Origin: Burkholderia sp. BCC0322
GTDB lineage: Bacteria > Pseudomonadota > Gammaproteobacteria > Burkholderiales > Burkholderiaceae
DNA length: 64,000 bases
Reading direction: 5' to 3'
NCBI RefSeq assembly: GCF_902833045.1
Contig: NZ_CADFDU010000003.1
Coordinates: forward strand, 434,001-498,000
A program made the position numbers and the translations under genes. This document shows positions 1-64,000 of this stretch, piece by piece (position 1 is the stretch's first letter; each line of letters begins with the position of its first letter). Under the pieces are notes generated by a model. The model did not search any database. It had not been told where the DNA came from and saw only the letters and a program-made list of their open reading frames with translations.

Positions 1-57
1 ATGCGCACGTCGCGCGGCATGGCCGTGACCGACCTGATGCGCGGCGCGGTGCACTGA
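1..57 (+). CDS. 3' end of an unidentified coding sequence (partial)
   Basis: The first 19 codons form an open frame ending in TGA at 55-57 and reading MRTSRGMAVTDLMRGAVH. The gene begins outside the window, so this can only be the last residues of a protein; the first ATG here is not necessarily a start. Eighteen residues are too few to identify a family. It is transcribed toward hpaR and convergent with it, so it is not part of the hpa operon to the right. It could instead be a chance open frame. Confidence 0.45.
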   Translation: MRTSRGMAVTDLMRGAVH

Positions 58-112
58 TTGCCCGCACTGCATCGGCTCCCGTTCCCGCGTCTGGCGGGAG
101 CGGGAGCCGTCA

Positions 113-580
113 TCACGTGTTGCCGCCGAGCTCGATGAGCCGGTCGAGCGCGCGATAGATGTCTTCGAGGCCGTCCCGGCCGAACCGCGATTCGAGCTGC
201 CGGTACTGCTCGTCGATCCGCGGGCCGATTTCCGTGACCAGTTTCCTGCTTTGCGGCGTCAGGCTGACCAGCAGCCGGCGCTGATCTTCCTGCGCGCGCG
301 TGCGCGTGATCAGCCCGTCGCGCTCCATGCGTTCCAGCACGCCCGTGAGGCTCGGGCTCAGGATGCAGCAGCGCCGCGCGATCTGTCCCGCTTCGAGCGC
401 TTGCGCCGGTTCGCCGTCGAGCACGCGGATGATCCGCCATTGCTGTTCGGTCAGCGCGAATTCCTTGAGAATGGGGCGGAACAGACCCATCAGCGTTTCG
501 CGAGCCTCGAGCAGGAGCATGGCCAGGTTGCGATGGTCGAGCGTACGGTTCATCGGGGTGGGCAGTGGACGGGGACGCAT
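113..580 (-). CDS. hpaR: HpaR, MarR-family repressor of the homoprotocatechuate pathway
   Basis: A MarR-type winged-helix regulator of about 155 residues. The core 'LTEQQWRIIRVL' followed by the recognition segment 'CCILSPSLTGVLERMERDGLITR' and the wing 'EDQRRLLVSLT' is typical of HpaR, which represses 4-hydroxyphenylacetate meta-cleavage genes and is relieved by pathway aromatics. It is divergent from hpaG1, the arrangement expected for control of that operon. The longest frame opens with TTG at 583; ATG at 580 is used here, and ATG at 553 (MNRTLDHRN) is also possible because known HpaR proteins have a shorter N-terminus. No good ribosome site distinguishes them. Confidence 0.9.
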   Translation of the reverse strand: MRPRPLPTPMNRTLDHRNLAMLLLEARETLMGLFRPILKEFALTEQQWRIIRVLDGEPAQALEAGQIARRCCILSPSLTGVLERMERDGLITRTRAQEDQRRLLVSLTPQSRKLVTEIGPRIDEQYRQLESRFGRDGLEDIYRALDRLIELGGNT

Positions 581-646
581 CAATCTTAACAGCCGCGGGG
601 AGTGAATTTCGCGTATCAGGGTAATCGAGGTTGCCCGCGCGAGATT

Positions 647-665
647 GTTTACTTAAGATATTAAC
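647..665. promoter_or_regulatory. Candidate HpaR operator / hpaG1 promoter
   Basis: An AT-rich island in otherwise GC-rich DNA between divergent hpaR and hpaG1 contains the imperfect inverted repeat GTTTACTTAAGATATTAAC (GTT...AAC outer arms, 19 bp). This size and position suit a MarR dimer. A TTGTTT hexamer at 645-650 overlaps it and could be a -35 element for hpaG1. Position and composition are seen; the binding role is inferred. Confidence 0.4.
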
Positions 666-705
666 TATTGACGATGCGCCGCGACGCGCGGCAGGGGAAT
701 GACGC

Positions 706-1395
706 ATGGAGCTGTCTTGCACGACCGCCGCGGCGCCGCCGTTGCCGGTCGCCATCGGTACCGTCTACGGTGCGCTGCTCAACGAGCGCGCGGCGCTCGA
801 CGCGCTCGGCGAAGCCGTGAACGCGCCGCCATACGGCCGCCTGCCGCAGGCGCCGATCCTGTACATCAAGCCCGCCAACACGCATGCGAGCGACGGCGCG
901 GCCGTCGTCGTGCCGGCCGGCATCGACGCGCTGGAGATCGGCGCGTCGGTGGCCGTCGTGTTCGCCCGCCGCGCGACGCGCGTGCCGGCCGCGCAGGCGC
1001 TCGACTACCTTCACGGCTTCACGCTCGCGAGCGACGTGTCGGTGCCGCATCCCGATTACTACCGTCCGGCCGTGCGCTTCAAGTGCCGCGATGGGTTCTG
1101 CCCGCTGGGCCCGGCCATCGTGCCGGCCGCCGCGCTGGGCGAGGTCGACGCGATCGGCCTGACCGTGCGGATCGACGGCGAGGTAGTCGTGTCCGCGTCG
1201 ACGGCCACGCTGATTCGCTCCGTGCGCGAGTTGATCGCCGACGTGACGGCCTTCATGTCGTTCGACGCGGGCGATGTCCTGATGCTCGGCGTCGCGGGCG
1301 GCGCACCGCATGCCCGCGCGGGCAGCACGATCGAGATCGCCGCCGCCGGCATCGGCACGTTGCGGCACACGCTGATTGCGGAGGAAACACGATGA
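706..1395 (+). CDS. hpaG1: HpaG1, N-terminal-type subunit of OPET decarboxylase / HHDD isomerase
   Basis: A 229-residue fumarylacetoacetate-hydrolase-fold protein matching the N-terminal half of enteric HpaG, the enzyme that decarboxylates 5-oxopent-3-ene-1,2,5-tricarboxylate and isomerises the product. A purine-rich AGGGGAA lies about 8 nt before the ATG. The acidic metal pair present in HpaG2 (E98, E100) is not kept at the matching place here, where the sequence reads LEIGAS (E77, G79, S81), so this subunit may lack a full metal site. Its stop overlaps the start of hpaG2 (ATGA), so the two halves are translationally coupled. First gene of the hpaG1-I operon. Confidence 0.88.
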   Translation: MELSCTTAAAPPLPVAIGTVYGALLNERAALDALGEAVNAPPYGRLPQAPILYIKPANTHASDGAAVVVPAGIDALEIGASVAVVFARRATRVPAAQALDYLHGFTLASDVSVPHPDYYRPAVRFKCRDGFCPLGPAIVPAAALGEVDAIGLTVRIDGEVVVSASTATLIRSVRELIADVTAFMSFDAGDVLMLGVAGGAPHARAGSTIEIAAAGIGTLRHTLIAEETR

Positions 1396-2156
1396 AGACG
1401 GCGCGCGTGATCTACAACGGCGCACTGCATGCGGCCGAACCGGCCGGCGACGGCGCGATCCGTCTCGATACGGGGCGAGTCGTCGCCGAGGACGGGGTGG
1501 AGTGGCTGCCGCCCGTCGCGCCGCGCACGACGTTCGCGCTCGGCCTCAACTATGCCGACCACGCGAAGGAACTCGCGTTCAAGGCGCCGAGCGAGCCGCT
1601 GATCTTCCTGAAGGGGCCGAACACGTTCATCGGCCACCGGTCGCACACCGTGCGCCCGGCGGATGCCACCTACATGCACTACGAGTGCGAGCTGGCCGTC
1701 GTGATCGGCCGGCCCGCGCGCAACGTGGGCCGCGCGCAGGCGCTCGACTACGTGGCCGGCTATACGGTCGCGAACGACTACGCGATCCGCGACTATCTCG
1801 AGAACTACTACCGCCCGAACCTGCGCGTGAAGAACCGCGACACCTGTACGCCGCTCGGGCCGTGGTTCGTCAGCCGCGACGAGATCGGCGATGCCGGCGA
1901 CCTGACGCTGCGCACGACGGTAAACGGCCGGGAGACGCAGCGCGGCAGCACGCGCGACCTGATCTTCGACGTGCCGGCGTTGATCGAGCACATCAGCGGC
2001 TTCATGACGCTCTCGCCGGGCGACCTGATCCTCACCGGCACGCCCGAGGGGTTGGCGGACACGCAGCCAGGCGACGAGGTCGTGACCGAGATCGAAGGAA
2101 TTGGCCGGCTCGTGAACACGATCTTCGGCGAAGCAGACTACTATCGCGCCGGCTGA
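1392..2156 (+). CDS. hpaG2: HpaG2, C-terminal-type subunit of OPET decarboxylase / HHDD isomerase
   Basis: A 254-residue FAH-superfamily enzyme equivalent to the C-terminal half of fused HpaG. It has 'FALGLNYADHAKE' near residue 48, the metal motif YECE (E98, E100) with D129 in VANDY, and the family ending 'LTGTPEGLADTQPGDEVVTEIEGIG' split across the last 45 residues. The ATG overlaps the hpaG1 stop by 4 bp. It acts in the cytoplasm after HpaE, converting the tricarboxylate to 2-hydroxyhepta-2,4-dienedioate. Separate G1 and G2 genes are common in Burkholderia, whereas Escherichia has a fusion. Confidence 0.9.
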   Translation: MKTARVIYNGALHAAEPAGDGAIRLDTGRVVAEDGVEWLPPVAPRTTFALGLNYADHAKELAFKAPSEPLIFLKGPNTFIGHRSHTVRPADATYMHYECELAVVIGRPARNVGRAQALDYVAGYTVANDYAIRDYLENYYRPNLRVKNRDTCTPLGPWFVSRDEIGDAGDLTLRTTVNGRETQRGSTRDLIFDVPALIEHISGFMTLSPGDLILTGTPEGLADTQPGDEVVTEIEGIGRLVNTIFGEADYYRAG

Positions 2157-2178
2157 GCCCGTCGCCCAAGGAGAGAGC

Positions 2179-3642
2179 ATGACCATCAAGCACTGGATCG
2201 ACGGCCGCGAAGTCGAAAGCCGCGAGACGTTCACGACGCTGAATCCCGCGACGGGCGATGTCATCACCGACGTCGCATCGGGCGGCGAGGCCGAAGTCGA
2301 CGCGGCCGTGCGCGCCGCGAAGGCAGCGTTCCCGAAATGGGCGAACACGCCCGCCAACGAGCGCGCGAAGCTGATGCGCAAGCTCGGCGAGCTGATCGAG
2401 AAGAACGTGCCGATGCTCGCGGCGCTGGAGACGCAGGACACCGGCCTGCCGATCGCACAGACGAGCAAGCAGCTGATTCCGCGTGCGTCCGAGAACTTCA
2501 ACTTCTTCGCGGAAGTGTGCGTGCAGATGAACGGCCGCACCTATCCGGTCGACGACCAGATGCTGAACTACACGCTGTACCAGCCGGTCGGCGTGTGCGC
2601 GCTGGTGTCGCCGTGGAACGTGCCGTTCATGACCGCGACGTGGAAGACGGCGCCGTGCCTGGCGCTCGGCAACACGGCTGTGCTGAAGATGTCGGAACTG
2701 TCGCCGCTGACGGCCGACCAGCTCGGCCGCCTCGCGCTCGAAGCCGGCATTCCGCCGGGCGTGCTCAACGTCGTGCAGGGCTATGGCGCGACGGCCGGCG
2801 ATGCGCTGGTGCGCCATCCGGATGTGCGCGCGGTGTCGTTCACCGGCGGCACCGTCACCGGCAAGCGGATCATGGAGCGTGCCGGTCTCAAGAAGTATTC
2901 GATGGAGTTGGGCGGCAAGTCGCCGGTGCTGATCTTCGACGACGCCGATTTCGACCGCGCGCTCGATGCCTCGCTGTTCACGATCTTCTCGATCAACGGC
3001 GAACGCTGCACGGCCGGCTCGCGGATCTTCGTGCAGCGCACGATCTACGACCGTTTCGTGCGGGAATTCGCGCGCCGCGCGAACAACCTGGTGGTCGGCG
3101 ATCCGTCCGATCCGGCCACGAACCTCGGCGCGATGATCACGCGCCAGCACTGGGAGAAGGTGACGGGCTATATCCGCATCGGCGAGCAGGAAGGCGCGCG
3201 CGTGGTCGCGGGCGGCGCGGACAAGCCGGCGGGCCTGCCCGACCATCTGCGCAACGGCAACTTCGTGCGGCCGACCGTGTTGGCCGACGTCGACAACCGG
3301 ATGCGCGTCGCGCAGGAAGAGATCTTCGGGCCGGTCGCGTGCCTGATTCCGTTCGAGGACGAGGAAGAAGGGCTGCGGCTCGCGAACGACACGTCGTACG
3401 GCCTTGCTTCGTACATCTGGACGCAGGACGTCGGCAAGGTGCATCGCCTCGCGCGCGGCATCGAGGCCGGGATGGTGTTCGTGAACAGCCAGAACGTGCG
3501 CGACCTGCGCCAGCCGTTCGGCGGCGTGAAGGAATCGGGCACCGGACGCGAAGGCGGCGAGTACAGTTTCGAGGTGTTCGCGGAGATCAAGAACGTGTGC
3601 ATCTCGATGGGTTCGCATCACATTCCGCGCTGGGGCTTGTAA
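2179..3642 (+). CDS. hpaE: 5-carboxymethyl-2-hydroxymuconate semialdehyde dehydrogenase HpaE
   Basis: A 487-residue NAD-dependent aldehyde dehydrogenase of normal family length. Visible motifs are the cofactor-site SPWNVPF with N147, FTGGTVTG near 221, the general base in MELGGK (E243) and the nucleophile in NGERCTAG (C277). It oxidises the ring-cleavage semialdehyde made by HpaD. A strong AAGGAGAG ribosome site precedes the ATG by 6 nt, and the gap to hpaG2 is 22 nt. Order G-E-D-F-H-I matches the classical hpa meta-cleavage operon, which supports the specific substrate over a general aldehyde dehydrogenase. Confidence 0.93.
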
Positions 3643-3692
3643 CGGGTGCGGGTCGTTTCGCCGCAAGAACGAACGATACGGAGACTTGAACG

Positions 3693-4541
3693 ATGGGCAA
3701 ACTGTCCCTCGCCGCGAAAATCACGCACGTGCCTTCGATGTACCTGTCGGAATTGCCCGGCAGGCATCACGGCTGCCGCGAGGCGGCGATCCGCGGCCAT
3801 CAGCTGATCGGCGAGCGCTGCCGCGCACTCGGCGTCGACACGATCGTCGTGTCGGACGTGCACTGGCTTGTCAACGCCGGCTATCACGTGAACTGCAATG
3901 CCCGGTTCTCCGGCACGTACACGAGCAACGAGCTGCCGCATTTCATCCGCGACATGCAGTACGCGTATCCGGGCAACCCGGCGCTCGGCCGGCTGATCGC
4001 CGAGACGGCCACCGCGCGCGGGATCGCGACCCGCGCGCACGAGATCGACAGCCTCGAACTCGAATACGGCACGCTCGTGCCGATGCGCTACATGAACGCC
4101 GACCAGCACTTCAAGGTCGTGTCGATCGCCGGCTGGTGCATGTGGCACACGCTCGACGAAAGCCGGCGCTTCGGCGAGGCGCTGCTCGAAGCGATCGGGA
4201 AGAGCGATGCGAACGTCGCGTTTCTCGCGAGCGGTTCGCTGTCGCACCGCTTCAACGACAACGGCAGCGCCGAGGAATCGATCCACGAGATCAGCCGCGA
4301 ATTCTTCCGGCAGGTCGACCTGCGCGTGGTCGAGCTGTGGAAGCAGGGCGATTTCAAGACCTTCTGCGCGATGCTGCCCGAGTACAACACGCATTGCCAC
4401 GGCGAAGGCGGGATGCACGATACGGCGATGCTGCTCGGCTTGCTCGGCTGGGATCGCTACGACACGCCCGTCGAGATCGTCACCGACTATTTCGCGAGTT
4501 CCGGAACCGGGCAGATCAATGCGATCTTTCCGTTGTCCTGA
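3693..4541 (+). CDS. hpaD: 3,4-dihydroxyphenylacetate 2,3-dioxygenase HpaD
   Basis: A 282-residue class III (LigB-type) extradiol dioxygenase that opens homoprotocatechuate with a non-haem divalent metal. The N-terminal '[20 protein letters not shown]' segment, the SDVHW element near residue 55 and the '[15 protein letters not shown]' loop around 178-192 match HpaD/HpcB. Length agrees with enteric HpaD (about 283). The gap after hpaE is 50 nt and GGAG lies 11 nt before ATG. This is the ring-cleavage step of the pathway encoded here. Confidence 0.92.
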
Positions 4542-4574
4542 GTACTGCGCCACGCATTCGACAGGAGACTGGCC

Positions 4575-4967
4575 ATGCCCCATATCGTCGTCGAGTACAC
4601 CGCGAACATTCGCGACGACGCACGCATTCCCGCGCTGCTGCGCACGATCAACGCCACGCTGATCGCGCAGGGCGGCGTGTTCCCGACGGGCGGCATCCGC
4701 TCGCGCGCGATCGAACTGCAGGACTATTGCGTGGCCGATGGCACGGAAGACGACGCGTTCGTCCACGTGACGCTCAAGATCGGCTCGGGCCGCACCGACG
4801 AGCAGAAAAGGGCCGCGTGCGACGCGCTGTTCGGTGCAATCAAGTCGCATTTCGCGGAGCTGTACGCGAAGCGCTACCTTGCGCTGTCAATGGAACTGAC
4901 CGAGTTCAGCGAAAGCGGCTCGTACAAGCACAACAACATTCACGCCCGCTACAAGCGGGCCGGCTGA
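4575..4967 (+). CDS. hpaF: 5-carboxymethyl-2-hydroxymuconate delta-isomerase HpaF
   Basis: A 130-residue member of the tautomerase superfamily. It starts [12 protein letters not shown], so removal of Met would expose the catalytic Pro-1 typical of this family. The body has '[13 protein letters not shown]' and ends with the family-like '[11 protein letters not shown]' region. It moves the double bond of the acid produced by HpaE so that HpaG can decarboxylate it. AGGAG sits 9 nt before the ATG, and the gene lies 33 nt after hpaD in the same operon. Confidence 0.92.
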
Positions 4968-4987
4968 ACCCCATTCCCGTTCCGACC

Positions 4988-5791
4988 ATGCTCGAACCCG
5001 CCCTCATCGACCAGCTCGCCCGGCGTCTGCACGACGCGGAGCGCGAGCGCACGCAGATCCGCCAGATCTCGCTCGACCATCCCGACATCACGATCGACGA
5101 CGCGTATGCGATCCAGCGCGCGTGGGTCGCCCTGAAGCTCGCGGAAGGCCGCACGCTGAAGGGCCACAAGATCGGCCTCACGTCGAAGGCGATGCAGAAC
5201 ACGTCGCAGATCGACGAGCCCGACTACGGCGCGCTGCTCGACGACATGTTCTTCGACGACGGTGGCACGATCCCGACCGCGCGCTTTATCGTGCCACGCG
5301 TCGAGGTCGAGCTCGCATTCGTGCTCGGCAAGCGGCTCACGGGCCCGCACTGCACGATTTTCGACGTGTATGACGCGGTCGACTACGTGGTGCCGGCGCT
5401 CGAGATCATCGATGCGCGCAGCCAGTCGATCGACCCCGACACGAAGCGGCCGCGCAAGGTGTTCGACACGATCGCCGACAACGCGGCGAACGCCGGCGTC
5501 GTGATCGGCGGGCGGCCCGTGAAGCCGCAGGATGTCGACCTGCGCTGGGTCGCGGCGATCATGTCGCGCAACGGCGTGGTCGAGGAAACGGGCGTCGCGG
5601 CCGGCGTGCTGAACCATCCGGCGAACGGGGTCGCGTGGCTCGCGAACCGGCTGGCGCGCTTCGACGTCGCGCTGGAGCCAGGGCAGATCGTGCTCGGCGG
5701 CTCGTTCACGCGGCCGTGCGCGGCGCGTCCGGGCGACACGTTCAGCGTCGACTACGGTCCGCTCGGGACGATCCAGTGCTACTTCGAATGA
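4988..5791 (+). CDS. hpaH: 2-oxo-hept-4-ene-1,7-dioate hydratase HpaH
   Basis: A 267-residue hydratase of the 2-oxopent-4-enoate hydratase group (FAH-like fold). '[12 protein letters not shown]' near residue 60, '[15 protein letters not shown]' near 104 and the C-terminal '[22 protein letters not shown]' region are diagnostic. It adds water to the dienoate from HpaG. The chosen ATG ([14 protein letters not shown]) follows a 20-nt gap; upstream extension of the frame runs back into hpaD/hpaF in another frame and is not real. Magnesium dependence is known for the family. Confidence 0.92.
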
Positions 5792-5803
5792 GGTGAGCGG
5801 ACG

Positions 5804-6610
5804 ATGCAGATTCCTTCGAATGTCTTCAAGGCCGCGCTTGCACGTGCAGACGCGCAGGTCGGGCTGTGGCTCGGGCTCGCGAATCCGTACAGCGCCGAAG
5901 TGGTTGCGGGTGCCGGTTTCGACTGGCTGCTGATCGACGGCGAGCATGCGCCGAACACGGTGCCGACGATCCTCGCGCAGTTGCAGGCGATCGCGCCGTA
6001 TCCGTCGCATCCGGTCGTGCGCGTGCCGTGGAACGATCCGGTGATCGTCAAGCAGGTGCTCGACCTTGGCGCGCAGACGTTGCTCGTGCCGATGGTGCAA
6101 AGCGCGGATGAAGCGCGCGCGGCGGTGGCTGCAACGCGTTATCCGCCGCATGGGATTCGCGGCGTGGGCAGTGCGCTGGCGCGTGCGTCGCGCTGGAATC
6201 GCGTCGGTGACTACCTGCATCGCGCGAACGACGAGATGGCCGTGCTCGTGCAGGTCGAGACGCGGGCAGGGCTCGATGCGATCGATGCGATTGCGCGGGT
6301 GGAGGGCGTCGATGGCGTGTTCATCGGGCCGGCGGATCTGGCCGCCGATCTCGGGCATCTCGGCAATCCGGGGCATCCGGATGTGCAGGCGGCAATCGAC
6401 GGCGCGATCCGGACGATCAAGGCGGCCGGCAAGGCGCCGGGCATTCTGAGCGCGGATGAGGCGGCCGCGCGGCGCTATCTGGAGGCGGGGGCGTTGTTCG
6501 TTGCGGTCGGTGTGGACACGACGCTGCTGGCGAGAAGTGCGGAGCGGTTGGCTGCGCAGTTCAAGGGGAAGGGGGGCGAGGCCGTGAAGAAGGGGGACGG
6601 GACGTATTGA
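5804..6610 (+). CDS. hpaI: 4-hydroxy-2-oxoheptanedioate aldolase HpaI
   Basis: A 268-residue class II HpcH/HpaI aldolase, the last pathway step, releasing pyruvate and succinate semialdehyde. Key residues are visible: H48 in DGEHAP, R73 in VVRVPW, metal ligands E152 (QVETRAG) and D178 (GPADLAAD), and the '[15 protein letters not shown]' loop. It follows hpaH by 12 nt. The last 40 codons and downstream DNA are noticeably richer in GGG runs. No clear hairpin terminator is visible before the convergent AraC gene. Confidence 0.93.
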
Positions 6611-6691
6611 GCCAATGGCGGCGACTGGCGCCTGCTGTCTGCCGGACGCCTGCCTTCCGCGTGGCGGTTTCACGTCTGCCGATCGCCACGC

Positions 6692-7483
6692 TTATTCCTC
6701 TCCACGCCGCCCCGTTTCCATATACCTCCCCGGCGTCGTCCCCAACGCACGCCGGAACATGTCGATGAACGCGCTCACATTGTCGTACCCGAGATCGAGC
6801 GCGATCGTCGTGACCGGTACCCCGTCGGCAATTCTTTCGAGCGCGCGCAGCAGCCTGGCCTGCTGACGCCACTGCGCGAACGTCAGCCCCGTCTCCGCGA
6901 CGAAGCGGCGGCTCATCGTCCGGGCGCCGATGCCGGCCCATTCGGCCCACTCCTCCAGCCGCCGGTTGTCCGCGAGATCCGCGGCAAGCGCATCGGTGAT
7001 CCTCATCAGCCGCGGGTCCTGCGGCCGCACCAGCCCCAGCGCCTCGACTTCCGATGACGCGATTTCATCGAGGATCACATCGGCGATCCGCGTCCGGGCG
7101 GCATCCAGCGCCGCATCACCCCAACTGGCCGCGCGCTGCACGGCCTCGCGCAGCAGCGGCGTCGTGCGGATCGCACGTGGCGTATCCGGCAGCGCCGCGC
7201 AGCGCGCTTCGGCAACGAACGCCGACCAGCCGGAAATCGGCCCGAACGAGCGCAGCGAATGCCGGCAATGCGGCGGAATCCAGATCGCGTGGATCGCTGG
7301 CACGACCCAGTCCTGGTCGTCGAGCCCGATCGTCAGCAGTCCGCTCAGCGCGCCGACGAGCTGGCCGCGCGCATGCGAATGGGGTGGCGTCACGCGCGGG
7401 TCGCGTTGCGACAGGACGGCAGCGACGACGAACGGGCCGTCGTCGGACGTGACGAATCGGGCGGGCAGGAGTGGATCGGACAT
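6692..7483 (-). CDS. AraC-family regulator with cupin-type sensor domain
   Basis: A 263-residue protein with an N-terminal cupin-like ligand fold ('PPHSHARGQLVGALSG' near residue 34) and a C-terminal AraC double HTH ('WAEWAGIGARTMSRRF', then 'VTTIALDLGYDNVSAF'). This class often controls an adjacent divergent transporter or enzyme. The frame can start at 7537, but ATG at 7483 (MSDPLLPARF) is preferred because related proteins begin shortly before the cupin. The divergent small gene at 7579 and the oxidoreductase at 7877 are plausible targets. It is convergent with hpaI and probably unrelated to that pathway. Confidence 0.82.
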   Translation of the reverse strand: MSDPLLPARFVTSDDGPFVVAAVLSQRDPRVTPPHSHARGQLVGALSGLLTIGLDDQDWVVPAIHAIWIPPHCRHSLRSFGPISGWSAFVAEARCAALPDTPRAIRTTPLLREAVQRAASWGDAALDAARTRIADVILDEIASSEVEALGLVRPQDPRLMRITDALAADLADNRRLEEWAEWAGIGARTMSRRFVAETGLTFAQWRQQARLLRALERIADGVPVTTIALDLGYDNVSAFIDMFRRALGTTPGRYMETGRRGEE

Positions 7484-7578
7484 GGCCGGATATCGGTATC
7501 GAATGGCCGTTATACCGGAGATCGGCCGAATTGGCACGCCTACACTGGGTCCATCGATGACAACCGGAGTACGACACG

Positions 7579-7830
7579 ATGCGAGCCGAACAGATGCTTC
7601 CCGACCATGCCGACCGGATCGAGGCCGACGGAACGACGATCCGCAAGGGCACCGTCGGCGCGTTCCTGGTCAACGCGCGGGTGCTGACCGACACGAACGC
7701 CGCGCCGGCCGACCGGGCGCGCGCGGAAGCCGACACGATCGACGCGTTGCCCGCGTTGCGCGCACTTGGCCTGTTCGACGTGCTGGAAGTGCGCGACCCC
7801 GCACTGCGCGCGTGGCTCGATGCGCGATGA
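7579..7830 (+). CDS. Small protein of unknown function
   Basis: An 83-residue acidic, soluble protein (MRAEQMLPDHADRIEADG...) with no signal peptide or membrane segment and no family I recognise. The sequence is Ala/Asp/Leu/Arg rich with a probable helical C-terminal half. A CCGGAG element lies 10 nt before the ATG and codon use looks like its neighbours. It lies 46 nt before the oxidoreductase gene and divergent from the AraC regulator, so it is likely co-transcribed with that oxidoreductase. Function cannot be assigned. Confidence 0.7.
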   Translation: MRAEQMLPDHADRIEADGTTIRKGTVGAFLVNARVLTDTNAAPADRARAEADTIDALPALRALGLFDVLEVRDPALRAWLDAR

Positions 7831-7876
7831 CGCGCATCGGCACCGTCGACCGAGATCCCTGATTCAAGGAGCAACC

Positions 7877-8842
7877 ATGAAGGCAGCAGTCGTGACGGGC
7901 GCCGGCAAGCGTCCCGTCCAGATGGCATTCGAAGCACCGCGTGAGATGCCGGGGCACCGCCTGATCGACGTGACGGCGTCCGCGCTGAGCCGGATCGCGC
8001 AGGGGCGTGCGTCCGGTACGCATTACTCGTCGGACGGGCGTTATCCGTTCGTCGTCGGGGTCGACGGCGTGGGCCGTCGCGACGACGGGCAACGCGTCTA
8101 TTTCTTCGGCCCGCCCGCACCGTTCGGCGCGATGGCCGAGCGCACGGTCGTACCCGATACGCGATGCGTGCCGTTGCCCGACGCGCTCGACGACGTGACG
8201 GCCGCGGCGATCGCGATTCCCGGCATGTCGTCGTGGGCCGCGTTGACCGAGCGTGCGCGGCTCGTCGCGGGCGAGACGGTGCTCGTCAACGGTGCGACCG
8301 GTACGTCGGGGCGGCTGGCGGTGCGGATCGCGAAGTATCTCGGCGCCGCGCAGGTGATCGCGACCGGCCGCAACGCGGCCGCGCTGCAGGCCTTGCTCGG
8401 CGCGGGCGCGGATGCCGTCGTGTCGCTGCAACAGGACGACGCACATCTGGCGCGGGTGCTCGAGCCGCATTTCCGAGCGGGCGTGGATGTCGTGCTCGAC
8501 TATCTGTGGGGGAGCAGCGCGCAGGCATTGCTGGTGGCTGCGGCGAAGGCGACGCCCGATGGGCGCCGGCTGCGCTTCGTGCAGATCGGCTCGATCGGCG
8601 GCGCGGACGTGCTGTTGCCGGGCGCGGTGCTGCGGGCGACGGCCATCGAGCTGATGGGCAGCGGCCTCGGCAGTGTGCCGCTGCCGCGCCTGCTGGCCTC
8701 GGTGCGTGGTGTATTCGACGCGGCCGGGCCGGCGGGCCTGGCAATCGAGACGCGGGCCGTGCCGCTGGCGGACGTCGGCACGCATTGGGACGACACGAGC
8801 AGCCTGGTGCGGCCGGTGTTCACGATGCGCGAGGACGGATGA
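7877..8842 (+). CDS. Quinone-oxidoreductase-like (MDR superfamily) dehydrogenase
   Basis: A 321-residue medium-chain dehydrogenase/reductase without the catalytic zinc cysteines. The N-terminal GroES-like domain (MKAAVVTGAG...) is followed by a Rossmann domain with 'VLVNGATGTSGRLAVRIAKYLGA' around residues 135-157, the NAD(P) fingerprint A-T-G-x-x-G. It resembles zeta-crystallin/quinone reductase proteins that reduce quinones or enals with NADPH. AGGAG lies 7 nt before the ATG. It forms a probable two-gene unit with the small protein upstream, perhaps under the divergent AraC regulator. Substrate unknown. Confidence 0.82.
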   Translation: MKAAVVTGAGKRPVQMAFEAPREMPGHRLIDVTASALSRIAQGRASGTHYSSDGRYPFVVGVDGVGRRDDGQRVYFFGPPAPFGAMAERTVVPDTRCVPLPDALDDVTAAAIAIPGMSSWAALTERARLVAGETVLVNGATGTSGRLAVRIAKYLGAAQVIATGRNAAALQALLGAGADAVVSLQQDDAHLARVLEPHFRAGVDVVLDYLWGSSAQALLVAAAKATPDGRRLRFVQIGSIGGADVLLPGAVLRATAIELMGSGLGSVPLPRLLASVRGVFDAAGPAGLAIETRAVPLADVGTHWDDTSSLVRPVFTMREDG

Positions 8843-9017
8843 TGAAGCGGCGGCGCGCCGCCTCGCCGCATGCGCGGCCGGCGCGGTTTGGGCACGCGAT
8901 CTCTTCAGGATGCCGATTGGTCCGGTGAACCGCTTCGTGCAGCCACCGAGGGCAGGGCGGCGAGCCGCGAGCCGGTGACGCGGCGCACGGCGCGCGCGCC
9001 GCTACCCGCCGTGACGC

Positions 9018-10109
9018 TTAGAACCGCTGCTGAATCCCCGCCGTCACCCCGACCTGGGTCGTGCCGTAGCCGTTGACATCGCGCGATACGCCGACCTTCT
9101 GCCCGTGCTGCCCGATCGCGAATGCGCCGGCCGCGTACAGTACCGTGCGCTTCGACAGCGCGTATTGCGCGCGCATCGACACGAGCGTCGGATCGGCATC
9201 CGTGCCGCCCTTGATGTTCTGGTGATATACGGCGCCGATCAACGAGAACGTCGGCGTGAACTGGTATGAGCCGCCGACCCAAACCATGTCGCTCAACTGG
9301 TTCGCGGCGCTCGTGCGATACGCGCGCTTGTAGTTGCGGTAGCCGGCCATCGTCTTCAGGTTGCCGAAGTCGTAGCTCAGGCCCGCATGAATCCCCTGGA
9401 TGTAGTTGACCGGATCGGCGGGCGTCACGCTGTCGGCTGCGCCGTTCTGCCGGTCGAACGCGACCACCGCGGCGAACGGGCCGCCCTCGTAGCCGATCGC
9501 CGCGTCGTACTTCGAGCTGGTTTTCACACTGCCCGGCGCGTTGCCGAAGCCGTACATCGCGCCGAACTTGAAGCCGCTGAATTCGCCGTCGTAGCGCACG
9601 GCATTCGACGAACGCGTGAACATGCCGTCCTTGCGGCCGCCGGTCGCCATCGACGCCGACGCCCACGAATAGTTCTGCGCATACCCCATCGGGTCGAACG
9701 GCAGCATGTAGTCGTAGGTGACGGTGAAGTTGCGGCCGAGCGAGATCTCGCCCCACTTGCCCTTCAGGCCGACGGTTGCGCGGCGCCCGAAGATCGCGTC
9801 GGGACCGTCGTCGGACGCGCCGTTTGCAAGATCGATCCCGCTTTCGAGACGGAACACGGCCTTCAGCCCGCCGCCGAGATCCTCGACGCCGCGCAGCCCC
9901 CAGCGCGAGGTGTTCTTGTTGCCGGACTTGAGCTTGTACGAATTGCCGCCTTCCGGCGCGGCGTGGTTGGCGAATTCGATGCCGGCATCCATGATCCCGT
10001 ACATCGTGACCGACGACTGCGCGTGCACGGCGCCGGCGGTGAGGCCGGCGACGGCGGCCGATCCGGTCAGCACGGCGGCGCGAAGGGAACGTTCTGCGCG
10101 TGACTTCAT
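9018..10109 (-). CDS. Gram-negative trimeric porin (OmpC-like, betaproteobacterial type)
   Basis: A 363-residue outer-membrane porin. A basic N-terminus and hydrophobic core end in AVHA, with cleavage before QSSVTMYG, the standard mature start of Burkholderia porins. It then shows the repeated aromatic beta-strand pattern, the 'SRWGLRGVEDLGGGLKAVF' segment and the C-terminal ...VTAGIQQRF with terminal Phe needed for BAM assembly. It forms a diffusion channel for small hydrophilic solutes. It lies downstream of the ABC importer on the same strand, about 160 bp away, but the intervening hairpin suggests its own promoter. Confidence 0.93.
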   Translation of the reverse strand: MKSRAERSLRAAVLTGSAAVAGLTAGAVHAQSSVTMYGIMDAGIEFANHAAPEGGNSYKLKSGNKNTSRWGLRGVEDLGGGLKAVFRLESGIDLANGASDDGPDAIFGRRATVGLKGKWGEISLGRNFTVTYDYMLPFDPMGYAQNYSWASASMATGGRKDGMFTRSSNAVRYDGEFSGFKFGAMYGFGNAPGSVKTSSKYDAAIGYEGGPFAAVVAFDRQNGAADSVTPADPVNYIQGIHAGLSYDFGNLKTMAGYRNYKRAYRTSAANQLSDMVWVGGSYQFTPTFSLIGAVYHQNIKGGTDADPTLVSMRAQYALSKRTVLYAAGAFAIGQHGQKVGVSRDVNGYGTTQVGVTAGIQQRF

Positions 10110-10179
10110 TGACGGTGTCTCCTTGGTTCTTGTGAGTGGGTGTAGCGGGATAAGGCGAACGCGGCGCGCGGCACGCCGC

Positions 10180-10203
10180 GGCGGACGCCCGAAGACGTCC
10201 GCC
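10180..10203. terminator. Intergenic hairpin after the ABC ATPase gene
   Basis: GGCGGACG at 10180-10187 pairs with CGTCCGCC at 10196-10203 around an 8-nt loop. It follows the leftward ABC ATPase stop and precedes the porin start. There is no T-run, so it may be a weak terminator or an mRNA 3' stabiliser rather than a classical intrinsic terminator. Confidence 0.35.
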
Positions 10204-10267
10204 GGACCTGCCTGTCATGACACGACGGAACGCGCGCAAGTGGCGGGCGGAGCGCCCGCCGCGTGGG

Positions 10268-11335
10268 TCAGCCCGCTTTCGCGAACGCCCAGCAGTCGTT
10301 GGTCGGGAATTCGATCCAGTGCTTGCCGGCCGCGCGCGGTACGTGGCCGAACGCGCGCAGGCGCATGTCGCCGCAATGGAACAGGTATTCCCAGCGGTCG
10401 CCGAGATACATCGACGTAACGAGGTCGGCCTGCAGCCGGTTCGCGCCCGGGCCGTCGGCGACCTGCACGCGCTCGAGGCGGATCACGGCCTGCGCGTCCT
10501 GGCCCGGCGCGAGCGTGTCGCGGGCGAGCGCCTGCAGTTCCCAGCCGTCGCCGGCGAGCGTCACGCGTTCGCCGTCGATCGACGCGACGCGCGCGTCGAT
10601 CCGGTTGTTGCTGCCCATGAACTCGGCCGTGTACAGCGAACGAGGCGAGCCGTACAGCTCGGCCGGCGTGCCTTCCTGCTCGATGCGGCCATTGCGCAGC
10701 AGCAGGATGCGGTCGGACATCGCCATCGCTTCGGTCTGGTCGTGCGTCACGCACAGGGCCGACAGCCCGAGCGACACGATCAGCTCGCGCAGCCATGCGC
10801 GCGCTTCCTCGCGCAGCTTGGCGTCGAGGTTCGACAGCGGTTCGTCGAGCAGGATCACCGGCGGGTTGTAGACGAGCGCGCGCGCGATCGCGACGCGCTG
10901 CTGCTGGCCGCCCGAGAGTTGATGCGGGAAGCGTTCCGCGAGATGGCCAAGGCCAAGCTGGTCGAGCGCGCTCTGCACGCGGCGTTTCTGTTCGGCCGGT
11001 GCGACGCGGCGCAGCTTCAGCCCGTAGCCGACGTTGTCGGCGACGGTGCGGTGCGGCCACAGCGCGTACGACTGGAACACGAGGCCGAGCGAGCGCTGCT
11101 CGACGGGCAGGTCGACGCGCTGCGCGCCGTCGAAGAACACGCGGTCGTCGAGCTGGATGCGGCCGCCGGACGGCTGTTCGAGGCCGGCCACCGCGCGCAG
11201 CAGCGTGGTCTTGCCGCTGCCCGATGCGCCGAGCAGGCAGACGACTTCGCCGGCCTTCAGTTCGAACGACACGCCCTTGAGGATCGGATTGGCGCCGTAG
11301 CTGAGATGCAGGTCGTCGACGATGAGCTTATCCAT
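10268..11335 (-). CDS. ABC importer ATPase, FbpC/PotA-type
   Basis: A 355-residue ABC ATPase. Walker A is GASGSGKTT near residue 36, the signature LSGGQQQR near 140, Walker B VILLDEP near 160 and the switch His in VTHDQTEA near 196. A C-terminal TOBE/MOP-like domain of about 110 residues follows, as in FbpC and other ferric or polyamine importers. It energises uptake at the inner membrane. The start overlaps the permease gene by 8 bp, so the two are co-translated. The substrate is not proven; the partner binding protein resembles the ferric-iron AfuA/FbpA group. Confidence 0.88.
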   Translation of the reverse strand: MDKLIVDDLHLSYGANPILKGVSFELKAGEVVCLLGASGSGKTTLLRAVAGLEQPSGGRIQLDDRVFFDGAQRVDLPVEQRSLGLVFQSYALWPHRTVADNVGYGLKLRRVAPAEQKRRVQSALDQLGLGHLAERFPHQLSGGQQQRVAIARALVYNPPVILLDEPLSNLDAKLREEARAWLRELIVSLGLSALCVTHDQTEAMAMSDRILLLRNGRIEQEGTPAELYGSPRSLYTAEFMGSNNRIDARVASIDGERVTLAGDGWELQALARDTLAPGQDAQAVIRLERVQVADGPGANRLQADLVTSMYLGDRWEYLFHCGDMRLRAFGHVPRAAGKHWIEFPTNDCWAFAKAG

Positions 11336-13100
11336 GAAGTTTCACTCCGAAACGCAGGGCCACGCCGAGACCGGCACCGACCATCGCGATGTTGATGACA
11401 GAAAGCGCGGCGACCTGGTCGACGGCGCCGGTCGCCCACAGCGACACGAGCAGCGCGCCGATCACTTCGGTGCCGGGTGACAGCAGGTAGACGGCCGTCG
11501 AGTATTCGCGCTCGAAGATCATGAAGATCAGCAGCCACGCGGCGAGCAGGCCGAAGCGCACGAGCGGCAGCGTCACGTCGAGCGACACGCGGCTGCGCGT
11601 CGCGCCGACGCTGCGGCCGGCTTCCTCGAGCTCGGGCCCGACCTGCAGCAGCGCGCTCTGGATGAGCCGCATCCCGTACGCGAGCCACACGACCGTGTAC
11701 GCGATCCAGATGCTCCACATCGAGTTCTTCAACTCGCGCAGGCCGGGCACGAACAGGAAGATCCACAGGAATGCGAGGCCGGCGAGCAGGCCGGGCACCG
11801 CGCGCGGCAGCAGCACGAGGTAGTCGAGCAGCTTGGTGGCCCAGTCGGGGCGGCGATGGCCGGCGAACGCGACGAGCGAGTAGAAGCCGACCGCGAGCGC
11901 ACCGCCGATCACGCCGATGCCGAGCGTGTTGACGATCGCGCGCACCAGGTTGTCCTGCTCGAACAGCTCGATGAAGTTCGCCAGCGTCAGCACTTCGGCG
12001 AGCGCGACACCTTCGCCCCAGTTGGTCACGAACGCGCGCAGCACGATGCCCGAGAGCGGTACGATCACCGTCAGCATCAGCCACAGCGCGACGATCGCGA
12101 GCGCGACCCAGCGCCACACGCCGAGCGGCAGCACCGTCGCGCGGCCAGCCTTGCCCTTCACGGTGACGAAGCGGTTCGCCGTTTTCAGCAGGCGGCGCTG
12201 CAGCAGCACGAGCGGAAACGTGATCGCGACGATGCACACCGCGACCGCGGCCATCAGGTGATACGACGGCACGCCGAGCTTGTTGGTCAGCTTGTACAGG
12301 TAGGTTGCGAGCACGAGGTGGCCTTCCGGATCGCCGAGCACGAGCGGCAGCCCGAACACCTCGAAGCCGAGGAAGAACACCAGCACGCCGGCGAACAGCA
12401 GCGCGGGCATCGTCATCGGCAGGCTCACGTCGAGCGCGACGCGGAACGGGCGGGCGCCCGTCACGCGGGCGGCTTCCTCGACGTCCGAGCCGAGGTTGCG
12501 CAGCGCGGCCGACGAGTACAGGTACACGTGCGGCACGTGCGTGAGGCCGACGATCACCGTGATCGCGAAGATCGAATACACGTTCCAGGGGACGTTCTGC
12601 ACCCCGAACAGTTCCTTGAACCACACCGAGTAGAAGCCGACCGGGCCGGCCGCCACCACGTAGCCGAACGCGAGCACCATCGGCGACACGAACACGGGCG
12701 TGAGCAGCAGCGGTTCGAGCCAGCGGCGCCCGGGCAGGTCGGTGCGCACCATCAGGAACGCGAGGATGCCGCCGAGCGGAATCGAGATGAACAGCATCCC
12801 GCCGGCGATGACGAACGAGTTCTTCACGGCCGACCAGAAATCGGGATCGCTGAAGATGAAGCGGAAGCCTTCGATGCCGAGTGTCTTGTTCGCATCGAAG
12901 AACGGCGCGGACAGCAGGCTCTGGAACAGGATGAAGCCGAGCGGCAGCGCGACCGCGATGGTCAGCACCGCGACGACGATCCAGCGCAGCATGCCGGCGA
13001 GCGGCTGCAGGCGGTTGACCGGCAGCGCGGGAATCGCATCGCGCGGGCCGGTGGTGGGCGGAACGGCCGGCGCCGTTCCGGGTGTGCTGGTTGAAAGCAT
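11328..13100 (-). CDS. ABC importer permease with two fused transmembrane domains (FbpB-type)
   Basis: A 590-residue inner-membrane protein made of two BPD-type permease halves, each with about six membrane helices. EAA loops are visible near residues 232 ('EEAARVTGARPFRVALDVSLP') and 500 ('EEAGRSVGATRSRVSLDVTLP'), the contact points for the ATPase. Fusion of both halves in one chain is typical of Fbp/Sfu iron and related importers. The first 35 residues are a Pro/Ala-rich cytoplasmic tail. The gene sits between the binding-protein and ATPase genes, with two hairpins in the 100-nt gap to the former. Confidence 0.9.
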   Translation of the reverse strand: MLSTSTPGTAPAVPPTTGPRDAIPALPVNRLQPLAGMLRWIVVAVLTIAVALPLGFILFQSLLSAPFFDANKTLGIEGFRFIFSDPDFWSAVKNSFVIAGGMLFISIPLGGILAFLMVRTDLPGRRWLEPLLLTPVFVSPMVLAFGYVVAAGPVGFYSVWFKELFGVQNVPWNVYSIFAITVIVGLTHVPHVYLYSSAALRNLGSDVEEAARVTGARPFRVALDVSLPMTMPALLFAGVLVFFLGFEVFGLPLVLGDPEGHLVLATYLYKLTNKLGVPSYHLMAAVAVCIVAITFPLVLLQRRLLKTANRFVTVKGKAGRATVLPLGVWRWVALAIVALWLMLTVIVPLSGIVLRAFVTNWGEGVALAEVLTLANFIELFEQDNLVRAIVNTLGIGVIGGALAVGFYSLVAFAGHRRPDWATKLLDYLVLLPRAVPGLLAGLAFLWIFLFVPGLRELKNSMWSIWIAYTVVWLAYGMRLIQSALLQVGPELEEAGRSVGATRSRVSLDVTLPLVRFGLLAAWLLIFMIFEREYSTAVYLLSPGTEVIGALLVSLWATGAVDQVAALSVINIAMVGAGLGVALRFGVKLHG

Positions 13101-13112
13101 GAGTTCGCCCCT

Positions 13113-13186
13113 GCGGCCATCCGGATGGCCGCCTCCAGGAAATCGGTGACGGAAAGGGGCCGCCCGCGCGATGCGCGGCGGGCGGC
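13113..13186. promoter_or_regulatory. Two tandem hairpins between binding-protein and permease genes
   Basis: The 100-nt gap holds a perfect 20-bp palindrome at 13113-13132 (GCGGCCATCC/GGATGGCCGC) and a 9-bp stem with arms at 13159-13167 and 13178-13186. Such structures after a binding-protein gene commonly give more binding protein than permease by stabilising the upstream mRNA or causing partial termination. No T-run follows, so readthrough is expected. The structures are seen; the function is inferred. Confidence 0.5.
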
Positions 13187-13200
13187 AGTCAGTCAGCGGA

Positions 13201-14301
13201 TCAGCGCTTGATCGCCTGCTGCCATTGCTTCAGGAACGCGAGGCGCTTCGACTGGTCGAGATAGACGAGCAGGCCGGTGCCGATCTGGATCGGCTTCAGC
13301 GAATCGCCGAGTTCCTTCGTGAGGCTCGCGGCCGACGTTTCGCCGGTCACGTCCGCGCGGATCGCGTACAGGTTCGCCTGGTTCGCGATCAGCGTCTGGC
13401 CGCGCTTCGACAGCAGGTAGTCGACCCACAGCTTCGCGGCGTTCGGGTTCTTCGACTTCTTCGACACCGTGGCGAGGCGGCTCACGATCTGCGTGTAGTC
13501 CTTCGGAAACACGTAGCCGATCGACTTGTCCTTCTTCGCCTTCGCGTATGCGTACGAACCGATGATGTTGTAGCCGATCAGGTTCTCGCCCGACGAGATC
13601 CGCTCCATCATCGCGCCCGTGCTCGACTGCAGCTTCGGGCCGGTCGCGCCGATCGCCTTCACGAGCTCCCACGTGACCTTCTCGTTCAGGTGCGCGTCCT
13701 GCGTCAGCGCGTTGAAGCCGACGCCCGATTTCTCGACGTCGTAGGTCGTGACCTTGCCCTTGAACTTGTCGCCTTGCGTGGTGAGCAGCTTGATCAGGTC
13801 GGCGCGCGTGGTCGGCACTTCGTTCTCGGGGATCAGGCGCTTGTTGTAGACGATCGCGAGCGGCTCGAACGTCGTGCCGTATGCCTGCTTCTGGTATTGC
13901 GCCCACTGCGGCACGTTTGCGCTTTCGGGCGAATCGTAGGACGCCATCAGGCCGTCGTTGACGAGCTTGACCTGCAGGTCCATCGCCGAGCTCCATAGCA
14001 CGTCGGCGCTGGTGCTGCTCGCCGCGTTCTCGCTGATGTAGCGGTTGTACAGCTCGGTGCTGTTCATGTCGTTGTACTCGACCTTCACGCCGTACAGGCT
14101 TTCGAAATCCTTGATCAGCGGGCGCACGAGGCCCGTGTCGGTCGTCGAGTAGACGATCAGCTTGCCTTCCTTCTTCGCGGCGTCGATCACGCCCTGGTAA
14201 CTCCCCGGATACCCGGCCGGAACCTGCGCGGCGGCGCCGCCGGCGGCAGTGCCCAGAACCACCGCCAGCGTGGCGGCGAGGTGCTTCGGTGCAAACGGCA
14301 T
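13201..14301 (-). CDS. Periplasmic substrate-binding protein of an Fbp/AfuA-type ABC importer
   Basis: A 366-residue protein with an N-terminal signal peptide ending near AAAQ (about residue 26), followed by the group-6 binding-protein fold: 'GKLIVYSTTDTGLVRPLIKDFE', 'YNDMNSTELYNRY' and 'ADVLWSSAMDLQVKLV'. This family binds ferric iron, thiamine or phosphonates. No Fur-box-like sequence is visible upstream, so iron is not assured. It is the first and presumably most expressed gene of the three-gene importer. Confidence 0.85.
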   Translation of the reverse strand: MPFAPKHLAATLAVVLGTAAGGAAAQVPAGYPGSYQGVIDAAKKEGKLIVYSTTDTGLVRPLIKDFESLYGVKVEYNDMNSTELYNRYISENAASSTSADVLWSSAMDLQVKLVNDGLMASYDSPESANVPQWAQYQKQAYGTTFEPLAIVYNKRLIPENEVPTTRADLIKLLTTQGDKFKGKVTTYDVEKSGVGFNALTQDAHLNEKVTWELVKAIGATGPKLQSSTGAMMERISSGENLIGYNIIGSYAYAKAKKDKSIGYVFPKDYTQIVSRLATVSKKSKNPNAAKLWVDYLLSKRGQTLIANQANLYAIRADVTGETSAASLTKELGDSLKPIQIGTGLLVYLDQSKRLAFLKQWQQAIKR

Positions 14302-14518
14302 GTCTTCCTCCAGTTACGTCTAGGTGTTGTTCGAGTGGAGCGGATGTTAATTGCGGCGCACTTTCAGCCTGCTTTCATTTCCGTTCACAATCGTGTCCTT
14401 TGTGTCATGGATTTCCCGAGGTCGAAGCGGCGGCGGCCGCACGTTTTGCGGCGCGCGGCACGGTCAGACACGGGCGGGAAGCGGTTGCCGCGGGGCGCGG
14501 CAACGATGACAGGGGCGG

Positions 14519-16006
14519 CTATGCGGGTTGCGCGAGCAGTTTGCCGAGCAGCCGGCCGCCGTGCCGCGCATGCGCGGCCGTCAGCGCGGAGTACCCGACG
14601 ACGACACCCGCTTCGCACCGGGCGCTCCGACAGAATCCGCGGATCGGCTGCAATTCGATACCGTCCGCATGGGCTTGCGCGACATACGTGGCGTCGTCCA
14701 TCCCGGGCGGCAGCCACAGCACGAAATGAAAGCCCGCGTGTTCGCCGGACACCGCGTACCGCCCGCCGGCGTGTTTCGCCAGCTGGTCGAGCACGATGTC
14801 GCGACGCTGGCGGTACGCGTGGCGCGCGGCGCGCAGGTGCTTCGCAAAATCGCCGTGCGCGATGAAACGGGCCAGCGCCAGCTGGGGCGCCACGCCGACC
14901 GAGCGTGCGGTCGCATGCCACACGGCCGACAGGGCCTGCCGTAGTTCCGCCGGCACGACCATGAAGCCGATGCGCAGCCCGGAGAACAGCGTCTTGTTGA
15001 ACGAGCCGCAGTAGATCACGCGATCACTGGCGTCGAGCGATTTCAGCGCGGGCAGCGGGGCGGTCTGGTAGCTGAATTCCCCGTCGTAGTCGTCCTCGAT
15101 GATCCACGCGCGGTTGCGCTGCGCCCAGTCGAGCAGTTCGAGCCGGCGCGACACCGACATCGTGATGCCGAGCGGCGCCTGATGGGCCGGCGTCACGTAG
15201 GCCGCGCGCGCATCGGGATGCCGTTCCAGCGATGCCGTGTCGATGCCTTCCCGATCGACCGGCACGTCGATCACGGTCGCACCCGCGATCGTGAAGATCT
15301 GCCACGCCGACGCATAGCCGGGGTCCTCCATCAGCACCGTCGAGCCGCGCGTGAGCAGCGTGCGCGCGACGAGATCGATCGAATGCCGGATGCCGGTCGT
15401 GATGAAAATGTCGCCGGCGCTGCACGGGATGCCGCGGTATTCCCGCAGGTATGCGGCGATTTCATTGCGCAGGCCCTCGACGCCTTGCGCGGGCGTCGCC
15501 CCGAGGTCGTTCGCCGTCGCGGCCAGCAGGCTGGCGCCGAGCGCCTTCTTCCATTGCTGCATCGGCAGCAGGCCGGGATCGGCAAGCCGCGCGACGAACG
15601 GGACGCCCGGCCGCACGCCTTGTTCCGGCACGGTGGCGTCGGTCGTGCGCGCTGCCGCGGGGTGGGCGTCGGCGGGGGGAAGGCCGGTGTCGCGCGACTG
15701 CGCGGCCGCGCGCAGATAGCTGTCCGGCACCACCGCGCAGACCCGCGACCCGGATCCTCGCGTGCGGGCGATATAGCCCTCGGAGCACAGCCGGTCGTAC
15801 GCCGCTTCGACGGTGCCCCGGGCGACGCCCCAGCGCGCGGCGAGGGTGCGGCTGGACGGCAGCGGGCTGTCGCCGGGCAGCAGGCGCTTCAGGATCGCGT
15901 CGCGCAATGCGTCGGCAATGCACTCCTGCTTCGACTGCGGACTGCCCGCGGACAGCCCGGCAGGGCACGGCAGATCAAGCGGAATCGCGGCTTTGCCTCG
16001 CGGCAT
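14519..16006 (-). CDS. MocR-type regulator (GntR HTH fused to aminotransferase-like domain)
   Basis: A 495-residue MocR protein. The N-terminal GntR winged helix spans about residues 30-95 ('LPSSRTLAARWGVARGTVEAAYDRL'), then a linker and a fold-type I aminotransferase-like domain. The PLP lysine is in 'CGSFNKTLFSGLRIGFM' around residue 325 and 'IIEDDYDGEFSYQ' carries the Asp contacting the pyridine nitrogen. MocR regulators use PLP or an amino-compound aldimine as signal. It is divergent from a Bcr/CflA-type exporter, its probable target. Candidate operator AGTGGTCCAGTG abuts its start codon. Confidence 0.9.
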   Translation of the reverse strand: MPRGKAAIPLDLPCPAGLSAGSPQSKQECIADALRDAILKRLLPGDSPLPSSRTLAARWGVARGTVEAAYDRLCSEGYIARTRGSGSRVCAVVPDSYLRAAAQSRDTGLPPADAHPAAARTTDATVPEQGVRPGVPFVARLADPGLLPMQQWKKALGASLLAATANDLGATPAQGVEGLRNEIAAYLREYRGIPCSAGDIFITTGIRHSIDLVARTLLTRGSTVLMEDPGYASAWQIFTIAGATVIDVPVDREGIDTASLERHPDARAAYVTPAHQAPLGITMSVSRRLELLDWAQRNRAWIIEDDYDGEFSYQTAPLPALKSLDASDRVIYCGSFNKTLFSGLRIGFMVVPAELRQALSAVWHATARSVGVAPQLALARFIAHGDFAKHLRAARHAYRQRRDIVLDQLAKHAGGRYAVSGEHAGFHFVLWLPPGMDDATYVAQAHADGIELQPIRGFCRSARCEAGVVVGYSALTAAHARHGGRLLGKLLAQPA

Positions 16007-16018
16007 AGTGGTCCAGTG
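16007..16018. promoter_or_regulatory. Candidate MocR operator in the mocR-MFS intergenic region
   Basis: AGTGGTCCAGTG, an interrupted palindrome of the GGTCCA/TGGACC kind often seen near MocR genes, directly abuts the mocR ATG. Further on, TGGC is repeated at about 12-bp spacing (around 16020-16035). Placement suits autoregulation and control of the divergent exporter. Confidence 0.35.
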
Positions 16019-16108
16019 ATTGGCGAGTTTAATGGCCCTTCAGCTTATATCACTTTGACCTTAGATTGCTGTCGACCACAGCAATCCGACCGGAGACGGG
16101 CTCACCCC

Positions 16109-17347
16109 ATGAAAACGCGTTCATTACCCCAGTGGGGCTGGCTGTTCCTGTTGATGCTCGTCGTGTGCCTGCCGCGCGTCACGATCGATGCGTACCTGCC
16201 GTCGCTGCCGGCGATGGCGGACGCGCTGCACGGCACCGACGCGCAGTTGCAGCTCACGCTGACCCTCTACATGGTCGGCTATGCGCTGTCGATGCTGGTG
16301 TCGGGGCCGTTGTCCGACCGTTACGGCCGCCGTCCCGTTTTGCTCGGCGGCCTGTGTCTCTACGTGGTCGCGAGCGTCGCCTGCGCGTGGTCGGCCAGCA
16401 TCACGGCGATCGTCGCCGCCCGCATCTTCCAGGCGCTGGGCGGCTGCAGCGGAACGGTGATCGGCAGGGTGATCGTGCGCGAGCGCTTCCCGACCGCGAT
16501 GCAGGCCACGATGCTGGGCCGGATTTCGGCCGGCATGGCGCTGTCGCCGGTGATTGCGCCGCTGGCCGGCAGCGCAGTGGCCGAGTGGCTCGGCTGGCGC
16601 GGCGTGTTCGGCTTGCTGGCGGCAGGCGGGCTCGTCGCGACGGCGATGGTGCTGCGCTACCTGCCGGAGACCCGCGAACGCGACGCGCGGCCGGCGCCGG
16701 GCAAGGGGCTCCTGCGGACGTACGCGGGCCTGCTCGGCGAGCGCCGTTTCCTGCGCTACTCGCTCGCCATCAGTTTCGCGTACTGCACGTACTACCCGTT
16801 CATCGCGGAATCGTCGACGCTGTTCCAGCGGCAACGGGGCGTATCCGGCCCGGTGTATGCCGCGATCTTCGGCGTAACCGTGCTCGGCTACCTGATCGGC
16901 TCGAATGTGTTTGCGCGGACCGGCACCCGCTGGAAGGCCGATTCCGTCATCGCGGCGGCGGCGGGCGTCAATCTGGCCAGCGCCGCCGCGTTGTGGATCG
17001 GCGGTGCGATCGCGCCGACGGCGGTGGCGGCGCTGGTCGTCCCGATGTTCTTCGTGATGATCGCCGTCGGAATCGCGATCCCGGCCTGCCAGTTCGCGGT
17101 GATGCAGCCGTACACGACGATCGCCGGGACGGCGTCCGGGTTGTTCTTCTTTATCCAGATGGCGATGACGGCCGCGTGCGGCGGCGTGCTGGCGTGGCTG
17201 TCGGATGGAACCGCGCGCCCGATGATCGTCGTCACGGTGGGTGCGAGCGTCGCGTTCCTGGCGGTGGCCGTCGGCCTGCGCGAGCGGCGGCGGGCAAACG
17301 ACGGTTCGCACGTCGCGACGCGGAACCGGCCCGCCGCCGAGCGCTGA
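16109..17347 (+). CDS. MFS multidrug exporter of the Bcr/CflA family
   Basis: A 412-residue inner-membrane transporter with about 12 membrane helices. The family signature 'PSLPAMADALHGTDAQLQLTLTLYMVGYALSML' spans roughly residues 32-64 and the MFS motif A equivalent is 'GPLSDRYGRRPVLLGG' around 68-83. It is a drug:proton antiporter; Bcr relatives export bicyclomycin, chloramphenicol or sulfonamides. The first ATG after the intergenic region was chosen because upstream codons lie in the mocR promoter. A divergent MocR gene suggests induction by a pyridoxal- or amine-related signal. The true substrate is unknown. Confidence 0.88.
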   Translation: MKTRSLPQWGWLFLLMLVVCLPRVTIDAYLPSLPAMADALHGTDAQLQLTLTLYMVGYALSMLVSGPLSDRYGRRPVLLGGLCLYVVASVACAWSASITAIVAARIFQALGGCSGTVIGRVIVRERFPTAMQATMLGRISAGMALSPVIAPLAGSAVAEWLGWRGVFGLLAAGGLVATAMVLRYLPETRERDARPAPGKGLLRTYAGLLGERRFLRYSLAISFAYCTYYPFIAESSTLFQRQRGVSGPVYAAIFGVTVLGYLIGSNVFARTGTRWKADSVIAAAAGVNLASAAALWIGGAIAPTAVAALVVPMFFVMIAVGIAIPACQFAVMQPYTTIAGTASGLFFFIQMAMTAACGGVLAWLSDGTARPMIVVTVGASVAFLAVAVGLRERRRANDGSHVATRNRPAAER

Positions 17348-17471
17348 CGGACGGTCGGCGGGAGGGCCGACGTGCGCCCCAGCCGGTGGCGCAACCCGTG
17401 TTTGCGCGAGGCGTCGCCGTGGAAAGGATCATGTAATGTAGCGGCCTGTCGCTGACCTTACCGGAACCCCC

Positions 17472-18152
17472 ATGCGTGTGCTGCTCGTCGAAGACAATCC
17501 GAACCTCGCCCAGTCGTTGAACGACGCGCTGAGCGCGGCGCGCTTCGCGGTCGATCACATGGCGGACGGCGAGGCGGCCGACCACGTGCTGCGCACGCAG
17601 GATTACGCGCTGGTGATTCTCGATCTCGGGCTGCCGAAGCTCGACGGGCTGGAAGTGCTGCGACGGTTGCGTGCACGGCGCAATCCGGTGCCGGTGCTGA
17701 TCCTGACCGCGCACGGGTCGGTCGAGGATCGCGTGAAGGGGCTCGATCTCGGCGCCGACGACTACCTGGCGAAGCCGTTCGAACTGACCGAACTGGAGGC
17801 GCGCGCCCGCGCACTGATCCGCCGCAGCCTCGGTCATGAGCATTCGCGGGTCGAATGCGGGCCGCTTTCGTATGACAGTATCGACCGCAGCTTTCATCTC
17901 GCGGGCGAGCCGCTGTCGCTCACGCCGCGCGAGCGTTCGGTGCTCGAGGTGCTGATCCTGCGCAACGGCCGCGCGATCAACAAGGAAACGCTGTCGGAGA
18001 AGATTTTCGGGCTGGACGAGTCGGTCAACGCCGATGCGATCGAGATCTACGTGTACCGGCTGCGCAAGAAGCTCGAGAACACGGGCGTCGCGATCGTCAC
18101 GCTGCGCGGGCTCGGTTATCTGCTGGAAGCGAAGGCGGAGACGGCTGAATGA
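17472..18152 (+). CDS. OmpR-family response regulator, TctD/QseB-like
   Basis: A 226-residue response regulator: receiver domain with acidic pocket E8/D9, phospho-acceptor Asp in 'LVILDLGLPKLDG' (about residue 51) and conserved Lys in DDYLAKPFE, then a winged-helix output domain ending 'RGLGYLLEAK'. The sequence most resembles TctD-type regulators. It precedes a TctE-like kinase, but no tctCBA tricarboxylate transporter is nearby. The last codons overlap the ATG of a 62-codon frame (ATGA at 18149). Confidence 0.9.
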   Translation: MRVLLVEDNPNLAQSLNDALSAARFAVDHMADGEAADHVLRTQDYALVILDLGLPKLDGLEVLRRLRARRNPVPVLILTAHGSVEDRVKGLDLGADDYLAKPFELTELEARARALIRRSLGHEHSRVECGPLSYDSIDRSFHLAGEPLSLTPRERSVLEVLILRNGRAINKETLSEKIFGLDESVNADAIEIYVYRLRKKLENTGVAIVTLRGLGYLLEAKAETAE

Positions 18153-18337
18153 ACTGCCGCCGCGCTCACGACCTTTGCACGGAGCCGGTGTACGCGTTGA
18201 CGCGCGACGCAGGATCGACACGTTCGCGGCCTGCCAACCACACGCACGCCATTCACGGCCGGCCGCGCGGGCGCGGAGTGGTGCGCGATGGATGCTCTGC
18301 GACGTCCCATGCGGCGGCCACGCGGGGGGGCGCGTGA
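18149..18337 (+). CDS. Possible 62-residue coupling ORF between response regulator and kinase
   Basis: This frame starts with an ATGA overlap on the response-regulator stop and ends with a GTGA overlap on the kinase start, so it exactly bridges the two genes. The product (MNCRRAHDLCTEPVY...) is Cys/His/Arg/Ala rich, has no family resemblance and no membrane segment. It may be a real translational-coupling peptide that keeps ribosomes moving into the kinase gene, or chance in GC-rich DNA. Paired kinases usually overlap or nearly overlap the regulator, so the 181-nt gap is unusual. Confidence 0.35.
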   Translation: MNCRRAHDLCTEPVYALTRDAGSTRSRPANHTHAIHGRPRGRGVVRDGCSATSHAAATRGGA

Positions 18338-19752
18338 CCCGCCCGAACCTGCGCACCCAGGTCGCGCTGTGGCTGCTGCTGCCGCTGCTCGGCCTGCTCG
18401 CGCTCGACTCTTGGCTCACGTACCAGCGCGCGATGAGCGCCGCGCACGTCGCGTTCGACCGCACGCTGTCGTCGTCGCTGAAGTCGATCCGCGAAGGCGT
18501 GCGGCTCAACGACGGCGAGATCGAGGTCGACCTGCCGTATCTCGCGCTGGAAATGCTCGAATCGAGCGACGGCGGCAAGATCTACTACCTGATCCGCGAG
18601 GACAACGGCCACACGATCACCGGCTACCCGGACCTGCCGCTGCCACAGGGGCGCGACGCAGGCGACGGCGCGCTGTTCGTCACGCGTCACTACGACGTCG
18701 TCTATCGCGGCGAGCCGTTGCGGATGGCCGCGCTGCGCATCCCGGTGCACGACGTGCCGACCGCGCAGTCGCGCATCGTGTGGGTGATGGTCGGCGAGAC
18801 GATCGAGGCGCGCCAGGCGCTTGCGCGCGAAATCCTGGTGGGGTCGCTGCTGCAGGAAGGGTTGCTCGTCGTGCTGGCGCTCGGCATCGTGTGGCTCGGC
18901 GTCGGGCGCGGGCTGCGGCCGCTGAACCGGCTGTCGGCGACGGTGGCCGCGCGCAGCGAGGACGATACGACGCCGCTCGATACCGGCGCGATGCCGAGCG
19001 AACTCGCGCCGCTCGTCGAGTCGATCAACCAGTACATCGGCCGCACGCAGCGGATGCAGGTCGCGCGGCGCCGTTTCTTCGCGGACGCGGCCCATCAACT
19101 GAAGACACCGCTCGCGGCCGTGCAGGCCGGCGTCGAGCTCGCGCTGCGGCCCGACGAGCAGCCGCGCGTGACCGGGCACCTGCGGCGCGCGAACGGCGCG
19201 GTGCGGCAGGCCGCGAAGATCGTGCAGCAACTGCTGTCGCTGTCGCGGCTCGATTCCGACAGCGGCCATGCGGTCGCGCACAAGCCGGTCGCGCTGCACC
19301 GGCTCGCGCGCAGCGTGACGCTCGACTGGTCGCCGGTCGCGCGCGCGCGCGACATCGATCTGGGTTTCGAGCACGAGGCCGATATCGACGTGCTCGGTCA
19401 GTCCGACCTGCTCGGCGAGATGGTCGGCAACCTGATCGACAACGCGATCCGTTACGCGGGCGACCGCGCGGTGATTACGGTGCGCGTATCGCGCGATGGC
19501 GAGCACGCGCGGCTCGACGTCATCGACAGCGGCCCGGGCATTCCGGCGGACGAGCGCGATGCGGTGTTCGAGCGCTTCCATCGCGGCAGCAAGACGCAGA
19601 CGGTCGAAGGGACGGGGCTCGGGCTGTCGATCGTGCGCGAGATCGCGCGCGTGCATCAGGGCAGGGTGACGCTTGCCGATGCGGCCGGCGGCGGGCTGGT
19701 CGTGACGATCCGGTTGCCGGCGGCGAACGACGCGGCGCCGCGCGCGGCGTGA
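18334..19752 (+). CDS. Sensor histidine kinase, TctE-like
   Basis: A 472-residue inner-membrane kinase starting at GTG 18334 (MTRPNLRTQVALWLLLPLLG), preceded by a GGGGGGG tract; ATG at 18292 is the alternative. Order: TM1 (about 9-28), periplasmic 2CSK-type sensor domain to about 165, TM2 ('EGLLVVLALGIVWLGV'), HAMP, the phospho-acceptor in 'ADAAHQLKTPLAAVQAG', then ATPase boxes DNAIRYA, DSGPGIP and 'GTGLGLSIV'. It pairs with the upstream regulator. The signal is unknown; citrate-like acids are the ligands of characterised relatives. Confidence 0.88.
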   Translation: MTRPNLRTQVALWLLLPLLGLLALDSWLTYQRAMSAAHVAFDRTLSSSLKSIREGVRLNDGEIEVDLPYLALEMLESSDGGKIYYLIREDNGHTITGYPDLPLPQGRDAGDGALFVTRHYDVVYRGEPLRMAALRIPVHDVPTAQSRIVWVMVGETIEARQALAREILVGSLLQEGLLVVLALGIVWLGVGRGLRPLNRLSATVAARSEDDTTPLDTGAMPSELAPLVESINQYIGRTQRMQVARRRFFADAAHQLKTPLAAVQAGVELALRPDEQPRVTGHLRRANGAVRQAAKIVQQLLSLSRLDSDSGHAVAHKPVALHRLARSVTLDWSPVARARDIDLGFEHEADIDVLGQSDLLGEMVGNLIDNAIRYAGDRAVITVRVSRDGEHARLDVIDSGPGIPADERDAVFERFHRGSKTQTVEGTGLGLSIVREIARVHQGRVTLADAAGGGLVVTIRLPAANDAAPRAA

Positions 19753-19846
19753 TGGCGATCAGCGATGCGGGAAGCGGCTCGCCGTGTGCGGCGGCCTCCC
19801 GGCTGCGCGGAGGATCGGGTGTTGCAAGGGGTTGCGTGCGTCCGGC

Positions 19847-20713
19847 TCAATCGCCGAACCCGATCTCCGCTTCCAGCGACTGGCCGACTTCGAGCCACGT
19901 GCCCGCGCCATCGACGACGATCGCATTGATGCCGAACGTCAGCTCGCCGTTGAAGTTCGGGTTCGCGCGATAGGTCTGCATCGTGTCGGTCGGCTCGTGC
20001 GGCCACGCGGGATCGGGCACGCCGGTGGCCTGGTCGATCGTCGGCATCGGGCAGCGCGTGCACGGCTTCACGAGGCGCAGCCGCACGGGCGTCGCGCCTT
20101 CCGTGTCGAGATGTTCGACGAAATCCTCTTCGTAGGCATCGAGATCCGACACGACGATGTTCGGGCGGAAACGGTTCATCGGAATCGCCGGTGCGCCCTT
20201 CGCGGCGAGCCGTGCGTTCAGGTCGTCGAGCGACGCCTGGCCGATCACGAGCAGCGGGTAGCCGTCCGCGAATTGCGTGTGCGTATCGATCTCGCCGGTC
20301 CATTTGCGGTTGCAGCCGCGGCGCGCGTCGGGGCCGAAGCGCGCGAGCTTCGTCGGCACGCCGAGGAATTCGCTGAGCCACGCGGCCGTTTCGGCACCCG
20401 TGTCGATCGCGTCGACGGTGTCGCGCCACACGGTTGCGGCCATTTTCGGCGTGGCGGGCGAACCGTTGCCGTCGAGCGGCGTGCGGATCTCGCGCATGCC
20501 CGGCGCGTTCAGCACGAGCGCATCGCTGTCGAGCGCGGTGTGGATCAGCGCGAGGCGCGGGTGCGTGCGCTGCGTGATCATCTGCCCGGCGGGGTCGGTG
20601 ATCAGCCAGTGGCGGTCGTACGCCAGGCCCGTTTCGAGCAGTTGCGCGCGCGACAGCGCGATGCCGGCGCAGGATTTGATCGGGTAGACGAAGAGTTCGG
20701 CGATGGCTGGCAT
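19847..20713 (-). CDS. MOSC-domain protein (YcbX/mARC-like N-terminal plus MOSC)
   Basis: A 288-residue protein with the MOSC N-terminal beta-barrel ('IAELFVYPIKSCAGIAL' at 4-20) and a C-terminal MOSC domain containing 'KPCTRCPMPTID' with the conserved Cys that binds molybdenum cofactor in this family. YcbX relatives reduce N-hydroxylated compounds. ATG at 20713 (MPAIAELFVYPIKS) fits family N-termini; the upstream extension is intergenic. It is convergent with the kinase and lies 88 bp downstream of the organosulfur operon on the same strand, so it might be its last member. Confidence 0.85.
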   Translation of the reverse strand: MPAIAELFVYPIKSCAGIALSRAQLLETGLAYDRHWLITDPAGQMITQRTHPRLALIHTALDSDALVLNAPGMREIRTPLDGNGSPATPKMAATVWRDTVDAIDTGAETAAWLSEFLGVPTKLARFGPDARRGCNRKWTGEIDTHTQFADGYPLLVIGQASLDDLNARLAAKGAPAIPMNRFRPNIVVSDLDAYEEDFVEHLDTEGATPVRLRLVKPCTRCPMPTIDQATGVPDPAWPHEPTDTMQTYRANPNFNGELTFGINAIVVDGAGTWLEVGQSLEAEIGFGD

Positions 20714-20801
20714 GACGCTGGCTGAAGGCGGATGGCGAGACTGCGATTGTGCCAGATCGTGCCGACGCCGGTTGGGCGGCTGCACACCGTCGCGCGGCCG
20801 G

Positions 20802-21755
20802 TCATGCGAGCGGGAAGCCGGGGTCGAACGTCGCGCGCACGTCGAGCGGCTGGCGCAGCAGCCCGGCCTTCAGGTAGAAGTCGGCCGTGCGTTGTTGTTC
20901 GGCGATGATCGTCGCGTCGATCGGCAGCCAGCGCGTGCTTCGCCGTTCGAACTGCAGCCTCGCGGCCGCCGGCGGGATGCCGATGATGCGCGCGAGCGCG
21001 GCGGAATACGCGTCGACATGCCGGTACGACCACGCCTGCGCGCGCACGACGCGCCGCAGGAAATCGTGCAGCACGTCGCGCTTCGACCCGATCGCCGCGT
21101 CGGTCGCCGCGATGTAGCTGAGGCCCGACCACAGCCCGCGGCCATTGACGAGGACGCGCGCGCGACCGCTCGTTTCGGCGAGTGCGGTATAGGGTTCCCA
21201 GGTCGCCCAGGCGTCGATTGAACCGGTTGCAAGCGCAAGCATCGTATCGGCGGGCGGCAGGAAGCGGAACGAGACGGCGTCGGGCGGCAGGCCGGCCGCG
21301 TCGAGCGCCTTCAGCGTGACGAAATGGCCGATCGAGCCGCGCGTGGTGCCGATACGCTTGCCCTTCAGGTCGGCCGCGCCTTTCAGCGCCGCATCGGGCC
21401 GCACGAGAACGGCCGTGCCGTACGGGTCGGAGCGGTTTGCGCCGATCACCTTGATGCGTGCACCCGACGCGAGGGCGAAGATCACCGGCGCATCGCCGAT
21501 CGGCCCGCAATCGACGGCGGCCGCGTTCAGCGCCTCGGCGAGCGGCGCGGCGGCCGGGAACTCGGTCCACGCGATGTCGTACGCAAGGCCGTTCAGTTCG
21601 CCGGCGGCTTCGAGCAGTGCGCGCAGCCCGCCTTTCTGGTCGCCGGCGCGCAGCAGCGGCCGTGCGCCCGATTGCGCGCGCAGCGCGGCCGGTGCCGCGG
21701 CGATCGTGGCGAGGGCGCTCGCCTGTGCGAGGAAATGGCGTCGGGTCGGATTCAT
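20802..21755 (-). CDS. Second periplasmic binding protein of the organosulfur operon (SsuA/TauA-like)
   Basis: A 317-residue NMT1/SsuA-type binding protein with a Tat-like leader (RRHFLAQ, then a hydrophobic stretch ending ALRAQ). Motifs 'AAAVDCGPIGDAPVIFALASGA' and 'DLKGKRIGTTRGSIGHF' match aliphatic sulfonate/taurine binding proteins. It is the last of seven same-strand genes, 37 nt after the cytochrome gene. The operon already has a binding protein next to the permease, so this one may widen substrate range or load the same permease. Confidence 0.82.
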   Translation of the reverse strand: MNPTRRHFLAQASALATIAAAPAALRAQSGARPLLRAGDQKGGLRALLEAAGELNGLAYDIAWTEFPAAAPLAEALNAAAVDCGPIGDAPVIFALASGARIKVIGANRSDPYGTAVLVRPDAALKGAADLKGKRIGTTRGSIGHFVTLKALDAAGLPPDAVSFRFLPPADTMLALATGSIDAWATWEPYTALAETSGRARVLVNGRGLWSGLSYIAATDAAIGSKRDVLHDFLRRVVRAQAWSYRHVDAYSAALARIIGIPPAAARLQFERRSTRWLPIDATIIAEQQRTADFYLKAGLLRQPLDVRATFDPGFPLA

Positions 21756-21792
21756 CTTGATGCTCGGTCGGAAGAGACGTTCAGGGATTCAA

Positions 21793-22977
21793 TCAATGCG
21801 GAAGTCCGGCCTGCACATCGCGCACGGGCTCCGCGTCGACGCGCAGCAGCAGTGCGGTCAGCGGATCGCCGGTCGCTGCCGGTACGGCCGGTCGTGCGGC
21901 GCTGTCCGAGCGGCACAGCAGGTCGGCATCCGACCAGCCGGCACTGCCGGGCAGCGCGCGCGCCCGCAGCCAGCCGCGGCGATCGGCGAGGAGCTGCGTG
22001 CCGCCGAGCGCGTCGGGCGCCACGCCGGCGATCGTCGCGAATGCGAGCCACGCACCGGGCGTCGACGCGACGCAATCGGCTTGCGCGGTGCCGGCCGCCT
22101 GCGCGACGGGCGCGCCGCGGGCCGTGACGAGCAGCGTTTGCCAGCGCGCGTCTTCCGGCGGGGGCGTCGCGCCCGGCGCGAGCGCGACGACGCGCACGCG
22201 CTGGCCAGCGCGCCAGCGCTCGAGCGGTTGCGGCGCGGCGGCGCCGCAGCGCACGTCGAGCGCCGGCAGCGGGACCGGTACGGGCCACGCGCCTTGCGCC
22301 TGCGCGCCGCTGCCCGCGGCGAGCGCTTTCAGGTAGTCGAGCACGGCCCAGGTGTCCTGCGGGCCGAGCGTCGCGGCGAAGCCGGGCATCGTCGACGCGC
22401 CGTGTTCGTCGCGCGTGCCGTGGCGCACGCGCCAGAACAGCTCGCCGTCGAGACGGCGGGCGAGCAGCGCGCCGGCGAAGGTCGGCGGCCAGTGCGGGAG
22501 CGTGGCCGCGAGCGGCCCTTCGCCGCGTCCGTCCGTGCCGTGGCAGGCCGCGCAGTGTCGTGTATACAGGTGCGCGCCGCGCATCACGTTCGATACCGAA
22601 AACGGCGCGGGATCGCGCTGGAAGCTCGTCGGCACGGCGGGCGAGAGCCACAGCGAAGACGGCGGCCACGGCGCGAACCACGCCGCGGCCAGCGCGGCGA
22701 GCGCCGCGGCGACCCGCCACGTGCGTGAAGCGAGCGCGATGCCCGCGAGCACGACGGCCAGCGCCGTCGCCGCCGCGGCGAGCGCGAGTTGCCGCGTGAG
22801 CCCCGCGTCGATGCGCAGCGTTTCGAGCGCGATGCGATGGGCCCACGGCCAGGCGGCTTGACCGTCGGCGTCGCCCGTCAGCCCGATCGCATGCAGCACG
22901 CGCGCCAGCGCGAATTGCGCGCGATACAGCCCTTGCAGAAACGTGAGCGCCCAGTCGGCGAACGTCGGCGCGTTCAT
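21793..22977 (-). CDS. Membrane-anchored c-type cytochrome with unassigned C-terminal region
   Basis: A 394-residue protein. Two hydrophobic segments (about 62-83 and 87-103) anchor it, followed by a class I cytochrome c domain with the haem motif CAACH (C142, C145, H146) and a likely Met ligand in STMPGF near residue 199. The last 170 residues, with several Cys, match no family I know. It would sit in the inner membrane facing the periplasm. Its place inside an ABC/monooxygenase operon (50 nt after the ATPase gene) is unusual. Homology to the cytochrome subunit of sulfite or thiosulfate oxidation is possible but unproven. Confidence 0.75.
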   Translation of the reverse strand: MNAPTFADWALTFLQGLYRAQFALARVLHAIGLTGDADGQAAWPWAHRIALETLRIDAGLTRQLALAAAATALAVVLAGIALASRTWRVAAALAALAAAWFAPWPPSSLWLSPAVPTSFQRDPAPFSVSNVMRGAHLYTRHCAACHGTDGRGEGPLAATLPHWPPTFAGALLARRLDGELFWRVRHGTRDEHGASTMPGFAATLGPQDTWAVLDYLKALAAGSGAQAQGAWPVPVPLPALDVRCGAAAPQPLERWRAGQRVRVVALAPGATPPPEDARWQTLLVTARGAPVAQAAGTAQADCVASTPGAWLAFATIAGVAPDALGGTQLLADRRGWLRARALPGSAGWSDADLLCRSDSAARPAVPAATGDPLTALLLRVDAEPVRDVQAGLPH

Positions 22978-23027
22978 CGGCGCCACTCCCGCCGCGCGGC
23001 GGCCCAGCGTCGAACGGCTCCGCGCAT

Positions 23028-23855
23028 CTACCAGCTCGCATCGAGCCCGAGATGCCGCAACGCGTCGTGGCGCAGTTCGGCGAGGCGCGGGTCGCCGCGA
23101 TGGCGCGGGTAGGGCAGGTCGACGTGCAATTCGGCGACGATGCGTGCCGGACGCGGCCCGAACACGATCACGCGCTGCGCAAGGAACAGCGCTTCCTCGA
23201 CATCGTGCGTGACGAGCAGCGCGGAGAAGCCGTCGCGTTGCCACAGCGCGGCGAGCTCGGCCTGCATCGTCAGCCGCGTGAGCGAATCGAGCTTGCCGAG
23301 CGGCTCGTCGAGAATGAGCAGGCGCGGATCGTTGACGAGCGCGCGGGCCAGTGCGACCCGCTGCGCCATCCCGCCGGACAACTGATGCGGGAATGCATTC
23401 GAGAACGCCTGCAGCCCGACGCGGGCGAGCGCATCGTCGACACGATGCCGCGACACGCGCGCCACGCCGCGTGCCTCGAGACCGAGCGCAACGTTGGCGC
23501 GCACGCGCCGCCACGGGTACAGCGTCGGGTCCTGGAACACGACGATGCGCGATGGGTCGGGTTGTTCGATCGGCACGCCGTCCTGTGCGATCGTGCCTTG
23601 CCGCGCGGCATCGAGGCCCGCGACGAGGCGCAGCAGCGTCGACTTCCCGCAGCCGCTCGGGCCGAGCAGCGCGACGAATTCGCCGGCCGCGACCGACAGC
23701 GTGACGTCGTCGAGCACCGGCAGCGCGCCGTCGGGGCCGTCGAACGCATGGCTCACGCGGCGGATGTCGATGCGCGCACCGCGCGGCGCCGTGACGGCGG
23801 GCGCAGCGGCAACGAAAGAGGCAACGGACGATTCGAGACCGGCGGCGCTCACCAT
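23028..23855 (-). CDS. ABC importer ATPase, SsuB/TauB-type
   Basis: A 275-residue ATPase of the nitrate/sulfonate/taurine import group. Walker A is GPSGCGKST near residue 63, the signature LSGGMAQR near 150, Walker B LLILDEP near 170, and 'LLVTHDVEEALFLAQRV' near 205 is characteristic of SsuB/TauB. The ATG at 23855 overlaps the permease stop, indicating coupled translation. The N-terminal 35 residues before the fold are Ala-rich. It works with the permease and binding protein encoded immediately upstream in the transcript. Confidence 0.88.
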   Translation of the reverse strand: MVSAAGLESSVASFVAAAPAVTAPRGARIDIRRVSHAFDGPDGALPVLDDVTLSVAAGEFVALLGPSGCGKSTLLRLVAGLDAARQGTIAQDGVPIEQPDPSRIVVFQDPTLYPWRRVRANVALGLEARGVARVSRHRVDDALARVGLQAFSNAFPHQLSGGMAQRVALARALVNDPRLLILDEPLGKLDSLTRLTMQAELAALWQRDGFSALLVTHDVEEALFLAQRVIVFGPRPARIVAELHVDLPYPRHRGDPRLAELRHDALRHLGLDASW

Positions 23856-24943
23856 TTGACGGTTCCTTTCTGCCACGCGAGCGCGCGATCGCGCACCGCG
23901 AACAGCAGCGCGATCAGCCCGGAAAACAGCAGCGCCATCACGATCAGCGCCGCATACATGTTCACGTACGATGCCCAGCCCTGCGCCCAGCTCAGGTACC
24001 AGCCGAGCCCCGACTTGACGCCCATCATCTCGGCGACGACCAGCACCGTGAACGACGCGCTGAGCCCCATGAAGATGCCGACGAACACGTGCGGCAGCGC
24101 GGCCGGAATCGCGACGCGCAGCACGAGGAAGCGCGCATTCGCACCGAGCGTGCGCGCGACGTCGTAATACTGCTTGTTGACGCTCGCGACGCCCGACCAC
24201 GTGAGCACGGCCACCGGGAAACCGGTTGCGAGCGCAATCAGGAACGCGGCCGCCGAATAGCTCGACGGGAAGAAGTAGAACGTGAGCGGCAGCAGCGCGG
24301 TGGCCGGCACGGGGCCGAGCACGCGCAACACCGGATGTACCCAATAGCCGATCCGGCGCGACCAGCCGATCAAGACGCCGACCGCGAAACCGACCGCGAC
24401 GCCGTACGCGAAGCCGAGCGCGAGCAGCTTCAGCGTGTTGCCTGCGCTGCCGAGCAGGCGCGGCCAGTCGTCGACGTAGACCTCGATCAGCGCCTGCGGC
24501 GGCGCGAAGAACGGGGTCGGCAGCCAGCCGGTTTTCGCGGTGACGATTTCCCACGCGGCGAGCACGAGCGGCAGCGCGACGAGCCACGGGCCGGCCGGGC
24601 GCACGCGCACGAGCCGCGTGCGCGTCACGGATGCGAGATGGCCGAGCGTCGCGGCGACGAGCAACAGCGCGGCGATCGTCCACGCGCCGACGGCAAATTC
24701 GTCGGTGTACGCCCAGTCGGTGAAGCCGACGACACGGTTCGGCCACAGCTGCGTGAGTGCGCCGAGCCCGGCCCACGCGAGCGCGGCGGCGATGCCGGTC
24801 GGCCAGGTGCGCGCACCGCGGGCTTCGGCGGCCAGCGTGGCTTCGCACGCCGTGCAGGCGACGCGCGCCGCGGCCGCTGTGGCACTGCCGCCGGAGGGGG
24901 CGGACGCGGGGTGCGCGGAGGGCGCGCGTTCGATCGTCGACAT
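23849..24943 (-). CDS. ABC importer permease, SsuC/TauC-type, with a CxxC N-terminal extension
   Basis: A 364-residue BPD permease. The C-terminal 250 residues carry about six membrane helices and the EAA loop 'DVARTLGANARFLVLRVAIPAALPHVF' near residue 255, as in SsuC/TauC. The protein has an extra 110 residues in front, including two more hydrophobic segments and a short N-terminal tail with a Cys pair (C30, C33 in VACTACEA). SsuC proteins are usually about 260 residues, so the extension is odd. The start lies 4 nt after the binding-protein stop. Confidence 0.85.
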   Translation of the reverse strand: MSTIERAPSAHPASAPSGGSATAAAARVACTACEATLAAEARGARTWPTGIAAALAWAGLGALTQLWPNRVVGFTDWAYTDEFAVGAWTIAALLLVAATLGHLASVTRTRLVRVRPAGPWLVALPLVLAAWEIVTAKTGWLPTPFFAPPQALIEVYVDDWPRLLGSAGNTLKLLALGFAYGVAVGFAVGVLIGWSRRIGYWVHPVLRVLGPVPATALLPLTFYFFPSSYSAAAFLIALATGFPVAVLTWSGVASVNKQYYDVARTLGANARFLVLRVAIPAALPHVFVGIFMGLSASFTVLVVAEMMGVKSGLGWYLSWAQGWASYVNMYAALIVMALLFSGLIALLFAVRDRALAWQKGTVKW

Positions 24944-24947
24944 CGCG

Positions 24948-25988
24948 TCACCCTAGCACGTTCGCATAGACCTGCTGCGCGAAGCGCTGCGGGTCGGTGC
25001 TCTTCTTCAGCACGCTGATGCGGCGGAAGTCGTCCGCGTAGAACGCGATTTCCTGCTGCAGGTCGACGTTGGTCGGGTGGTGATCGTAGGTGAGCGTCGC
25101 GTAGAGCTTGCGCAGGTCCTCGGGGCTGATCTTCGGCGAATACTTCGCGAACACCTTCGCGGCTTCGTTCGGGTTGTCGTGCGTGAACTCGGTGGCCTGC
25201 ACGATCGAGCGTGCGAGTGCGGCGGCCGACGGCCGGTCGTTGCGCACGAGGTCGCCGCGCGCGCCGATCACGCAGCACACCTTGTGCGCGTATTCGCCGG
25301 ACAGGTTCGTCGCCAGTTCGGTGTACGCACCGTTGCTGCGCTTCTCGAGCAGATAGAGATTCGGGTCGCCGTCGGCGATCGCGTGGATCTCGCCCTTGTC
25401 CACCGCCACGCCGAGCAGGTCGGCCGGATACTGCCGCCACGTGATGTCGCGCTCGGGATCGATCCCGTTCTTCGCGAGCAGGATCGAGAAGAAATGCTTG
25501 CCGGGTGCGGCCAGATCGCTGACGCCGACCGTCTTGCCCTTCAGCGCCTGCAGCGTCGTCACGCCGGCCGCCTTCGCGCCGAGCAGCCGCACGCAGCCGC
25601 CATGCGAGCTGCCGATGATCTTCACGTCGAAACCGGCTTCGAGCGGCTTGAGCCAACGATGGATCATCCCGACCGCCGCATCGGCCTTGCCGGTCGCAAT
25701 CGATTCGAGCAGTTGGTCGGTCGACCCGCTGTAGTTGATCAGCTCGACCTTCAGGCCGTTCTTCTCGAAGAAGCCACGCTCCTGCGCGACGACGATCGGC
25801 GTCAGGCAGAACGCGTTCTGGTTCCACGCGAACGTGAGCTTCTTCAGCGGCGGCGCGGACCAGGCCTTGCGGCCCAGCGTGATCGCGGGCGCGGCGAGCG
25901 CGACGGCGCCGGCGGCGCGCAGCAGCGTGCGGCGTTTGCCGTCGTGCGCGTCGGCGAGCGCGGGTGCAGGTGCGGTGGTTCGGGTCAT
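24948..25988 (-). CDS. Periplasmic binding protein, SsuA-like
   Basis: A 346-residue binding protein with a long leader (twin Arg-like KRRTLLRAAG, hydrophobic core ending near ITLGRKAWSAP) and NMT1/SsuA-type features: 'FAWNQNAFCLTPIVVAQERGFFEKNGLKVELINY' at about 51-84 and 'KADAAVGMIHRWLKPLEAGFDVKIIG' following. It delivers a small organic anion, probably a sulfonate or similar, to the adjacent permease. It is encoded 33 nt after the class II aldolase gene. Confidence 0.85.
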   Translation of the reverse strand: MTRTTAPAPALADAHDGKRRTLLRAAGAVALAAPAITLGRKAWSAPPLKKLTFAWNQNAFCLTPIVVAQERGFFEKNGLKVELINYSGSTDQLLESIATGKADAAVGMIHRWLKPLEAGFDVKIIGSSHGGCVRLLGAKAAGVTTLQALKGKTVGVSDLAAPGKHFFSILLAKNGIDPERDITWRQYPADLLGVAVDKGEIHAIADGDPNLYLLEKRSNGAYTELATNLSGEYAHKVCCVIGARGDLVRNDRPSAAALARSIVQATEFTHDNPNEAAKVFAKYSPKISPEDLRKLYATLTYDHHPTNVDLQQEIAFYADDFRRISVLKKSTDPQRFAQQVYANVLG

Positions 25989-26021
25989 GTTGGTCTGGTC
26001 TCCGGTCGTGCGACAAGGCGC

Positions 26022-26861
26022 TCAGTCGAGCAGGTCGGGTTCGTCGGCGACGACGCGCGCGAACAGGCTGTCGAATGCATGCAGCGCGCCCTCGGGGCCG
26101 CCGATCTGGCCGTGCGTGTGGCGTGCGGTCGCGTGATCGATCGGTTGCGGCGTGCCGGCTGCCTCGGCGAGCAACTGCGTGTGCGCGGCGTTGTCGAGCG
26201 CGATGTACCACCATGCGGCGGCCTCGACGGACGGGCCGGCGGTCAGGATGCCGTGGTTCTTCAGGATCACGCCCTTGTGCGTGGTACGGTCCGGCTTCAC
26301 GAGCGCCGCCGCGATCCGCGCCCCTTCGCTCGTGTCGACGACCATCCCCGTGAAGTCGTCGAACAGCGCGTGGTCTTCATGGAACACGCAGGCGTCCTGC
26401 GTGAGCGGGTCGAGCAGGCGGCCGAGCGTCGACCACGCCTTGCCGTACGTCGAATGCGTATGCGCGGCGGCGACGATATGCGGATGCGCGTCGTGGATCG
26501 CCGCATGGATCGCGAACGCGGCCTTGTTCAGCGGCCGCGTGCCGATCGCGGTTTCGCCGCGTGCGTTGACGAGCAGCAGGTCGGACACCTTGATCTGCGA
26601 GAAATGCACGCCGAGCGGATTCACCCAGAAGTGGTCGGGCAGCTCGGGGTCGCGTGCGGTGATGTGGCCGGCGAGCCCTTGTGCGAAGCCGAAGCGTGCG
26701 AACAGGCGGAACGCGGCCGCGAGCCGTTCCTGGCGGTGACGGCGCTCGGCGGCGATGTCGATGCGCGGCGCGGGTGGATCGAACCAGAAATGCTGGCGCG
26801 GCGCTTCGGCGAGTTCGAGGCCCGATGCGGTACGGACGGGCGAGGAAAGGACGGCGGACAT
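26022..26861 (-). CDS. Class II aldolase/adducin-domain protein
   Basis: A 279-residue class II aldolase fold protein. Zinc-binding histidines are visible in 'AAAHTHSTYGKAWS' (around residue 133) and a third in 'HEDHALFDDF' / 'LKNHGILTAG', the latter being the family's conserved NHG element. Members include fuculose-phosphate aldolases, decarboxylases and uncharacterised proteins. Placed between an SsuD-like monooxygenase and an SsuA-like binding protein, it could process the aldehyde or keto product of C-S cleavage. Spacing of 23 and 33 nt indicates one transcript. Confidence 0.82.
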   Translation of the reverse strand: MSAVLSSPVRTASGLELAEAPRQHFWFDPPAPRIDIAAERRHRQERLAAAFRLFARFGFAQGLAGHITARDPELPDHFWVNPLGVHFSQIKVSDLLLVNARGETAIGTRPLNKAAFAIHAAIHDAHPHIVAAAHTHSTYGKAWSTLGRLLDPLTQDACVFHEDHALFDDFTGMVVDTSEGARIAAALVKPDRTTHKGVILKNHGILTAGPSVEAAAWWYIALDNAAHTQLLAEAAGTPQPIDHATARHTHGQIGGPEGALHAFDSLFARVVADEPDLLD

Positions 26862-26884
26862 GGTGGCGTATGGCTCCGTTGGGC

Positions 26885-27970
26885 TCAGGCCGCGCGGCGC
26901 GCCGCGTCGCGTGCGGCGACGGCGCCGCGCACGCGCGGAATCAGTTCGCGGCCGTAGTCGATCGCGTCGTCCAGCGGATCGAAGCCGCGGATCAGGAACG
27001 TGGTCACGCCGAGGTCGTAGTAGTCGAGCAGCGCGTCGGCGACCTGTTCGGGTGTGCCGACGAGCGCCGTCGAATTCGAGCGTGCGCCGGTGAGCTTCGC
27101 GATCTCGGTCCACAGCCGCTTGTCGACCCGCGAGCCGCGTTCGGCCGCGGCGAGCAGGCGCCGCGCGCCTTCGCTCTGCTGCGGGCCGCCGGCGCCGAGG
27201 CCGGCCGCTTCGCGCAGCCGGCGCGTTTCGTCGAGGATGCGATGCGCGCGCGCCCATGCTTCGTCCTCGGTCGCGGCGAGGATCGGGCGGAACGATACGG
27301 AGAAGCGTACCTGCCGGCCGTGCTGCGCGGCTTCGGCGCGCACGCGCGTCGTCAGGTCGCGCACCTGGTCGAGCGATTCGCCCCACAGCGCGTAGACGTC
27401 CGCGTGCTTGCCGGCTACCGCGAGCGCAGCGTCCGATGCGCCGCCGAAATAGATCGGCACATGCGGCTGCTGGAACGGCTTCACTTCCGAAAAACCCTGC
27501 TTGAACCGGTAATGCGCGCCGTCGTGATCGAACGGCTGCGCCTCGGTCCAGATCCGCCGCAGGATGCCGAGGTATTCGTCGGTGCGCGCATAGCGCGCGT
27601 CGTGGTCGAGGAAATCGCCGTCGCGCTGCTGCTCGCTGTCCGAGCCGCCGGAGATGAAGTGCACGGCGAGCCGGCCTCGGCTGAACTGGTCGAGCGTCGC
27701 GATCTGCCGCGCGGCGAGCGTCGGCGCGGTAAAGCCCGGGCGATGCGCGAGCATGAAATGGATGCGCTCGGTCGCGGCCGCGGCGAACGCGATCGTCAGC
27801 GTCGCCGACGGGCCGGTCGAGTGGTGCGGCACGAGGATCCGGTCGAAGCCGGCCGTCTCGTGGGCGCGTGCAAAGTCGCGCACGTAATCGGGATCGACGA
27901 CAGGGCCGGACGGCGGGTGGATTTCCGACTGCTTCTGGCTCTGGATCATGCCGATGAATTCGACGCTCAT
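26885..27970 (-). CDS. SsuD-like FMNH2-dependent monooxygenase (LLM class)
   Basis: A 361-residue bacterial-luciferase-like (beta/alpha)8 enzyme. The N-terminal 'EFIGMIQSQKQSEIHPP', then 'FDRILVPHHSTGPSATLTIAFAAAATERIHFMLAHRPG' and 'GRLAVHFISGGSDSEQQRDGDFLDHDARYARTDE' (split here) closely follow alkanesulfonate monooxygenases. These use reduced flavin from a separate reductase to release sulfite from sulfonates; no reductase gene is in this operon. First gene of the leftward seven-gene operon, with GGAG just before ATG. The AT-rich DNA around 28040-28100 is the likely promoter. Confidence 0.87.
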   Translation of the reverse strand: MSVEFIGMIQSQKQSEIHPPSGPVVDPDYVRDFARAHETAGFDRILVPHHSTGPSATLTIAFAAAATERIHFMLAHRPGFTAPTLAARQIATLDQFSRGRLAVHFISGGSDSEQQRDGDFLDHDARYARTDEYLGILRRIWTEAQPFDHDGAHYRFKQGFSEVKPFQQPHVPIYFGGASDAALAVAGKHADVYALWGESLDQVRDLTTRVRAEAAQHGRQVRFSVSFRPILAATEDEAWARAHRILDETRRLREAAGLGAGGPQQSEGARRLLAAAERGSRVDKRLWTEIAKLTGARSNSTALVGTPEQVADALLDYYDLGVTTFLIRGFDPLDDAIDYGRELIPRVRGAVAARDAARRAA

Positions 27971-28264
27971 CTGGGTCTCCGGTGCAGGGACGTCCCGGCA
28001 CGTGGCCGGGCAGGAATGGAGCGCAGGTTAACGCCGGGATCATGCGAAACGGAAATAATCAATCCCGATTTGAATATCAGATTTGCATGGTTTGGGCGAG
28101 GGTGCGCTGCGCATACGCTGTGGGCTCACGAACGATCGGGCGCGCGGGCGCCGGCGAATCCGGCACGGTGCGTTCCAGACCGCCGGCTTCATGAGAAACC
28201 GCGCCGCGTGGCGATCGATTGCCGCTGTTGCCGCCTGTCCGTCTTACCCAGGGAATCCGTCTCG

Positions 28265-29665
28265 ATGTCCGCCAGCCTTGCCGCTTCCTCGCCGTCGCCG
28301 CAGCCGCGTTCGCTGCGCCTCCTGTCGACCGAAGATGCCGACGCCCACGACGCACGTGTCGCCGCGCTGCTCGACCGCCTCGCGCCGGAACTGGCCGCCG
28401 ACGCGGCCCGCAACGACGTCGACGGCCGCTTTCCGCACGAGAACGTCGCGCGGTTGCATCGCGCGGGGCTGATCGCGCAAGTCGTGCCGCCCGAGCATGG
28501 CGGCGCCGGTGCGACGCTCGCGCAGGCGAGCCGGATCGTGGCCGCCGTTGCCCGGGCCGATCCGGCGACCGCGCTGGTGCTGACGATGACGTACCTGCAG
28601 CATCGCGCGCTCGGCCATGCCGACAACCGCTGGCCGGCGCGGCTCCGGCGGGCGGTGTTCGACAGCGCGGTGACCCAGGGCGCGTTGATCAACGCGCTGC
28701 GCGTCGAGCCTTCGCTCGGTTCGCCGTCGCGCGGCGGCTTGCCGGAAACCATTGCACGTCGCGACGGCGACGGCTGGCGGTTGTCCGGTCACAAGCTGTA
28801 CAGCACCGGGATTCCGGCGCTGCGCTGGCTGGCCGTTTGGGCGCGCACCGATGAACCGGCGCCGCGGGTCGGCGTGTTTCTCGTGCCGCGCGACCGCGAC
28901 GCGGATGGCGATCGCATCCGCGTGATCGAAAGCTGGAATCACCTCGGCCTGCGTGCGTCAGGCAGCCATGAGGTCGTGTTCGACGACGTTCGGCTGCCGG
29001 CCGATCACGCGGTCGACGTACGCGCACCGGACGCATGGGCGGTGTCGGCCGCGACCCATGCGGATGCCGACGCGCAGGCCGACCAGCAGGCGTGGATGGT
29101 CGCGCTGCTCGGCGGCCTGTACGACGCGGTGGCGCGTGCGTCGCGCGACTGGCTGGTCGGTTTCGCGACGACGCGTGCGCCGAGCGGGCTGGGCGCGCCG
29201 CTCGCGACGCTGCCGCGCGTGCAGGAGGCGGTCGGCGAAATCGAGGGCTGGCTGCATGCGAACCGCGTGCTGCTCGACGATCACATCGCGCGCACCGACG
29301 CGGGCGACGCCCCGCCGGTCACGACGAGCGGCCTCGTCAAGCGGACCGTGACCGAGCACGCGATCCGCGTGGTCGAGCAGGCGTTGAAACTGTCGGGCAA
29401 TCACGGGCTGAGCCGCGCCAATCCGCTCGAACGCCATTATCGCGACGTGCTGTGCAGCCGCGTGCATACGCCGCAGGACGATGCGATCGCGGTGGCGGCG
29501 GGGCGTGCGGTACTCGAAGCGGTGAGCCGGGGCGAAACGAAGGACGAAACGAAGGGCGAAGCGAAGGACGAAGCGAAGGACGAAGCGAAGGACGAAGCGA
29601 AGGACGAAGCGGAGACGCCCCGGGCGCCGGTCAACGAGACCGGACGCGGCCGCGCCGATGCGTGA
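28265..29665 (+). CDS. Acyl-CoA-dehydrogenase-fold flavoenzyme (SfnB/DszC-like) with EAKD repeat tail
   Basis: A 466-residue protein with acyl-CoA dehydrogenase domains: N-terminal helical (40-150), middle beta ('LYSTGIPALRWLAVWARTD') and C-terminal helical ('RVVEQALKLSGNHGLSRANPLERHYRDV'). The 'SGNHG' ending and the gene context favour the sulfur-scavenging SfnB/DszC group, which are flavin-dependent monooxygenases, over fatty-acid oxidation. After residue 423 a 12-bp repeat encodes an ETKD/EAKD tail. The ATG follows the divergent SsuD promoter region; the frame is open further upstream but reads antisense of the ssuD-like gene there. Confidence 0.82.
   Translation: MSASLAASSPSPQPRSLRLLSTEDADAHDARVAALLDRLAPELAADAARNDVDGRFPHENVARLHRAGLIAQVVPPEHGGAGATLAQASRIVAAVARADPATALVLTMTYLQHRALGHADNRWPARLRRAVFDSAVTQGALINALRVEPSLGSPSRGGLPETIARRDGDGWRLSGHKLYSTGIPALRWLAVWARTDEPAPRVGVFLVPRDRDADGDRIRVIESWNHLGLRASGSHEVVFDDVRLPADHAVDVRAPDAWAVSAATHADADAQADQQAWMVALLGGLYDAVARASRDWLVGFATTRAPSGLGAPLATLPRVQEAVGEIEGWLHANRVLLDDHIARTDAGDAPPVTTSGLVKRTVTEHAIRVVEQALKLSGNHGLSRANPLERHYRDVLCSRVHTPQDDAIAVAAGRAVLEAVSRGETKDETKGEAKDEAKDEAKDEAKDEAETPRAPVNETGRGRADA
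29534..29617 (+). repeat. 12-bp coding tandem repeat (GAAGCGAAGGAC)
   Basis: Six full 12-bp units run from 29534 to 29605 (GAAACGAAGGAC, GAAACGAAGGGC, then four GAAGCGAAGGAC) followed by a diverged unit. The four identical units suggest recent slippage expansion. Each unit adds four residues (E-A/T-K-D/G) without changing frame, so length variants would keep the protein intact but alter a charged tail. Confidence 0.95.
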
Positions 29666-29726
29666 GCGGAGCAGGGCGGGTGCGTACCTCGATCGGGCCG
29701 CACGATGCGGTCGCCGCCCGGTCCGG

Positions 29727-30644
29727 TCACGCAGCCTTGCCGTGCGCCTGCTCGGGCAAGGCGAACGCCATGCGCGCATGCGCGGCAATGGCGGCGAGCG
29801 GCGCGTCGAAGCGGGCCGCATCGTGCCGGCGCAGCAACCACAGATCGATCTGGGGCTTGAAATCGGTGAGCGGCACGATGTCGAGCGCATCCCGCAGCGG
29901 GCTGCCTTCGACGAGCGGCAATGGCATCAGCCCGACGCCGAAACCGTTCGCGACGCTCTGCAGCTGCAGGTCACGGCCGTAGGTGTCGAGCGTGACCGGC
30001 ATCGGCAGGCCCTGCGCATCGAGCGCGCGCCGCAAGCCCGCGCGAAAACCGCAGCCGTCCGGATTGAGCACCCAGCCACGCGCATGGCAATCGGCGAGCC
30101 GATAGCTGCGGCGCGGCCAGTCACCCTTGCGGCCGACCGCGACGAGCCGCGTGGCCAGCAGCCGTTCGCCCTCGACCTGCGCGGGCAGCACCATTTCGCG
30201 CGCGAGGAAGACGAGCGCCGCATCGAGTTCGCGACGGGCGACGCGCTCGACCAGCATGCCGCCCCAAGCGGTCGTGACCTGCGTCGCGAGCGCGGGCCAC
30301 TGCGCGGCGAGTTCGACGATCAACGCGGGCAACATCAGCTCGCCGAGGCCCTGCGTGAGTCCGATCCGGAATTCGCCGGCGGGCGGCTGCTTGCCGGCCG
30401 TCAGGTCCCGCAGCGCATCGACTTCGCGCAGGATCGCGCGACACTGCTCGAAGACCTGCCGGCCGATGTCGGTCGGGCGCGGCGGCTTCGTGTTGCGATC
30501 GAGCAGGATCACGCCGAGCGCTTCCTCGAGATTCTGGACGCGCCGCGTGATCGCGGGCTGCGTCATCCCGAGCTCGGCCGCGGCCTGGCTCAGGGTCTGG
30601 CAGCGGACGACCGCTGCAAAAGCGTCGATATCGCTAATTTTCAT
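29727..30644 (-). CDS. LysR-family regulator divergent from the thiol dioxygenase
   Basis: A 305-residue LysR protein: HTH at 1-60 ('AFAAVVRCQTLSQAAAELGMTQPAITRRVQNLEE') and a two-lobed effector domain. ATG 30644 (MKISDIDAF) is chosen because the HTH begins at once. It is divergent from the cysteine-dioxygenase-like gene with 74 bp between starts; the intergenic DNA contains repeated ATCAT/ATAAT elements ('ATCCATCATATTCGGCATCA') that could be a LysR box. It likely controls thiol oxidation in response to a sulfur compound. Confidence 0.87.
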   Translation of the reverse strand: MKISDIDAFAAVVRCQTLSQAAAELGMTQPAITRRVQNLEEALGVILLDRNTKPPRPTDIGRQVFEQCRAILREVDALRDLTAGKQPPAGEFRIGLTQGLGELMLPALIVELAAQWPALATQVTTAWGGMLVERVARRELDAALVFLAREMVLPAQVEGERLLATRLVAVGRKGDWPRRSYRLADCHARGWVLNPDGCGFRAGLRRALDAQGLPMPVTLDTYGRDLQLQSVANGFGVGLMPLPLVEGSPLRDALDIVPLTDFKPQIDLWLLRRHDAARFDAPLAAIAAHARMAFALPEQAHGKAA

Positions 30645-30718
30645 GTTTGTTCTGCATGGTCTTTCAGGTGCATCATGACGATCCATCATATTCGGCATCA
30701 TATTCGAGGAGTCAGCCG

Positions 30719-31285
30719 ATGAGTACGCTTTCGTTGCATCAGACGCCGCTGCGGCCGTTCGTCGACGGTCTGGGCGCGCTGCTTGCGTCCGGCGCGAACG
30801 AGGCGCGCATCCTCGACGAGGGCGGGGTGCTGCTCGCCGCCCTCGTCGGACACGACGACTGGCTGCCCGACGCATTCGCGCAGCCCGACCCCGTACGCTA
30901 TCGGCAGTACCTGCTGCATCTCGACCCGGACGAGCGGTTCTCGGTCGTCAGCTTCGTGTGGGGGCCCGGCCAGACGACGCCGATCCACAACCACACGGTG
31001 TGGGGGCTGATCGGGATGCTGCGCGGCGGCGAGTTCTCGCAGCCGTACCGGTTCGACGCAACGGGCAAGCCCGTGCCGGCAGGTGACGCCGTGCGGCTGC
31101 AGCCGGGCGAGATCGAGGCCGTGTCGCCGCGCATTGGCGACGTCCATCGCGTGACCAACGCGTTCGCGGATCAGGTATCGATCAGCATCCACGTGTATGG
31201 CGCGAACATCGGCAAGGTCGAGCGCGCGGTGTTCCTGGACGACGGCACCGTGAAGCCTTTCGTGTCCGGCTATTCGAACGCCTGA
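30719..31285 (+). CDS. Thiol dioxygenase of the cysteine dioxygenase family (Gln-type)
   Basis: A 188-residue cupin dioxygenase. The iron ligands are H90 and H92 in PIHNHTVWG and H143 in GDVHRVTN. Residue Q63 in YRQYLLH lies where mammalian cysteine dioxygenases have the substrate-binding Arg, and Gly follows HTVW where they have the crosslinked Cys; both traits mark the bacterial Gln-type enzymes, some of which are 3-mercaptopropionate dioxygenases. It converts a thiol plus O2 to a sulfinate. Co-directional with the rhodanese protein. Confidence 0.87.
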   Translation: MSTLSLHQTPLRPFVDGLGALLASGANEARILDEGGVLLAALVGHDDWLPDAFAQPDPVRYRQYLLHLDPDERFSVVSFVWGPGQTTPIHNHTVWGLIGMLRGGEFSQPYRFDATGKPVPAGDAVRLQPGEIEAVSPRIGDVHRVTNAFADQVSISIHVYGANIGKVERAVFLDDGTVKPFVSGYSNA

Positions 31286-31292
31286 TGCAGTT

Positions 31293-31316
31293 GCCCGCCG
31301 GCACGCGCCGGCGGGC
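31293..31316. promoter_or_regulatory. Hairpin between thiol dioxygenase and rhodanese genes
   Basis: GCCCGCCGGC at 31293-31302 pairs perfectly with GCCGGCGGGC at 31307-31316 around a 4-nt loop, 8 nt past the dioxygenase stop. No T-run follows. It could attenuate transcription into, or set stability of, the downstream rhodanese message. Confidence 0.45.
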
Positions 31317-31375
31317 CCGAGATTCATCCGTACCGTTTTCTTCACCGACTTCAACGCATTCGAGACAGAGACACC

Positions 31376-33004
31376 GTGACGCAATCCGCCGATTCCACCT
31401 TCCGCTTTCCCGTCGCGTCGTACCAGGACGTGCGCGCGCGCCTGCTGGCCCGCGACGAGATCGCGCTGATCGACGTACGCGAGGAAGATCCGTACGCGCA
31501 GGGCCACCCGCTGTGGGCCGCCAACTTTCCGCTGTCGAAACTCGAACTCGACGCGTGGACGCGGATTCCGCGCCGCGACACGCCGATCGTCGTGTTCGGC
31601 GAAGCGGGCGGCGAGGATCTCGCGCCGCGCGCGGCGGCCAAACTCGCGCAACTCGGCTACTCCGACGTGCGGCTGCTCGACGGCGGCCTCGCGGGCTGGC
31701 TCGCCGCGGGCGGCGAACTGTTCATCGACGTGAACGTGCCGAGCAAGTCGTTCGGCGAATGGGTCGAGGCCGAGCGGCACACGCCGTCGCTGTCCGCGCA
31801 GGAGGTGCAGGCGCTGATCGACGCGAAGGCCGACGTCGTGATCGTCGACGCGCGCCGTTTCGACGAATATCAGACGATGAACATCCCGACGTCGACGAGC
31901 GTGCCGGGCGCGGAACTCGTGCTGCGCGTGCGCGCGCTCGCGCCGAACCCGGCGACGCAGGTGATCGTCAACTGCGCGGGCCGCACGCGCAGCATCATCG
32001 GCACGCAGTCGCTCGTGAACGCGGGGCTGCCGAATCCGGTCGCCGCGCTGCGCAACGGCACGATCGGCTGGACGCTCGCGGGCCAGACGCTCGAACGCGG
32101 CGCCGCGCGACGCTTTCCGGACGAGATCGACGCGACGCAGCGTGCCGACGCACGTCGGGCGGCGCGTGCGGTGGCCGAACGCGCGGGCGTGCCGCGCATT
32201 GCGCTCGCGGACGTCGCCGCGCTCGGCGAGCCGGGCCGCACGCTGTATCGCTTCGACGTGCGCACTCCGGAGGAATACGAAGCCGGCCACCTGCCGGGTT
32301 TCTTGAGCGCGCCGGGCGGCCAGCTCGTGCAGGAGACCGACCATCACGCGGCCGTGCGCGGCGCGCGGATCGTACTCGCCGACGATGACGGCGTGCGCGC
32401 CGACATGACCGCGTCGTGGCTCGCGCAGATGGGCTGGGACGTGCGTGTCGTCGAACCGGAGGACGGTACGGCGAAGTTCGGCGAGCGCGGCCAGCCGCCG
32501 CGCGACGTGCCGGCGGCGCCGACCGTGACGGATGTGTCGCCCGCGACGCTCGCGGGCTGGCTGAAGGAAGCGGCACCCGGCGAGCTGGCGATCGTCGACG
32601 TGACGGCCAGCGCGAACTACGTGAAGCGCCATATCCCGGGTGCGTGGTTCGCCGTGCGTGCGCAGTTGCGTGATGCGTTCGCGGTGATTCCGCCCGCCAG
32701 GCGCTATGTGTTCACGTGCGGATCGAGCCTGCTGGCGCGGTTCGCGGCGGACGATGCCCGCGCGCTGCTGCCGGCTTCGGCTGAAATCGCGGTGCTCGCC
32801 GGTGGCACGGCAGCGTGGATCGAGGCCGGGTTGCCGCTCGAAAGCGGCGAGACGCATCTGGCGTCACCGCGCGTCGACCGCTACCGGCGCCCGTACGAAG
32901 GCACCGACAACGCGGCGGCCGCGATGCAGGCCTATCTTGACTGGGAGTACGGGCTGGTCGATCAGTTGAAGCGGGACGGCACACATCACTTCAACGTGAT
33001 CTGA
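31376..33004 (+). CDS. Four-domain rhodanese (sulfurtransferase) protein
   Basis: A 542-residue cytoplasmic protein starting at GTG. Four rhodanese folds are recognisable: about 12-120, 135-245, 275-365 and 385-495. The active-site loop has Cys in domain 2 (C200, NCAGRTRS) and domain 4 (C448, TCGSSLLA), but domain 1 has FGEAGGED and domain 3 has ADDDGVRAD, with no Cys. So two catalytic and two non-catalytic domains alternate. It probably transfers sulfane sulfur linked to the thiol oxidation step encoded 90 nt upstream. Confidence 0.9.
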   Translation: MTQSADSTFRFPVASYQDVRARLLARDEIALIDVREEDPYAQGHPLWAANFPLSKLELDAWTRIPRRDTPIVVFGEAGGEDLAPRAAAKLAQLGYSDVRLLDGGLAGWLAAGGELFIDVNVPSKSFGEWVEAERHTPSLSAQEVQALIDAKADVVIVDARRFDEYQTMNIPTSTSVPGAELVLRVRALAPNPATQVIVNCAGRTRSIIGTQSLVNAGLPNPVAALRNGTIGWTLAGQTLERGAARRFPDEIDATQRADARRAARAVAERAGVPRIALADVAALGEPGRTLYRFDVRTPEEYEAGHLPGFLSAPGGQLVQETDHHAAVRGARIVLADDDGVRADMTASWLAQMGWDVRVVEPEDGTAKFGERGQPPRDVPAAPTVTDVSPATLAGWLKEAAPGELAIVDVTASANYVKRHIPGAWFAVRAQLRDAFAVIPPARRYVFTCGSSLLARFAADDARALLPASAEIAVLAGGTAAWIEAGLPLESGETHLASPRVDRYRRPYEGTDNAAAAMQAYLDWEYGLVDQLKRDGTHHFNVI

Positions 33005-33018
33005 CCGGTGCGGTACCG

Positions 33019-33052
33019 CCGGGCGCGGCGGCGCGTCGTACGCCGCGCCCGG
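33019..33052. terminator. Bidirectional hairpin between rhodanese and GDPD genes
   Basis: CCGGGCGCGGCG at 33019-33030 pairs perfectly with CGCCGCGCCCGG at 33041-33052 around a 10-nt loop, between convergent genes. The strong GC stem without a T-run suits a shared 3' end structure. Confidence 0.55.
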
Positions 33053-33099
33053 TTAACGCACGTTGGGCACGTCGAGCACGCCGGGCACGTTCCGCGCGA

Positions 33100-34242
33100 T
33101 CAGCGCTTGAACGTATCGACGGCCGTGCGGCCGACGGCCGGATCGTCGGTGAAGAAGCCGTCGATGCCCGCGCGCAGGTAAGCCTGGATCTCCCGCACCG
33201 AGCCGGCGGTGTTGCGCGTGGCGGGCGTGCCGCCATCCTTCAGCGAGGCGGGCAGGAAGTTGTTCTCCGGGCGGAACGTGTACGGATGCACGACGAGGCC
33301 GGCCTCGTGCGCATAGCGCACGTACGGCGTCGGCTGCTGCAGCGTGCCGTCCGCGGCGACCGCGATGATCGACGTCTTGTACGGGCCGACGCCGTTCGCA
33401 TAGGTCGCGATCTCGCGCATGCCGTCGCGCGTCGACAGGTCGCCGTAGGTGCGCTTGTCGTTCGCCTTCACGAAGTCGTACGGGCGCTGGCCGGCTTCGT
33501 CCATCAGCTGCACGAGCTTCCAGTTCGGCTGGCTCGACTTGATCCGGTTGCGGATCGTCTTCAGGTTCGCGACCTCGAACGACTGAATGTAGACGGTCGC
33601 CGTGCGCGCCGTGTACGAATCCTTCAGCAGTGCATCGACGAGACGGTCTTCGAGCGGCAGGCCGATCGACTGGAAGTAGGTCGGGTGCTTGGTTTCCGGA
33701 TACAGGTGGATCGTGCGGCCGGTCTGCGCGGACATCTGCTTCGCGAGCGCGACGATCTCGTCGAACGTCGGAATCTCGAACTGGTCGTTGTATGCGGTGT
33801 TCGCGGGGCGGACCTGCGGAATGCGCTCGCGGGCGCGTAGCGTCTTCAGCTCGGCGAGCGTGAAATCCTCGGTGAACCAGCCGGTCAGCTCCGCGCCGTC
33901 GATCGTCTTGGTCGCCTTGCGGCTCGCGAACTGCGGCAGCGTCGATACGTTCGTCGTACCCGAGATCTCGTTCTCGTGACGCGCGACGAGCACGCCGTCG
34001 CGGGTCGACACGAGGTCGGGCTCGATCACGTCCGCGCCGTCCTCGACCGCCTTGCGGTACGACGCGAGCGTGTGTTCGGGGCGCAGCGCGCTCGCGCCGC
34101 GATGGCCGACCACCTGGACCTTCGCGGAAATCGGCTGGGTGGGATCGGACGCGACGTCGTCGCCGCCACATGCGGCGAGCAGGAACGCGGCGGCACAGGC
34201 GACCGGGACGTAGCGCAGGGAGGTCGGGCGCTTGAAGAGCAT
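33100..34242 (-). CDS. Glycerophosphodiester phosphodiesterase lipoprotein (GlpQ-like)
   Basis: A 380-residue GDPD enzyme that hydrolyses glycerophosphodiesters to glycerol-3-phosphate and an alcohol. The catalytic elements are seen: H47-R48 in GHRGAS, E74/D76 in IEPDL and H89 in ARHEN. A lipobox LLAAC puts the lipidated Cys at C25, so it is anchored in the periplasm rather than free as in Escherichia GlpQ. It is divergent from the squalene-synthase-like gene. The upstream AT-rich stretch at 34343-34390 is its likely promoter and contains a Pho-box-like repeat. Confidence 0.9.
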   Translation of the reverse strand: MLFKRPTSLRYVPVACAAAFLLAACGGDDVASDPTQPISAKVQVVGHRGASALRPEHTLASYRKAVEDGADVIEPDLVSTRDGVLVARHENEISGTTNVSTLPQFASRKATKTIDGAELTGWFTEDFTLAELKTLRARERIPQVRPANTAYNDQFEIPTFDEIVALAKQMSAQTGRTIHLYPETKHPTYFQSIGLPLEDRLVDALLKDSYTARTATVYIQSFEVANLKTIRNRIKSSQPNWKLVQLMDEAGQRPYDFVKANDKRTYGDLSTRDGMREIATYANGVGPYKTSIIAVAADGTLQQPTPYVRYAHEAGLVVHPYTFRPENNFLPASLKDGGTPATRNTAGSVREIQAYLRAGIDGFFTDDPAVGRTAVDTFKR

Positions 34243-34616
34243 GTCGATGAACCTTCGAAACGAGAGTCGGAAAGGGGCGATCGCTCCGGCGTGCGGCCGT
34301 CGTGGCGTGTCGCACGGAGTCGAATGGGACGCGATCGTCGCATCGAATAATTACATATGTATTACTTACGCCTTTCTTTTGAATGTTTTTAGGGCGCGAT
34401 ACCGGCGGCAGAGCAGTTGACTGCGGCCCGATGTGGGGCGCATTCCGGCCGTCTCGGGCAGGCCGCGCGCCGGATGCACTAAACTTGCGGGAATTTTGCA
34501 TCGCCGCGTCGGGGCCGACGCCCGCCTGGCGCGACGATGCGGCGACTCGCGGGCCGGCGCGGGCGCCCGGCGCCCGTGTGCGTCCGGGGCCCGCGCCGGC
34601 CGATTTTCCCCGACCC
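34243..34616. other. Intergenic region between GDPD and squalene-synthase-like genes (374 bp)
   Basis: Divergent promoters are expected here. A sharply AT-rich island at 34343-34390 contains the 10-bp palindrome TACATATGTA and the direct repeat described separately. The 230 bp nearer the rightward gene are GC-rich and hold no convincing gene or hairpin. Confidence 0.5.
34350..34367 (-). promoter_or_regulatory. Pho-box-like direct repeat upstream of GDPD
   Basis: Read on the minus strand, AAGTAAT-ACAT-ATGTAAT has two 7-mers 11 bp apart, the geometry of a PhoB box, with 9 of 14 matches to CTGTCAT-N4-CTGTCAT. It lies about 110 bp before the GDPD start. Phosphate control would make sense for a phosphodiesterase, but the match is weak. 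Confidence 0.25.
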
Positions 34617-35681
34617 ATGACGACTCGAACCGATTCCGCATTCCTGCTCGGCGACCTGCTGAAGAACGTTTCCCGCTCCTTCTACCTGACGCTGCGCGTG
34701 CTGCCCGACGGCATGCGCGACCCGGTCGGCCTCGCGTACCTGCTCGCGCGCGCAGCCGACACGATCGCCGACACGGCGCTCGTCGCACCCGATCGCCGCG
34801 CGGCGTTGCTGACCGACCTGCGCGACGAGGTCGAACGGCTCGGCGACGGCGTTGCGCTGTCGCGTGCGCTCGAGGACGTGACGCGCATGCAGACCGATTC
34901 GCACGAACACGTGCTGCTCGGCTCGATGGCGCCGATGCTCGCGCTGCTGCGCGCGCAGCCGGACGCCGATCGCGCCTCGATCCGCAAGGTCGTCGCGACG
35001 CTGACGGCGGGGATGGTATTCGACCTGCGCACGTTCCCCGACGAGCAATCGGGGCGGGTCGCGTCGTTGCCGACGCGTGACGAACTCGACCGCTACACGT
35101 ATCTCGTCGCCGGCTGCGTGGGCGAGTTCTGGACCGACATGACGGGCATGCACACGCCGGCCGCACGCGGCTGGAACCTGCCGGACATGTGCGAGAAGGG
35201 CATCCGTTTCGGCAAGGCGCTGCAGATGACCAACATCCTGCGCGACTGCGGAAAGGACCTGCGCATCGGCCGCTGCTACCTGCCCGACGACGTGCTGCGC
35301 GCACACGGGCTCGGCGTCGCCGACCTGATGGCGCCCGATGCGTCGGCGCGCGCGCGCGGCGTACTCGTCGACCTGCTGCGCGTGACGCTCGACCAGTATC
35401 GTGACGCGTGCCTGTACACGCTCGCGATCCCGCGCCGCTTCGTGCGACTGCGGCTCGCGTGCCTGTGGCCGATCATGATCGGCCTCGAGACGCTCGAGTT
35501 GCTGGCCGGCCACGCAGCGTGGCTCGATCCGGCGAAGCCGGCCAAGGTGCCGAGAAAGCGCATCTACCGGATCATGGCGTCGTCGCTCGCGCTGGTCGGC
35601 TCGAACACCGCGATTCGCGCGCGCATGACCGCGCTCGCCGATGCCGTGAGCGCGCATCTCGTGCCGCCGGCCACGCGCTGA
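34617..35681 (+). CDS. Squalene/phytoene synthase family protein, squalene-synthase type
   Basis: A 354-residue trans-isoprenyl synthase. The first Asp-rich motif is DTIAD (D48-D52) and the second is NILRDCGKDL (D210, D214); 'VSRSFYLTLRVLP' and 'YTYLVAGCVGEFW' are also classic. The whole resembles one-step eukaryotic-like squalene synthases (head-to-head farnesyl diphosphate coupling) more than the HpnC/HpnD pair used for hopanoids. It has no obvious C-terminal membrane anchor. It stands alone with no carotenoid or hopanoid genes beside it, so its product is uncertain. Confidence 0.85.
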   Translation: MTTRTDSAFLLGDLLKNVSRSFYLTLRVLPDGMRDPVGLAYLLARAADTIADTALVAPDRRAALLTDLRDEVERLGDGVALSRALEDVTRMQTDSHEHVLLGSMAPMLALLRAQPDADRASIRKVVATLTAGMVFDLRTFPDEQSGRVASLPTRDELDRYTYLVAGCVGEFWTDMTGMHTPAARGWNLPDMCEKGIRFGKALQMTNILRDCGKDLRIGRCYLPDDVLRAHGLGVADLMAPDASARARGVLVDLLRVTLDQYRDACLYTLAIPRRFVRLRLACLWPIMIGLETLELLAGHAAWLDPAKPAKVPRKRIYRIMASSLALVGSNTAIRARMTALADAVSAHLVPPATR

Positions 35682-36171
35682 ATCGCACTGAACGATGCCG
35701 GCACGACGGGTGCCGGTGTCGCCCCTCGGCCCGCGTTCGCCGGGCCGCTCCCGCCGATCTCCCGCGCCTCGACTAAAAACGTTTTCATTATTTCGTTTCG
35801 CGAAACGTGGGTGTCATGAACGTCAGCGATCCTTCGCGGCGGCGTGAATCGTGGCATCGACCACGGTCGCGCATTTGTAAGATGTATGTTGCCGAAGGCA
35901 TCTGACGACATCCGTCGGTCGCGTTGCACCTGTAAAAATGTAAAGCTAGGGTTTTCACCGGGAAATGCCGGAGAGGCCCGCCGCGTAAGCGTTTTCAGGT
36001 GTTATGTAACCGCTTGGTGAACCCGCGCGTTGCGTCGATCATACGATGACCGACTGCGCGTGTTGGGAAATAATCGGTAATCCGTCAGAATTGCGCCGGC
36101 ATGTACTCGCACATGTGTCAGGTCATAAAACCACACCACAAAAGAAATCATTCTTTGAGGACGGAGAATCA
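35682..36171. other. Long porin leader/regulatory region (490 bp)
   Basis: No gene is visible. It holds a 7-bp hairpin right after the synthase gene (35698-35716), the perfect palindrome at 35794-35807, paired TGTAAA elements around 35930 that resemble OmpR half-sites, and an AT-rich leader before the porin ATG. A GGACGGAGAA ribosome site precedes ATG 36172. The length suggests multiple regulators of the porin. Confidence 0.5.
35794..35807. promoter_or_regulatory. Perfect 14-bp palindrome CGTTTCGCGAAACG
   Basis: CGTTTCG/CGAAACG is an uninterrupted perfect palindrome in an AT-richer stretch, 365 bp before the porin. IclR- and LacI-type regulators bind related sequences. It lies too far upstream to overlap the porin core promoter unless the leader is long. 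Role inferred. Confidence 0.3.
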
Positions 36172-37389
36172 ATGAAAAAGCGCGTCGCTTTCGCCATGAC
36201 GGCAGCTGGCCTTGCAGCCGCTACCGTCGCCCACGCTCAAAGCAGCGTGACCCTGTACGGTATCGTCGATAACGGTCTGGCTTACCAGAACAACTCGTCG
36301 GCGACTGGCGCGACCACGGGTGGTCACTCGAAGGTGCAGATGTCCACCGGCGTGTGGGCAGGCAGCCGCTTCGGCCTGAAGGGCAGCGAAGATCTCGGCG
36401 GCGGCACGAAGGCGATTTTCCAGTTGGAAGCCGGCGTCAACACGGCTAACGGCTCGTCGCAGTGGACCAACGGCATCTTCACGCGTCAGGCGTGGGTTGG
36501 CCTGACCAACAGCACGTACGGTACGCTGACGGCCGGCCGCCAGTACACCGCGTACTACACGCTGCTGTCGCCGTACAGCCCGACGACCTGGCTGACCGGC
36601 TATTACGGCGCGCACCCGGGCGATATCGACTCGCTGGATACCAGCTACCGCGCGAACAACTCGCTCGTCTACATGTCGCCGAAGTTCTATGGCTTCACGG
36701 TCGGCGGTTCGTACTCGTTCGGCGGCGTTGCAGGCGCAACGAACCGCGGCTCGACTTGGAGCGCCGCGATCCAGTACCTGAACGGCCCGGCAGGCATCGC
36801 GGTCGGCTACCAGAAGGTCAACAACGCGACGCTCGGCGGCGGCGTGTGGGGCGCGAACTCGACGGTCCAGAACGGCCTCGATTCGAGCGGCAACGGCGCA
36901 CAGCCGGCAGTTTCGTCGATCAACAACGGCTACGCGACCGCGCAATCGCAGCAGCGTATCGCTGTGACGGCTGGCTACCAGTTCACGCCGGCATGGGACA
37001 TTTCGGCATCGTACTCGAACGTCCAGTACACGCCGGGCGTCGGTTCGTCGTTCCGCAACACGGCCATCTTCAACACGGCAGGCGCTGTGCTGCACTGGAA
37101 GGCAGCCGCTCAGTGGGACTTCGCAGCAGGCTACTCGTACACGGCGGCAACGCAGTCGAACGGCATCACGAGCGCAGCGAAGTACCATCAGGTCACGCTG
37201 TCGCAGTACTACAGCCTGTCGAAGCGCACGGGCCTGTACGCGGTTGAGGCTTACCAGCACGCAAGCGGCAACACGTTCAACGCCAAGACCGGCATCATCG
37301 CAGCAACGACGTCGATCGGCGACGGCGTGGGCGCGGGTTCGAAGCAGAACCAGATCGGCGTCGGCGTCGGCATGATCCACCGCTTCTGA
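36172..37389 (+). CDS. Major-type gram-negative porin
   Basis: A 405-residue trimeric porin with signal peptide MKKRVAFAMTAAGLAAATVAHA cleaved before QSSVTLYG (cut described in parts). It has 'GLKGSEDLGGGTKAIFQLEAGV' near 90, regular alternating aromatic strands and C-terminal MIHRF with terminal Phe. Codon use is markedly more biased (AAC, GGC, CTG, few rare codons) than its neighbours, indicating high expression. It is monocistronic, with a 490-bp regulatory leader and a strong terminator after it. Confidence 0.95.
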   Translation: MKKRVAFAMTAAGLAAATVAHAQSSVTLYGIVDNGLAYQNNSSATGATTGGHSKVQMSTGVWAGSRFGLKGSEDLGGGTKAIFQLEAGVNTANGSSQWTNGIFTRQAWVGLTNSTYGTLTAGRQYTAYYTLLSPYSPTTWLTGYYGAHPGDIDSLDTSYRANNSLVYMSPKFYGFTVGGSYSFGGVAGATNRGSTWSAAIQYLNGPAGIAVGYQKVNNATLGGGVWGANSTVQNGLDSSGNGAQPAVSSINNGYATAQSQQRIAVTAGYQFTPAWDISASYSNVQYTPGVGSSFRNTAIFNTAGAVLHWKAAAQWDFAAGYSYTAATQSNGITSAAKYHQVTLSQYYSLSKRTGLYAVEAYQHASGNTFNAKTGIIAATTSIGDGVGAGSKQNQIGVGVGMIHRF

Positions 37390-37430
37390 TGTCGCGCGGC
37401 GCGCGAGCGCCGCTTGCGGCATGCGGTATG

Positions 37431-37457
37431 AAAACCGGCCTTCGGGCCGGTTTTTTT
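37431..37457 (+). terminator. Intrinsic terminator of the porin gene
   Basis: AAAACCGGCC pairs with GGCCGGTTTT around a TTCG tetraloop, followed by an uninterrupted T-run. It is the only textbook rho-independent terminator in the window and lies 42 nt past the porin stop. Confidence 0.93.
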
Positions 37458-37627
37458 ATTGGCGGCCGGCCCCATTGCCGCAACGCCGGCGCGCGGCGGT
37501 TTCCGGCATCGGACGGAAATGGGCAAGGCTTGGAGCGCCGCATCCGGCATCCGGCATGCGCGGCGCTGTTGCACCCCGGTCTGCACGGTCCGCGCGCGTC
37601 ACGCTCGCACCGAACCCGTCCCGCCGG

Positions 37628-39124
37628 TCACTTGGCCGCGTCATCCGTCCAGCTCCCCGCCAGCGCCTGAAACAGCGCCGCCGTATCGGCGAGCCGGTCC
37701 GCTTGCGCCCGCGTACGGTCGAGCGCCGTCTGCAGCGTCTGCCGCTGCGCATCGAGCAGGTCGAACATGCTGATCCCGCCTGCCGCATAACGGTCGCCGG
37801 CAATCCTGTTGCTTGCCGCCGCTTCCTGCGCGGCGGTGTCTCTCGCCTGCAGCGCAGCCGCGTCGTGCTCGACCGCGCGCATTGCATCGGCCACCTGCTG
37901 CAGCGCCTCGAGCACGGTTTCCCGGTAACTCGCGAACGCGGCGTCGTACGCCGCTTCGGCCGCACGTTTCTTCGCGCGCAGTTCGCCGCCATGAAAGATC
38001 GGTTGCGTCAGGCCAAGGCCGACATTCCACACATTGAGCCCGCTCACGAGATCCGCGATGCGCGTGCGCTCAGAACCGATCCCCGCCGAAATCGACACGC
38101 GCGGATACAGGTTCGCGGTGGCCACGCCGACGTTCGCGCTCGCCTGGTGCAGCACGGCTTCGGCCGCGCGGATGTCGGGTCGTTCGCGCGCGAGCGTCGA
38201 CGGCAACGCGACGGGCAGCGTGCGCGGCAGCGCGAGCGCATCGAGCGTGAGGTCGGGCAGCACGGCATCGGACGGCGGCACGCCGAGCAGGATCGCGAGC
38301 CGGTGGCCGGCCTGCGCGAGGCGGGCGTCGAGCGGCGGCAGCGACGCCTGCGTCTGCGCGAGCAGTGCGCGTTGCGCATGCACGTCGGCCTGCGAAACAC
38401 CCCCCGCCGCGAAGCGCGCTTCGACGATGCGCAACTGTTGCGCTTGCGCATCGATCAACTTCCGCGTGAGCGTGACCTGCTGCGCGAGCGACGCACGCAG
38501 GATCGCGGTCGCGACGACGTTGCCCGCGAGCGTCAGGCGCGCGGCGTCGAGCGTGTACGACTGGTAGTCGACCTGCGCGCGTAGCGCTTCGAGCGCACGC
38601 CGGTTGCCGCCGAACACGTCGAGTACATACGACACGCTCACCGACGCGTCATAAAGCGTGAACGGCCCCGGGCCGGGCAGGTTGGCGGGCAGGCCGAACG
38701 CGGTCGTGTCGACTTGCTCGCGTGTGGCGGACAGGCTCGCATCGACTTTCGGCAACATCGTCGCGCCGGCTTCGGCCGCATGGTTCTGCCGTGCTTCGTC
38801 GAGTCGCGCGCGCGCCGCGGCAAGCGTCGGGCTGTTGTGCCACGCGGTATCGACGAGCCGGTTCAGCGGTTCGGAGCCGAACTGCGTCCACCAGCGTTGC
38901 GCCGTGTGCGCGGCCGATGCGAACGTCTGCGGGTCGCCGGCCGCGCCGGTGGCGGCGGCCGTCGTCGCGGGCGGCTCGCCGCGCGTGTAGTGCTGCGTGG
39001 CCGGCGCGTCAGGTGCGTGGAAATCCGGCCCGACCGCACATCCGGCGACGAGCAGCGCGGCGGCCAGCGCACAGCCGTGAGCAGCGCGGTCAACGTGGAG
39101 GGGGCGACGCGAAGCCGGTTTCAT
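37628..39124 (-). CDS. Outer-membrane efflux lipoprotein (NodT/OprM family)
   Basis: A 498-residue TolC-like channel protein. The signal peptide ends in the lipobox LLVAGC with lipidated C29, followed by AVGPDFHAP, the standard NodT start. Two repeated coiled-coil/beta halves carry 'RERPDIRAAEAVLHQASANVGVATANLYPR' and end with 'GDRYAAGGISMFDLLDAQRQTLQTALDRT' (both shortened families' hallmarks). It completes an export pump with the ABC transporter and adaptor encoded upstream, 10 nt away, as the last gene of the five-gene operon. Confidence 0.9.
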   Translation of the reverse strand: MKPASRRPLHVDRAAHGCALAAALLVAGCAVGPDFHAPDAPATQHYTRGEPPATTAAATGAAGDPQTFASAAHTAQRWWTQFGSEPLNRLVDTAWHNSPTLAAARARLDEARQNHAAEAGATMLPKVDASLSATREQVDTTAFGLPANLPGPGPFTLYDASVSVSYVLDVFGGNRRALEALRAQVDYQSYTLDAARLTLAGNVVATAILRASLAQQVTLTRKLIDAQAQQLRIVEARFAAGGVSQADVHAQRALLAQTQASLPPLDARLAQAGHRLAILLGVPPSDAVLPDLTLDALALPRTLPVALPSTLARERPDIRAAEAVLHQASANVGVATANLYPRVSISAGIGSERTRIADLVSGLNVWNVGLGLTQPIFHGGELRAKKRAAEAAYDAAFASYRETVLEALQQVADAMRAVEHDAAALQARDTAAQEAAASNRIAGDRYAAGGISMFDLLDAQRQTLQTALDRTRAQADRLADTAALFQALAGSWTDDAAK

Positions 39125-39134
39125 GGTGCCGTGC

Positions 39135-40289
39135 CTAGTCGAGCGTCCGCCGGTAGAAGCGCAGCGCGACGCCCATCACGACGATGGTGAACAGCGTGAC
39201 CGGCCACATGGACGGCCACAGGTCGCTCCAGCCGTTGCCTTTCAGCAGGATGCCGCGCACGAGGCGGTTGAAGTAGGTGAGCGGCAGCAGGTTGCCGATG
39301 AATTGCGCCCACTTCGGCATCCCGGCGAACGGGAACATGAAGCCCGACAGCAGGATGTTCGGCAGGAAGTAGAACACCGCGAGCTGCATCGCCTGCAACT
39401 GGTTCTGCGCGAGCGACGACAGCGTGATGCCGACGGTCAGGTTCGCGGCGATGAACAGCAGCGCGGACAGGTAGATCGCGAACACGCCACCGACGAACGG
39501 CACGTCGAACACGAACCGCGCCGCGGCGACGATGATCGACACCTGGATCAGCCCGATCAGCACGTACGGGACGATCTTGCCCGTCATCACCTCGAGCGGC
39601 CGCACCGGTGTCGCGAGCAGGTTCTCCATCGTGCCGCGCTCGCGTTCGCGGGTGATCGCGAGGCCCGTCATCATCACCATCGTCATCGTCAGGATCACGC
39701 CCATCAGGCCCGGCACGACGTTGTACTGCGTGATGCCCTCGGGGTTGTACAGCCGGTGCAGCACGATGTCGAATGCGGCCGGGCGGCCGTTCAGGTAGGC
39801 GAGCGGGCCCGTCAGGTCCTTGTCCGCGACGGGCTGCACGAGGCCCGGCAGCGCGCCGATCGCCGACGCGGTCGCGACGGGATCGGTCGCGTCCGCCTCG
39901 ACGAGCAGCGACGGACGCTCGCCGCGCAGCAGCCGCCGCGAAAAATCGGCCGGCACGGTCAGCACGAACTGCACGTCGCCGCGTGCAAGCGCATGCCGGC
40001 CGGCCGCCTCGTCGGGCAGCGTCTCGACGATGTCGAAGTACGCGGAGTTGCGCATCGCGGCGACGAAGCTGCGCGCGAACGGGCTCGCATCGGCGACGAT
40101 CACGGCCGTGGGCAGGTGCTTCGGATCGGTGTTGATCGCGAAGCCGAACAGCGTGAGCTGGATGATCGGCACGCCGACGATCATCGCGAACGTCACGCGG
40201 TCGCGCCGCAGCTGCAGGAATTCCTTCAGCACGATGCTCCACCAGCGGGCGACCGAGAACGCGTCGCGCAGGCGCGCCCACGCGTTCAT
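39135..40289 (-). CDS. ABC-2 type exporter permease (YbhR/YhhJ-like)
   Basis: A 384-residue ABC-2 permease. One N-terminal membrane helix ('VTFAMIVGVPIIQLTLFGFAI'), a periplasmic domain of about 150 residues, then five helices. The cytoplasmic 'ITRERERGTMENLLATPVRPLEVMTGKI' loop around residues 218-245 is diagnostic. Only one permease is encoded, so it likely homodimerises, unlike YbhSR, which has two. Its start overlaps the ATPase stop by 4 bp. Confidence 0.88.
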   Translation of the reverse strand: MNAWARLRDAFSVARWWSIVLKEFLQLRRDRVTFAMIVGVPIIQLTLFGFAINTDPKHLPTAVIVADASPFARSFVAAMRNSAYFDIVETLPDEAAGRHALARGDVQFVLTVPADFSRRLLRGERPSLLVEADATDPVATASAIGALPGLVQPVADKDLTGPLAYLNGRPAAFDIVLHRLYNPEGITQYNVVPGLMGVILTMTMVMMTGLAITRERERGTMENLLATPVRPLEVMTGKIVPYVLIGLIQVSIIVAAARFVFDVPFVGGVFAIYLSALLFIAANLTVGITLSSLAQNQLQAMQLAVFYFLPNILLSGFMFPFAGMPKWAQFIGNLLPLTYFNRLVRGILLKGNGWSDLWPSMWPVTLFTIVVMGVALRFYRRTLD

Positions 40290-41245
40290 GACGACGCTCC
40301 GCCGCGCGGCCCGGACGCGCGGCCCATCATGTAGATGAAGACGTCCTCGAGCCCGGTGTCGATCGGCGCGACCTGCAGCGCGGCAGGCCCGTCGGCTTGC
40401 GCCGCGACCTGCGCGAGCGTCGCGTCGAGCCGCGCGCGATCGCGGCCGCTCACATGCAGCGCCGAGCCGAATACGACCGTCTGGTCGACGCCCGGCATCG
40501 TGCGCAGCCGCGCGGACAGTTCGCTCAGGTGCGCACCGGTGATCGCGCGGGTCGCGAGCCCCTGCGACGCGACGATCTCCGCCGACGTGCCCTGCGCGAG
40601 CAGTTCGCCGTACGCGATGTACGCGAGCTTGTGACAGCGCTCGGCCTCGTCCATGTAGTGCGTGCTGACGAGCACCGAGATCCCTTGTGCGGCCAGCCGG
40701 TGCAGTTCTTCCCAGAAGTCGCGGCGCGCGGCCGGATCGACGCCGGCCGTCGGTTCGTCGAGCAATAGCAGCGCCGGCTCGTGCAGCATGCAGGCGGCCA
40801 GCGCGAGGCGCTGCTTCCAGCCGCCCGACAGTGCGCCCGTGAGCTGGTCCGCGCGGCTCGCGAGGCCGAGCCCGTCGAGTGCGCGCGCGACGGCCGCCTT
40901 GCGGTCGGGCATCCCGTACACGCGCGCGACGAAGTCGAGGTTCTCGCGGATCGACAGGTCTTCCCAGTACGAGAAGCGCTGCGTCATGTAGCCGACGCGC
41001 CGCTTGATCTGCGCGCTGTCGCGCACGATGTCGTAGCCGAGGCAGGTGCCGCTGCCCGAGTCGGGCGTGAGCAGCCCGCACATCATCCGGATCGACGTGG
41101 TCTTACCGCTGCCGTTCGGCCCGAGAAAGCCGAAGATCTCGCCGCGCGCGACGCGCAGCGACACGTCCTTCACGACGTGCTTGTCGCCGAAATGCTTGTT
41201 CAGGCGATCGACGTCGATCGCATACGGTGCGGGCGGCACGTTCAT
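40286..41245 (-). CDS. ABC exporter ATPase (YbhF/CcmA-like, single domain)
   Basis: A 319-residue ATPase with Walker A GPNGSGKTT near residue 43, signature LSGGWKQR near 142, Walker B LLLLDEPTAGVDP near 160 and H-loop STHYMDEAERC near 196. 'SYWEDLSIRENLDFVARVYGM' is typical of the drug/antibiotic export group. The ATG overlaps the adaptor-gene stop, and its own stop overlaps the permease start, so the three are translationally coupled. It powers the tripartite pump. Confidence 0.9.
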   Translation of the reverse strand: MNVPPAPYAIDVDRLNKHFGDKHVVKDVSLRVARGEIFGFLGPNGSGKTTSIRMMCGLLTPDSGSGTCLGYDIVRDSAQIKRRVGYMTQRFSYWEDLSIRENLDFVARVYGMPDRKAAVARALDGLGLASRADQLTGALSGGWKQRLALAACMLHEPALLLLDEPTAGVDPAARRDFWEELHRLAAQGISVLVSTHYMDEAERCHKLAYIAYGELLAQGTSAEIVASQGLATRAITGAHLSELSARLRTMPGVDQTVVFGSALHVSGRDRARLDATLAQVAAQADGPAALQVAPIDTGLEDVFIYMMGRASGPRGGASS

Positions 41246-42207
41246 GGCACCCTCACGGCGACGGGCTGGCCCGGGTGCAGCTTCGGCGCGTCGGCGACGG
41301 CCGGGCGCGCCTCGATCATGAACACGAGCTTGGTCCGGCTCTCGTTGCTGTAGATCACGGGCGGCGTGTATTCGGCCTCGCTCGACACATAGGTGATGCG
41401 CGCGGGCACGTCGGCCGCGCAGCCGTCGCAACGGATCGCGACCGTGCGCCCCGGCGCGAGCGAGGCGATGGCGGCTTCCGGCACGAAGAAGCGCACCTTC
41501 AGGTTTTGCGGCGGCAGCATCTGCACGACCGGATTGCCGGCCTGCACCCATTCGCCGACGCGGTACAGCGTGTCGTGCACGCGTCCGGCGGCGGGCGCGG
41601 CGACGCGCTTCTGGTCGAGCTTCCATTGCGCCTCCGCGACCGCCGCCTGCGCGGCGTCGACCTGGGCGGCCTGCGCGGCGACCTGCTGCGCGCGGCCGGG
41701 CAGGCGCGCGACGTCGACCTGTTTCTGCAGTTCGCGCATTTGCGCGGCGGTCGTTTGCGCGGCCGTGCGCGAATCGTCGAGCTGCTGTTTCGACAGGCCG
41801 CCGGCAGCGTACTGGCTTTCATCGCGCGCGCGTTGCGCGGCGGCCCGCGCGGCCTGCGCGGCGGCTTGTGCGAGCTGCGCCTGCGTGACCGCGATTTCGG
41901 GCGGGCGCTTGCCGGTCTGCAGGTCGGCAAGCTGCGCGCGGGCGGCCGTGAGCTGGTGCTGCGCCTGCTGCAGCGCGGCGGTTTCGCTGACGGCTTCGAG
42001 CGAGAAGGCCGGTGCGCCGGCGGCGAGGGTCTGGCCGCGCGCGACCGACAACTGCGCAAGCGTGCCCGACTGCGACGACGACAGGTACACGAATTCGCCT
42101 TCGACGTAGCCCTGGTAGGTCGTGCCGTTGCTGGCCTGCCGTTCGCAACCGGCGAGGAGCGCGACGGCGGCGGCCACGGCGATCGGCAGCGCGCGGGCCG
42201 TGTTCAC
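41242..42207 (-). CDS. HlyD-family periplasmic adaptor, probable lipoprotein
   Basis: A 321-residue membrane-fusion protein starting at GTG (GTGA overlap with the TetR stop). The leader ends in LLAGC, giving a lipidated C21. A barrel-lipoyl segment 'SSSQSGTLAQLSVARGQTLAAGAP' precedes a long Ala/Gln coiled-coil hairpin (about 75-200), then 'VAAPAAGRVHDTLYRVGEWVQAGNPVVQML'. It resembles YbhG/YhiI adaptors of ABC-2 exporters. It links the inner-membrane ABC pump to the NodT channel. Confidence 0.88.
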   Translation of the reverse strand: MNTARALPIAVAAAVALLAGCERQASNGTTYQGYVEGEFVYLSSSQSGTLAQLSVARGQTLAAGAPAFSLEAVSETAALQQAQHQLTAARAQLADLQTGKRPPEIAVTQAQLAQAAAQAARAAAQRARDESQYAAGGLSKQQLDDSRTAAQTTAAQMRELQKQVDVARLPGRAQQVAAQAAQVDAAQAAVAEAQWKLDQKRVAAPAAGRVHDTLYRVGEWVQAGNPVVQMLPPQNLKVRFFVPEAAIASLAPGRTVAIRCDGCAADVPARITYVSSEAEYTPPVIYSNESRTKLVFMIEARPAVADAPKLHPGQPVAVRVP

Positions 42208-42902
42208 GACGGGCTCCGTGGCGAGCGGGCCGGCGCGCGGGGCGCGGCGGCCGGCGGCTGCAGGCCCGAACCGAGCAGCGCGCGGACGTGGCGGTGCAGC
42301 ACGTCACGGTCGATCGGCGGCAGGCCGCGCGCGCTTTGCCACAGTTTCGCGGTCGCGAGCGGCAGCATCACCAGCGCGATGATCGAATGGAACAGGAACG
42401 CCGGTTCGAGCGCGGGGTTCAGCGTGCCGGCCTGCTGCGCGCCACGGATGCGCTCGGCGAAGCGCCCGATATGTTCGAGCGGAATGCGGCGGACCATCCG
42501 CTCGCGCAGCAACCCGCCTTCGTGGACGATCTCGCGCAGCCAGATCGACGGCAGCCACGGCATGCGGTGCGTGACGTCGAAGAAGCGGTCGACGAGTTCG
42601 GCGACGAGCGCGAACGGGTCGTTTTCGATCTGCGGCTCGGTTGGCCGCCACACGAACGCGATGACCTGCGCGAGCCGTTCCTCGACGATCGCGTCGAGCA
42701 GTTGCTCGCGATTCGTGAAGTAGTAGTGGACCATCGCCGACGTGACGCCGGCCGCGGCGGCGATCTGCGCGACCGTGGTCGCGGCGATGCCGCGCTCGGC
42801 GAACAACTGCATCGCGACGTCGAGCATGTGGTCGCGCAGGTCGAAATCGTCGACCGACGGGCGGCGCCCGCGCGGCCTGGCGACGGTGGATTTCGCGTTC
42901 AT
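42204..42902 (-). CDS. TetR-family regulator of the ABC efflux operon
   Basis: A 232-residue TetR protein. The HTH reads 'AMQLFAERGIAATTVAQIAAAAGVTSAMVHYYFTNREQLLDAIVEE' around residues 30-75, followed by a helical ligand domain. The frame extends to a TTG at 42938, but that start would cover the inverted repeat described separately; ATG 42902 (MNAKSTVARPRG) is preferred. It is the first gene of its own operon, so efflux components are produced together with their repressor, implying autoregulation released by an exported compound. Confidence 0.87.
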   Translation of the reverse strand: MNAKSTVARPRGRRPSVDDFDLRDHMLDVAMQLFAERGIAATTVAQIAAAAGVTSAMVHYYFTNREQLLDAIVEERLAQVIAFVWRPTEPQIENDPFALVAELVDRFFDVTHRMPWLPSIWLREIVHEGGLLRERMVRRIPLEHIGRFAERIRGAQQAGTLNPALEPAFLFHSIIALVMLPLATAKLWQSARGLPPIDRDVLHRHVRALLGSGLQPPAAAPRAPARSPRSPS

Positions 42903-42913
42903 GAAATCGACGC

Positions 42914-42931
42914 TAATTGATGAGTTAGTTA
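42914..42931. promoter_or_regulatory. Candidate TetR operator before the efflux operon
   Basis: TAATTGATGAGTTAGTTA is an imperfect inverted repeat (TAAnTnA arms) in a short AT-rich patch 12-29 bp before the tetR ATG. Its place overlaps the expected transcription start, as for TetR autorepression. Confidence 0.45.
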
Positions 42932-43174
42932 ATTTCAAGGAAGGGTTTTCGCCCGGATTGATCGAGATCAGGCGAGCGTCGAATCGGGACGCGGGCAGGC
43001 GAGGCGGTGACGTGACGCCGCACGGTGCAGCCAGTCGGCGGAGGAATGTAGGGAACAGCTAATGGAGAATCGGCGGGGGAAACGAGCGGGGCGGCGGCAT
43101 GGCGCCGGCGGCATGGACCCGGTCGCGAAGCGAGGGCGCGTGCCTGGGCAATGGCGCGCGCCCCCGAAAGGCGG

Positions 43175-43600
43175 CTACTGGTCGATCGGCGACGTCAGCG
43201 GCACGTGATCGCCGGTCAGCCCGAACACGACGAGTTGCGCAGGCTCGGTCGCACTCGCGTTGCGCGACACCTGGTGGCGCGAGCCGGGCGCCTCGTACCA
43301 GCCTTCGCCGGCCCGGTAGCGGTGCAGCGGGCCGCCGTTCACCTGCGACAGCACTTCGCCTTTCGACACGACCGCGAACACCGAGCCGAGGTGCCGGTGG
43401 GCTTCGGAAGCCTGGCCGGGCGCATAGTCGACGGTCGCGACGACGGCGAGCTTGCCGGGCGCTTCGGGCACGGCCTGCTGCATGATCGTATGCACGTTGC
43501 CGCCGGCGTCGTGCGCCCCGGCGGCGGCCGGCAGCAGCGCGGCGCCGGCCGCGAGCCACGCGTACAGGGCGGCGCGACGCGGGCGCGTTGCGTGAATCAT
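43175..43600 (-). CDS. Secreted cupin-domain protein
   Basis: A 141-residue small cupin. A signal peptide (hydrophobic AALYAWLAAGAALLPAAA, likely cut at AGAHD) sends it to the periplasm. Metal-binding residues appear as 'GQASEAHRHLGSVFAVVSKGE' (H68, H70 region) and a second His in 'APGSRHQVSRN'. It is encoded 10 nt after the CMD/AhpD-like gene, so the two are co-transcribed. Function unknown; a redox or quercetinase-like role is possible. Confidence 0.8.
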   Translation of the reverse strand: MIHATRPRRAALYAWLAAGAALLPAAAGAHDAGGNVHTIMQQAVPEAPGKLAVVATVDYAPGQASEAHRHLGSVFAVVSKGEVLSQVNGGPLHRYRAGEGWYEAPGSRHQVSRNASATEPAQLVVFGLTGDHVPLTSPIDQ

Positions 43601-43610
43601 CGTCGTCTCC

Positions 43611-44048
43611 TTACTCGGGCATCTTGCGGAACGCGATCGCGAGGCGGTTCCACGAGTTGATCGTCGCGATCAGCATCGACAGGTCGAACAGTTCCTCGTC
43701 GGTGAAGTGCGGCTTCACGGCCTCCCACACGGCGTCGGGCACGTGGTTGCTGGCGACCAGCGTCAGCGCCTCGGTCCATTCCAGCGCCGCGCGTTCGCGC
43801 TCGGTAAAGAACGGCGTTTCGCGCCAGGAGACGACGGTGGCCAGGCGGCGCTCGGTTTCGCCGCCCTTGCGCGCATCGGTCGTGTGCATGTCGACGCAGA
43901 ACGCGCAGCCGTTGATCTGCGACGCGCGCAGGCGGACGAGTTCGGCGAGCGGCTTCTCGATCGAGCTCTTCGCGAGGAATTCCTCGGCGTTGCGCATCAC
44001 CTTGATCGCATTCGGGCTGGCGGCGTAGAAGTTCAGGCGCGGTTGCAT
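43611..44048 (-). CDS. AhpD-like carboxymuconolactone decarboxylase family protein
   Basis: A 145-residue CMD-family protein with the peroxidase-type motif C48-x-x-C51 and H55 ('INGCAFCVDMHTTDARK'), as in AhpD-like alkylhydroperoxidases, plus 'ALEWTEALTLVA' and 'INSWNRLAIAFRKMP'. It probably reduces peroxides using a thiol partner. ATG 44048 has AGGACC upstream rather than a classic site; AAAGGACCTGCC is about 6 nt before it. It follows mocR on the same strand by 94 bp with its own likely operator. Confidence 0.87.
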   Translation of the reverse strand: MQPRLNFYAASPNAIKVMRNAEEFLAKSSIEKPLAELVRLRASQINGCAFCVDMHTTDARKGGETERRLATVVSWRETPFFTERERAALEWTEALTLVASNHVPDAVWEAVKPHFTDEELFDLSMLIATINSWNRLAIAFRKMPE

Positions 44049-44110
44049 GGCAGGTCCTTTCTCGGTTGGAGCGCACGGTGGCGCGACAGGACCTACTTTA
44101 GGGCGCATGC

Positions 44111-44128
44111 TGGCCTGCTTGAATGGCC
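44111..44128. promoter_or_regulatory. Candidate MocR-bound direct repeat before the CMD gene
   Basis: TGGCC occurs twice 13 bp apart (44111-44115 and 44124-44128) between mocR and the CMD gene, and an AGGTCCT/AGGACCT inverted pair flanks the following 30 bp (44052-44058 and 44088-44094). MocR dimers typically contact two spaced sites. Inferred role. Confidence 0.35.
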
Positions 44129-44142
44129 AATTTCGAGGAAAT

Positions 44143-45627
44143 TCAGGTAACCAGTGCCGCGCCGCCGACGGTGTCCGAACCGAGCAGGCCGGCCAGCTTC
44201 GCAAGCGCCGTGTCGATGCGCAGCGTGTCGATCCCGCCATAGCCGAACAGCAGCCCCGCGCGCACCGGCACGCCGACGTGGAACGCCGAGATGCCGTACA
44301 GGCCGATGTCGTGCGCGCGGGCCGCGCGGACCAGCGCCGCTTCGTCGTGCCCCGGCTTCAGGTAGGCGGCGAGGTGGATGCCGGCGGTTGGAACGATCGC
44401 ATCGAACCACGGCGCGAGTTCGCCGCGCAGGTGGGCGATCAGCATCTTGCGGCGGGCATCGTAGTGCTTCTGCACGCGCTTCAGGTGCCGCGCGAAATCG
44501 CCTTCGAGCATGAAGCGGGCAAGCGCCGCCTGCGTCAGCGTGCAGGTGTGCCAGTCGACGATCTGCTTCGCCTTGGCCAGCGCGCCGCGCAGCGCGCGCG
44601 GCGGAATCGCGTAGCCGATCCGCAGTTCCGGAAAGATCGTCTTCGAGAACGTGCCGACATAGGCGACGAGGCCCGTGCGATCCAGGCTCTTCAGCGACTC
44701 CACCGGCCGGCCTTCGAAGCGGAACTCGCCGTCGTAGTCGTCCTCGATGATCACCGCGCGGCGGCGCTGCGCCCATTCGAGCAGCGCGACGCGCCGGTCC
44801 AGCGTCATCGGCATGCCGAGCGGGAACTGATGCGATGGCGTCACGTAGACGAGGCGTGCGTCGTCGGGCAGCCGTTCGGTCAGCAGCCCGTGCGCGTCGA
44901 CCGGCACGCCGATCACCGTCGCGCCGAGCGACGCGAACGCGGCGCGCGCGGGCGGATAGCCGGGATCCTCGACGGCGACCACGTCGCCCGGCCGCACGAC
45001 GACGCGGGCGATCAGGTCAAGCGCCTGTTGCGCGCCTTGCGTGACGAGCACGTCGTCCCAGCCGCACGCCACCGCGCGGCTGAACGCGACATAGCGCGCG
45101 ATCGCGCCGCGCAACTGCGGATCGCCGGCCGGGTCGTGGTACCGGGCGGGGCCGCGCATCTGCTGGCGCAGCGCGTGATGCAGGCAGCGCCGCCACGCGT
45201 CGAACGGGAACAGCGCCTTGTCGGTCACGCCGCCACGGAAGTCGAAGCCGGGCGAATCGTGCGGCATCGGCATCGCGAGCGCATCGGGCAGGTCGTTCCA
45301 CAGCGCGCGCGCATCGACCGCGTCGATGCGCGGGGTATCCTCGACGAGCGACGGCGCCGACATGGCGGCAGCGTGCGGCACGCGCGCGAGGCCGTCGGCG
45401 ACGAACGTGCCGTCGCCCGCGCGGGTAGTCAGGTAGCCCTCGGCGACGAGGCGCTCGAACGCGTCGAGCGTCGTCTTGCGCGATACGCCGAGCTGTTTCG
45501 CAAGGTCGCGCGTCGACGGCAGCCGCGCGCCGCCGGCGAGCCTCCCGTCGACGATCGCGGTGCGCAGTTGCCGGAAGATCTGCCCCGTCAGGTCGTGACG
45601 GCCTTCGATGCGGATGGCGATGTCCAT
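44143..45627 (-). CDS. MocR-type regulator (second copy in window)
   Basis: A 494-residue GntR-aminotransferase fusion. The HTH is 'RLPSTRDLAKQLGVSRKTTLDAFERLVAEGYL' around residues 36-67. The PLP lysine lies in 'YVGTFSKTIFPELRIGYA' near 325 and the pyridine-contact Asp in IIEDDYDGEFRFEG. ATG 45627 (MDIAIRIEGRHDLTGQIF) fits family N-termini. The CMD and cupin genes downstream on the same strand are probable targets; the divergent LysR gene lies 232 bp away. Confidence 0.9.
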   Translation of the reverse strand: MDIAIRIEGRHDLTGQIFRQLRTAIVDGRLAGGARLPSTRDLAKQLGVSRKTTLDAFERLVAEGYLTTRAGDGTFVADGLARVPHAAAMSAPSLVEDTPRIDAVDARALWNDLPDALAMPMPHDSPGFDFRGGVTDKALFPFDAWRRCLHHALRQQMRGPARYHDPAGDPQLRGAIARYVAFSRAVACGWDDVLVTQGAQQALDLIARVVVRPGDVVAVEDPGYPPARAAFASLGATVIGVPVDAHGLLTERLPDDARLVYVTPSHQFPLGMPMTLDRRVALLEWAQRRRAVIIEDDYDGEFRFEGRPVESLKSLDRTGLVAYVGTFSKTIFPELRIGYAIPPRALRGALAKAKQIVDWHTCTLTQAALARFMLEGDFARHLKRVQKHYDARRKMLIAHLRGELAPWFDAIVPTAGIHLAAYLKPGHDEAALVRAARAHDIGLYGISAFHVGVPVRAGLLFGYGGIDTLRIDTALAKLAGLLGSDTVGGAALVT

Positions 45628-45859
45628 CGCAGTGGTTACCTCGAATGTCGTGATTTTGTGCCGGTCAGCATACCGGAAGTCCGCCGCGGAGGTCGCTTGG
45701 CGGGGCGCTTTCACGGGTCGCCAGGCCGCAAGCAATCGGGGGCGCGGGCCGAACCGGCCGGGTGGCCCCGCAACTCGCGTCCGCTGCCCGTACCCGCCGA
45801 TTGGACCTCGGCCCGCCTCTGCCTTACGATCCACGACAACCCCAAACCGGAGCAAGCCC

Positions 45860-46777
45860 ATGCTGTCCGAAGACGAACTTGCGCTGCTCGACGCGATCCG
45901 TGCCACCGGCAGCCTGTCGCGCGCGGCCGCGCGGCTCGGCAAGGCGCCGTCGACGGTGTCGCACGCGGCGCGTCAGCTCGAAACCCGCTTCGACGCGCTG
46001 CTGTTCGACCGACGCGGCTACCGGCTGCAGCTCACGCCGGCCGGCCAGTTGCTGACCGACGAGGCGGCGCGGCTGGCGCTGGACGTCGCACGGCTGACGC
46101 AGCGCGTGCGGCAGATTGCGAGCGGCTGGGAAGACCGGCTGTCGATCGTCAGCGACGAGGTGCTGGAGTTCGACACGCTGCTGCCGGTCGTCCGCGCATT
46201 CGATGCGCTCGACTCGGGCGTGTCGTTGCGTTTCACGCACGAAGTGCTCGGCGGGACCTGGGAAGCGCTGCGCGACGGCCGCGCGGACCTGGTGGTCGGC
46301 GCGACCAACGAGCCGCCCGCGATTCCCGGCTTCAAATGGTTCGAACTGGGCGCGATGGAGTGGGTGTTCGCGGTGTCGCCACGCCACCCGCTGGCCGCCG
46401 CGGCCGGCGCGCTGACGCGGGACGTGATCGGCGCGCACCGGGCGGTCGTCGTGGCCGATTCGTCGCGGCGCGCGGCCGGCCGCGCGTATGGCCTGCTCGG
46501 CGGACAGGCCGTGCTCGCGGTGCCGTCGATGCGCGCGAAGATCCTCGCGCAGCGCGACGGGCTCGGTGTCGGCTGGGTGCCGCGCCGGCGCGTGGCGTCG
46601 CTGCTCGCGCGCGGCGAACTCGTCGAAAAACAGACAGCCGATCCGCGCGAGCCGAACCGGCTGTATGTCGCGTGGCACGGCGACCGGGACGGCCGCGCGC
46701 TGCAGTGGTGGCTCGAGCAATTGCGCGAGCCGCGGCTCGCGCAGCGCCTGCTCGACGGCATCGACGTGGCCGGCTGA
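45860..46777 (+). CDS. LysR-family regulator upstream of an SDR gene
   Basis: A 305-residue LysR protein with HTH 'ALLDAIRATGSLSRAAARLGKAPSTVSHAARQLETRF' at 8-44 and a substrate-binding-like effector domain ('DRLSIVSDEVLEFDTLLPVVRAF'). ATG 45860 was taken because the HTH starts immediately and GGAG lies about 11 nt upstream. It is followed by an SDR gene in the same direction 150 bp later, its possible target. LysR proteins of this type (YafC/AllS-like) act as activators; effector unknown. Confidence 0.87.
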   Translation: MLSEDELALLDAIRATGSLSRAAARLGKAPSTVSHAARQLETRFDALLFDRRGYRLQLTPAGQLLTDEAARLALDVARLTQRVRQIASGWEDRLSIVSDEVLEFDTLLPVVRAFDALDSGVSLRFTHEVLGGTWEALRDGRADLVVGATNEPPAIPGFKWFELGAMEWVFAVSPRHPLAAAAGALTRDVIGAHRAVVVADSSRRAAGRAYGLLGGQAVLAVPSMRAKILAQRDGLGVGWVPRRRVASLLARGELVEKQTADPREPNRLYVAWHGDRDGRALQWWLEQLREPRLAQRLLDGIDVAG

Positions 46778-46928
46778 CGCGGCGCGGAGCAGGGCAGGAC
46801 AAGCGAACCTGCCCGCTCAAACACGTTCGACGATTTCGAACATGTTCGTCGCGCACGTCGTACGGCAGGGCCGGGCGCCGCGCGCATCCTTTGTTCACGG
46901 TCAACTTACCGGTTCACAGGAGAACATC

Positions 46929-47678
46929 ATGCAACGCTTCGAAGGAAAGACGGTCCTCGTCACGGGCGGTAACAGCGGCATCGGCCTGGCGGCCGCCAAC
47001 GCATTCGCGGCAGAAGGTGCGCGCGTCATCATCACCGGGCGCGATGCGCAGACGCTCGAGGCCGCGCGGCAAACGCTCGGCGCCGGCGCGCTCGCGATTC
47101 GCAACGAGGCCGGCAGCGTCGCATCGGCCCGCGCGCTGGCCGATGCGATCGCGTCGGCGGGAGCGCGGCTCGACGCCGTGTTCATCAACGCGGGCGTCGC
47201 GAAACTCGCGCCGTTCGCCGACAGTGACGAGGCCATGTGGGATCTCGTGTTCAACACCAACGTGAAGGGCGCGTATTTCCAGATCCAGTCGCTGGTGCCG
47301 CTGCTGAACCGCGGCGCGTCGATCGTGATCAACGGCTCGATCAACGCGCACATCGGGATGCCCGGCTCGTCGGTGTACGCGGCGAGCAAGGCGGCCGTCA
47401 ATTCGTTCGCGAAGACGCTGTCGACGGAGTTGCTGCCGCAGGGTGTGCGCGTGAACGTCGTGAGCCCCGGGCCCGTGCAGACGCCGCTCTACGGCAAGCT
47501 CGGGCTCGACGCGGCGACGCTCGATGAAACCGCCGACAAGATCAAGGGCCTCGTGCCGGTCGGCCGGTTCGGCACGCCGGAGGAGATCGCGTCGACGGTG
47601 CTGCACCTCAGCGCGCCGGAATCCGCGTTCATTGTCGGCGCGGAGATCATCGCGTCGGGCGGGATGGGGTTGCTCTGA
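46929..47678 (+). CDS. Short-chain dehydrogenase/reductase
   Basis: A 249-residue classical SDR: cofactor motif TGGNSGIG at 13-20, NAGVAK at about 88, catalytic Ser in INGSIN and Tyr-x-x-x-Lys in YAASK near 153-157, then 'VRVNVVSPGPVQTPLYGKLG'. The TGRD after strand beta2 (R38) suggests NADPH preference. It reduces or oxidises a small carbonyl/alcohol; substrate unknown. An ACAGGAG site lies about 8 nt before ATG. A GC hairpin follows the stop. Confidence 0.88.
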   Translation: MQRFEGKTVLVTGGNSGIGLAAANAFAAEGARVIITGRDAQTLEAARQTLGAGALAIRNEAGSVASARALADAIASAGARLDAVFINAGVAKLAPFADSDEAMWDLVFNTNVKGAYFQIQSLVPLLNRGASIVINGSINAHIGMPGSSVYAASKAAVNSFAKTLSTELLPQGVRVNVVSPGPVQTPLYGKLGLDAATLDETADKIKGLVPVGRFGTPEEIASTVLHLSAPESAFIVGAEIIASGGMGLL

Positions 47679-47705
47679 CCCGGTCGTGTCACAGGCGGGG
47701 CCGCA

Positions 47706-47730
47706 CCCGCCCGGCGCAATGCCGGGCGGG
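47706..47730 (+). terminator. Hairpin after the SDR gene
   Basis: CCCGCCCGGC pairs perfectly with GCCGGGCGGG around a 5-nt loop, 28 nt past the SDR stop. No T-run, so a weak or factor-assisted terminator. Confidence 0.5.
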
Positions 47731-47843
47731 CGGTTCCCACGAACCGGTTCTGCCGTGCTGCCAGCGCCGAGTGACTGCTTGCGCCGGCGGATCGCGCCCC
47801 TGCGAAAAGGCCATGACGGCGGCAGGGGCGATTATCCGTTCAC

Positions 47844-47858
47844 TAGACGACCGGTCTA
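47844..47858. promoter_or_regulatory. TetR-type (NemR-like) operator, copy 1
   Basis: TAGACGACCGGTCTA, perfect TAGAC/GTCTA arms around 5 bp. It resembles NemR boxes that control old-yellow-enzyme and glyoxalase genes in enterobacteria. It lies 314 bp before the DJ-1-like gene and is followed by a short open frame. Confidence 0.65.
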
Positions 47859-47999
47859 ATCCAGGGCTATCATCCGTCCTCATGAATGCGACGACGTCCG
47901 CGGCGCATGCAACGAAGGCGCGAAATGCCATCTGAATGCCATTCCGCGCTGCGATGCTGGTGGTGCAGCGAGACGCCGTCGTTTTATTTCGAATTGTTC

Positions 48000-48014
48000 T
48001 AGACGACTGGTCTA
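48000..48014. promoter_or_regulatory. TetR-type (NemR-like) operator, copy 2
   Basis: TAGACGACTGGTCTA, the same arms with one central base changed, exactly 156 bp after copy 1. A TTGTTC hexamer directly precedes it (47994-47999), so it probably overlaps the promoter of the DJ-1/XenA pair. Confidence 0.68.
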
Positions 48015-48157
48015 ATAGGCGAGTGTCGCATTCGGATATGCGGGGCGCACGTTGACGCGTCTCAGCTGACTAACCGACAGGCGCGCCGCGCCGACCGGCC
48101 GGATTGCCCGGTTGCGCGGCCCCGTTCCCCTCATCCCTTTCGAAGGAGTATCCGATC

Positions 48158-48844
48158 ATGAAGATTCTGGTTGTCCTGACCTCGCACGACACGCTCGGCG
48201 ACACCGGCAAGAAGACCGGCTTCTGGCTCGAGGAACTGGCCGCGCCGTACTACACGTTCAAGGATGCGGGCGTCGAGCTGACGCTTGCGTCGCCGAAGGG
48301 CGGCCAGCCGCCGCTCGATCCGAAAAGCAGTGATCCGACGGCCCAGACCGACGCGACGCGCCGCTTCGACGCCGATCCGGCGGCCAAGGCCGAACTCGCG
48401 TCGACGCGCAAGCTGGCCGACGTGTCCGTGGACGACTACGACGCCGTGTTCTACCCGGGCGGCCATGGCCCGCTGTGGGATCTCGCCGAGGATCTGCATT
48501 CGATCGGCCTGATCGAGCGCGCGCTGGCGGCCGGCAAGCCGGTCGCGGCCGTGTGCCACGCGCCGGGCGTGCTGCGTCACGTGAAGAACCCGCAGACCGG
48601 CGAATCGGTCGTGCGCGGCAAGCGTGCCACGGGCTTCACCAACAGCGAGGAAGCGGCCGTCGAACTGACGGAAGTCGTGCCGTTCCTCGTCGAGGACATG
48701 TTGAAGACCAACGGCGCGCAATTCGAGCGCAGCGCCGACTGGGCGCCGCACGTCGTCACCGACGGGCTGCTGATCACGGGGCAGAACCCCGCGTCGTCGG
48801 AGCCCGTCGCCGAGGCGCTGCTCGCGCAGCTCGGCCACCGTTGA
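48158..48844 (+). CDS. DJ-1/PfpI superfamily protein (Hsp31-like, class I GATase fold)
   Basis: A 228-residue protein with the nucleophile elbow AAVCHAPG (C133, H134) and an acidic residue in FWLEEL (E25/E26), plus 'DAVFYPGGHGPLWDL' at 95-109. Hsp31-type members act as glyoxalase III or handle methylglyoxal/electrophile damage. GAAGGAG lies about 10 nt before ATG. Placement behind NemR-like operators and before an old yellow enzyme supports a reactive-electrophile detoxification role. The protein is cytoplasmic. Confidence 0.88.
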   Translation: MKILVVLTSHDTLGDTGKKTGFWLEELAAPYYTFKDAGVELTLASPKGGQPPLDPKSSDPTAQTDATRRFDADPAAKAELASTRKLADVSVDDYDAVFYPGGHGPLWDLAEDLHSIGLIERALAAGKPVAAVCHAPGVLRHVKNPQTGESVVRGKRATGFTNSEEAAVELTEVVPFLVEDMLKTNGAQFERSADWAPHVVTDGLLITGQNPASSEPVAEALLAQLGHR

Positions 48845-48850
48845 GCCAAG

Positions 48851-48871
48851 GGCGCCGGCCGGGCCGGCGCC
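48851..48871. promoter_or_regulatory. Short GC hairpin after the DJ-1-like gene
   Basis: GGCGCCGGC pairs with GCCGGCGCC around a 3-nt loop, 7 nt after the stop. It may partly separate expression of this gene from the old-yellow-enzyme gene 142 bp later. Confidence 0.45.
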
Positions 48872-48985
48872 GTAGCGTATCCGTCGCCGGGCGCGGGCCG
48901 GCCCGTCGACGGCCCGATCGTTCCGTCGTGCGTACTGCGCGACGCGTTTGCAGTCGTTTTGCAGAACCAAGCAAAGGAGCCGTGG

Positions 48986-50095
48986 ATGTCTGCCTTGTTC
49001 GAACCGTTCAAACTCAAGGATGTCACGTTGCGCAACCGCATCGCGGTGCCGCCGATGTGCCAGTACGTCGCCGAGGACGGCGTCGTCAACGATTGGCATC
49101 ACGTGCATCTGGCCGGCATCGCGCGTGGCGGCGCGGGCCTCGTGATCGCCGAGGCGACGGCCGTGGCGCCGGAAGGGCGCATCACGCCGGGCTGCGCGGG
49201 GCTGTGGAACGATGCGCAGGCCGAAGCGTTCGCCCCATCGGTCGCGGCGATCAAGGCGGCCGGCGCGGTACCCGGCATCCAGATCGCGCACGCGGGCCGC
49301 AAGGCGAGCGCGAACCGTCCGTGGGAAGGTGACGACCATATCGCCGAAGGCGATCCGCGCGGCTGGCAGACCATCGCGCCGTCGGCCGTGCCGTTCGGCG
49401 CGCATCTGCCGAAGACGCCGCGCGCGATGACGCGCGACGACATCGCACGCGTGCAGGCCGACTTCGTTGCGTCGGCGAAGCGTGCGCGCGACCTGGGCTT
49501 CGAATGGCTCGAACTGCACTTCGCGCACGGCTATCTCGCCCAGAGCTTCTTCTCCGTGCATGCGAACCAGCGTGACGACGAATACGGCGGCTCGGCCGAG
49601 AACCGCGGTCGCTTCCTCGTCGAGACGCTCGCGGCCGTGCGCAAGGTGTGGCCGGAGCATCTGCCGCTGACCGCGCGCTTCGGCGTGATCGAGTACGACG
49701 GGCGCGACGAGGAGACGCTCGCCGAGTCGATCGCGCTCACGCAGCGGCTGAAGCGGGAAGGGCTCGACATGCTGAGCGTGTCGGTCGGTTTCTCGACGCC
49801 CGACGCGCAGATCCCGTGGGGTCCGGCGTTCCTCGCGCCGATCGCCGAGCGCGTGCGCCGCGAGGCCGGGCTGCCGGTGTCGTCCGCGTGGGGGATCGAC
49901 ACGCCGCAACTCGCGAACCGCGTGGTGGCGGAGGAACAGCTCGATCTCGTGATGGTCGGCCGCGCGCATCTGGCCGACCCGCACTGGCCGTACTACGCGG
50001 CCAAGCAACTCGGCGTCGAGCGTCCGTCGTGGACGCTGCCCGCGCCGTACGCGCACTGGCTCGAGCGCTACCGGAGCGCCGACAAGGTGGCCTGA
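48986..50095 (+). CDS. xenA: Old yellow enzyme, XenA/YqjM type (NADPH:flavin ene-reductase)
   Basis: A 369-residue FMN (beta/alpha)8 ene-reductase. C25 in PPMCQY is the redox-tuning Cys of the thermophilic-like/YqjM class, and H178/H181 in LELHFAHGYL hold substrate; these positions coincide with those known for Pseudomonas XenA. Also visible: 'IQIAHAGRKASANRPWEG' and 'VGRAHLADPHW'. It reduces enones, nitro compounds and similar electrophiles with NADPH. AAAGGAG lies 8 nt before ATG. Probably co-regulated with the DJ-1-like gene from the upstream NemR-like operators. Confidence 0.9.
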   Translation: MSALFEPFKLKDVTLRNRIAVPPMCQYVAEDGVVNDWHHVHLAGIARGGAGLVIAEATAVAPEGRITPGCAGLWNDAQAEAFAPSVAAIKAAGAVPGIQIAHAGRKASANRPWEGDDHIAEGDPRGWQTIAPSAVPFGAHLPKTPRAMTRDDIARVQADFVASAKRARDLGFEWLELHFAHGYLAQSFFSVHANQRDDEYGGSAENRGRFLVETLAAVRKVWPEHLPLTARFGVIEYDGRDEETLAESIALTQRLKREGLDMLSVSVGFSTPDAQIPWGPAFLAPIAERVRREAGLPVSSAWGIDTPQLANRVVAEEQLDLVMVGRAHLADPHWPYYAAKQLGVERPSWTLPAPYAHWLERYRSADKVA

Positions 50096-50158
50096 GCGGG
50101 CGGGGCGCCGGGGCGGCGCGCGCATGACATGCGCCGCCGATCCGGCGCCGATGGATAG

Positions 50159-50201
50159 AATGGCGGTTCGCGCAGGCCGGTTGCCTGCGCGAACCGCCAT
50201 T
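50159..50201. terminator. 18-bp perfect hairpin between xenA and the PerM-type gene
   Basis: AATGGCGGTTCGCGCAGG at 50159-50176 pairs perfectly with the arm at 50184-50201 around the loop CCGGTTG, then TTCTC. The stem is the longest perfect one in the window and lies 24 nt before the next ATG, so it may act as terminator for xenA and shape the leader of the following gene. Confidence 0.6.
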
Positions 50202-50224
50202 TTCTCATTCTCGACAGAGGTGCC

Positions 50225-51295
50225 ATGAGCGCACATGTCCCGTCGTCTCCCGATCCTGCCGCACGGCCGCGTACGCAGCAGGTCTCCCGTGCCGTGCTGT
50301 ATGCGGCGCTGCTCGTCATCGCGCTGTGGGTGATCCGCGATTTCATTCCCGCCATCGCCTGGGCCTGCGTGATCGCCATCGCGATGTGGCCGATGCTGAG
50401 GCGCTTCGAGTCGCACCGGCTGTTCCGTAATCGCCCGACGCTCATTGCGCTCGTCATCACGGCGGCGATCTCGTTGCTGGTCGTGCTGCCGGTGGCCGTC
50501 GCGGCAACCCAGGCGATCGGGCAGGCGCATGACCTGCGCGAGTGGCTGCGCACGATCCAGGACAACGGCATCCCGGTGCCCGACGTGGTCGGCCGGCTGC
50601 CTTACGGCGCGGCGCAGGTCACCGAATGGTGGCAGGCCAACCTCGGCCATCCGCTGCATGCGGCCAGCGCGATGCATGCCGTCAACGGCGAAAAATTCCT
50701 CGCGTTCGGGCGGCAGTTCGGCACGAAGCTCGCGCACTGGCTGCTCGAATTCGGCTTCATGCTCGTCACGCTGTTCGTGATCCTGCGCGCCGGCCACAAG
50801 CTGTCGGGGGCGTTGCTGCAGGGCGCGCGGCGCGCGTTCGGGCGCAGCGGCGCGGCGCTGATCGAGCGGATGGTCTCGGCCGTGTTCGGCACGGTGACGG
50901 GGCTCGTCGTCGTCGGGCTCGGCGAGGGCGCGCTGCTCGGCATCGCGTATGCGCTGGCCGGCGTCCCGCATGCGGCGCTGCTCGGCCTCGTCACGGCGAT
51001 CGCCGCGATGCTGCCGTTCTGCGCGCCCGTCGTGTTCTGCGGGGCGGCGCTCTGGCTGTTCGTGCAGGGCGCGACCGTGTGGGCCATCGTGGTGGCGGTG
51101 CTCGGGTTCGTCGTCGTGTTCGTCGCCGAGCACTTCGTGCGGCCGGTGCTGATCGGCAGTTCCGCGCGGCTGCCGTTCCTGCTCGTGCTGTTCGGCATCC
51201 TCGGCGGCGCCGAGACGTTCGGCCTGATCGGGCTGTTCGTCGGCCCCGCGCTGATGACGGTGCTGACGATGCTGTGGGCCGAATGGATTGCATGA
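50225..51295 (+). CDS. AI-2E family (PerM-type) transporter
   Basis: A 356-residue inner-membrane protein with about 7-8 hydrophobic segments. N-terminal pair 'AVLYAALLVIALWVIRDFIPAIAWACVIAIAMWPML', a periplasmic-facing middle and the C-terminal 'YALAGVPHAALLGLVTAIAAMLPF' and 'FLLVLFGILGGAETFGLIGLFVGPALMTV' (shown only in part) are AI-2E_transport family hallmarks. Members export quorum signals, permeate sodium/protons, or are unknown; I would not assign AI-2. AGAGGTGCC precedes ATG. Confidence 0.87.
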   Translation: MSAHVPSSPDPAARPRTQQVSRAVLYAALLVIALWVIRDFIPAIAWACVIAIAMWPMLRRFESHRLFRNRPTLIALVITAAISLLVVLPVAVAATQAIGQAHDLREWLRTIQDNGIPVPDVVGRLPYGAAQVTEWWQANLGHPLHAASAMHAVNGEKFLAFGRQFGTKLAHWLLEFGFMLVTLFVILRAGHKLSGALLQGARRAFGRSGAALIERMVSAVFGTVTGLVVVGLGEGALLGIAYALAGVPHAALLGLVTAIAAMLPFCAPVVFCGAALWLFVQGATVWAIVVAVLGFVVVFVAEHFVRPVLIGSSARLPFLLVLFGILGGAETFGLIGLFVGPALMTVLTMLWAEWIA

Positions 51296-51509
51296 CGATG
51301 CGTGCCGAGTCGGCGGCATGACGCGGCGGTGCGGATGCGCGTCCGGGCGCGCATCGCCCGCCGCGACCGGCGACGATCCGGCTTGTGCCGAGGCTCGCAA
51401 TGCGAGGATTCGGATAAAGATCTCTACATTTCTTTTCGATCCGGACCCAAAGGTCGAGTAGCATGGGGCTTTCGATCGCGCCGGCGCGGCGCAGCAGATT
51501 TTCCCAAGC

Positions 51510-51884
51510 ATGCGATTGATTCCGATGGCCCGTCCCGCAGCGACGCTCTCCCTGGCAGCCAGTTGCCTGATGTTGCACGGCTGCGCGTGGTTCGACGCGT
51601 GGCTGCCATTCTCGTATTCGCGTACGCCGCTCGCGAGAGCCGCGTCGCGGCATGGCGCGACGCGCGCCGATGTCGTCCGCGCCGGCGGCAATCCGCGCAG
51701 CGTATGGATGGTCCGCAACGGCAACGGCGTCTGCTACAACTACTTCATCGAGCACGGCAACGATCACCGCGAATACTTCGTCGTGTTCGACAAGGCCGGC
51801 GTCGTCACGCAACACGGCTTCGATTCCTGCATGAACGCCGACCGCAAGGGCACGCTCCAGCCGGGCAAGGCTGCGTCGCGCTAG
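51510..51884 (+). CDS. Small outer-membrane lipoprotein, OmlA/SmpA-like
   Basis: A 124-residue protein. The leader has a lipobox MLHGC (lipid on C25), then 'ATRADVVRAGGNPRSVWMVRNGNGVCYNYFIEHGNDHREYFVVFDKAGVV' split over the fold, whose 'G.P..V' turn and beta strands resemble the SmpA/OmlA/BamE group. Start at ATG 51510 or 51525; neither has a good ribosome site. Its stop codon lies inside a large hairpin shared with the convergent SDR gene. Role in envelope integrity is a family-level guess. Confidence 0.7.
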   Translation: MRLIPMARPAATLSLAASCLMLHGCAWFDAWLPFSYSRTPLARAASRHGATRADVVRAGGNPRSVWMVRNGNGVCYNYFIEHGNDHREYFVVFDKAGVVTQHGFDSCMNADRKGTLQPGKAASR

Positions 51885-51900
51885 CGCGACGGCCTTGCCC
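51863..51900. terminator. Bidirectional terminator hairpin overlapping the lipoprotein stop codon
   Basis: The core CGTCGCGCTAGCGCGACG (51873-51890 region) is a perfect palindrome containing the TAG stop, extended by GGGCAAGGC/GCCTTGCCC outer arms. It lies between convergent genes 24 bp apart and would end both transcripts. Confidence 0.6.
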
Positions 51901-51908
51901 GTTCGCCG

Positions 51909-52703
51909 TCACGCGATCGTGTCGACCACGCCGCCGTCCACCCGCAATGCGGCGCCCGTCGTCGCCGAAGCGAGCGGCGAGCACACGTAGACCACCAGGT
52001 TCGCGACTTCCTCGGGCGTCGCGGGCCGCTGGATGATCGAGCTCGAACGGTGGTTGCGCACGAAATCCACGGCCACGTCCTCGACGCTGCGGCCGGTTTC
52101 GTCGGCCGTTTCCTTCAGCAGCGCCCGCACGCCGTCCGACATCGTCGGCCCCGGCAGTACCGAGTTGACGGTCACGTGGGTGCCGGCCGCGAGCTTCGCG
52201 AGCCCGCGTGCGATCGACAACTGCGCGGTTTTCGTGAATCCGTAATGAATCATGTCGACCGGGATGTTCAGGCCGGATTCCGACGAAATGAACACGATGC
52301 GCCCGGCATTGCGTTCGATCATCCCCTTCAGGTAATGCCGCGCGAGGCGCACGCCGGACATCACGTTGGTCTGGAAGTAATGCTCCCATTCGGCGTCGTC
52401 GATCTCGAAGAACGCCTTCAGGCCGTAGATGCCCGCGTTGTTGACGAGGATGTCGGCCGCGGGTGTGTGCTGCGTGACGCGCGCAACGCCGGCGGCGTCG
52501 GACAGGTCGGCCGCGACGCCGTCGAAGTTCGCATCGGGGACGGCCGCGCGCAGGTGCGTGAGCGCGGACTGCACCGACGCATCGCTGCGGCCGTTGACGA
52601 TGACGCGCGCGCCGGCGCGCGCGAGCCCTTCGGCGATTGCGCGCCCGATACCGGCGGTGGAGGCGGTGACGACCGCGGTCTTGCCTTTCAGATCGATATG
52701 CAT
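51909..52703 (-). CDS. Short-chain dehydrogenase/reductase
   Basis: A 264-residue classical SDR: TASTAGIG at about 12-19 (cofactor loop), NNAGIYG near 90, catalytic Ser in FISSESG and Tyr-x-x-x-Lys in YGFTK around 156-160. NGRSD after beta2 favours NADP(H). It ends '...ATTGAALRVDGGVVDTIA', the usual SDR C-terminal DGG. Divergent from an AraC gene (170 bp between starts), which may regulate it. Substrate unknown. Confidence 0.88.
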   Translation of the reverse strand: MHIDLKGKTAVVTASTAGIGRAIAEGLARAGARVIVNGRSDASVQSALTHLRAAVPDANFDGVAADLSDAAGVARVTQHTPAADILVNNAGIYGLKAFFEIDDAEWEHYFQTNVMSGVRLARHYLKGMIERNAGRIVFISSESGLNIPVDMIHYGFTKTAQLSIARGLAKLAAGTHVTVNSVLPGPTMSDGVRALLKETADETGRSVEDVAVDFVRNHRSSSIIQRPATPEEVANLVVYVCSPLASATTGAALRVDGGVVDTIA

Positions 52704-52872
52704 GTGCGTGACGGGAGAGGAGTGAACGGGATCCGCCGCGGGTGTCGCAGCGGACGGAATTCAAAGCTTAGGCGAAATGGCGCGATCCGGCGTCGAAGCC
52801 GCCGATCCGGTTGCGCGGCGCCGCACAGTCTTGTACGGTGAGCGTTCGCCGTCCGAACCGGGAGCCCGCCGC

Positions 52873-53718
52873 GTGAGCCGTACCGCCAACCGATCCGTCG
52901 TCCCGTCGCCGTTCTGGCGTGATGCCGCGCTGCCGTTCATCGAGGCGCGCACCGTCGACGACGGCCGCGCGATCTGCTATGCGAAGCACACGCACGACAC
53001 GTTTTCGGTGGGGGCGATCGTCGGCGGCACGAGCACCTACGTGAACGGCGCGACGAACGAGCATGTCGGGCGCGGCGTGCTCGTGATCATCGATCCGGAA
53101 CAGGTGCACGCGTGCAATCCGTACGGCCCCGACGCATGGGCGTACCGGATGGTCTACGTCGACGTGCCGTGGCTCGCGCGGCTTCAGCATTCGCTGGGTC
53201 ACGATCCGAACAGCGATTTTCAAGGGTTTTCGGCGAAGTTGACGGAGCGGCGCGACCTGTTCGCGCAATTTGGCGGCTTTTACCGCACGCTCGTCGCGCC
53301 CGGCATCGATCCGCTCGGCAAGGCGAGCGCGGCGGTCGAGTTCTTCACGGCGCTGCACGGCGCGCTCGATCGGGAACTGCCCGGCCCGCGCGCCGGGGAC
53401 GACAACGCCCGGCTCGCGCGCGCGGCCGACTACATCGCCGCGCATTGCCGCGAGGGCATCACGCTCGATGCGATCTGCGCCGCGGCCGATCTGTCGCCGT
53501 CGTACCTGATCCGCGCGTTCAACGCCCGCTACGGGATGACGCCGCATGCCTTCCTGATCGATCGCCGCGTGCAGTACGGCCGCACGGAGCTGCGCCGCGG
53601 GCGGCCGATCGCCGAAGTCGCGCTGGACGCGGGCTTTGCCGACCAGGCGCATTTCCAGCGCGCGTTCCGGCGGATCGCAGCCGCGACGCCCGGCCAGTAC
53701 CGCAGCGCGACGAACTGA
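52873..53718 (+). CDS. AraC-family regulator with AraC-binding cupin domain
   Basis: A 281-residue protein with an N-terminal sugar/ligand cupin ('CYAKHTHDTFSVGAIVGGTSTYVNG') and two C-terminal AraC HTHs ('ITLDAICAAADLSPSYLIRAFNARYGMTPHAFL' and 'IAEVALDAGFADQAHFQRAFRR'). It starts at GTG 52873; the frame is open further upstream but that part is the SDR promoter. Similar regulators sit beside LysE exporters, and a LysE gene is convergent 10 bp away. Target could be either neighbour. Confidence 0.83.
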   Translation: MSRTANRSVVPSPFWRDAALPFIEARTVDDGRAICYAKHTHDTFSVGAIVGGTSTYVNGATNEHVGRGVLVIIDPEQVHACNPYGPDAWAYRMVYVDVPWLARLQHSLGHDPNSDFQGFSAKLTERRDLFAQFGGFYRTLVAPGIDPLGKASAAVEFFTALHGALDRELPGPRAGDDNARLARAADYIAAHCREGITLDAICAAADLSPSYLIRAFNARYGMTPHAFLIDRRVQYGRTELRRGRPIAEVALDAGFADQAHFQRAFRRIAAATPGQYRSATN

Positions 53719-53728
53719 ACGGCAAGCC

Positions 53729-54316
53729 CTACGCGTCGAGCAGGAACAGTGCGCTGCCCGCGAGCAGCAGCGCCATCAGCCGGTTGAACATGCGCATGTG
53801 CCGCGCGTTCGCCAGCCGGTGCCGCAGCGACGCGCCCGCATACGACCAGCATGCGATCGACGCAAAGCAGATCACCAGATACAGCGCGGCGAACTGCCAG
53901 ACCTGCGTGCGGTCCCCGTCGGCCGCATAGGCGCCCATCGCGGCCACGCACGCGAGCCACGCCTTCGGATTCAGCCACTGCATCGCCGCGCCGGCCGCCG
54001 CTGACGGGCCGGCCACGTCCGGGTCCGCAGACAGCCGGCCGTCATCGAGCGCGAGCCGCAACGCCATGTACAGCAGGAACGCGATTCCCGACCACTGCGT
54101 GGCGGTCGTCAGCACGGGCCAGCGCGCGAGCGCCGCGTGCAGCCCGAGGCCGATCAGCAGGAACAGCGCGACGAAGCCGAGCGTCGCGCCGGCCGCATAG
54201 CGCAGGCTCGCGCCGAGGCCGTGCCGTGCGCCGGCACTGAGCGCGACGATGTTGACGGGACCGGGGGTGATCGACGAGGCGAGCGCGAACGCGGCCATCG
54301 AAACCAGCATGCTCAT
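53729..54316 (-). CDS. LysE/RhtB-family amino-acid exporter
   Basis: A 195-residue inner-membrane exporter with about six helices. N-terminal 'AAFALASSITPGPVNIVALSAGARHG' is the LysE/RhtB signature (TPGPxN), and 'AMQWLNPKAWLACVAAMGAY' is the second conserved element. It exports an amino acid or derivative. ATG 54316 has GGAG 9 nt upstream and is better than the longer start at 54340. Convergent with the AraC gene. Confidence 0.88.
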   Translation of the reverse strand: MSMLVSMAAFALASSITPGPVNIVALSAGARHGLGASLRYAAGATLGFVALFLLIGLGLHAALARWPVLTTATQWSGIAFLLYMALRLALDDGRLSADPDVAGPSAAAGAAMQWLNPKAWLACVAAMGAYAADGDRTQVWQFAALYLVICFASIACWSYAGASLRHRLANARHMRMFNRLMALLLAGSALFLLDA

Positions 54317-54499
54317 TGATTGTCTCCATGCGAATGTCAAAGTCGCATCGAGACTAAAGAAGCCGCGCGTGTCGGTATTGAAGAAAACTGCCCTCGGCGT
54401 CGCTGTCGGGATTCACGTGACGCTGAACCGGTCGCCGCGCGCACCGGCGACCGAAAGTCGTTGGAAGCACCGTTGCAGCCGCAGTCGTCGAGTCTCACG

Positions 54500-55762
54500 T
54501 CACGGACGGGCGGGAGTCGCGAGCGCGTCGAACACGTCGGCTTCCGGAAACTGCAGCCACGACGCCGGGCCTGCATCGATTTCTTCGACCGTCAGCAGAC
54601 ATGCATCGAGTTCGCGACGCAACCGGACGTGATCGATCGACTGCCCGATGAACACGATCTCCTGCCGGCAATCGCCGGTCGGCTCCTCCCACTTTTTCAG
54701 CACGCCGTCGCGACGATAGTCGTCGTGCGGCCAGTCCGATCGAGGAACGAATCGCCACCATCGCCCGACGTAACCCCACTGGAACGCGCCGCCCGTTTGC
54801 ACGAGCATGGCGATGTCGGCATACCGGTGCGCAGCCCAGGCATATCCCTTGCAGCGAAGCAGCCGGCCGTTGGCCCAGGGGCGACGCAGCCACGCGAGCA
54901 GGCGCGCCGGATGAAACGGCGCACGTTCGTGATAAGTCCACGATGCGATCCCGTACGCGTCCGATTCCGAGGGGCGTTCGTCGGCCTGCATGCGTTGCAT
55001 CCATCCCGGCGATTCGACGAGCGCCGGGAGATCGAAACGCCGCGTATCGAGGACGTCTGACGGATCGATCTCGCCGTGCCGCATCGGCAGGATTCGCGCG
55101 GACGGATTCAGCGATGCAAGGAGGGCGCGCAGCCGGTCGAAACCTGCGTCGCCGATCCGGTCGAGTCGGCTCACGAGGATCACGTTCGCGTATTCGACTT
55201 GTTCGATCAGCAGGTCCGACAGCTTGCGCGGCGGACCGGAATCGCTGCCGCTCGCGAGCGTGGCGTCGTGCGTGACCGGTTCAGCCGACGCGATCATGTC
55301 CTCGAACGTCTCGCCGTTGACCACCGTGACGAGCGTGTCCAGCCGCGCGAGTTCGCTGAGGCTGAAACCGTCGCGGTCGAGGAACGCGAACGTCTCCGCA
55401 ACCGGCATCGGCTCCGAGATACCGGTCGACTCGATCAGCAGATAGTCGAAGCAACGCTGCCGCGCGAGCGTGCTGATCTGCTCGAGCAGATCGGCGCGCA
55501 GCGTGCAGCAGATGCAGCCGTTGCTCATTTCGACGAGTTCGTCCTCGCCTCGACGCAGCTCGACGTTGCGCCGCACGTCGTCGGCATCGACGTTCACTTC
55601 GCTCATGTCGTTGACGATCACGGCAACCTTCAGGCCGGCGCGGTTGCGCAGGATGTGGTTCAGCAACGTCGTCTTCCCGGCGCCGAGGAAGCCGGACAGC
55701 ACGGTGACCGGAATCCTCGGCGGCGCGGCGGCCGCCGCTTGTCGATGCTCCGGCGTCGTCAT
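54500..55762 (-). CDS. CobW-family GTPase, nitrile hydratase activator / metal chaperone
   Basis: A 420-residue COG0523 protein. P-loop GFLGAGKTT at 24-32, the metal-binding motif C83-x-C85-C86 (NGCICCTL) and a C-terminal CobW_C domain with '[26 protein letters not shown]' at about 288-313. Iron-type nitrile hydratases need such an activator (p44k/P47K) with a CxCC motif to load iron into the alpha subunit. Its ATG overlaps the nthB stop, so it is made with the enzyme. Last gene of the leftward trio. Confidence 0.88.
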
Positions 55763-56412
55763 GCGCTCTGCCCGGACGCGCGATCCAGGTAGCCTTCGAA
55801 CAGGTCGACCACAACGTAACCGTCGTCGGCGGCGGCGCCCCACAGATCCTTCACGCGGAACTCGACATGATAGGTCGGCTGATGCGCGGCTCCGGTGTCG
55901 CCGTGGCCGATCGCGTCCGGGAAGGGCCACGATTCGGTCGTCCGGTGCAGCACGATGCCTTCCTTGCCGCGAACGTAGCCCGGCGCGCGGATGTGTCCGC
56001 TGACGTATTCGTCGCGAACGACGATGCGATCGCCGACCTCGAACCGCGTCGAGTCGGGCGGTGCCGCCCGGCCGCCGGATTTCGGCGGGTTTGCGAGCCG
56101 GAAATGCGAACCGAGCGCGCGGTCGAGCTCGTCCTGCGTGAGCACGCCGGTTTCGACGAGCAAGGTGGCCGTCGCGATCACGTAGCGCTCGTAGTAGCGC
56201 GTGCCGACGTGCTGGCGCACGTCGATGCGTTCGACTGCGTGACGTACCTCGTCGACGCTGAATTTTTTCAGTGGGTCCACGCCGACGAACATCAGGCTGT
56301 ACGCGAGATGCTCCCAGTCTTCCTTGAAGACCGGCTTGTAGCCGAGACTGTTGATCGTGTGCGGCACCGGGCCGAAACCCTGGAATCCGCCGAGGTCGTG
56401 AAAGCCGTCCAT
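55759..56412 (-). CDS. nthB: Nitrile hydratase beta subunit
   Basis: A 217-residue beta subunit beginning [16 protein letters not shown], the standard start. The N-terminal arm wraps the alpha subunit, and the C-terminal SH3-like barrel includes '[32 protein letters not shown]' (in parts, residues 123-154) with the conserved Arg contacting the metal cluster, then '[12 protein letters not shown]'. It pairs with NthA to hydrate nitriles to amides. It lies 43 nt after nthA; its stop overlaps the activator start. Confidence 0.93.
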
Positions 56413-56455
56413 ATGTGACTCCGAGATGAAGGTCGAAAGCGAAACGTGGTGCGAG

Positions 56456-57055
56456 TCAGTGCACGCGCGGCAGCGCCACGCCGATCAGCACGTCCTTCGT
56501 GACGAGCGTGCGCAGTTGTTCCTCGGTCATGTGCTCACTGCCGGCCGGCCGCACCGGCAGCACGAGATAGCGGCTTTCGGCGGTCGTATCCCAGACCTTC
56601 ACGACGACGTCGTCGGGCAGGTCGGTGCCGAGTTCGCGCAGCACCGTGCGCCCTTCGCGGACGAGTCGCGCACGATATTCGAAGCCCTTGTACCACTCGG
56701 GCGGCAGCCCGAGCACCGGCCAGTTCGTGCATGAGCACAGGCTGCAGACGATCACGTTCTTCAGCGTCGGCGTGTCTTCGAGCGCGACGATGTATTCGCC
56801 CTGCGGCCCGGTGTGGCCGAACTGCGCGCACGCGGCCGTGCCGTCCTTCAGCAGCAGTTCGCGAAACGCCGGGTCGACCCACGCGCGCGCGACGATGCGT
56901 GCGCCGTTGGCCGGATCCCAGGTCGTGGACATCAGCTCGGTCAGGCCTTCGATATAGCCGTCGGGGATCAGGTTCTTCTCTTTCATCACGCGAAACAGCG
57001 CCCAGGCACGTTCGCCGGGCGTCGAGGCTGTTTCCGCGGAAGGGATCGCGCTCAT
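56456..57055 (-). CDS. nthA: Nitrile hydratase alpha subunit, iron-type
   Basis: A 199-residue alpha subunit. The metal-binding claw is V-C104-S-L-C107-S-C109-T; Ser at position 105 is the mark of iron-type enzymes (cobalt enzymes have Thr). C107 and C109 are the cysteines oxidised to sulfinic/sulfenic acids in known enzymes. 'AFRELLLKDGTAACAQFG' and 'WPVLGLPPEWYK' are also typical. It is the first gene of the leftward nthA-nthB-activator operon, divergent from the oxd branch. Confidence 0.94.
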   Translation of the reverse strand: MSAIPSAETASTPGERAWALFRVMKEKNLIPDGYIEGLTELMSTTWDPANGARIVARAWVDPAFRELLLKDGTAACAQFGHTGPQGEYIVALEDTPTLKNVIVCSLCSCTNWPVLGLPPEWYKGFEYRARLVREGRTVLRELGTDLPDDVVVKVWDTTAESRYLVLPVRPAGSEHMTEEQLRTLVTKDVLIGVALPRVH

Positions 57056-57569
57056 CGTGGGGTTCCTTGTGGTGGTTCGGGTCGACCGCCGCCATCGCGT
57101 TGGTACTGCCGTGGCGGGGCGGGGAAGCGTGGTGTCGGTCACGCTCGACGAGCAGGGTAAGAAGAGAAAAAGCGCGGTTCTTTGCCGGCACGGATCGGAA
57201 ACTATGCTGAGACGGCCCCGTGGCGCGGCAGGGGCCGACGCGCAACGGAGGCCCGGCGATTCGTGGCATCGACAGGGCGCCCGGCACGCAACGGCGGCCG
57301 CCGGTGCACGTTGTGCGACCGCCGTATGGCACGGGTCGCGGAGGTCCGCCACAGCCAATTTCTTGTTCCGCCGGAAAACAGAAATGCGGATTTTGCCTTT
57401 CTATTCTCACCCTCAAGCGACGGCCGTTCGATGTCGCGAATCGCCGGTACTCCCGCAGTAACGGCGGAACAACAGTCAGCCAACACCCCGCGATTCCACC
57501 GTCCGGCAACGATTTCCGTTCGTCGTACGTCGAGCGTGGCGGTGTCTGCGCATCCAGGTGAGGAGCATG
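57056..57569. other. Divergent regulatory region of the aldoxime/nitrile locus (514 bp)
   Basis: No credible gene. It separates leftward nthA from the rightward channel-oxd-amidase genes, so both promoters should lie here. An AT-richer stretch at 57350-57410 with TTGTTC at about 57363 and TTGCCG...TATGCT at 57182-57208 (15-bp spacing) are possible promoter elements. Imperfect GCGGATTTTGCC-like repeats might bind the AraC regulator encoded at the far end. Confidence 0.45.
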
Positions 57570-58463
57570 ATGGGCAACGTCAACAGAATGAAACTGAAGC
57601 GATTCGCGCGCTGGATCGGCTTGTCGCTGATGGCCGTCGCATCGCATTACGCGGGCGCGGTCGAGGTCGATCCCGGCGATTACGAGCAGTATCCGGCCGG
57701 CGCGACGATCGGCGTGCTGTACTACAACTACTCCGCGACGAACGCCTACTACGCGAACGGCCACCGGACGTCGGATTTCGACCTGCAGTCCAATATCGGC
57801 ATCGCCCGCCTGCTGCATGTGTTCCAGCTCACCGACAGGCTCACGATCGATCCGCAGGTGTTGCTGCCGTTCGGTCACGTCAGCAGCTTCGGCAACGCCG
57901 GTGCGCTTGGCAGTACGAATGGTGTCGGCGACGTGATCCTGACCGCACCGTTGAAATTCCGCCTGAACGACGCGAAGGACGTCGTCGCCGCGACGATCTA
58001 CGTCTACGCGCCGACAGGGAGCTACGACCAGAACCGCGGTCTCAATCTCGGCGCCAACCGCTGGTCGCTCGATTTCCAGGCGGCCTACATCAAGCACTTT
58101 TCGCCGCAGTGGGCGCTCGATCTCGTCGGCGACGCGATCTGGTACGGCAACAACACGTCGTACGGCGCGAGCGGCACGACGCTGCATCAGCGGATGAGCT
58201 ACAGCGCACAGGCGATGGTGCGTTACATGCCCGATCCGGGCACGTCGCTCGGGATCGGCATCACGCAGCTCTGGGGCGGTGAAACGAGCGTGGACGGCGC
58301 GGACAACAACGACGCGCTTCGCACGACGCACATGCGGATCACCGCGGCGAAATTCGTGACGCAGTCCGATCAGGTGCAAATCCAGCTCGGCACCGATCTG
58401 AGCGTGCGCAACGGCCCGAAGAACAGTCTGCTCGCCGGCCTGCGTTACGCACACATCTTCTGA
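57570..58463 (+). CDS. Outer-membrane channel, phenol meta-pathway (MetA_deg) family
   Basis: A 297-residue exported protein. The leader MGNVNRMKLKRFARW plus a hydrophobic stretch ends AGA (cut before VEVDPGDYE). The body is aromatic-rich, alternating beta strands with 'YAPTGSYDQNRGLNLGANRWSLDFQ' (about 146-170), the family signature, and ends AHIF. Such proteins are thought to carry aromatic or nitrile substrates across the outer membrane. ATG 57570 has AGGAG five nt ahead; ATG 57567 and GTG 57558 also exist. First gene of the rightward branch. Confidence 0.82.
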   Translation: MGNVNRMKLKRFARWIGLSLMAVASHYAGAVEVDPGDYEQYPAGATIGVLYYNYSATNAYYANGHRTSDFDLQSNIGIARLLHVFQLTDRLTIDPQVLLPFGHVSSFGNAGALGSTNGVGDVILTAPLKFRLNDAKDVVAATIYVYAPTGSYDQNRGLNLGANRWSLDFQAAYIKHFSPQWALDLVGDAIWYGNNTSYGASGTTLHQRMSYSAQAMVRYMPDPGTSLGIGITQLWGGETSVDGADNNDALRTTHMRITAAKFVTQSDQVQIQLGTDLSVRNGPKNSLLAGLRYAHIF

Positions 58464-58558
58464 CGACCCGCGTGCGCCGGGATACGCCCGGTGCATCTCG
58501 CTCCGTGTCCCCAACGTCGATACCTCGACATCCGATTCCCTTTCCAGAGAGGTCACGC

Positions 58559-59611
58559 ATGGAATCCGCCATCGACAAACACCTGATCTGCCCGCGGACG
58601 CTGTCGCGCCGCGTCGCCGACGATTACCAGCCACCGTTCCCGATGTATGTCGCCCGGGCCGCCGAAGACCTGAGCCAGGTCGTGATGGGCTATTTCGGCG
58701 TGCAGTATCGCGGCGCCGACAAGCGCGCCACGGCGCTGGCCGCGTTGCGCCGGATCGTCGCCGATTTCGGTGCGCAGGACGGCCCGAACAACTTCGATCT
58801 GACACAACACACCGACGACCAAGGCTACGAGAACCTGATCGCCGTCGGCTACTGGCGCGATCCGGCCGCGTATGCGCGCTGGATTGCGTTGCCGGCACTC
58901 GCCGACTGGTGGGCCTCCGACGCGCGTCTCGCGGACGGGATCGGCTACTTCCGGGAAATCGTCGCGCCGCGCGCCGAGCAGTTCGAGACGCTCTACGCAT
59001 TCACGAGCGATTTCCCCGGCGTCGGCGCGATCATGGACGGCGTCAGCGGCGAGATCGAGGAGCACGGCTACTGGGGATCGATGCGCGACCGGTTCCCGAT
59101 CTCGCAGACGGACTGGATGCGCGCGGACGGCGAGTTGCGCGTCGTCGAGGGCGATCCGGCCCGTGGCGGCCGCGTGGTCGTACTGGCACACGACAACATC
59201 GCGCTGATTCGCTCCGGCCAGGACTGGCGCGCGGCCGAGCGCGACGAGCGCCGACTGTATCTCGAGGAGATCGAGCCGACGCTGCGCAGCGGGATGGAAT
59301 TTCTGCGCGACAACGGCGCGGACGTCGGCTGCTACAGCAATCGCTACGTGCGCTCGATCGATCTCGACGGCAACGTGCTCGACGAGAGCTACAACATCGG
59401 CCACTGGCGCTCGCTCGACCGCCTCGAGCGCTGGGCCGAATCCCATCCGACGCACCTGCGGATCTTCGTCACGTTCTTCCGCGTCGTGACCGGGCTGTCG
59501 AAACTGCGGCTGTATCACGAGGTGTCCGTCTTCGACGCCAAGCATCAGGTTTACGAATACGTGAACTGCCATCCGCGCACCGGACTGATGCGCGACGCCG
59601 TCACCCGCTGA
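58559..59611 (+). CDS. oxd: Aldoxime dehydratase (haem)
   Basis: A 350-residue haem b enzyme that dehydrates aldoximes to nitriles. All residues known for this family fall at the canonical numbers: R178 and S219 in the active site, the proximal haem ligand H299 (HPTHLRIF) and catalytic H320 (RLYHEV). Also seen: 'GYFGVQYRG' near 44 and 'DNGADVGCYSNRYVR' near 251. CCAGAGAGG precedes ATG. It supplies the nitrile for NthAB and lies 95 nt after the channel gene and 46 nt before the amidase gene. Confidence 0.94.
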   Translation: MESAIDKHLICPRTLSRRVADDYQPPFPMYVARAAEDLSQVVMGYFGVQYRGADKRATALAALRRIVADFGAQDGPNNFDLTQHTDDQGYENLIAVGYWRDPAAYARWIALPALADWWASDARLADGIGYFREIVAPRAEQFETLYAFTSDFPGVGAIMDGVSGEIEEHGYWGSMRDRFPISQTDWMRADGELRVVEGDPARGGRVVVLAHDNIALIRSGQDWRAAERDERRLYLEEIEPTLRSGMEFLRDNGADVGCYSNRYVRSIDLDGNVLDESYNIGHWRSLDRLERWAESHPTHLRIFVTFFRVVTGLSKLRLYHEVSVFDAKHQVYEYVNCHPRTGLMRDAVTR

Positions 59612-59657
59612 ATCCCGCCGGCGCCGGCGGCGCCGCTTACCGAACTGGAGAACGTCG

Positions 59658-61184
59658 ATGGCCATCAAACGCCCGACTCGCGAACAACTGTCCGACATTG
59701 CAGCCGGTTTCGGCTTTCATGTCGATTCCCGCCAACTCGCCGAATACGACGATGCCCTGCAGGCGAACTTCGATGCGTACGACGCCATCGACGCGCTGCC
59801 CGACTATCTGCCAATCGTCGCGTATCCGCGCACGCCCGGCTACCGCCCGGAAGGCGACGAGAACCGTTACGGCGCGTGGGCGCGCAAGAGCACGATCCAC
59901 GGTGCCGCGGAGGGCAAGCTGCGCGGCAAGACGGTGGTCGTGAAAGACAACATCTGCGTTGCCGGCGTGCCGATGCGCAACGGCGCGAGCACGTTCGAGG
60001 GCTACGTGCCCGACGTCGATGCGACCGTCGTCACCCGGGTGCTCGACGCAGGCGGCACGATCGCCGGCAAGTCGACCTGCGAGTACTACTGCTTTTCCGG
60101 CGGCTCGCACACGAGCGCGTCGGGGCCGGTGCACAATCCGCGCAAGGCAGGGCACTCGTCCGGCGGCTCGTCGTCAGGCAGCGGCGCGCTGGTCGCGAGC
60201 GGCGAGGTCGACATGGCGCTCGGCGGCGACCAGGGCGGCTCGGTCAGGATCCCGTCCGCCTATTGCGGCATCTACGGGATGAAGCCGACGCACGGGCTCG
60301 TGCCGTACACCGGCGCGATGCCGATCGAGGCAACCGTCGATCATCTGGGGCCGATGACGAGCAACGTGCTCGACAACGCGCTGCTGCTCGATGTCATCGC
60401 GGGCGACGACGGACTCGATCCGCGCCAACGGGCGTTGCCGCCGCGCGCCGATTATCTCGGCGCGATCCGCGACGGCATCGCGGGACTGCGGATCGGCATC
60501 CTGCGCGAGGCGTTCGGGCTCGCGAATGCGGAGCAAGTGGTCGACGAGGCGGTGCTGGCCGCCACGCACCGGTTGCGCAAGCTGGGCGCGAGCGTCGACG
60601 AAGTGTCGGTGCCGCTGCATGCCGCCGGCACCGCGATCTGGCTGCCGATTGCGGCCGAGGGAGCGACGCAGCAGATGATGAAGGGCAACAGCCACGGTTT
60701 CAACTGGGGCGGCCTGTACGTGACCGGCATGATCGATCATCACGCGGGCTGGCGCGAGCGGGCCGATGAGTTGCCGGATACCGTGAAGGTGACGATGCTG
60801 CTCGGCGAATATTTCACGAGCCGGTATCGCGGGCGCTACTACGCGAAGTGCCAGAACCTCGCGCGGCGCTTGCGATCGGCTTACGACGCGGCGCTGCAGT
60901 CGTATGACGTATTGGTGATGCCGACCGTACCGATGCGCGCGTCGAAGCTGCCGGAGCCCGGTTGTGCGATGTCCGAGTCGCTGACGAGGGCGTTCGAGAT
61001 GCTCGCGAATACCGCGCCGTTCGACGTGTCCGGGCATCCGGCGATGTCGCTGCCGTGCGGGGTAGCCGACGACCTGCCGATCGGGCTGCAACTGGTCGGG
61101 CGCCGTTTCGACGAGGCGACGCTATATCGCGTTGCGTATGCGTATGAACAGTCTTCCGACTGGCGTCGGACGACATGCTCATGA
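59658..61184 (+). CDS. Amidase of the amidase-signature family
   Basis: A 508-residue amidase completing the path from amide to carboxylate plus ammonia. The Ser-cisSer-Lys triad is K96 (VVVKDN), S171 (within GHSSGGSSSG) and S195 (GGDQGGSVR), at the same numbers as in nitrile-hydratase-linked rhodococcal amidases. N-terminal 'EQLSDIAAGFGFHVDSRQLAEY' is typical of that subgroup. CTGGAG lies about 7 nt before ATG. It is encoded directly after oxd. Confidence 0.92.
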   Translation: MAIKRPTREQLSDIAAGFGFHVDSRQLAEYDDALQANFDAYDAIDALPDYLPIVAYPRTPGYRPEGDENRYGAWARKSTIHGAAEGKLRGKTVVVKDNICVAGVPMRNGASTFEGYVPDVDATVVTRVLDAGGTIAGKSTCEYYCFSGGSHTSASGPVHNPRKAGHSSGGSSSGSGALVASGEVDMALGGDQGGSVRIPSAYCGIYGMKPTHGLVPYTGAMPIEATVDHLGPMTSNVLDNALLLDVIAGDDGLDPRQRALPPRADYLGAIRDGIAGLRIGILREAFGLANAEQVVDEAVLAATHRLRKLGASVDEVSVPLHAAGTAIWLPIAAEGATQQMMKGNSHGFNWGGLYVTGMIDHHAGWRERADELPDTVKVTMLLGEYFTSRYRGRYYAKCQNLARRLRSAYDAALQSYDVLVMPTVPMRASKLPEPGCAMSESLTRAFEMLANTAPFDVSGHPAMSLPCGVADDLPIGLQLVGRRFDEATLYRVAYAYEQSSDWRRTTCS

Positions 61185-61313
61185 CGTGCCCGGCGCGGTA
61201 GCGCGTCGCCGCTGCGCCGCGTGTCGGTCCGACCGGCCACGCGGCGGACGCGGCCATCGATTGGACAATGCGCTTTTGAACGGGCACGCTACCGGCTGCG
61301 TGTTTGCTAACCC

Positions 61314-62369
61314 ATGTGGGGCACGACCATGACGATGCGTCCTTTCCCGCGCGCCGCAAGCGGCGACGCGACCGGTCTGGCGTCCGACAGCCCGCTGGAC
61401 GAACGGACGAACGCGGCCATCGAGGTGCCGCCCGACGGCTCGGTCAGCCAGCGTATCGAATTCTGGCGCGAGACGATTCTGCGCCTGTTCGCGGACGTGC
61501 AGATCGCGGCCGTGCAGAAAGCCGATTTCTTCGGTCGAGTGCGGCAGCGCAAGTGCGAAAAGATGCGAATCTCCGAAATCCACGCGAGCGAGCAGGCCGT
61601 GATTCGGCGTTATCGCCAGGCGCGCAGCGAGTATGAGGACAAGTATTTCGGAGTATTGATGCTCGAGGGCAGCCAGTCGGTCGAGCAGGACGGCAAGATC
61701 GTCACGCTGCACCCCGGGGATTTTGCGATCTACGACGCGACACGGCCTCACCACCTGCAGTTCGGCCAGTCGTGGCGCGAGATCGTCGTGAGCATTCCCC
61801 GCGCGACGCTGAACCAGCTCGTCATCGGGATGGAGCACCGCACGGCGTGCCCGACGCAAACCGGGGAGGGCGTCGGCAGCGTCATGCGTGCGTTTCTCGA
61901 GCAGATGTCGTCGCAGATCCGTAGCGTGACCGAGGACGAGATGCGTCAGTTGTCGGATACCGCGATCACGCTGATCGCGATGACGCTGGGGGGCATGCAG
62001 CGCAACGACCTCGCGCAATCGAGGATGAAGGCGTTGACGCTGACGCGTGTGAAGCGGCATGTGCTCGAGCACCTGCACGATCCGGAGCTGAACCCGATGA
62101 TGATCGAACGGTCGATCGGGATTTCGTCGCGGTACATCAACAAGCTCTTCGAGGCCGAGGAGACGTCGCTGATGCGTTACGTATGGAACCTGCGACTCGA
62201 ACGGTGCGCGCAGGATCTCGCGAATCCGCAATGCGTGGCGCTGCGCGTGTCCGACGTCGCATTGCGCTGGGGATTCAACGACATGTCGCATTTCAGCCGC
62301 GTGTTTCGCGAGCGGTTTGCGATGTCGCCGCGGGCGTGGCGCGAGCAGGGTGGCAAGCCACGCGCGTAA
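61314..62369 (+). CDS. AraC-family activator of the aldoxime/nitrile locus
   Basis: A 351-residue regulator with an N-terminal AraC-binding-like domain ('VSQRIEFWRETILRLFADVQ', then 'VEQDGKIVTLHPGDFAIYDATRPHHLQF') as in FeaR/NitR/OxdR, and a C-terminal HTH pair ('PMMIERSIGISSRYINKLFEAEETSLMRYV' and 'VSDVALRWGFNDMSHFSRVFRERF'). Regulators of this group activate nitrile or aldoxime genes on sensing the substrate. Start at ATG 61314 or 61329. Its position after the amidase makes it the obvious regulator. Confidence 0.87.
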   Translation: MWGTTMTMRPFPRAASGDATGLASDSPLDERTNAAIEVPPDGSVSQRIEFWRETILRLFADVQIAAVQKADFFGRVRQRKCEKMRISEIHASEQAVIRRYRQARSEYEDKYFGVLMLEGSQSVEQDGKIVTLHPGDFAIYDATRPHHLQFGQSWREIVVSIPRATLNQLVIGMEHRTACPTQTGEGVGSVMRAFLEQMSSQIRSVTEDEMRQLSDTAITLIAMTLGGMQRNDLAQSRMKALTLTRVKRHVLEHLHDPELNPMMIERSIGISSRYINKLFEAEETSLMRYVWNLRLERCAQDLANPQCVALRVSDVALRWGFNDMSHFSRVFRERFAMSPRAWREQGGKPRA

Positions 62370-62442
62370 TGCGTCCCGGGCCGCGTTCGAGGCTGGCAAG
62401 CGCCGATCGGAGGCGGCCGGACGTCGACAGGCGCGGCCGCCG

Positions 62443-63900
62443 TCAATGCAGCGCGCGTGGTGCGTGGGCCGGATGCGAATCGGCCGGCGCGGCCGACTCG
62501 GCCGCGTCGCCAGCGCGTAGCGGCCCGCCCGCGCAGGGTTGCGTCGATACCGAGAACCCGAACGTGTTGATGCCGCCCGAGCAGGCGACGAATACGCTGC
62601 CGCCGTGCATCTCGGCGACGGCCTTGACGATCGACAGCCCGAGCCCGTGATTCTCCTTGCTGTTCGCGCGGGCTTCCTCGAGCCGGTAGAAGCGCTCGAA
62701 CACGTGCGAGCGCCGTGCGGGATCGATCGGCTCACCCGGGTTCGCGACCGACACTTCGACGAGCGTGTCGCGGCGCACGATCGTCACGCTGACCGTCGCG
62801 CCGGGCGCCGAATGCTGGATCGCGTTGATCAGCAGGTTCGTCATCGCGCGGCGGAACAGCGACGGATCGACGGCCGCGCGCGCATCGCCGTGCAGCTCGG
62901 CGCGCAACTGCGCCTCGTCGAGCGGGATTTCGAGGAAGTCGAGCATGCGCCGCACCTCGTCGGCGAGCGACACGTCCTTCAGGTCGGTCGCACGTTCGCC
63001 GCGGTCGCTGCGCGACAGGAACAGCATGTCGTTGATGATCACGCGCAGCCGCTCGAATTCCTCGAGGTTCGACTGCAGCGTCTGCTGCATCCGGTCGACC
63101 GTGCGGTCGCGGCTGGTCAGCGCGACCTGGGTCTGGCCGATCAGGATGCTGATCGGCGTGCGCAGTTCGTGCGCGACGTCCGCGTTGAACGCCTCGAGCC
63201 GCGCGTAGGTTTGCTGGATGCGGTCGAGCGCACCGTTGAACGATGTGGCGAGATCGCGCAGCTCGGCCGGCAGCGCGTCGGTCTGCAGCCGCTGGCGGCG
63301 GTTCGCGAGGCTGATCGCCGATGCGTCCTGCGATAGCCGGTCGAGCGGCGCGAGCCCGAAGCGGGCCACCGCGCGGCTCAGCAGCAGCGTAATGACCGTC
63401 GCGATCGTGATCAGCCCGGCGAGCGTCCAGCCGAAGCGGCGCAGCATCCGCTGCGTGCGCTCGCACGAGCTGGCGACGACCAGCTTCAGCGTCGGCCGCT
63501 CGCCGTTACCGGCCACCGTGACGGTCTTCGTCATCACGTCGTAGGTGCTGTGGTTCAGCGCATAGCGCTGGAACGCGCCGACCGGCGCGCCGACCGGCAC
63601 GCCGTCGACGGGCGTGCCGAAGCGGAAGTCCGGATTCGCGCTGTCGACCTGGTAGCGCGTGGAGCCGTCGGGCGGTTCGAGATCGGCGAGTTTTTCCTGC
63701 ATGAGACGCCCGCGCATGGCCGTGGTCGCATGCGACACGATCATCTGGGCGACCTTGGTGCGCGTGTCGAGCGTCGCGCGCAGCTCGGCGAACAGCTGGC
63801 GCTCCATCATCACGAACAGCCCGCAGCCCACCAGCGTGAACACGAGCAGCGACACGATGCCGAACATCGCCGAAAGCCGCCGGACGATCGAGCGTTTCAT
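62443..63900 (-). CDS. Heavy-metal-type sensor histidine kinase (CusS/IrlS-like)
   Basis: A 485-residue inner-membrane kinase: TM1 (about 11-32), periplasmic domain to about 155, TM2 ('FGWTLAGLITIATVITLLL'), HAMP, phospho-acceptor in 'FNADVAHELRTPISIL', N box NLLINAIQHS, and G box 'NHGLGLSIVKAVAEMHGG'. The layout matches CusS/CopS/IrlS kinases that sense copper, silver, zinc or cadmium. The start overlaps the response-regulator stop by 4 bp. The Ala/Pro-rich last 25 residues are unusual but not functional hallmarks. No metal efflux genes are in the window. Confidence 0.9.
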   Translation of the reverse strand: MKRSIVRRLSAMFGIVSLLVFTLVGCGLFVMMERQLFAELRATLDTRTKVAQMIVSHATTAMRGRLMQEKLADLEPPDGSTRYQVDSANPDFRFGTPVDGVPVGAPVGAFQRYALNHSTYDVMTKTVTVAGNGERPTLKLVVASSCERTQRMLRRFGWTLAGLITIATVITLLLSRAVARFGLAPLDRLSQDASAISLANRRQRLQTDALPAELRDLATSFNGALDRIQQTYARLEAFNADVAHELRTPISILIGQTQVALTSRDRTVDRMQQTLQSNLEEFERLRVIINDMLFLSRSDRGERATDLKDVSLADEVRRMLDFLEIPLDEAQLRAELHGDARAAVDPSLFRRAMTNLLINAIQHSAPGATVSVTIVRRDTLVEVSVANPGEPIDPARRSHVFERFYRLEEARANSKENHGLGLSIVKAVAEMHGGSVFVACSGGINTFGFSVSTQPCAGGPLRAGDAAESAAPADSHPAHAPRALH

Positions 63901-64000
63901 GCGGGCCTCTCGGTGTCGCCGTCCTCGCGCGCCTCGAGGACGTAGCCCATCCCGCGGATCGTGTGCAGCAGCTTGTCCGTAAACCGGCCGTCGAGTTTCG
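63897..64000 (-). CDS. Response regulator, C-terminal end (partial)
   Basis: The last 34 codons of an OmpR-family response regulator, running off the right edge. It reads KLDGRFTDKLLHTIRGMGYVLEAR..., the conserved end of the winged-helix output domain ('IRGxGY'). The stop overlaps the kinase ATG (ATGA). It is the partner of the CusS/IrlS-like kinase. Confidence 0.9.
   Translation of the reverse strand, partial: KLDGRFTDKLLHTIRGMGYVLEAREDGDTERPA

Follow-up and report, generated by a model that had tools for sequence, protein, structure and literature searches.

A putatively mobile aldoxime-nitrile gene cassette of Burkholderia with two divergent arms and a promoter/operator-like element in each

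Bacterial genes for the conversion of aldoximes via nitriles and amides to acids are known from Pseudomonas and Rhodococcus, and a complete set of them in Burkholderia sp. BCC0322 is split into two arms that diverge from a common intergenic region. This locus raises the question of how the two arms arose and might be controlled together, whether the set is transferred between strains as a unit, and what the outer-membrane channel encoded in it might carry. We analyzed the locus within a stretch of 64,000 nucleotides (contig NZ_CADFDU010000003.1), hereafter the window. All seven genes that an earlier note had placed in it were recovered at the same positions and strands, each as a single intact open frame (Table 1). 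The left arm, read leftward from 57055, consists of the genes for the nitrile hydratase (NHase) alpha subunit, the NHase beta subunit, and a CobW/P47K-type activator, with the activator start and the nhB stop sharing four bases. The right arm, read from 57558, encodes a COG4313 channel, an aldoxime dehydratase (Oxd), an amidase, and an AraC-type regulator.

Table 1. Features of the aldoxime-nitrile cassette, in coordinates of the window
Feature	Position	Strand	Size	Evidence or context
Whole inserted cassette	54400..62430		~8.03 kb	between LysE-family exporter gene and heavy-metal-type sensor kinase gene
NHase activator-type CobW/P47K GTPase, CICC motif	54500-55762	-		PF02492 161.5 bits, PF07683 71.4 bits
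Nitrile hydratase beta subunit	55759-56412	-		TIGR03888 230.5 (cut-off 152.2); PDB 2ahj_B 280 bits
Nitrile hydratase alpha subunit, CSLCSC	56456-57055	-		TIGR01323 284.6 (cut-off 249.9); PDB 2ahj_A 286 bits
Element L, 52-mer, promoter/operator-like, directed toward the NHase arm	57152-57203	-		-10-like TACCCT
Element R, 52-mer, promoter/operator-like, directed toward the channel-Oxd-amidase-AraC arm	57358-57409	+		-10-like TATTCT
COG4313/PF13557 outer-membrane channel	57558-58463	+		PF13557 119.7 bits (cut-off 22); PDB 4RL8 366 bits
Aldoxime dehydratase (Oxd), putative OxdA type, haem	58559-59611	+		NF050090 677 (cut-off 600); PDB 3w08 606 bits
Amidase-signature amidase	59658-61184	+		NF005565 859 (cut-off 545); PDB 3a1k 481 bits
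AraC-family regulator, FeaR-like ligand domain	61314-62369	+		AraC_binding_2 (PF14525) 70.3 (cut-off 27), PF12833

The predicted Oxd aligns with PDB 3w08 without gaps over residues 1-349, and its match to PDB 3a15 likewise spans 1-349. It retains H299, which we take to be the proximal residue, and R178, S219, and H320, presumably distal. Judged by these residues, the score above the NF050090 equivalog cut-off, and the full-length match to the solved OxdA and OxdRE, the protein is classified as an OxdA-type aldoxime dehydratase. The NHase has both subunits, the CobW/P47K activator, and the alpha-subunit motif CSLCSC, which we take to mark the iron type (as CTLCSC marks the cobalt type). The amidase combines the NF005565 subfamily score with K96, S171, and S195, presumably a Lys-Ser-Ser triad with roles as in 3A1K, and the channel is assigned to COG4313 by its PF13557 match and its homology to 4RL8. 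The activator and the regulator are called relatives only, because their best NCBIfam scores lie below the cut-offs of the respective models: 498 bits for NF038288/ZigA (cut-off 600) and 183 bits for NF007243/FeaR (cut-off 199), so that the regulator is related to FeaR and is not filed as FeaR. With the Oxd, NHase, and amidase families all matched in one cluster, the locus is complete from aldoxime to amide (and acid), as had been claimed, and it corresponds to the definition of a pathway cluster in the accessible part of a 2022 review, i.e., Oxd together with NHase and amidase or nitrilase (PMC8955678).

The same enzymes and activator are found in the cluster of P. chlororaphis B23 and Pseudomonas sp. 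K-9 (OxdA/OxdK, Fe-NHase, amidase, and P47K), whose gene order was compared through the P. chlororaphis 14D6 locus (L065) and other Pseudomonas loci. The 14D6 Oxd is 74% identical to that of the window, and its locus also contains the channel; however, L065 and most other Pseudomonas loci run in a single direction, in the order oxd-channel-amidase-NHase-activator, with a divergent regulator only 22-28% identical to that of the window. In a few Pseudomonas loci, the regulator is 50-54% identical. The nearest solved relatives of the enzymes include Oxd (3a15), Fe-NHase (2ahj), and amidase (3a1k) of Rhodococcus erythropolis N-771 and R. globerulus A-4, PDB entries which we take to be rhodococcal proteins. 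Rhodococcus-type clusters differ from the window in gene order and in the lack of the channel, which is absent from all 18 Actinomycetota loci within the fetched stretches. The statement that these genes usually run in one direction in both genera held for Pseudomonas, where the loci are mostly collinear except for the regulator, and for the enzyme genes of two of three Rhodococcus loci, but not for the third, where the amidase gene is reversed.

The layout with two arms, distinct from that of the Pseudomonas loci, is the usual one in Burkholderia. PF13816 scored above its cut-off in 13 of 65 Burkholderia genomes, 12 of which carry an orthologous cassette; the match in the remaining genome (G051) was excluded as a 33% relative in a different context. 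Eleven of the 12 cassettes have the divergent layout of the window, and the twelfth, in Burkholderia sp. BCC0506 (G055), is collinear. A second oxd fragment in one surveyed genome (G001) proved to stem from an untrimmed overlap of the circular contig (99.95% across 10.4 kb) and was not counted as an extra copy. B. cenocepacia CMCC(B)23006 (L015) and one Paraburkholderia (L046/L058) each have a further divergent copy, which brings the total, with the 11 surveyed copies and the window itself, to 14. All 14 form one group in both the oxd tree (SH-aLRT 90) and the NHase tree (94/99), hence the divergent layout probably arose once. The earlier note held that its reading would be refuted if the layout were standard and already characterized; it is standard in Burkholderia, but our literature searches found no paper on it. 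Burkholderia is missing from Table 3 of the 2022 review, which gives the pathway distribution and was built on a search with one remote Oxd (PMC8955678, available in part). The locus is the known aldoxime-nitrile pathway in a Burkholderia-type, mobile layout with two candidate promoters, and it extends this pathway to mobile cassettes in Burkholderia.

Collinear relatives of the divergent block give an indication of how it may have been assembled. Pandoraea terrae LMG 30175 (L060) has all seven genes, 73-87% identical to those of the window, and element R, but its operon is collinear, with the NHase and activator genes between those of the amidase and AraC, and element L is lacking. Burkholderia sp. 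BCC0506 (L059) and Paraburkholderia lacunae (L061) share the channel, Oxd, amidase, and AraC (72-86% identical) with the window; they differ from it in having a cobalt-type NHase with CTLCSC, no detected CobW activator, a collinear order, and no element L. In these sister operons, the slot between amidase and AraC is taken either by an NHase of the cobalt type (L059, L061) or by one of the iron type together with the activator (L060). The same alternation is seen more widely: in the 80 best of 254 confirmed loci, the CobW activator is present with 40 of the 41 NHases of the iron type and with none of the 35 of the cobalt type. Of the 76 loci that have an alpha subunit, 75 show agreement of motif type and activator; the deviating one has an iron-type NHase on a contig that ends early, and in 4 of the 80 loci no NHase was found within the stretch. 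On starred branches of the oxd tree, the NHase type switches at least six times, or nine times by parsimony (quick tree). The NHase is an exchangeable part, either of the iron type with the activator or of the cobalt type without it. As Burkholderia and Pandoraea group weakly in the NHase tree (66/90), the left arm may be either the iron-type part of such an operon, shifted upstream, or a fresh acquisition. The locus shows how the NHase part can be swapped or re-positioned while the matching candidate promoter stays.

Two stretches are conserved in the divergent intergenic region. Element R is shared by all 14 divergent copies and 3 collinear ones, and a 52-column matrix was trained on this element alone, with 11 sites that include 3 of collinear relatives. 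The second-best site of this matrix after R is element L in each of the 14 divergent loci, with scores of 10 to 26, while no other site of the respective locus scores above -4; a second site is present in none of the three collinear relatives. The consensus sequences of L and R score 42.5 against each other, a value reached by 0 of 1000 mononucleotide shuffles (the best being 35.5). Each arm carries an outward-facing copy of what the sequence presents as one 52-bp promoter/operator-like element. The AraC protein most likely activates both arms through these two candidate operator/promoter copies, and, since its gene is the last in the right arm, it would also activate its own gene.

The evidence on R sites beyond the training genera is weaker. 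An R-like site no farther than 350 bp upstream of a pathway gene occurs in three of six loci with an AraC protein 48-70% identical to that of the window and in one of 91 loci with AraC below 48% or none detected; in this comparison, the score threshold was chosen after a looser rank count had been seen, at least six Pseudomonas operons enter the set of 91 twice, and loci that are related do not count as independent. Rank-based counting had been too loose, as a top-three rank was also reached in 9 of the 30 loci in which no AraC was detected, and was replaced by the threshold. A sigma-70 scan reported neither the L nor the R promoter; the yield of the sigma-70 and terminator scans was no greater than in shuffles, and a first regular-expression motif search gave no match. 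A long inverted repeat (57247-57279 / 57421-57453) was rejected as an operator, because its left arm is absent from several divergent copies.

The cassette has sharp boundaries. In all 20 empty-site genomes fetched, homology with the empty site ends at 54397-54403 and restarts at 62424-62439 (BLAST), and where the fit is closest, the two ends of the empty site meet to within about 2 bases. Of the 14 divergent copies, 6 lie at the window's site, the window's own included. At the sites of the eight other copies, the match to the window is confined to the region from approximately the activator stop through the AraC stop. Comparison of 4-kb flanks (matches of at least 300 bases) revealed no like corresponding flanks between any two of these eight sites or between them and the window's site; thus, the 14 divergent copies occupy nine sites. 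One additional weak flank match (351 bases, 69%) was observed between non-corresponding places of L035 and L043. None of the marks of a transposon or an integrative element (a recombinase, end repeats or a target duplication, a tRNA target) was found: there is no recombinase among the seven cassette genes, none of the 25 longest out of 39 inverted repeats (of at least 14 bases) joins one end of the cassette to the other, and a scan of ten loci with the cassette and one with the empty site gave no tRNA.

In the cassette tree (7,062 columns, 13 copies), the six window-site copies form a 100/100 group with a copy from another site (G031), which is nested inside; a topology holding the six copies together is disfavored (AU p 0.0145). 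When four flanking genes of 16 genomes are used for the tree, occupied genomes are scattered among empty ones, and their single clade is rejected (AU p 7e-8). Repeated loss at the occupied spot could be behind part of this conflict. A search of 65 genomes for an empty counterpart of the G031 site gave none, as each of its flanks matches 9 of them and only G031 is common to both.

The channel had been regarded as an uncommon companion of these genes, which was not borne out. In the set of 80 named loci, the best of 254 confirmed ones and all with a close Oxd relative, it is present within the fetched stretches in 57 of 62 Pseudomonadota loci, compared to none of the Actinomycetota ones, given that L071 is taken as Rhodococcus by title and that at least 5 of the 57 channels are remote (<40% identical). 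An order-wide search for the channel returned G001 itself as the sole match (1/300). The single solved relative found, 4RL8, is Pput2725 of P. putida F1, a COG4313 channel whose function is described as unknown (PMC4493636, accessible in part); the words "nitrile" and "aldoxime" are absent from the main text of that paper, and our literature searches found no paper joining the aldoxime/nitrile pathway with COG4313 or outer-membrane channels. In the channel tree (114 rows, after 16 duplicate rows were dropped), 4RL8 belongs to a 59-row branch (support 95) whose other 58 members are all Oxd-linked, 3 of them to remote Oxd. The window channel is placed in this branch of aldoxime-linked channels, together with Pput2725/4RL8. 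Twenty of the 75 channel rows linked to close Oxd fall outside this branch, so the channel-Oxd link was made more than once.

Since most rows of the branch were collected by Oxd linkage, the gene neighborhoods in Pseudomonas constitute a fairer test. The 4RL8 sequence was searched, blind to Oxd, in 298 genomes of the Pseudomonas genus of L083. The oxd gene adjoins all 19 channels that are 64-85% identical to 4RL8 (15 newly fetched loci plus L065, L068, L083, and L095), and the nearest channels from Pseudomonas aldoxime operons are 83-85% identical to it. At 44-49% identity (25 matches; 20 loci fetched, covering 21), oxd adjoins the channel in 11 of the 20 loci; the other nine show no oxd, and one of these nine stretches starts at a contig end. 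The tie between Pput2725 and oxd rests on tree position and on the neighborhoods of homologues.

Taken as a whole, the locus is very probably a mobile aldoxime-nitrile catabolic cassette, an AraC-controlled two-armed block of single collinear origin that spread by recombination. The seven genes of this self-contained block are expected to bring plant-type aldoximes into the cell and degrade them to acids and ammonia: aldoximes would enter the cell via the outer-membrane channel and be dehydrated by Oxd to nitriles; the iron-type NHase, matured by the CobW-type GTPase, would convert these to amides, and the amidase would release acid and ammonia, with both arms switched on by the AraC protein through L and R. 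The ancestor would have been a collinear operon whose NHase part was later placed upstream with its own promoter copy, and the divergent block would then have spread whole, without an integrase of its own. Vertical inheritance with loss in most Burkholderia, the differing places being due to genome rearrangement, is a very improbable alternative to such a spread. A clean loss would leave the same flanks adjacent, and the empty-site data alone are compatible with it. However, the spot is empty, with the LysE-family and sensor-kinase genes as direct neighbors, in all 20 genomes fetched from a set of 48 in which the LysE gene reaches at least 85% and the spot holds no cassette, and 7 of these 20 have an orthologous cassette elsewhere (6 divergent, 1 collinear); homology ends at the gene ends at the eight other sites, and the cassette tree conflicts with the flank tree. 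The data suggest that the block has passed from strain to strain as a single unit; the view that it is transferable is well supported, and recombination in the flanks would be the simplest way of transfer. As to the import step, the channel might be a general pore for hydrophobic compounds that merely travels with the operon, which we consider rather unlikely: COG4313 relatives have been tied to sphingosine or trichlorophenol uptake (PMC4493636, in the part available), and the nine Pseudomonas loci without oxd at 44-49% identity agree with this, but among 65 Burkholderia genomes the channel is found at E 1e-60 in the 12 cassette-bearing ones and in no other, and both the 19 close homologues of 4RL8 and the 59-row branch argue for a specific link. 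The joint proposal that the channels of this branch, Pput2725 included, are dedicated aldoxime/nitrile ports, and that the cassette is a mobile, two-headed regulon whose AraC-dependent promoter was duplicated, so that the exchangeable NHase part can be driven separately from the import-Oxd-amidase part, is in our judgment evenly poised. It offers a concrete, testable function for the structural orphan 4RL8 and a recognizable channel branch, the most useful by-product of this analysis; if the channel truly carries aldoximes or nitriles, it would be useful in whole-cell nitrile chemistry.

A further alternative concerns the substrates. The earlier note had proposed aldoximes such as indole- or phenylacetaldoxime, giving indole- or phenylacetate, a proposal in favor of which the sequence offers nothing, the Oxd being a member of the OxdA equivalog NF050090 named "aliphatic aldoxime dehydratase." This Oxd is equal to the Pseudomonas and Rhodococcus enzymes at all 12 inspected positions, which we take to be catalytic and pocket residues, and therefore no aryl-specific change is seen in it. 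These observations make a dedicated pathway from indole- or phenylacetaldoxime to indoleacetate or phenylacetate in plant contact improbable, while the regulator, FeaR-like though below the model cut-off, speaks for it, as FeaR acts in aromatic amine catabolism. The activities given in the accessible part of the review point both ways: OxdRG prefers 3-phenylpropionaldoxime and accepts phenylacetaldoxime (40% relative activity) and indole-3-acetaldoxime (11%), but for OxdK, isovaleraldoxime is the preferred substrate and the relative activity on indole-3-acetaldoxime is 1%, and the NHase of P. chlororaphis accepts n-alkyl nitriles and is inactive on phenylacetonitrile and isovaleronitrile (PMC8955678). 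Indole- or phenylacetate is a possible outcome of the pathway, and the inactivity of that NHase on isovaleronitrile, as far as the available text goes, counts against one aliphatic substrate too.

Two of the Pseudomonas loci fetched around homologues of the COG4313 outer-membrane channel (L248 and L251) carry this gene approximately 5 kb away from genes for nitrile hydratase, which is 49% identical to the alpha subunit of the window. Because these genes lie nearby and no aldoxime dehydratase was found within the fetched stretch of either locus, there is a hint that the cargo of this channel relative may be nitriles rather than aldoximes. Five further Pseudomonas loci (L241, L242, L246, L253, and L257) combine a COG4313 channel, an AraC gene, and a remote aldoxime dehydratase (41–44% identical); the remaining cassette genes were not detected within the stretches fetched.

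In three genomes from another genus of the same family (G123, G261, and G315; loci L025, L026, and L027), the haem-dehydratase domain is divided in two, and all three share the profile position at which the break falls. The frames listed for L025 and L026 show that the two haem-dehydratase frames overlap each other and are both preceded by a nitrilase-like frame, assigned by eye. The split may reflect either a common frameshift or something stranger.

The match to the cassette AraC gene in B. seminalis (L037 and L053) consists of two separate pieces, and hence the regulator of this strain may be broken. An apparent second fragment of the aldoxime dehydratase gene in genome G001 (L014 and L268, at the ends of contig C2) was rejected as an untrimmed circular-contig overlap, the two ends sharing 10.4 kb at 99.95% identity.
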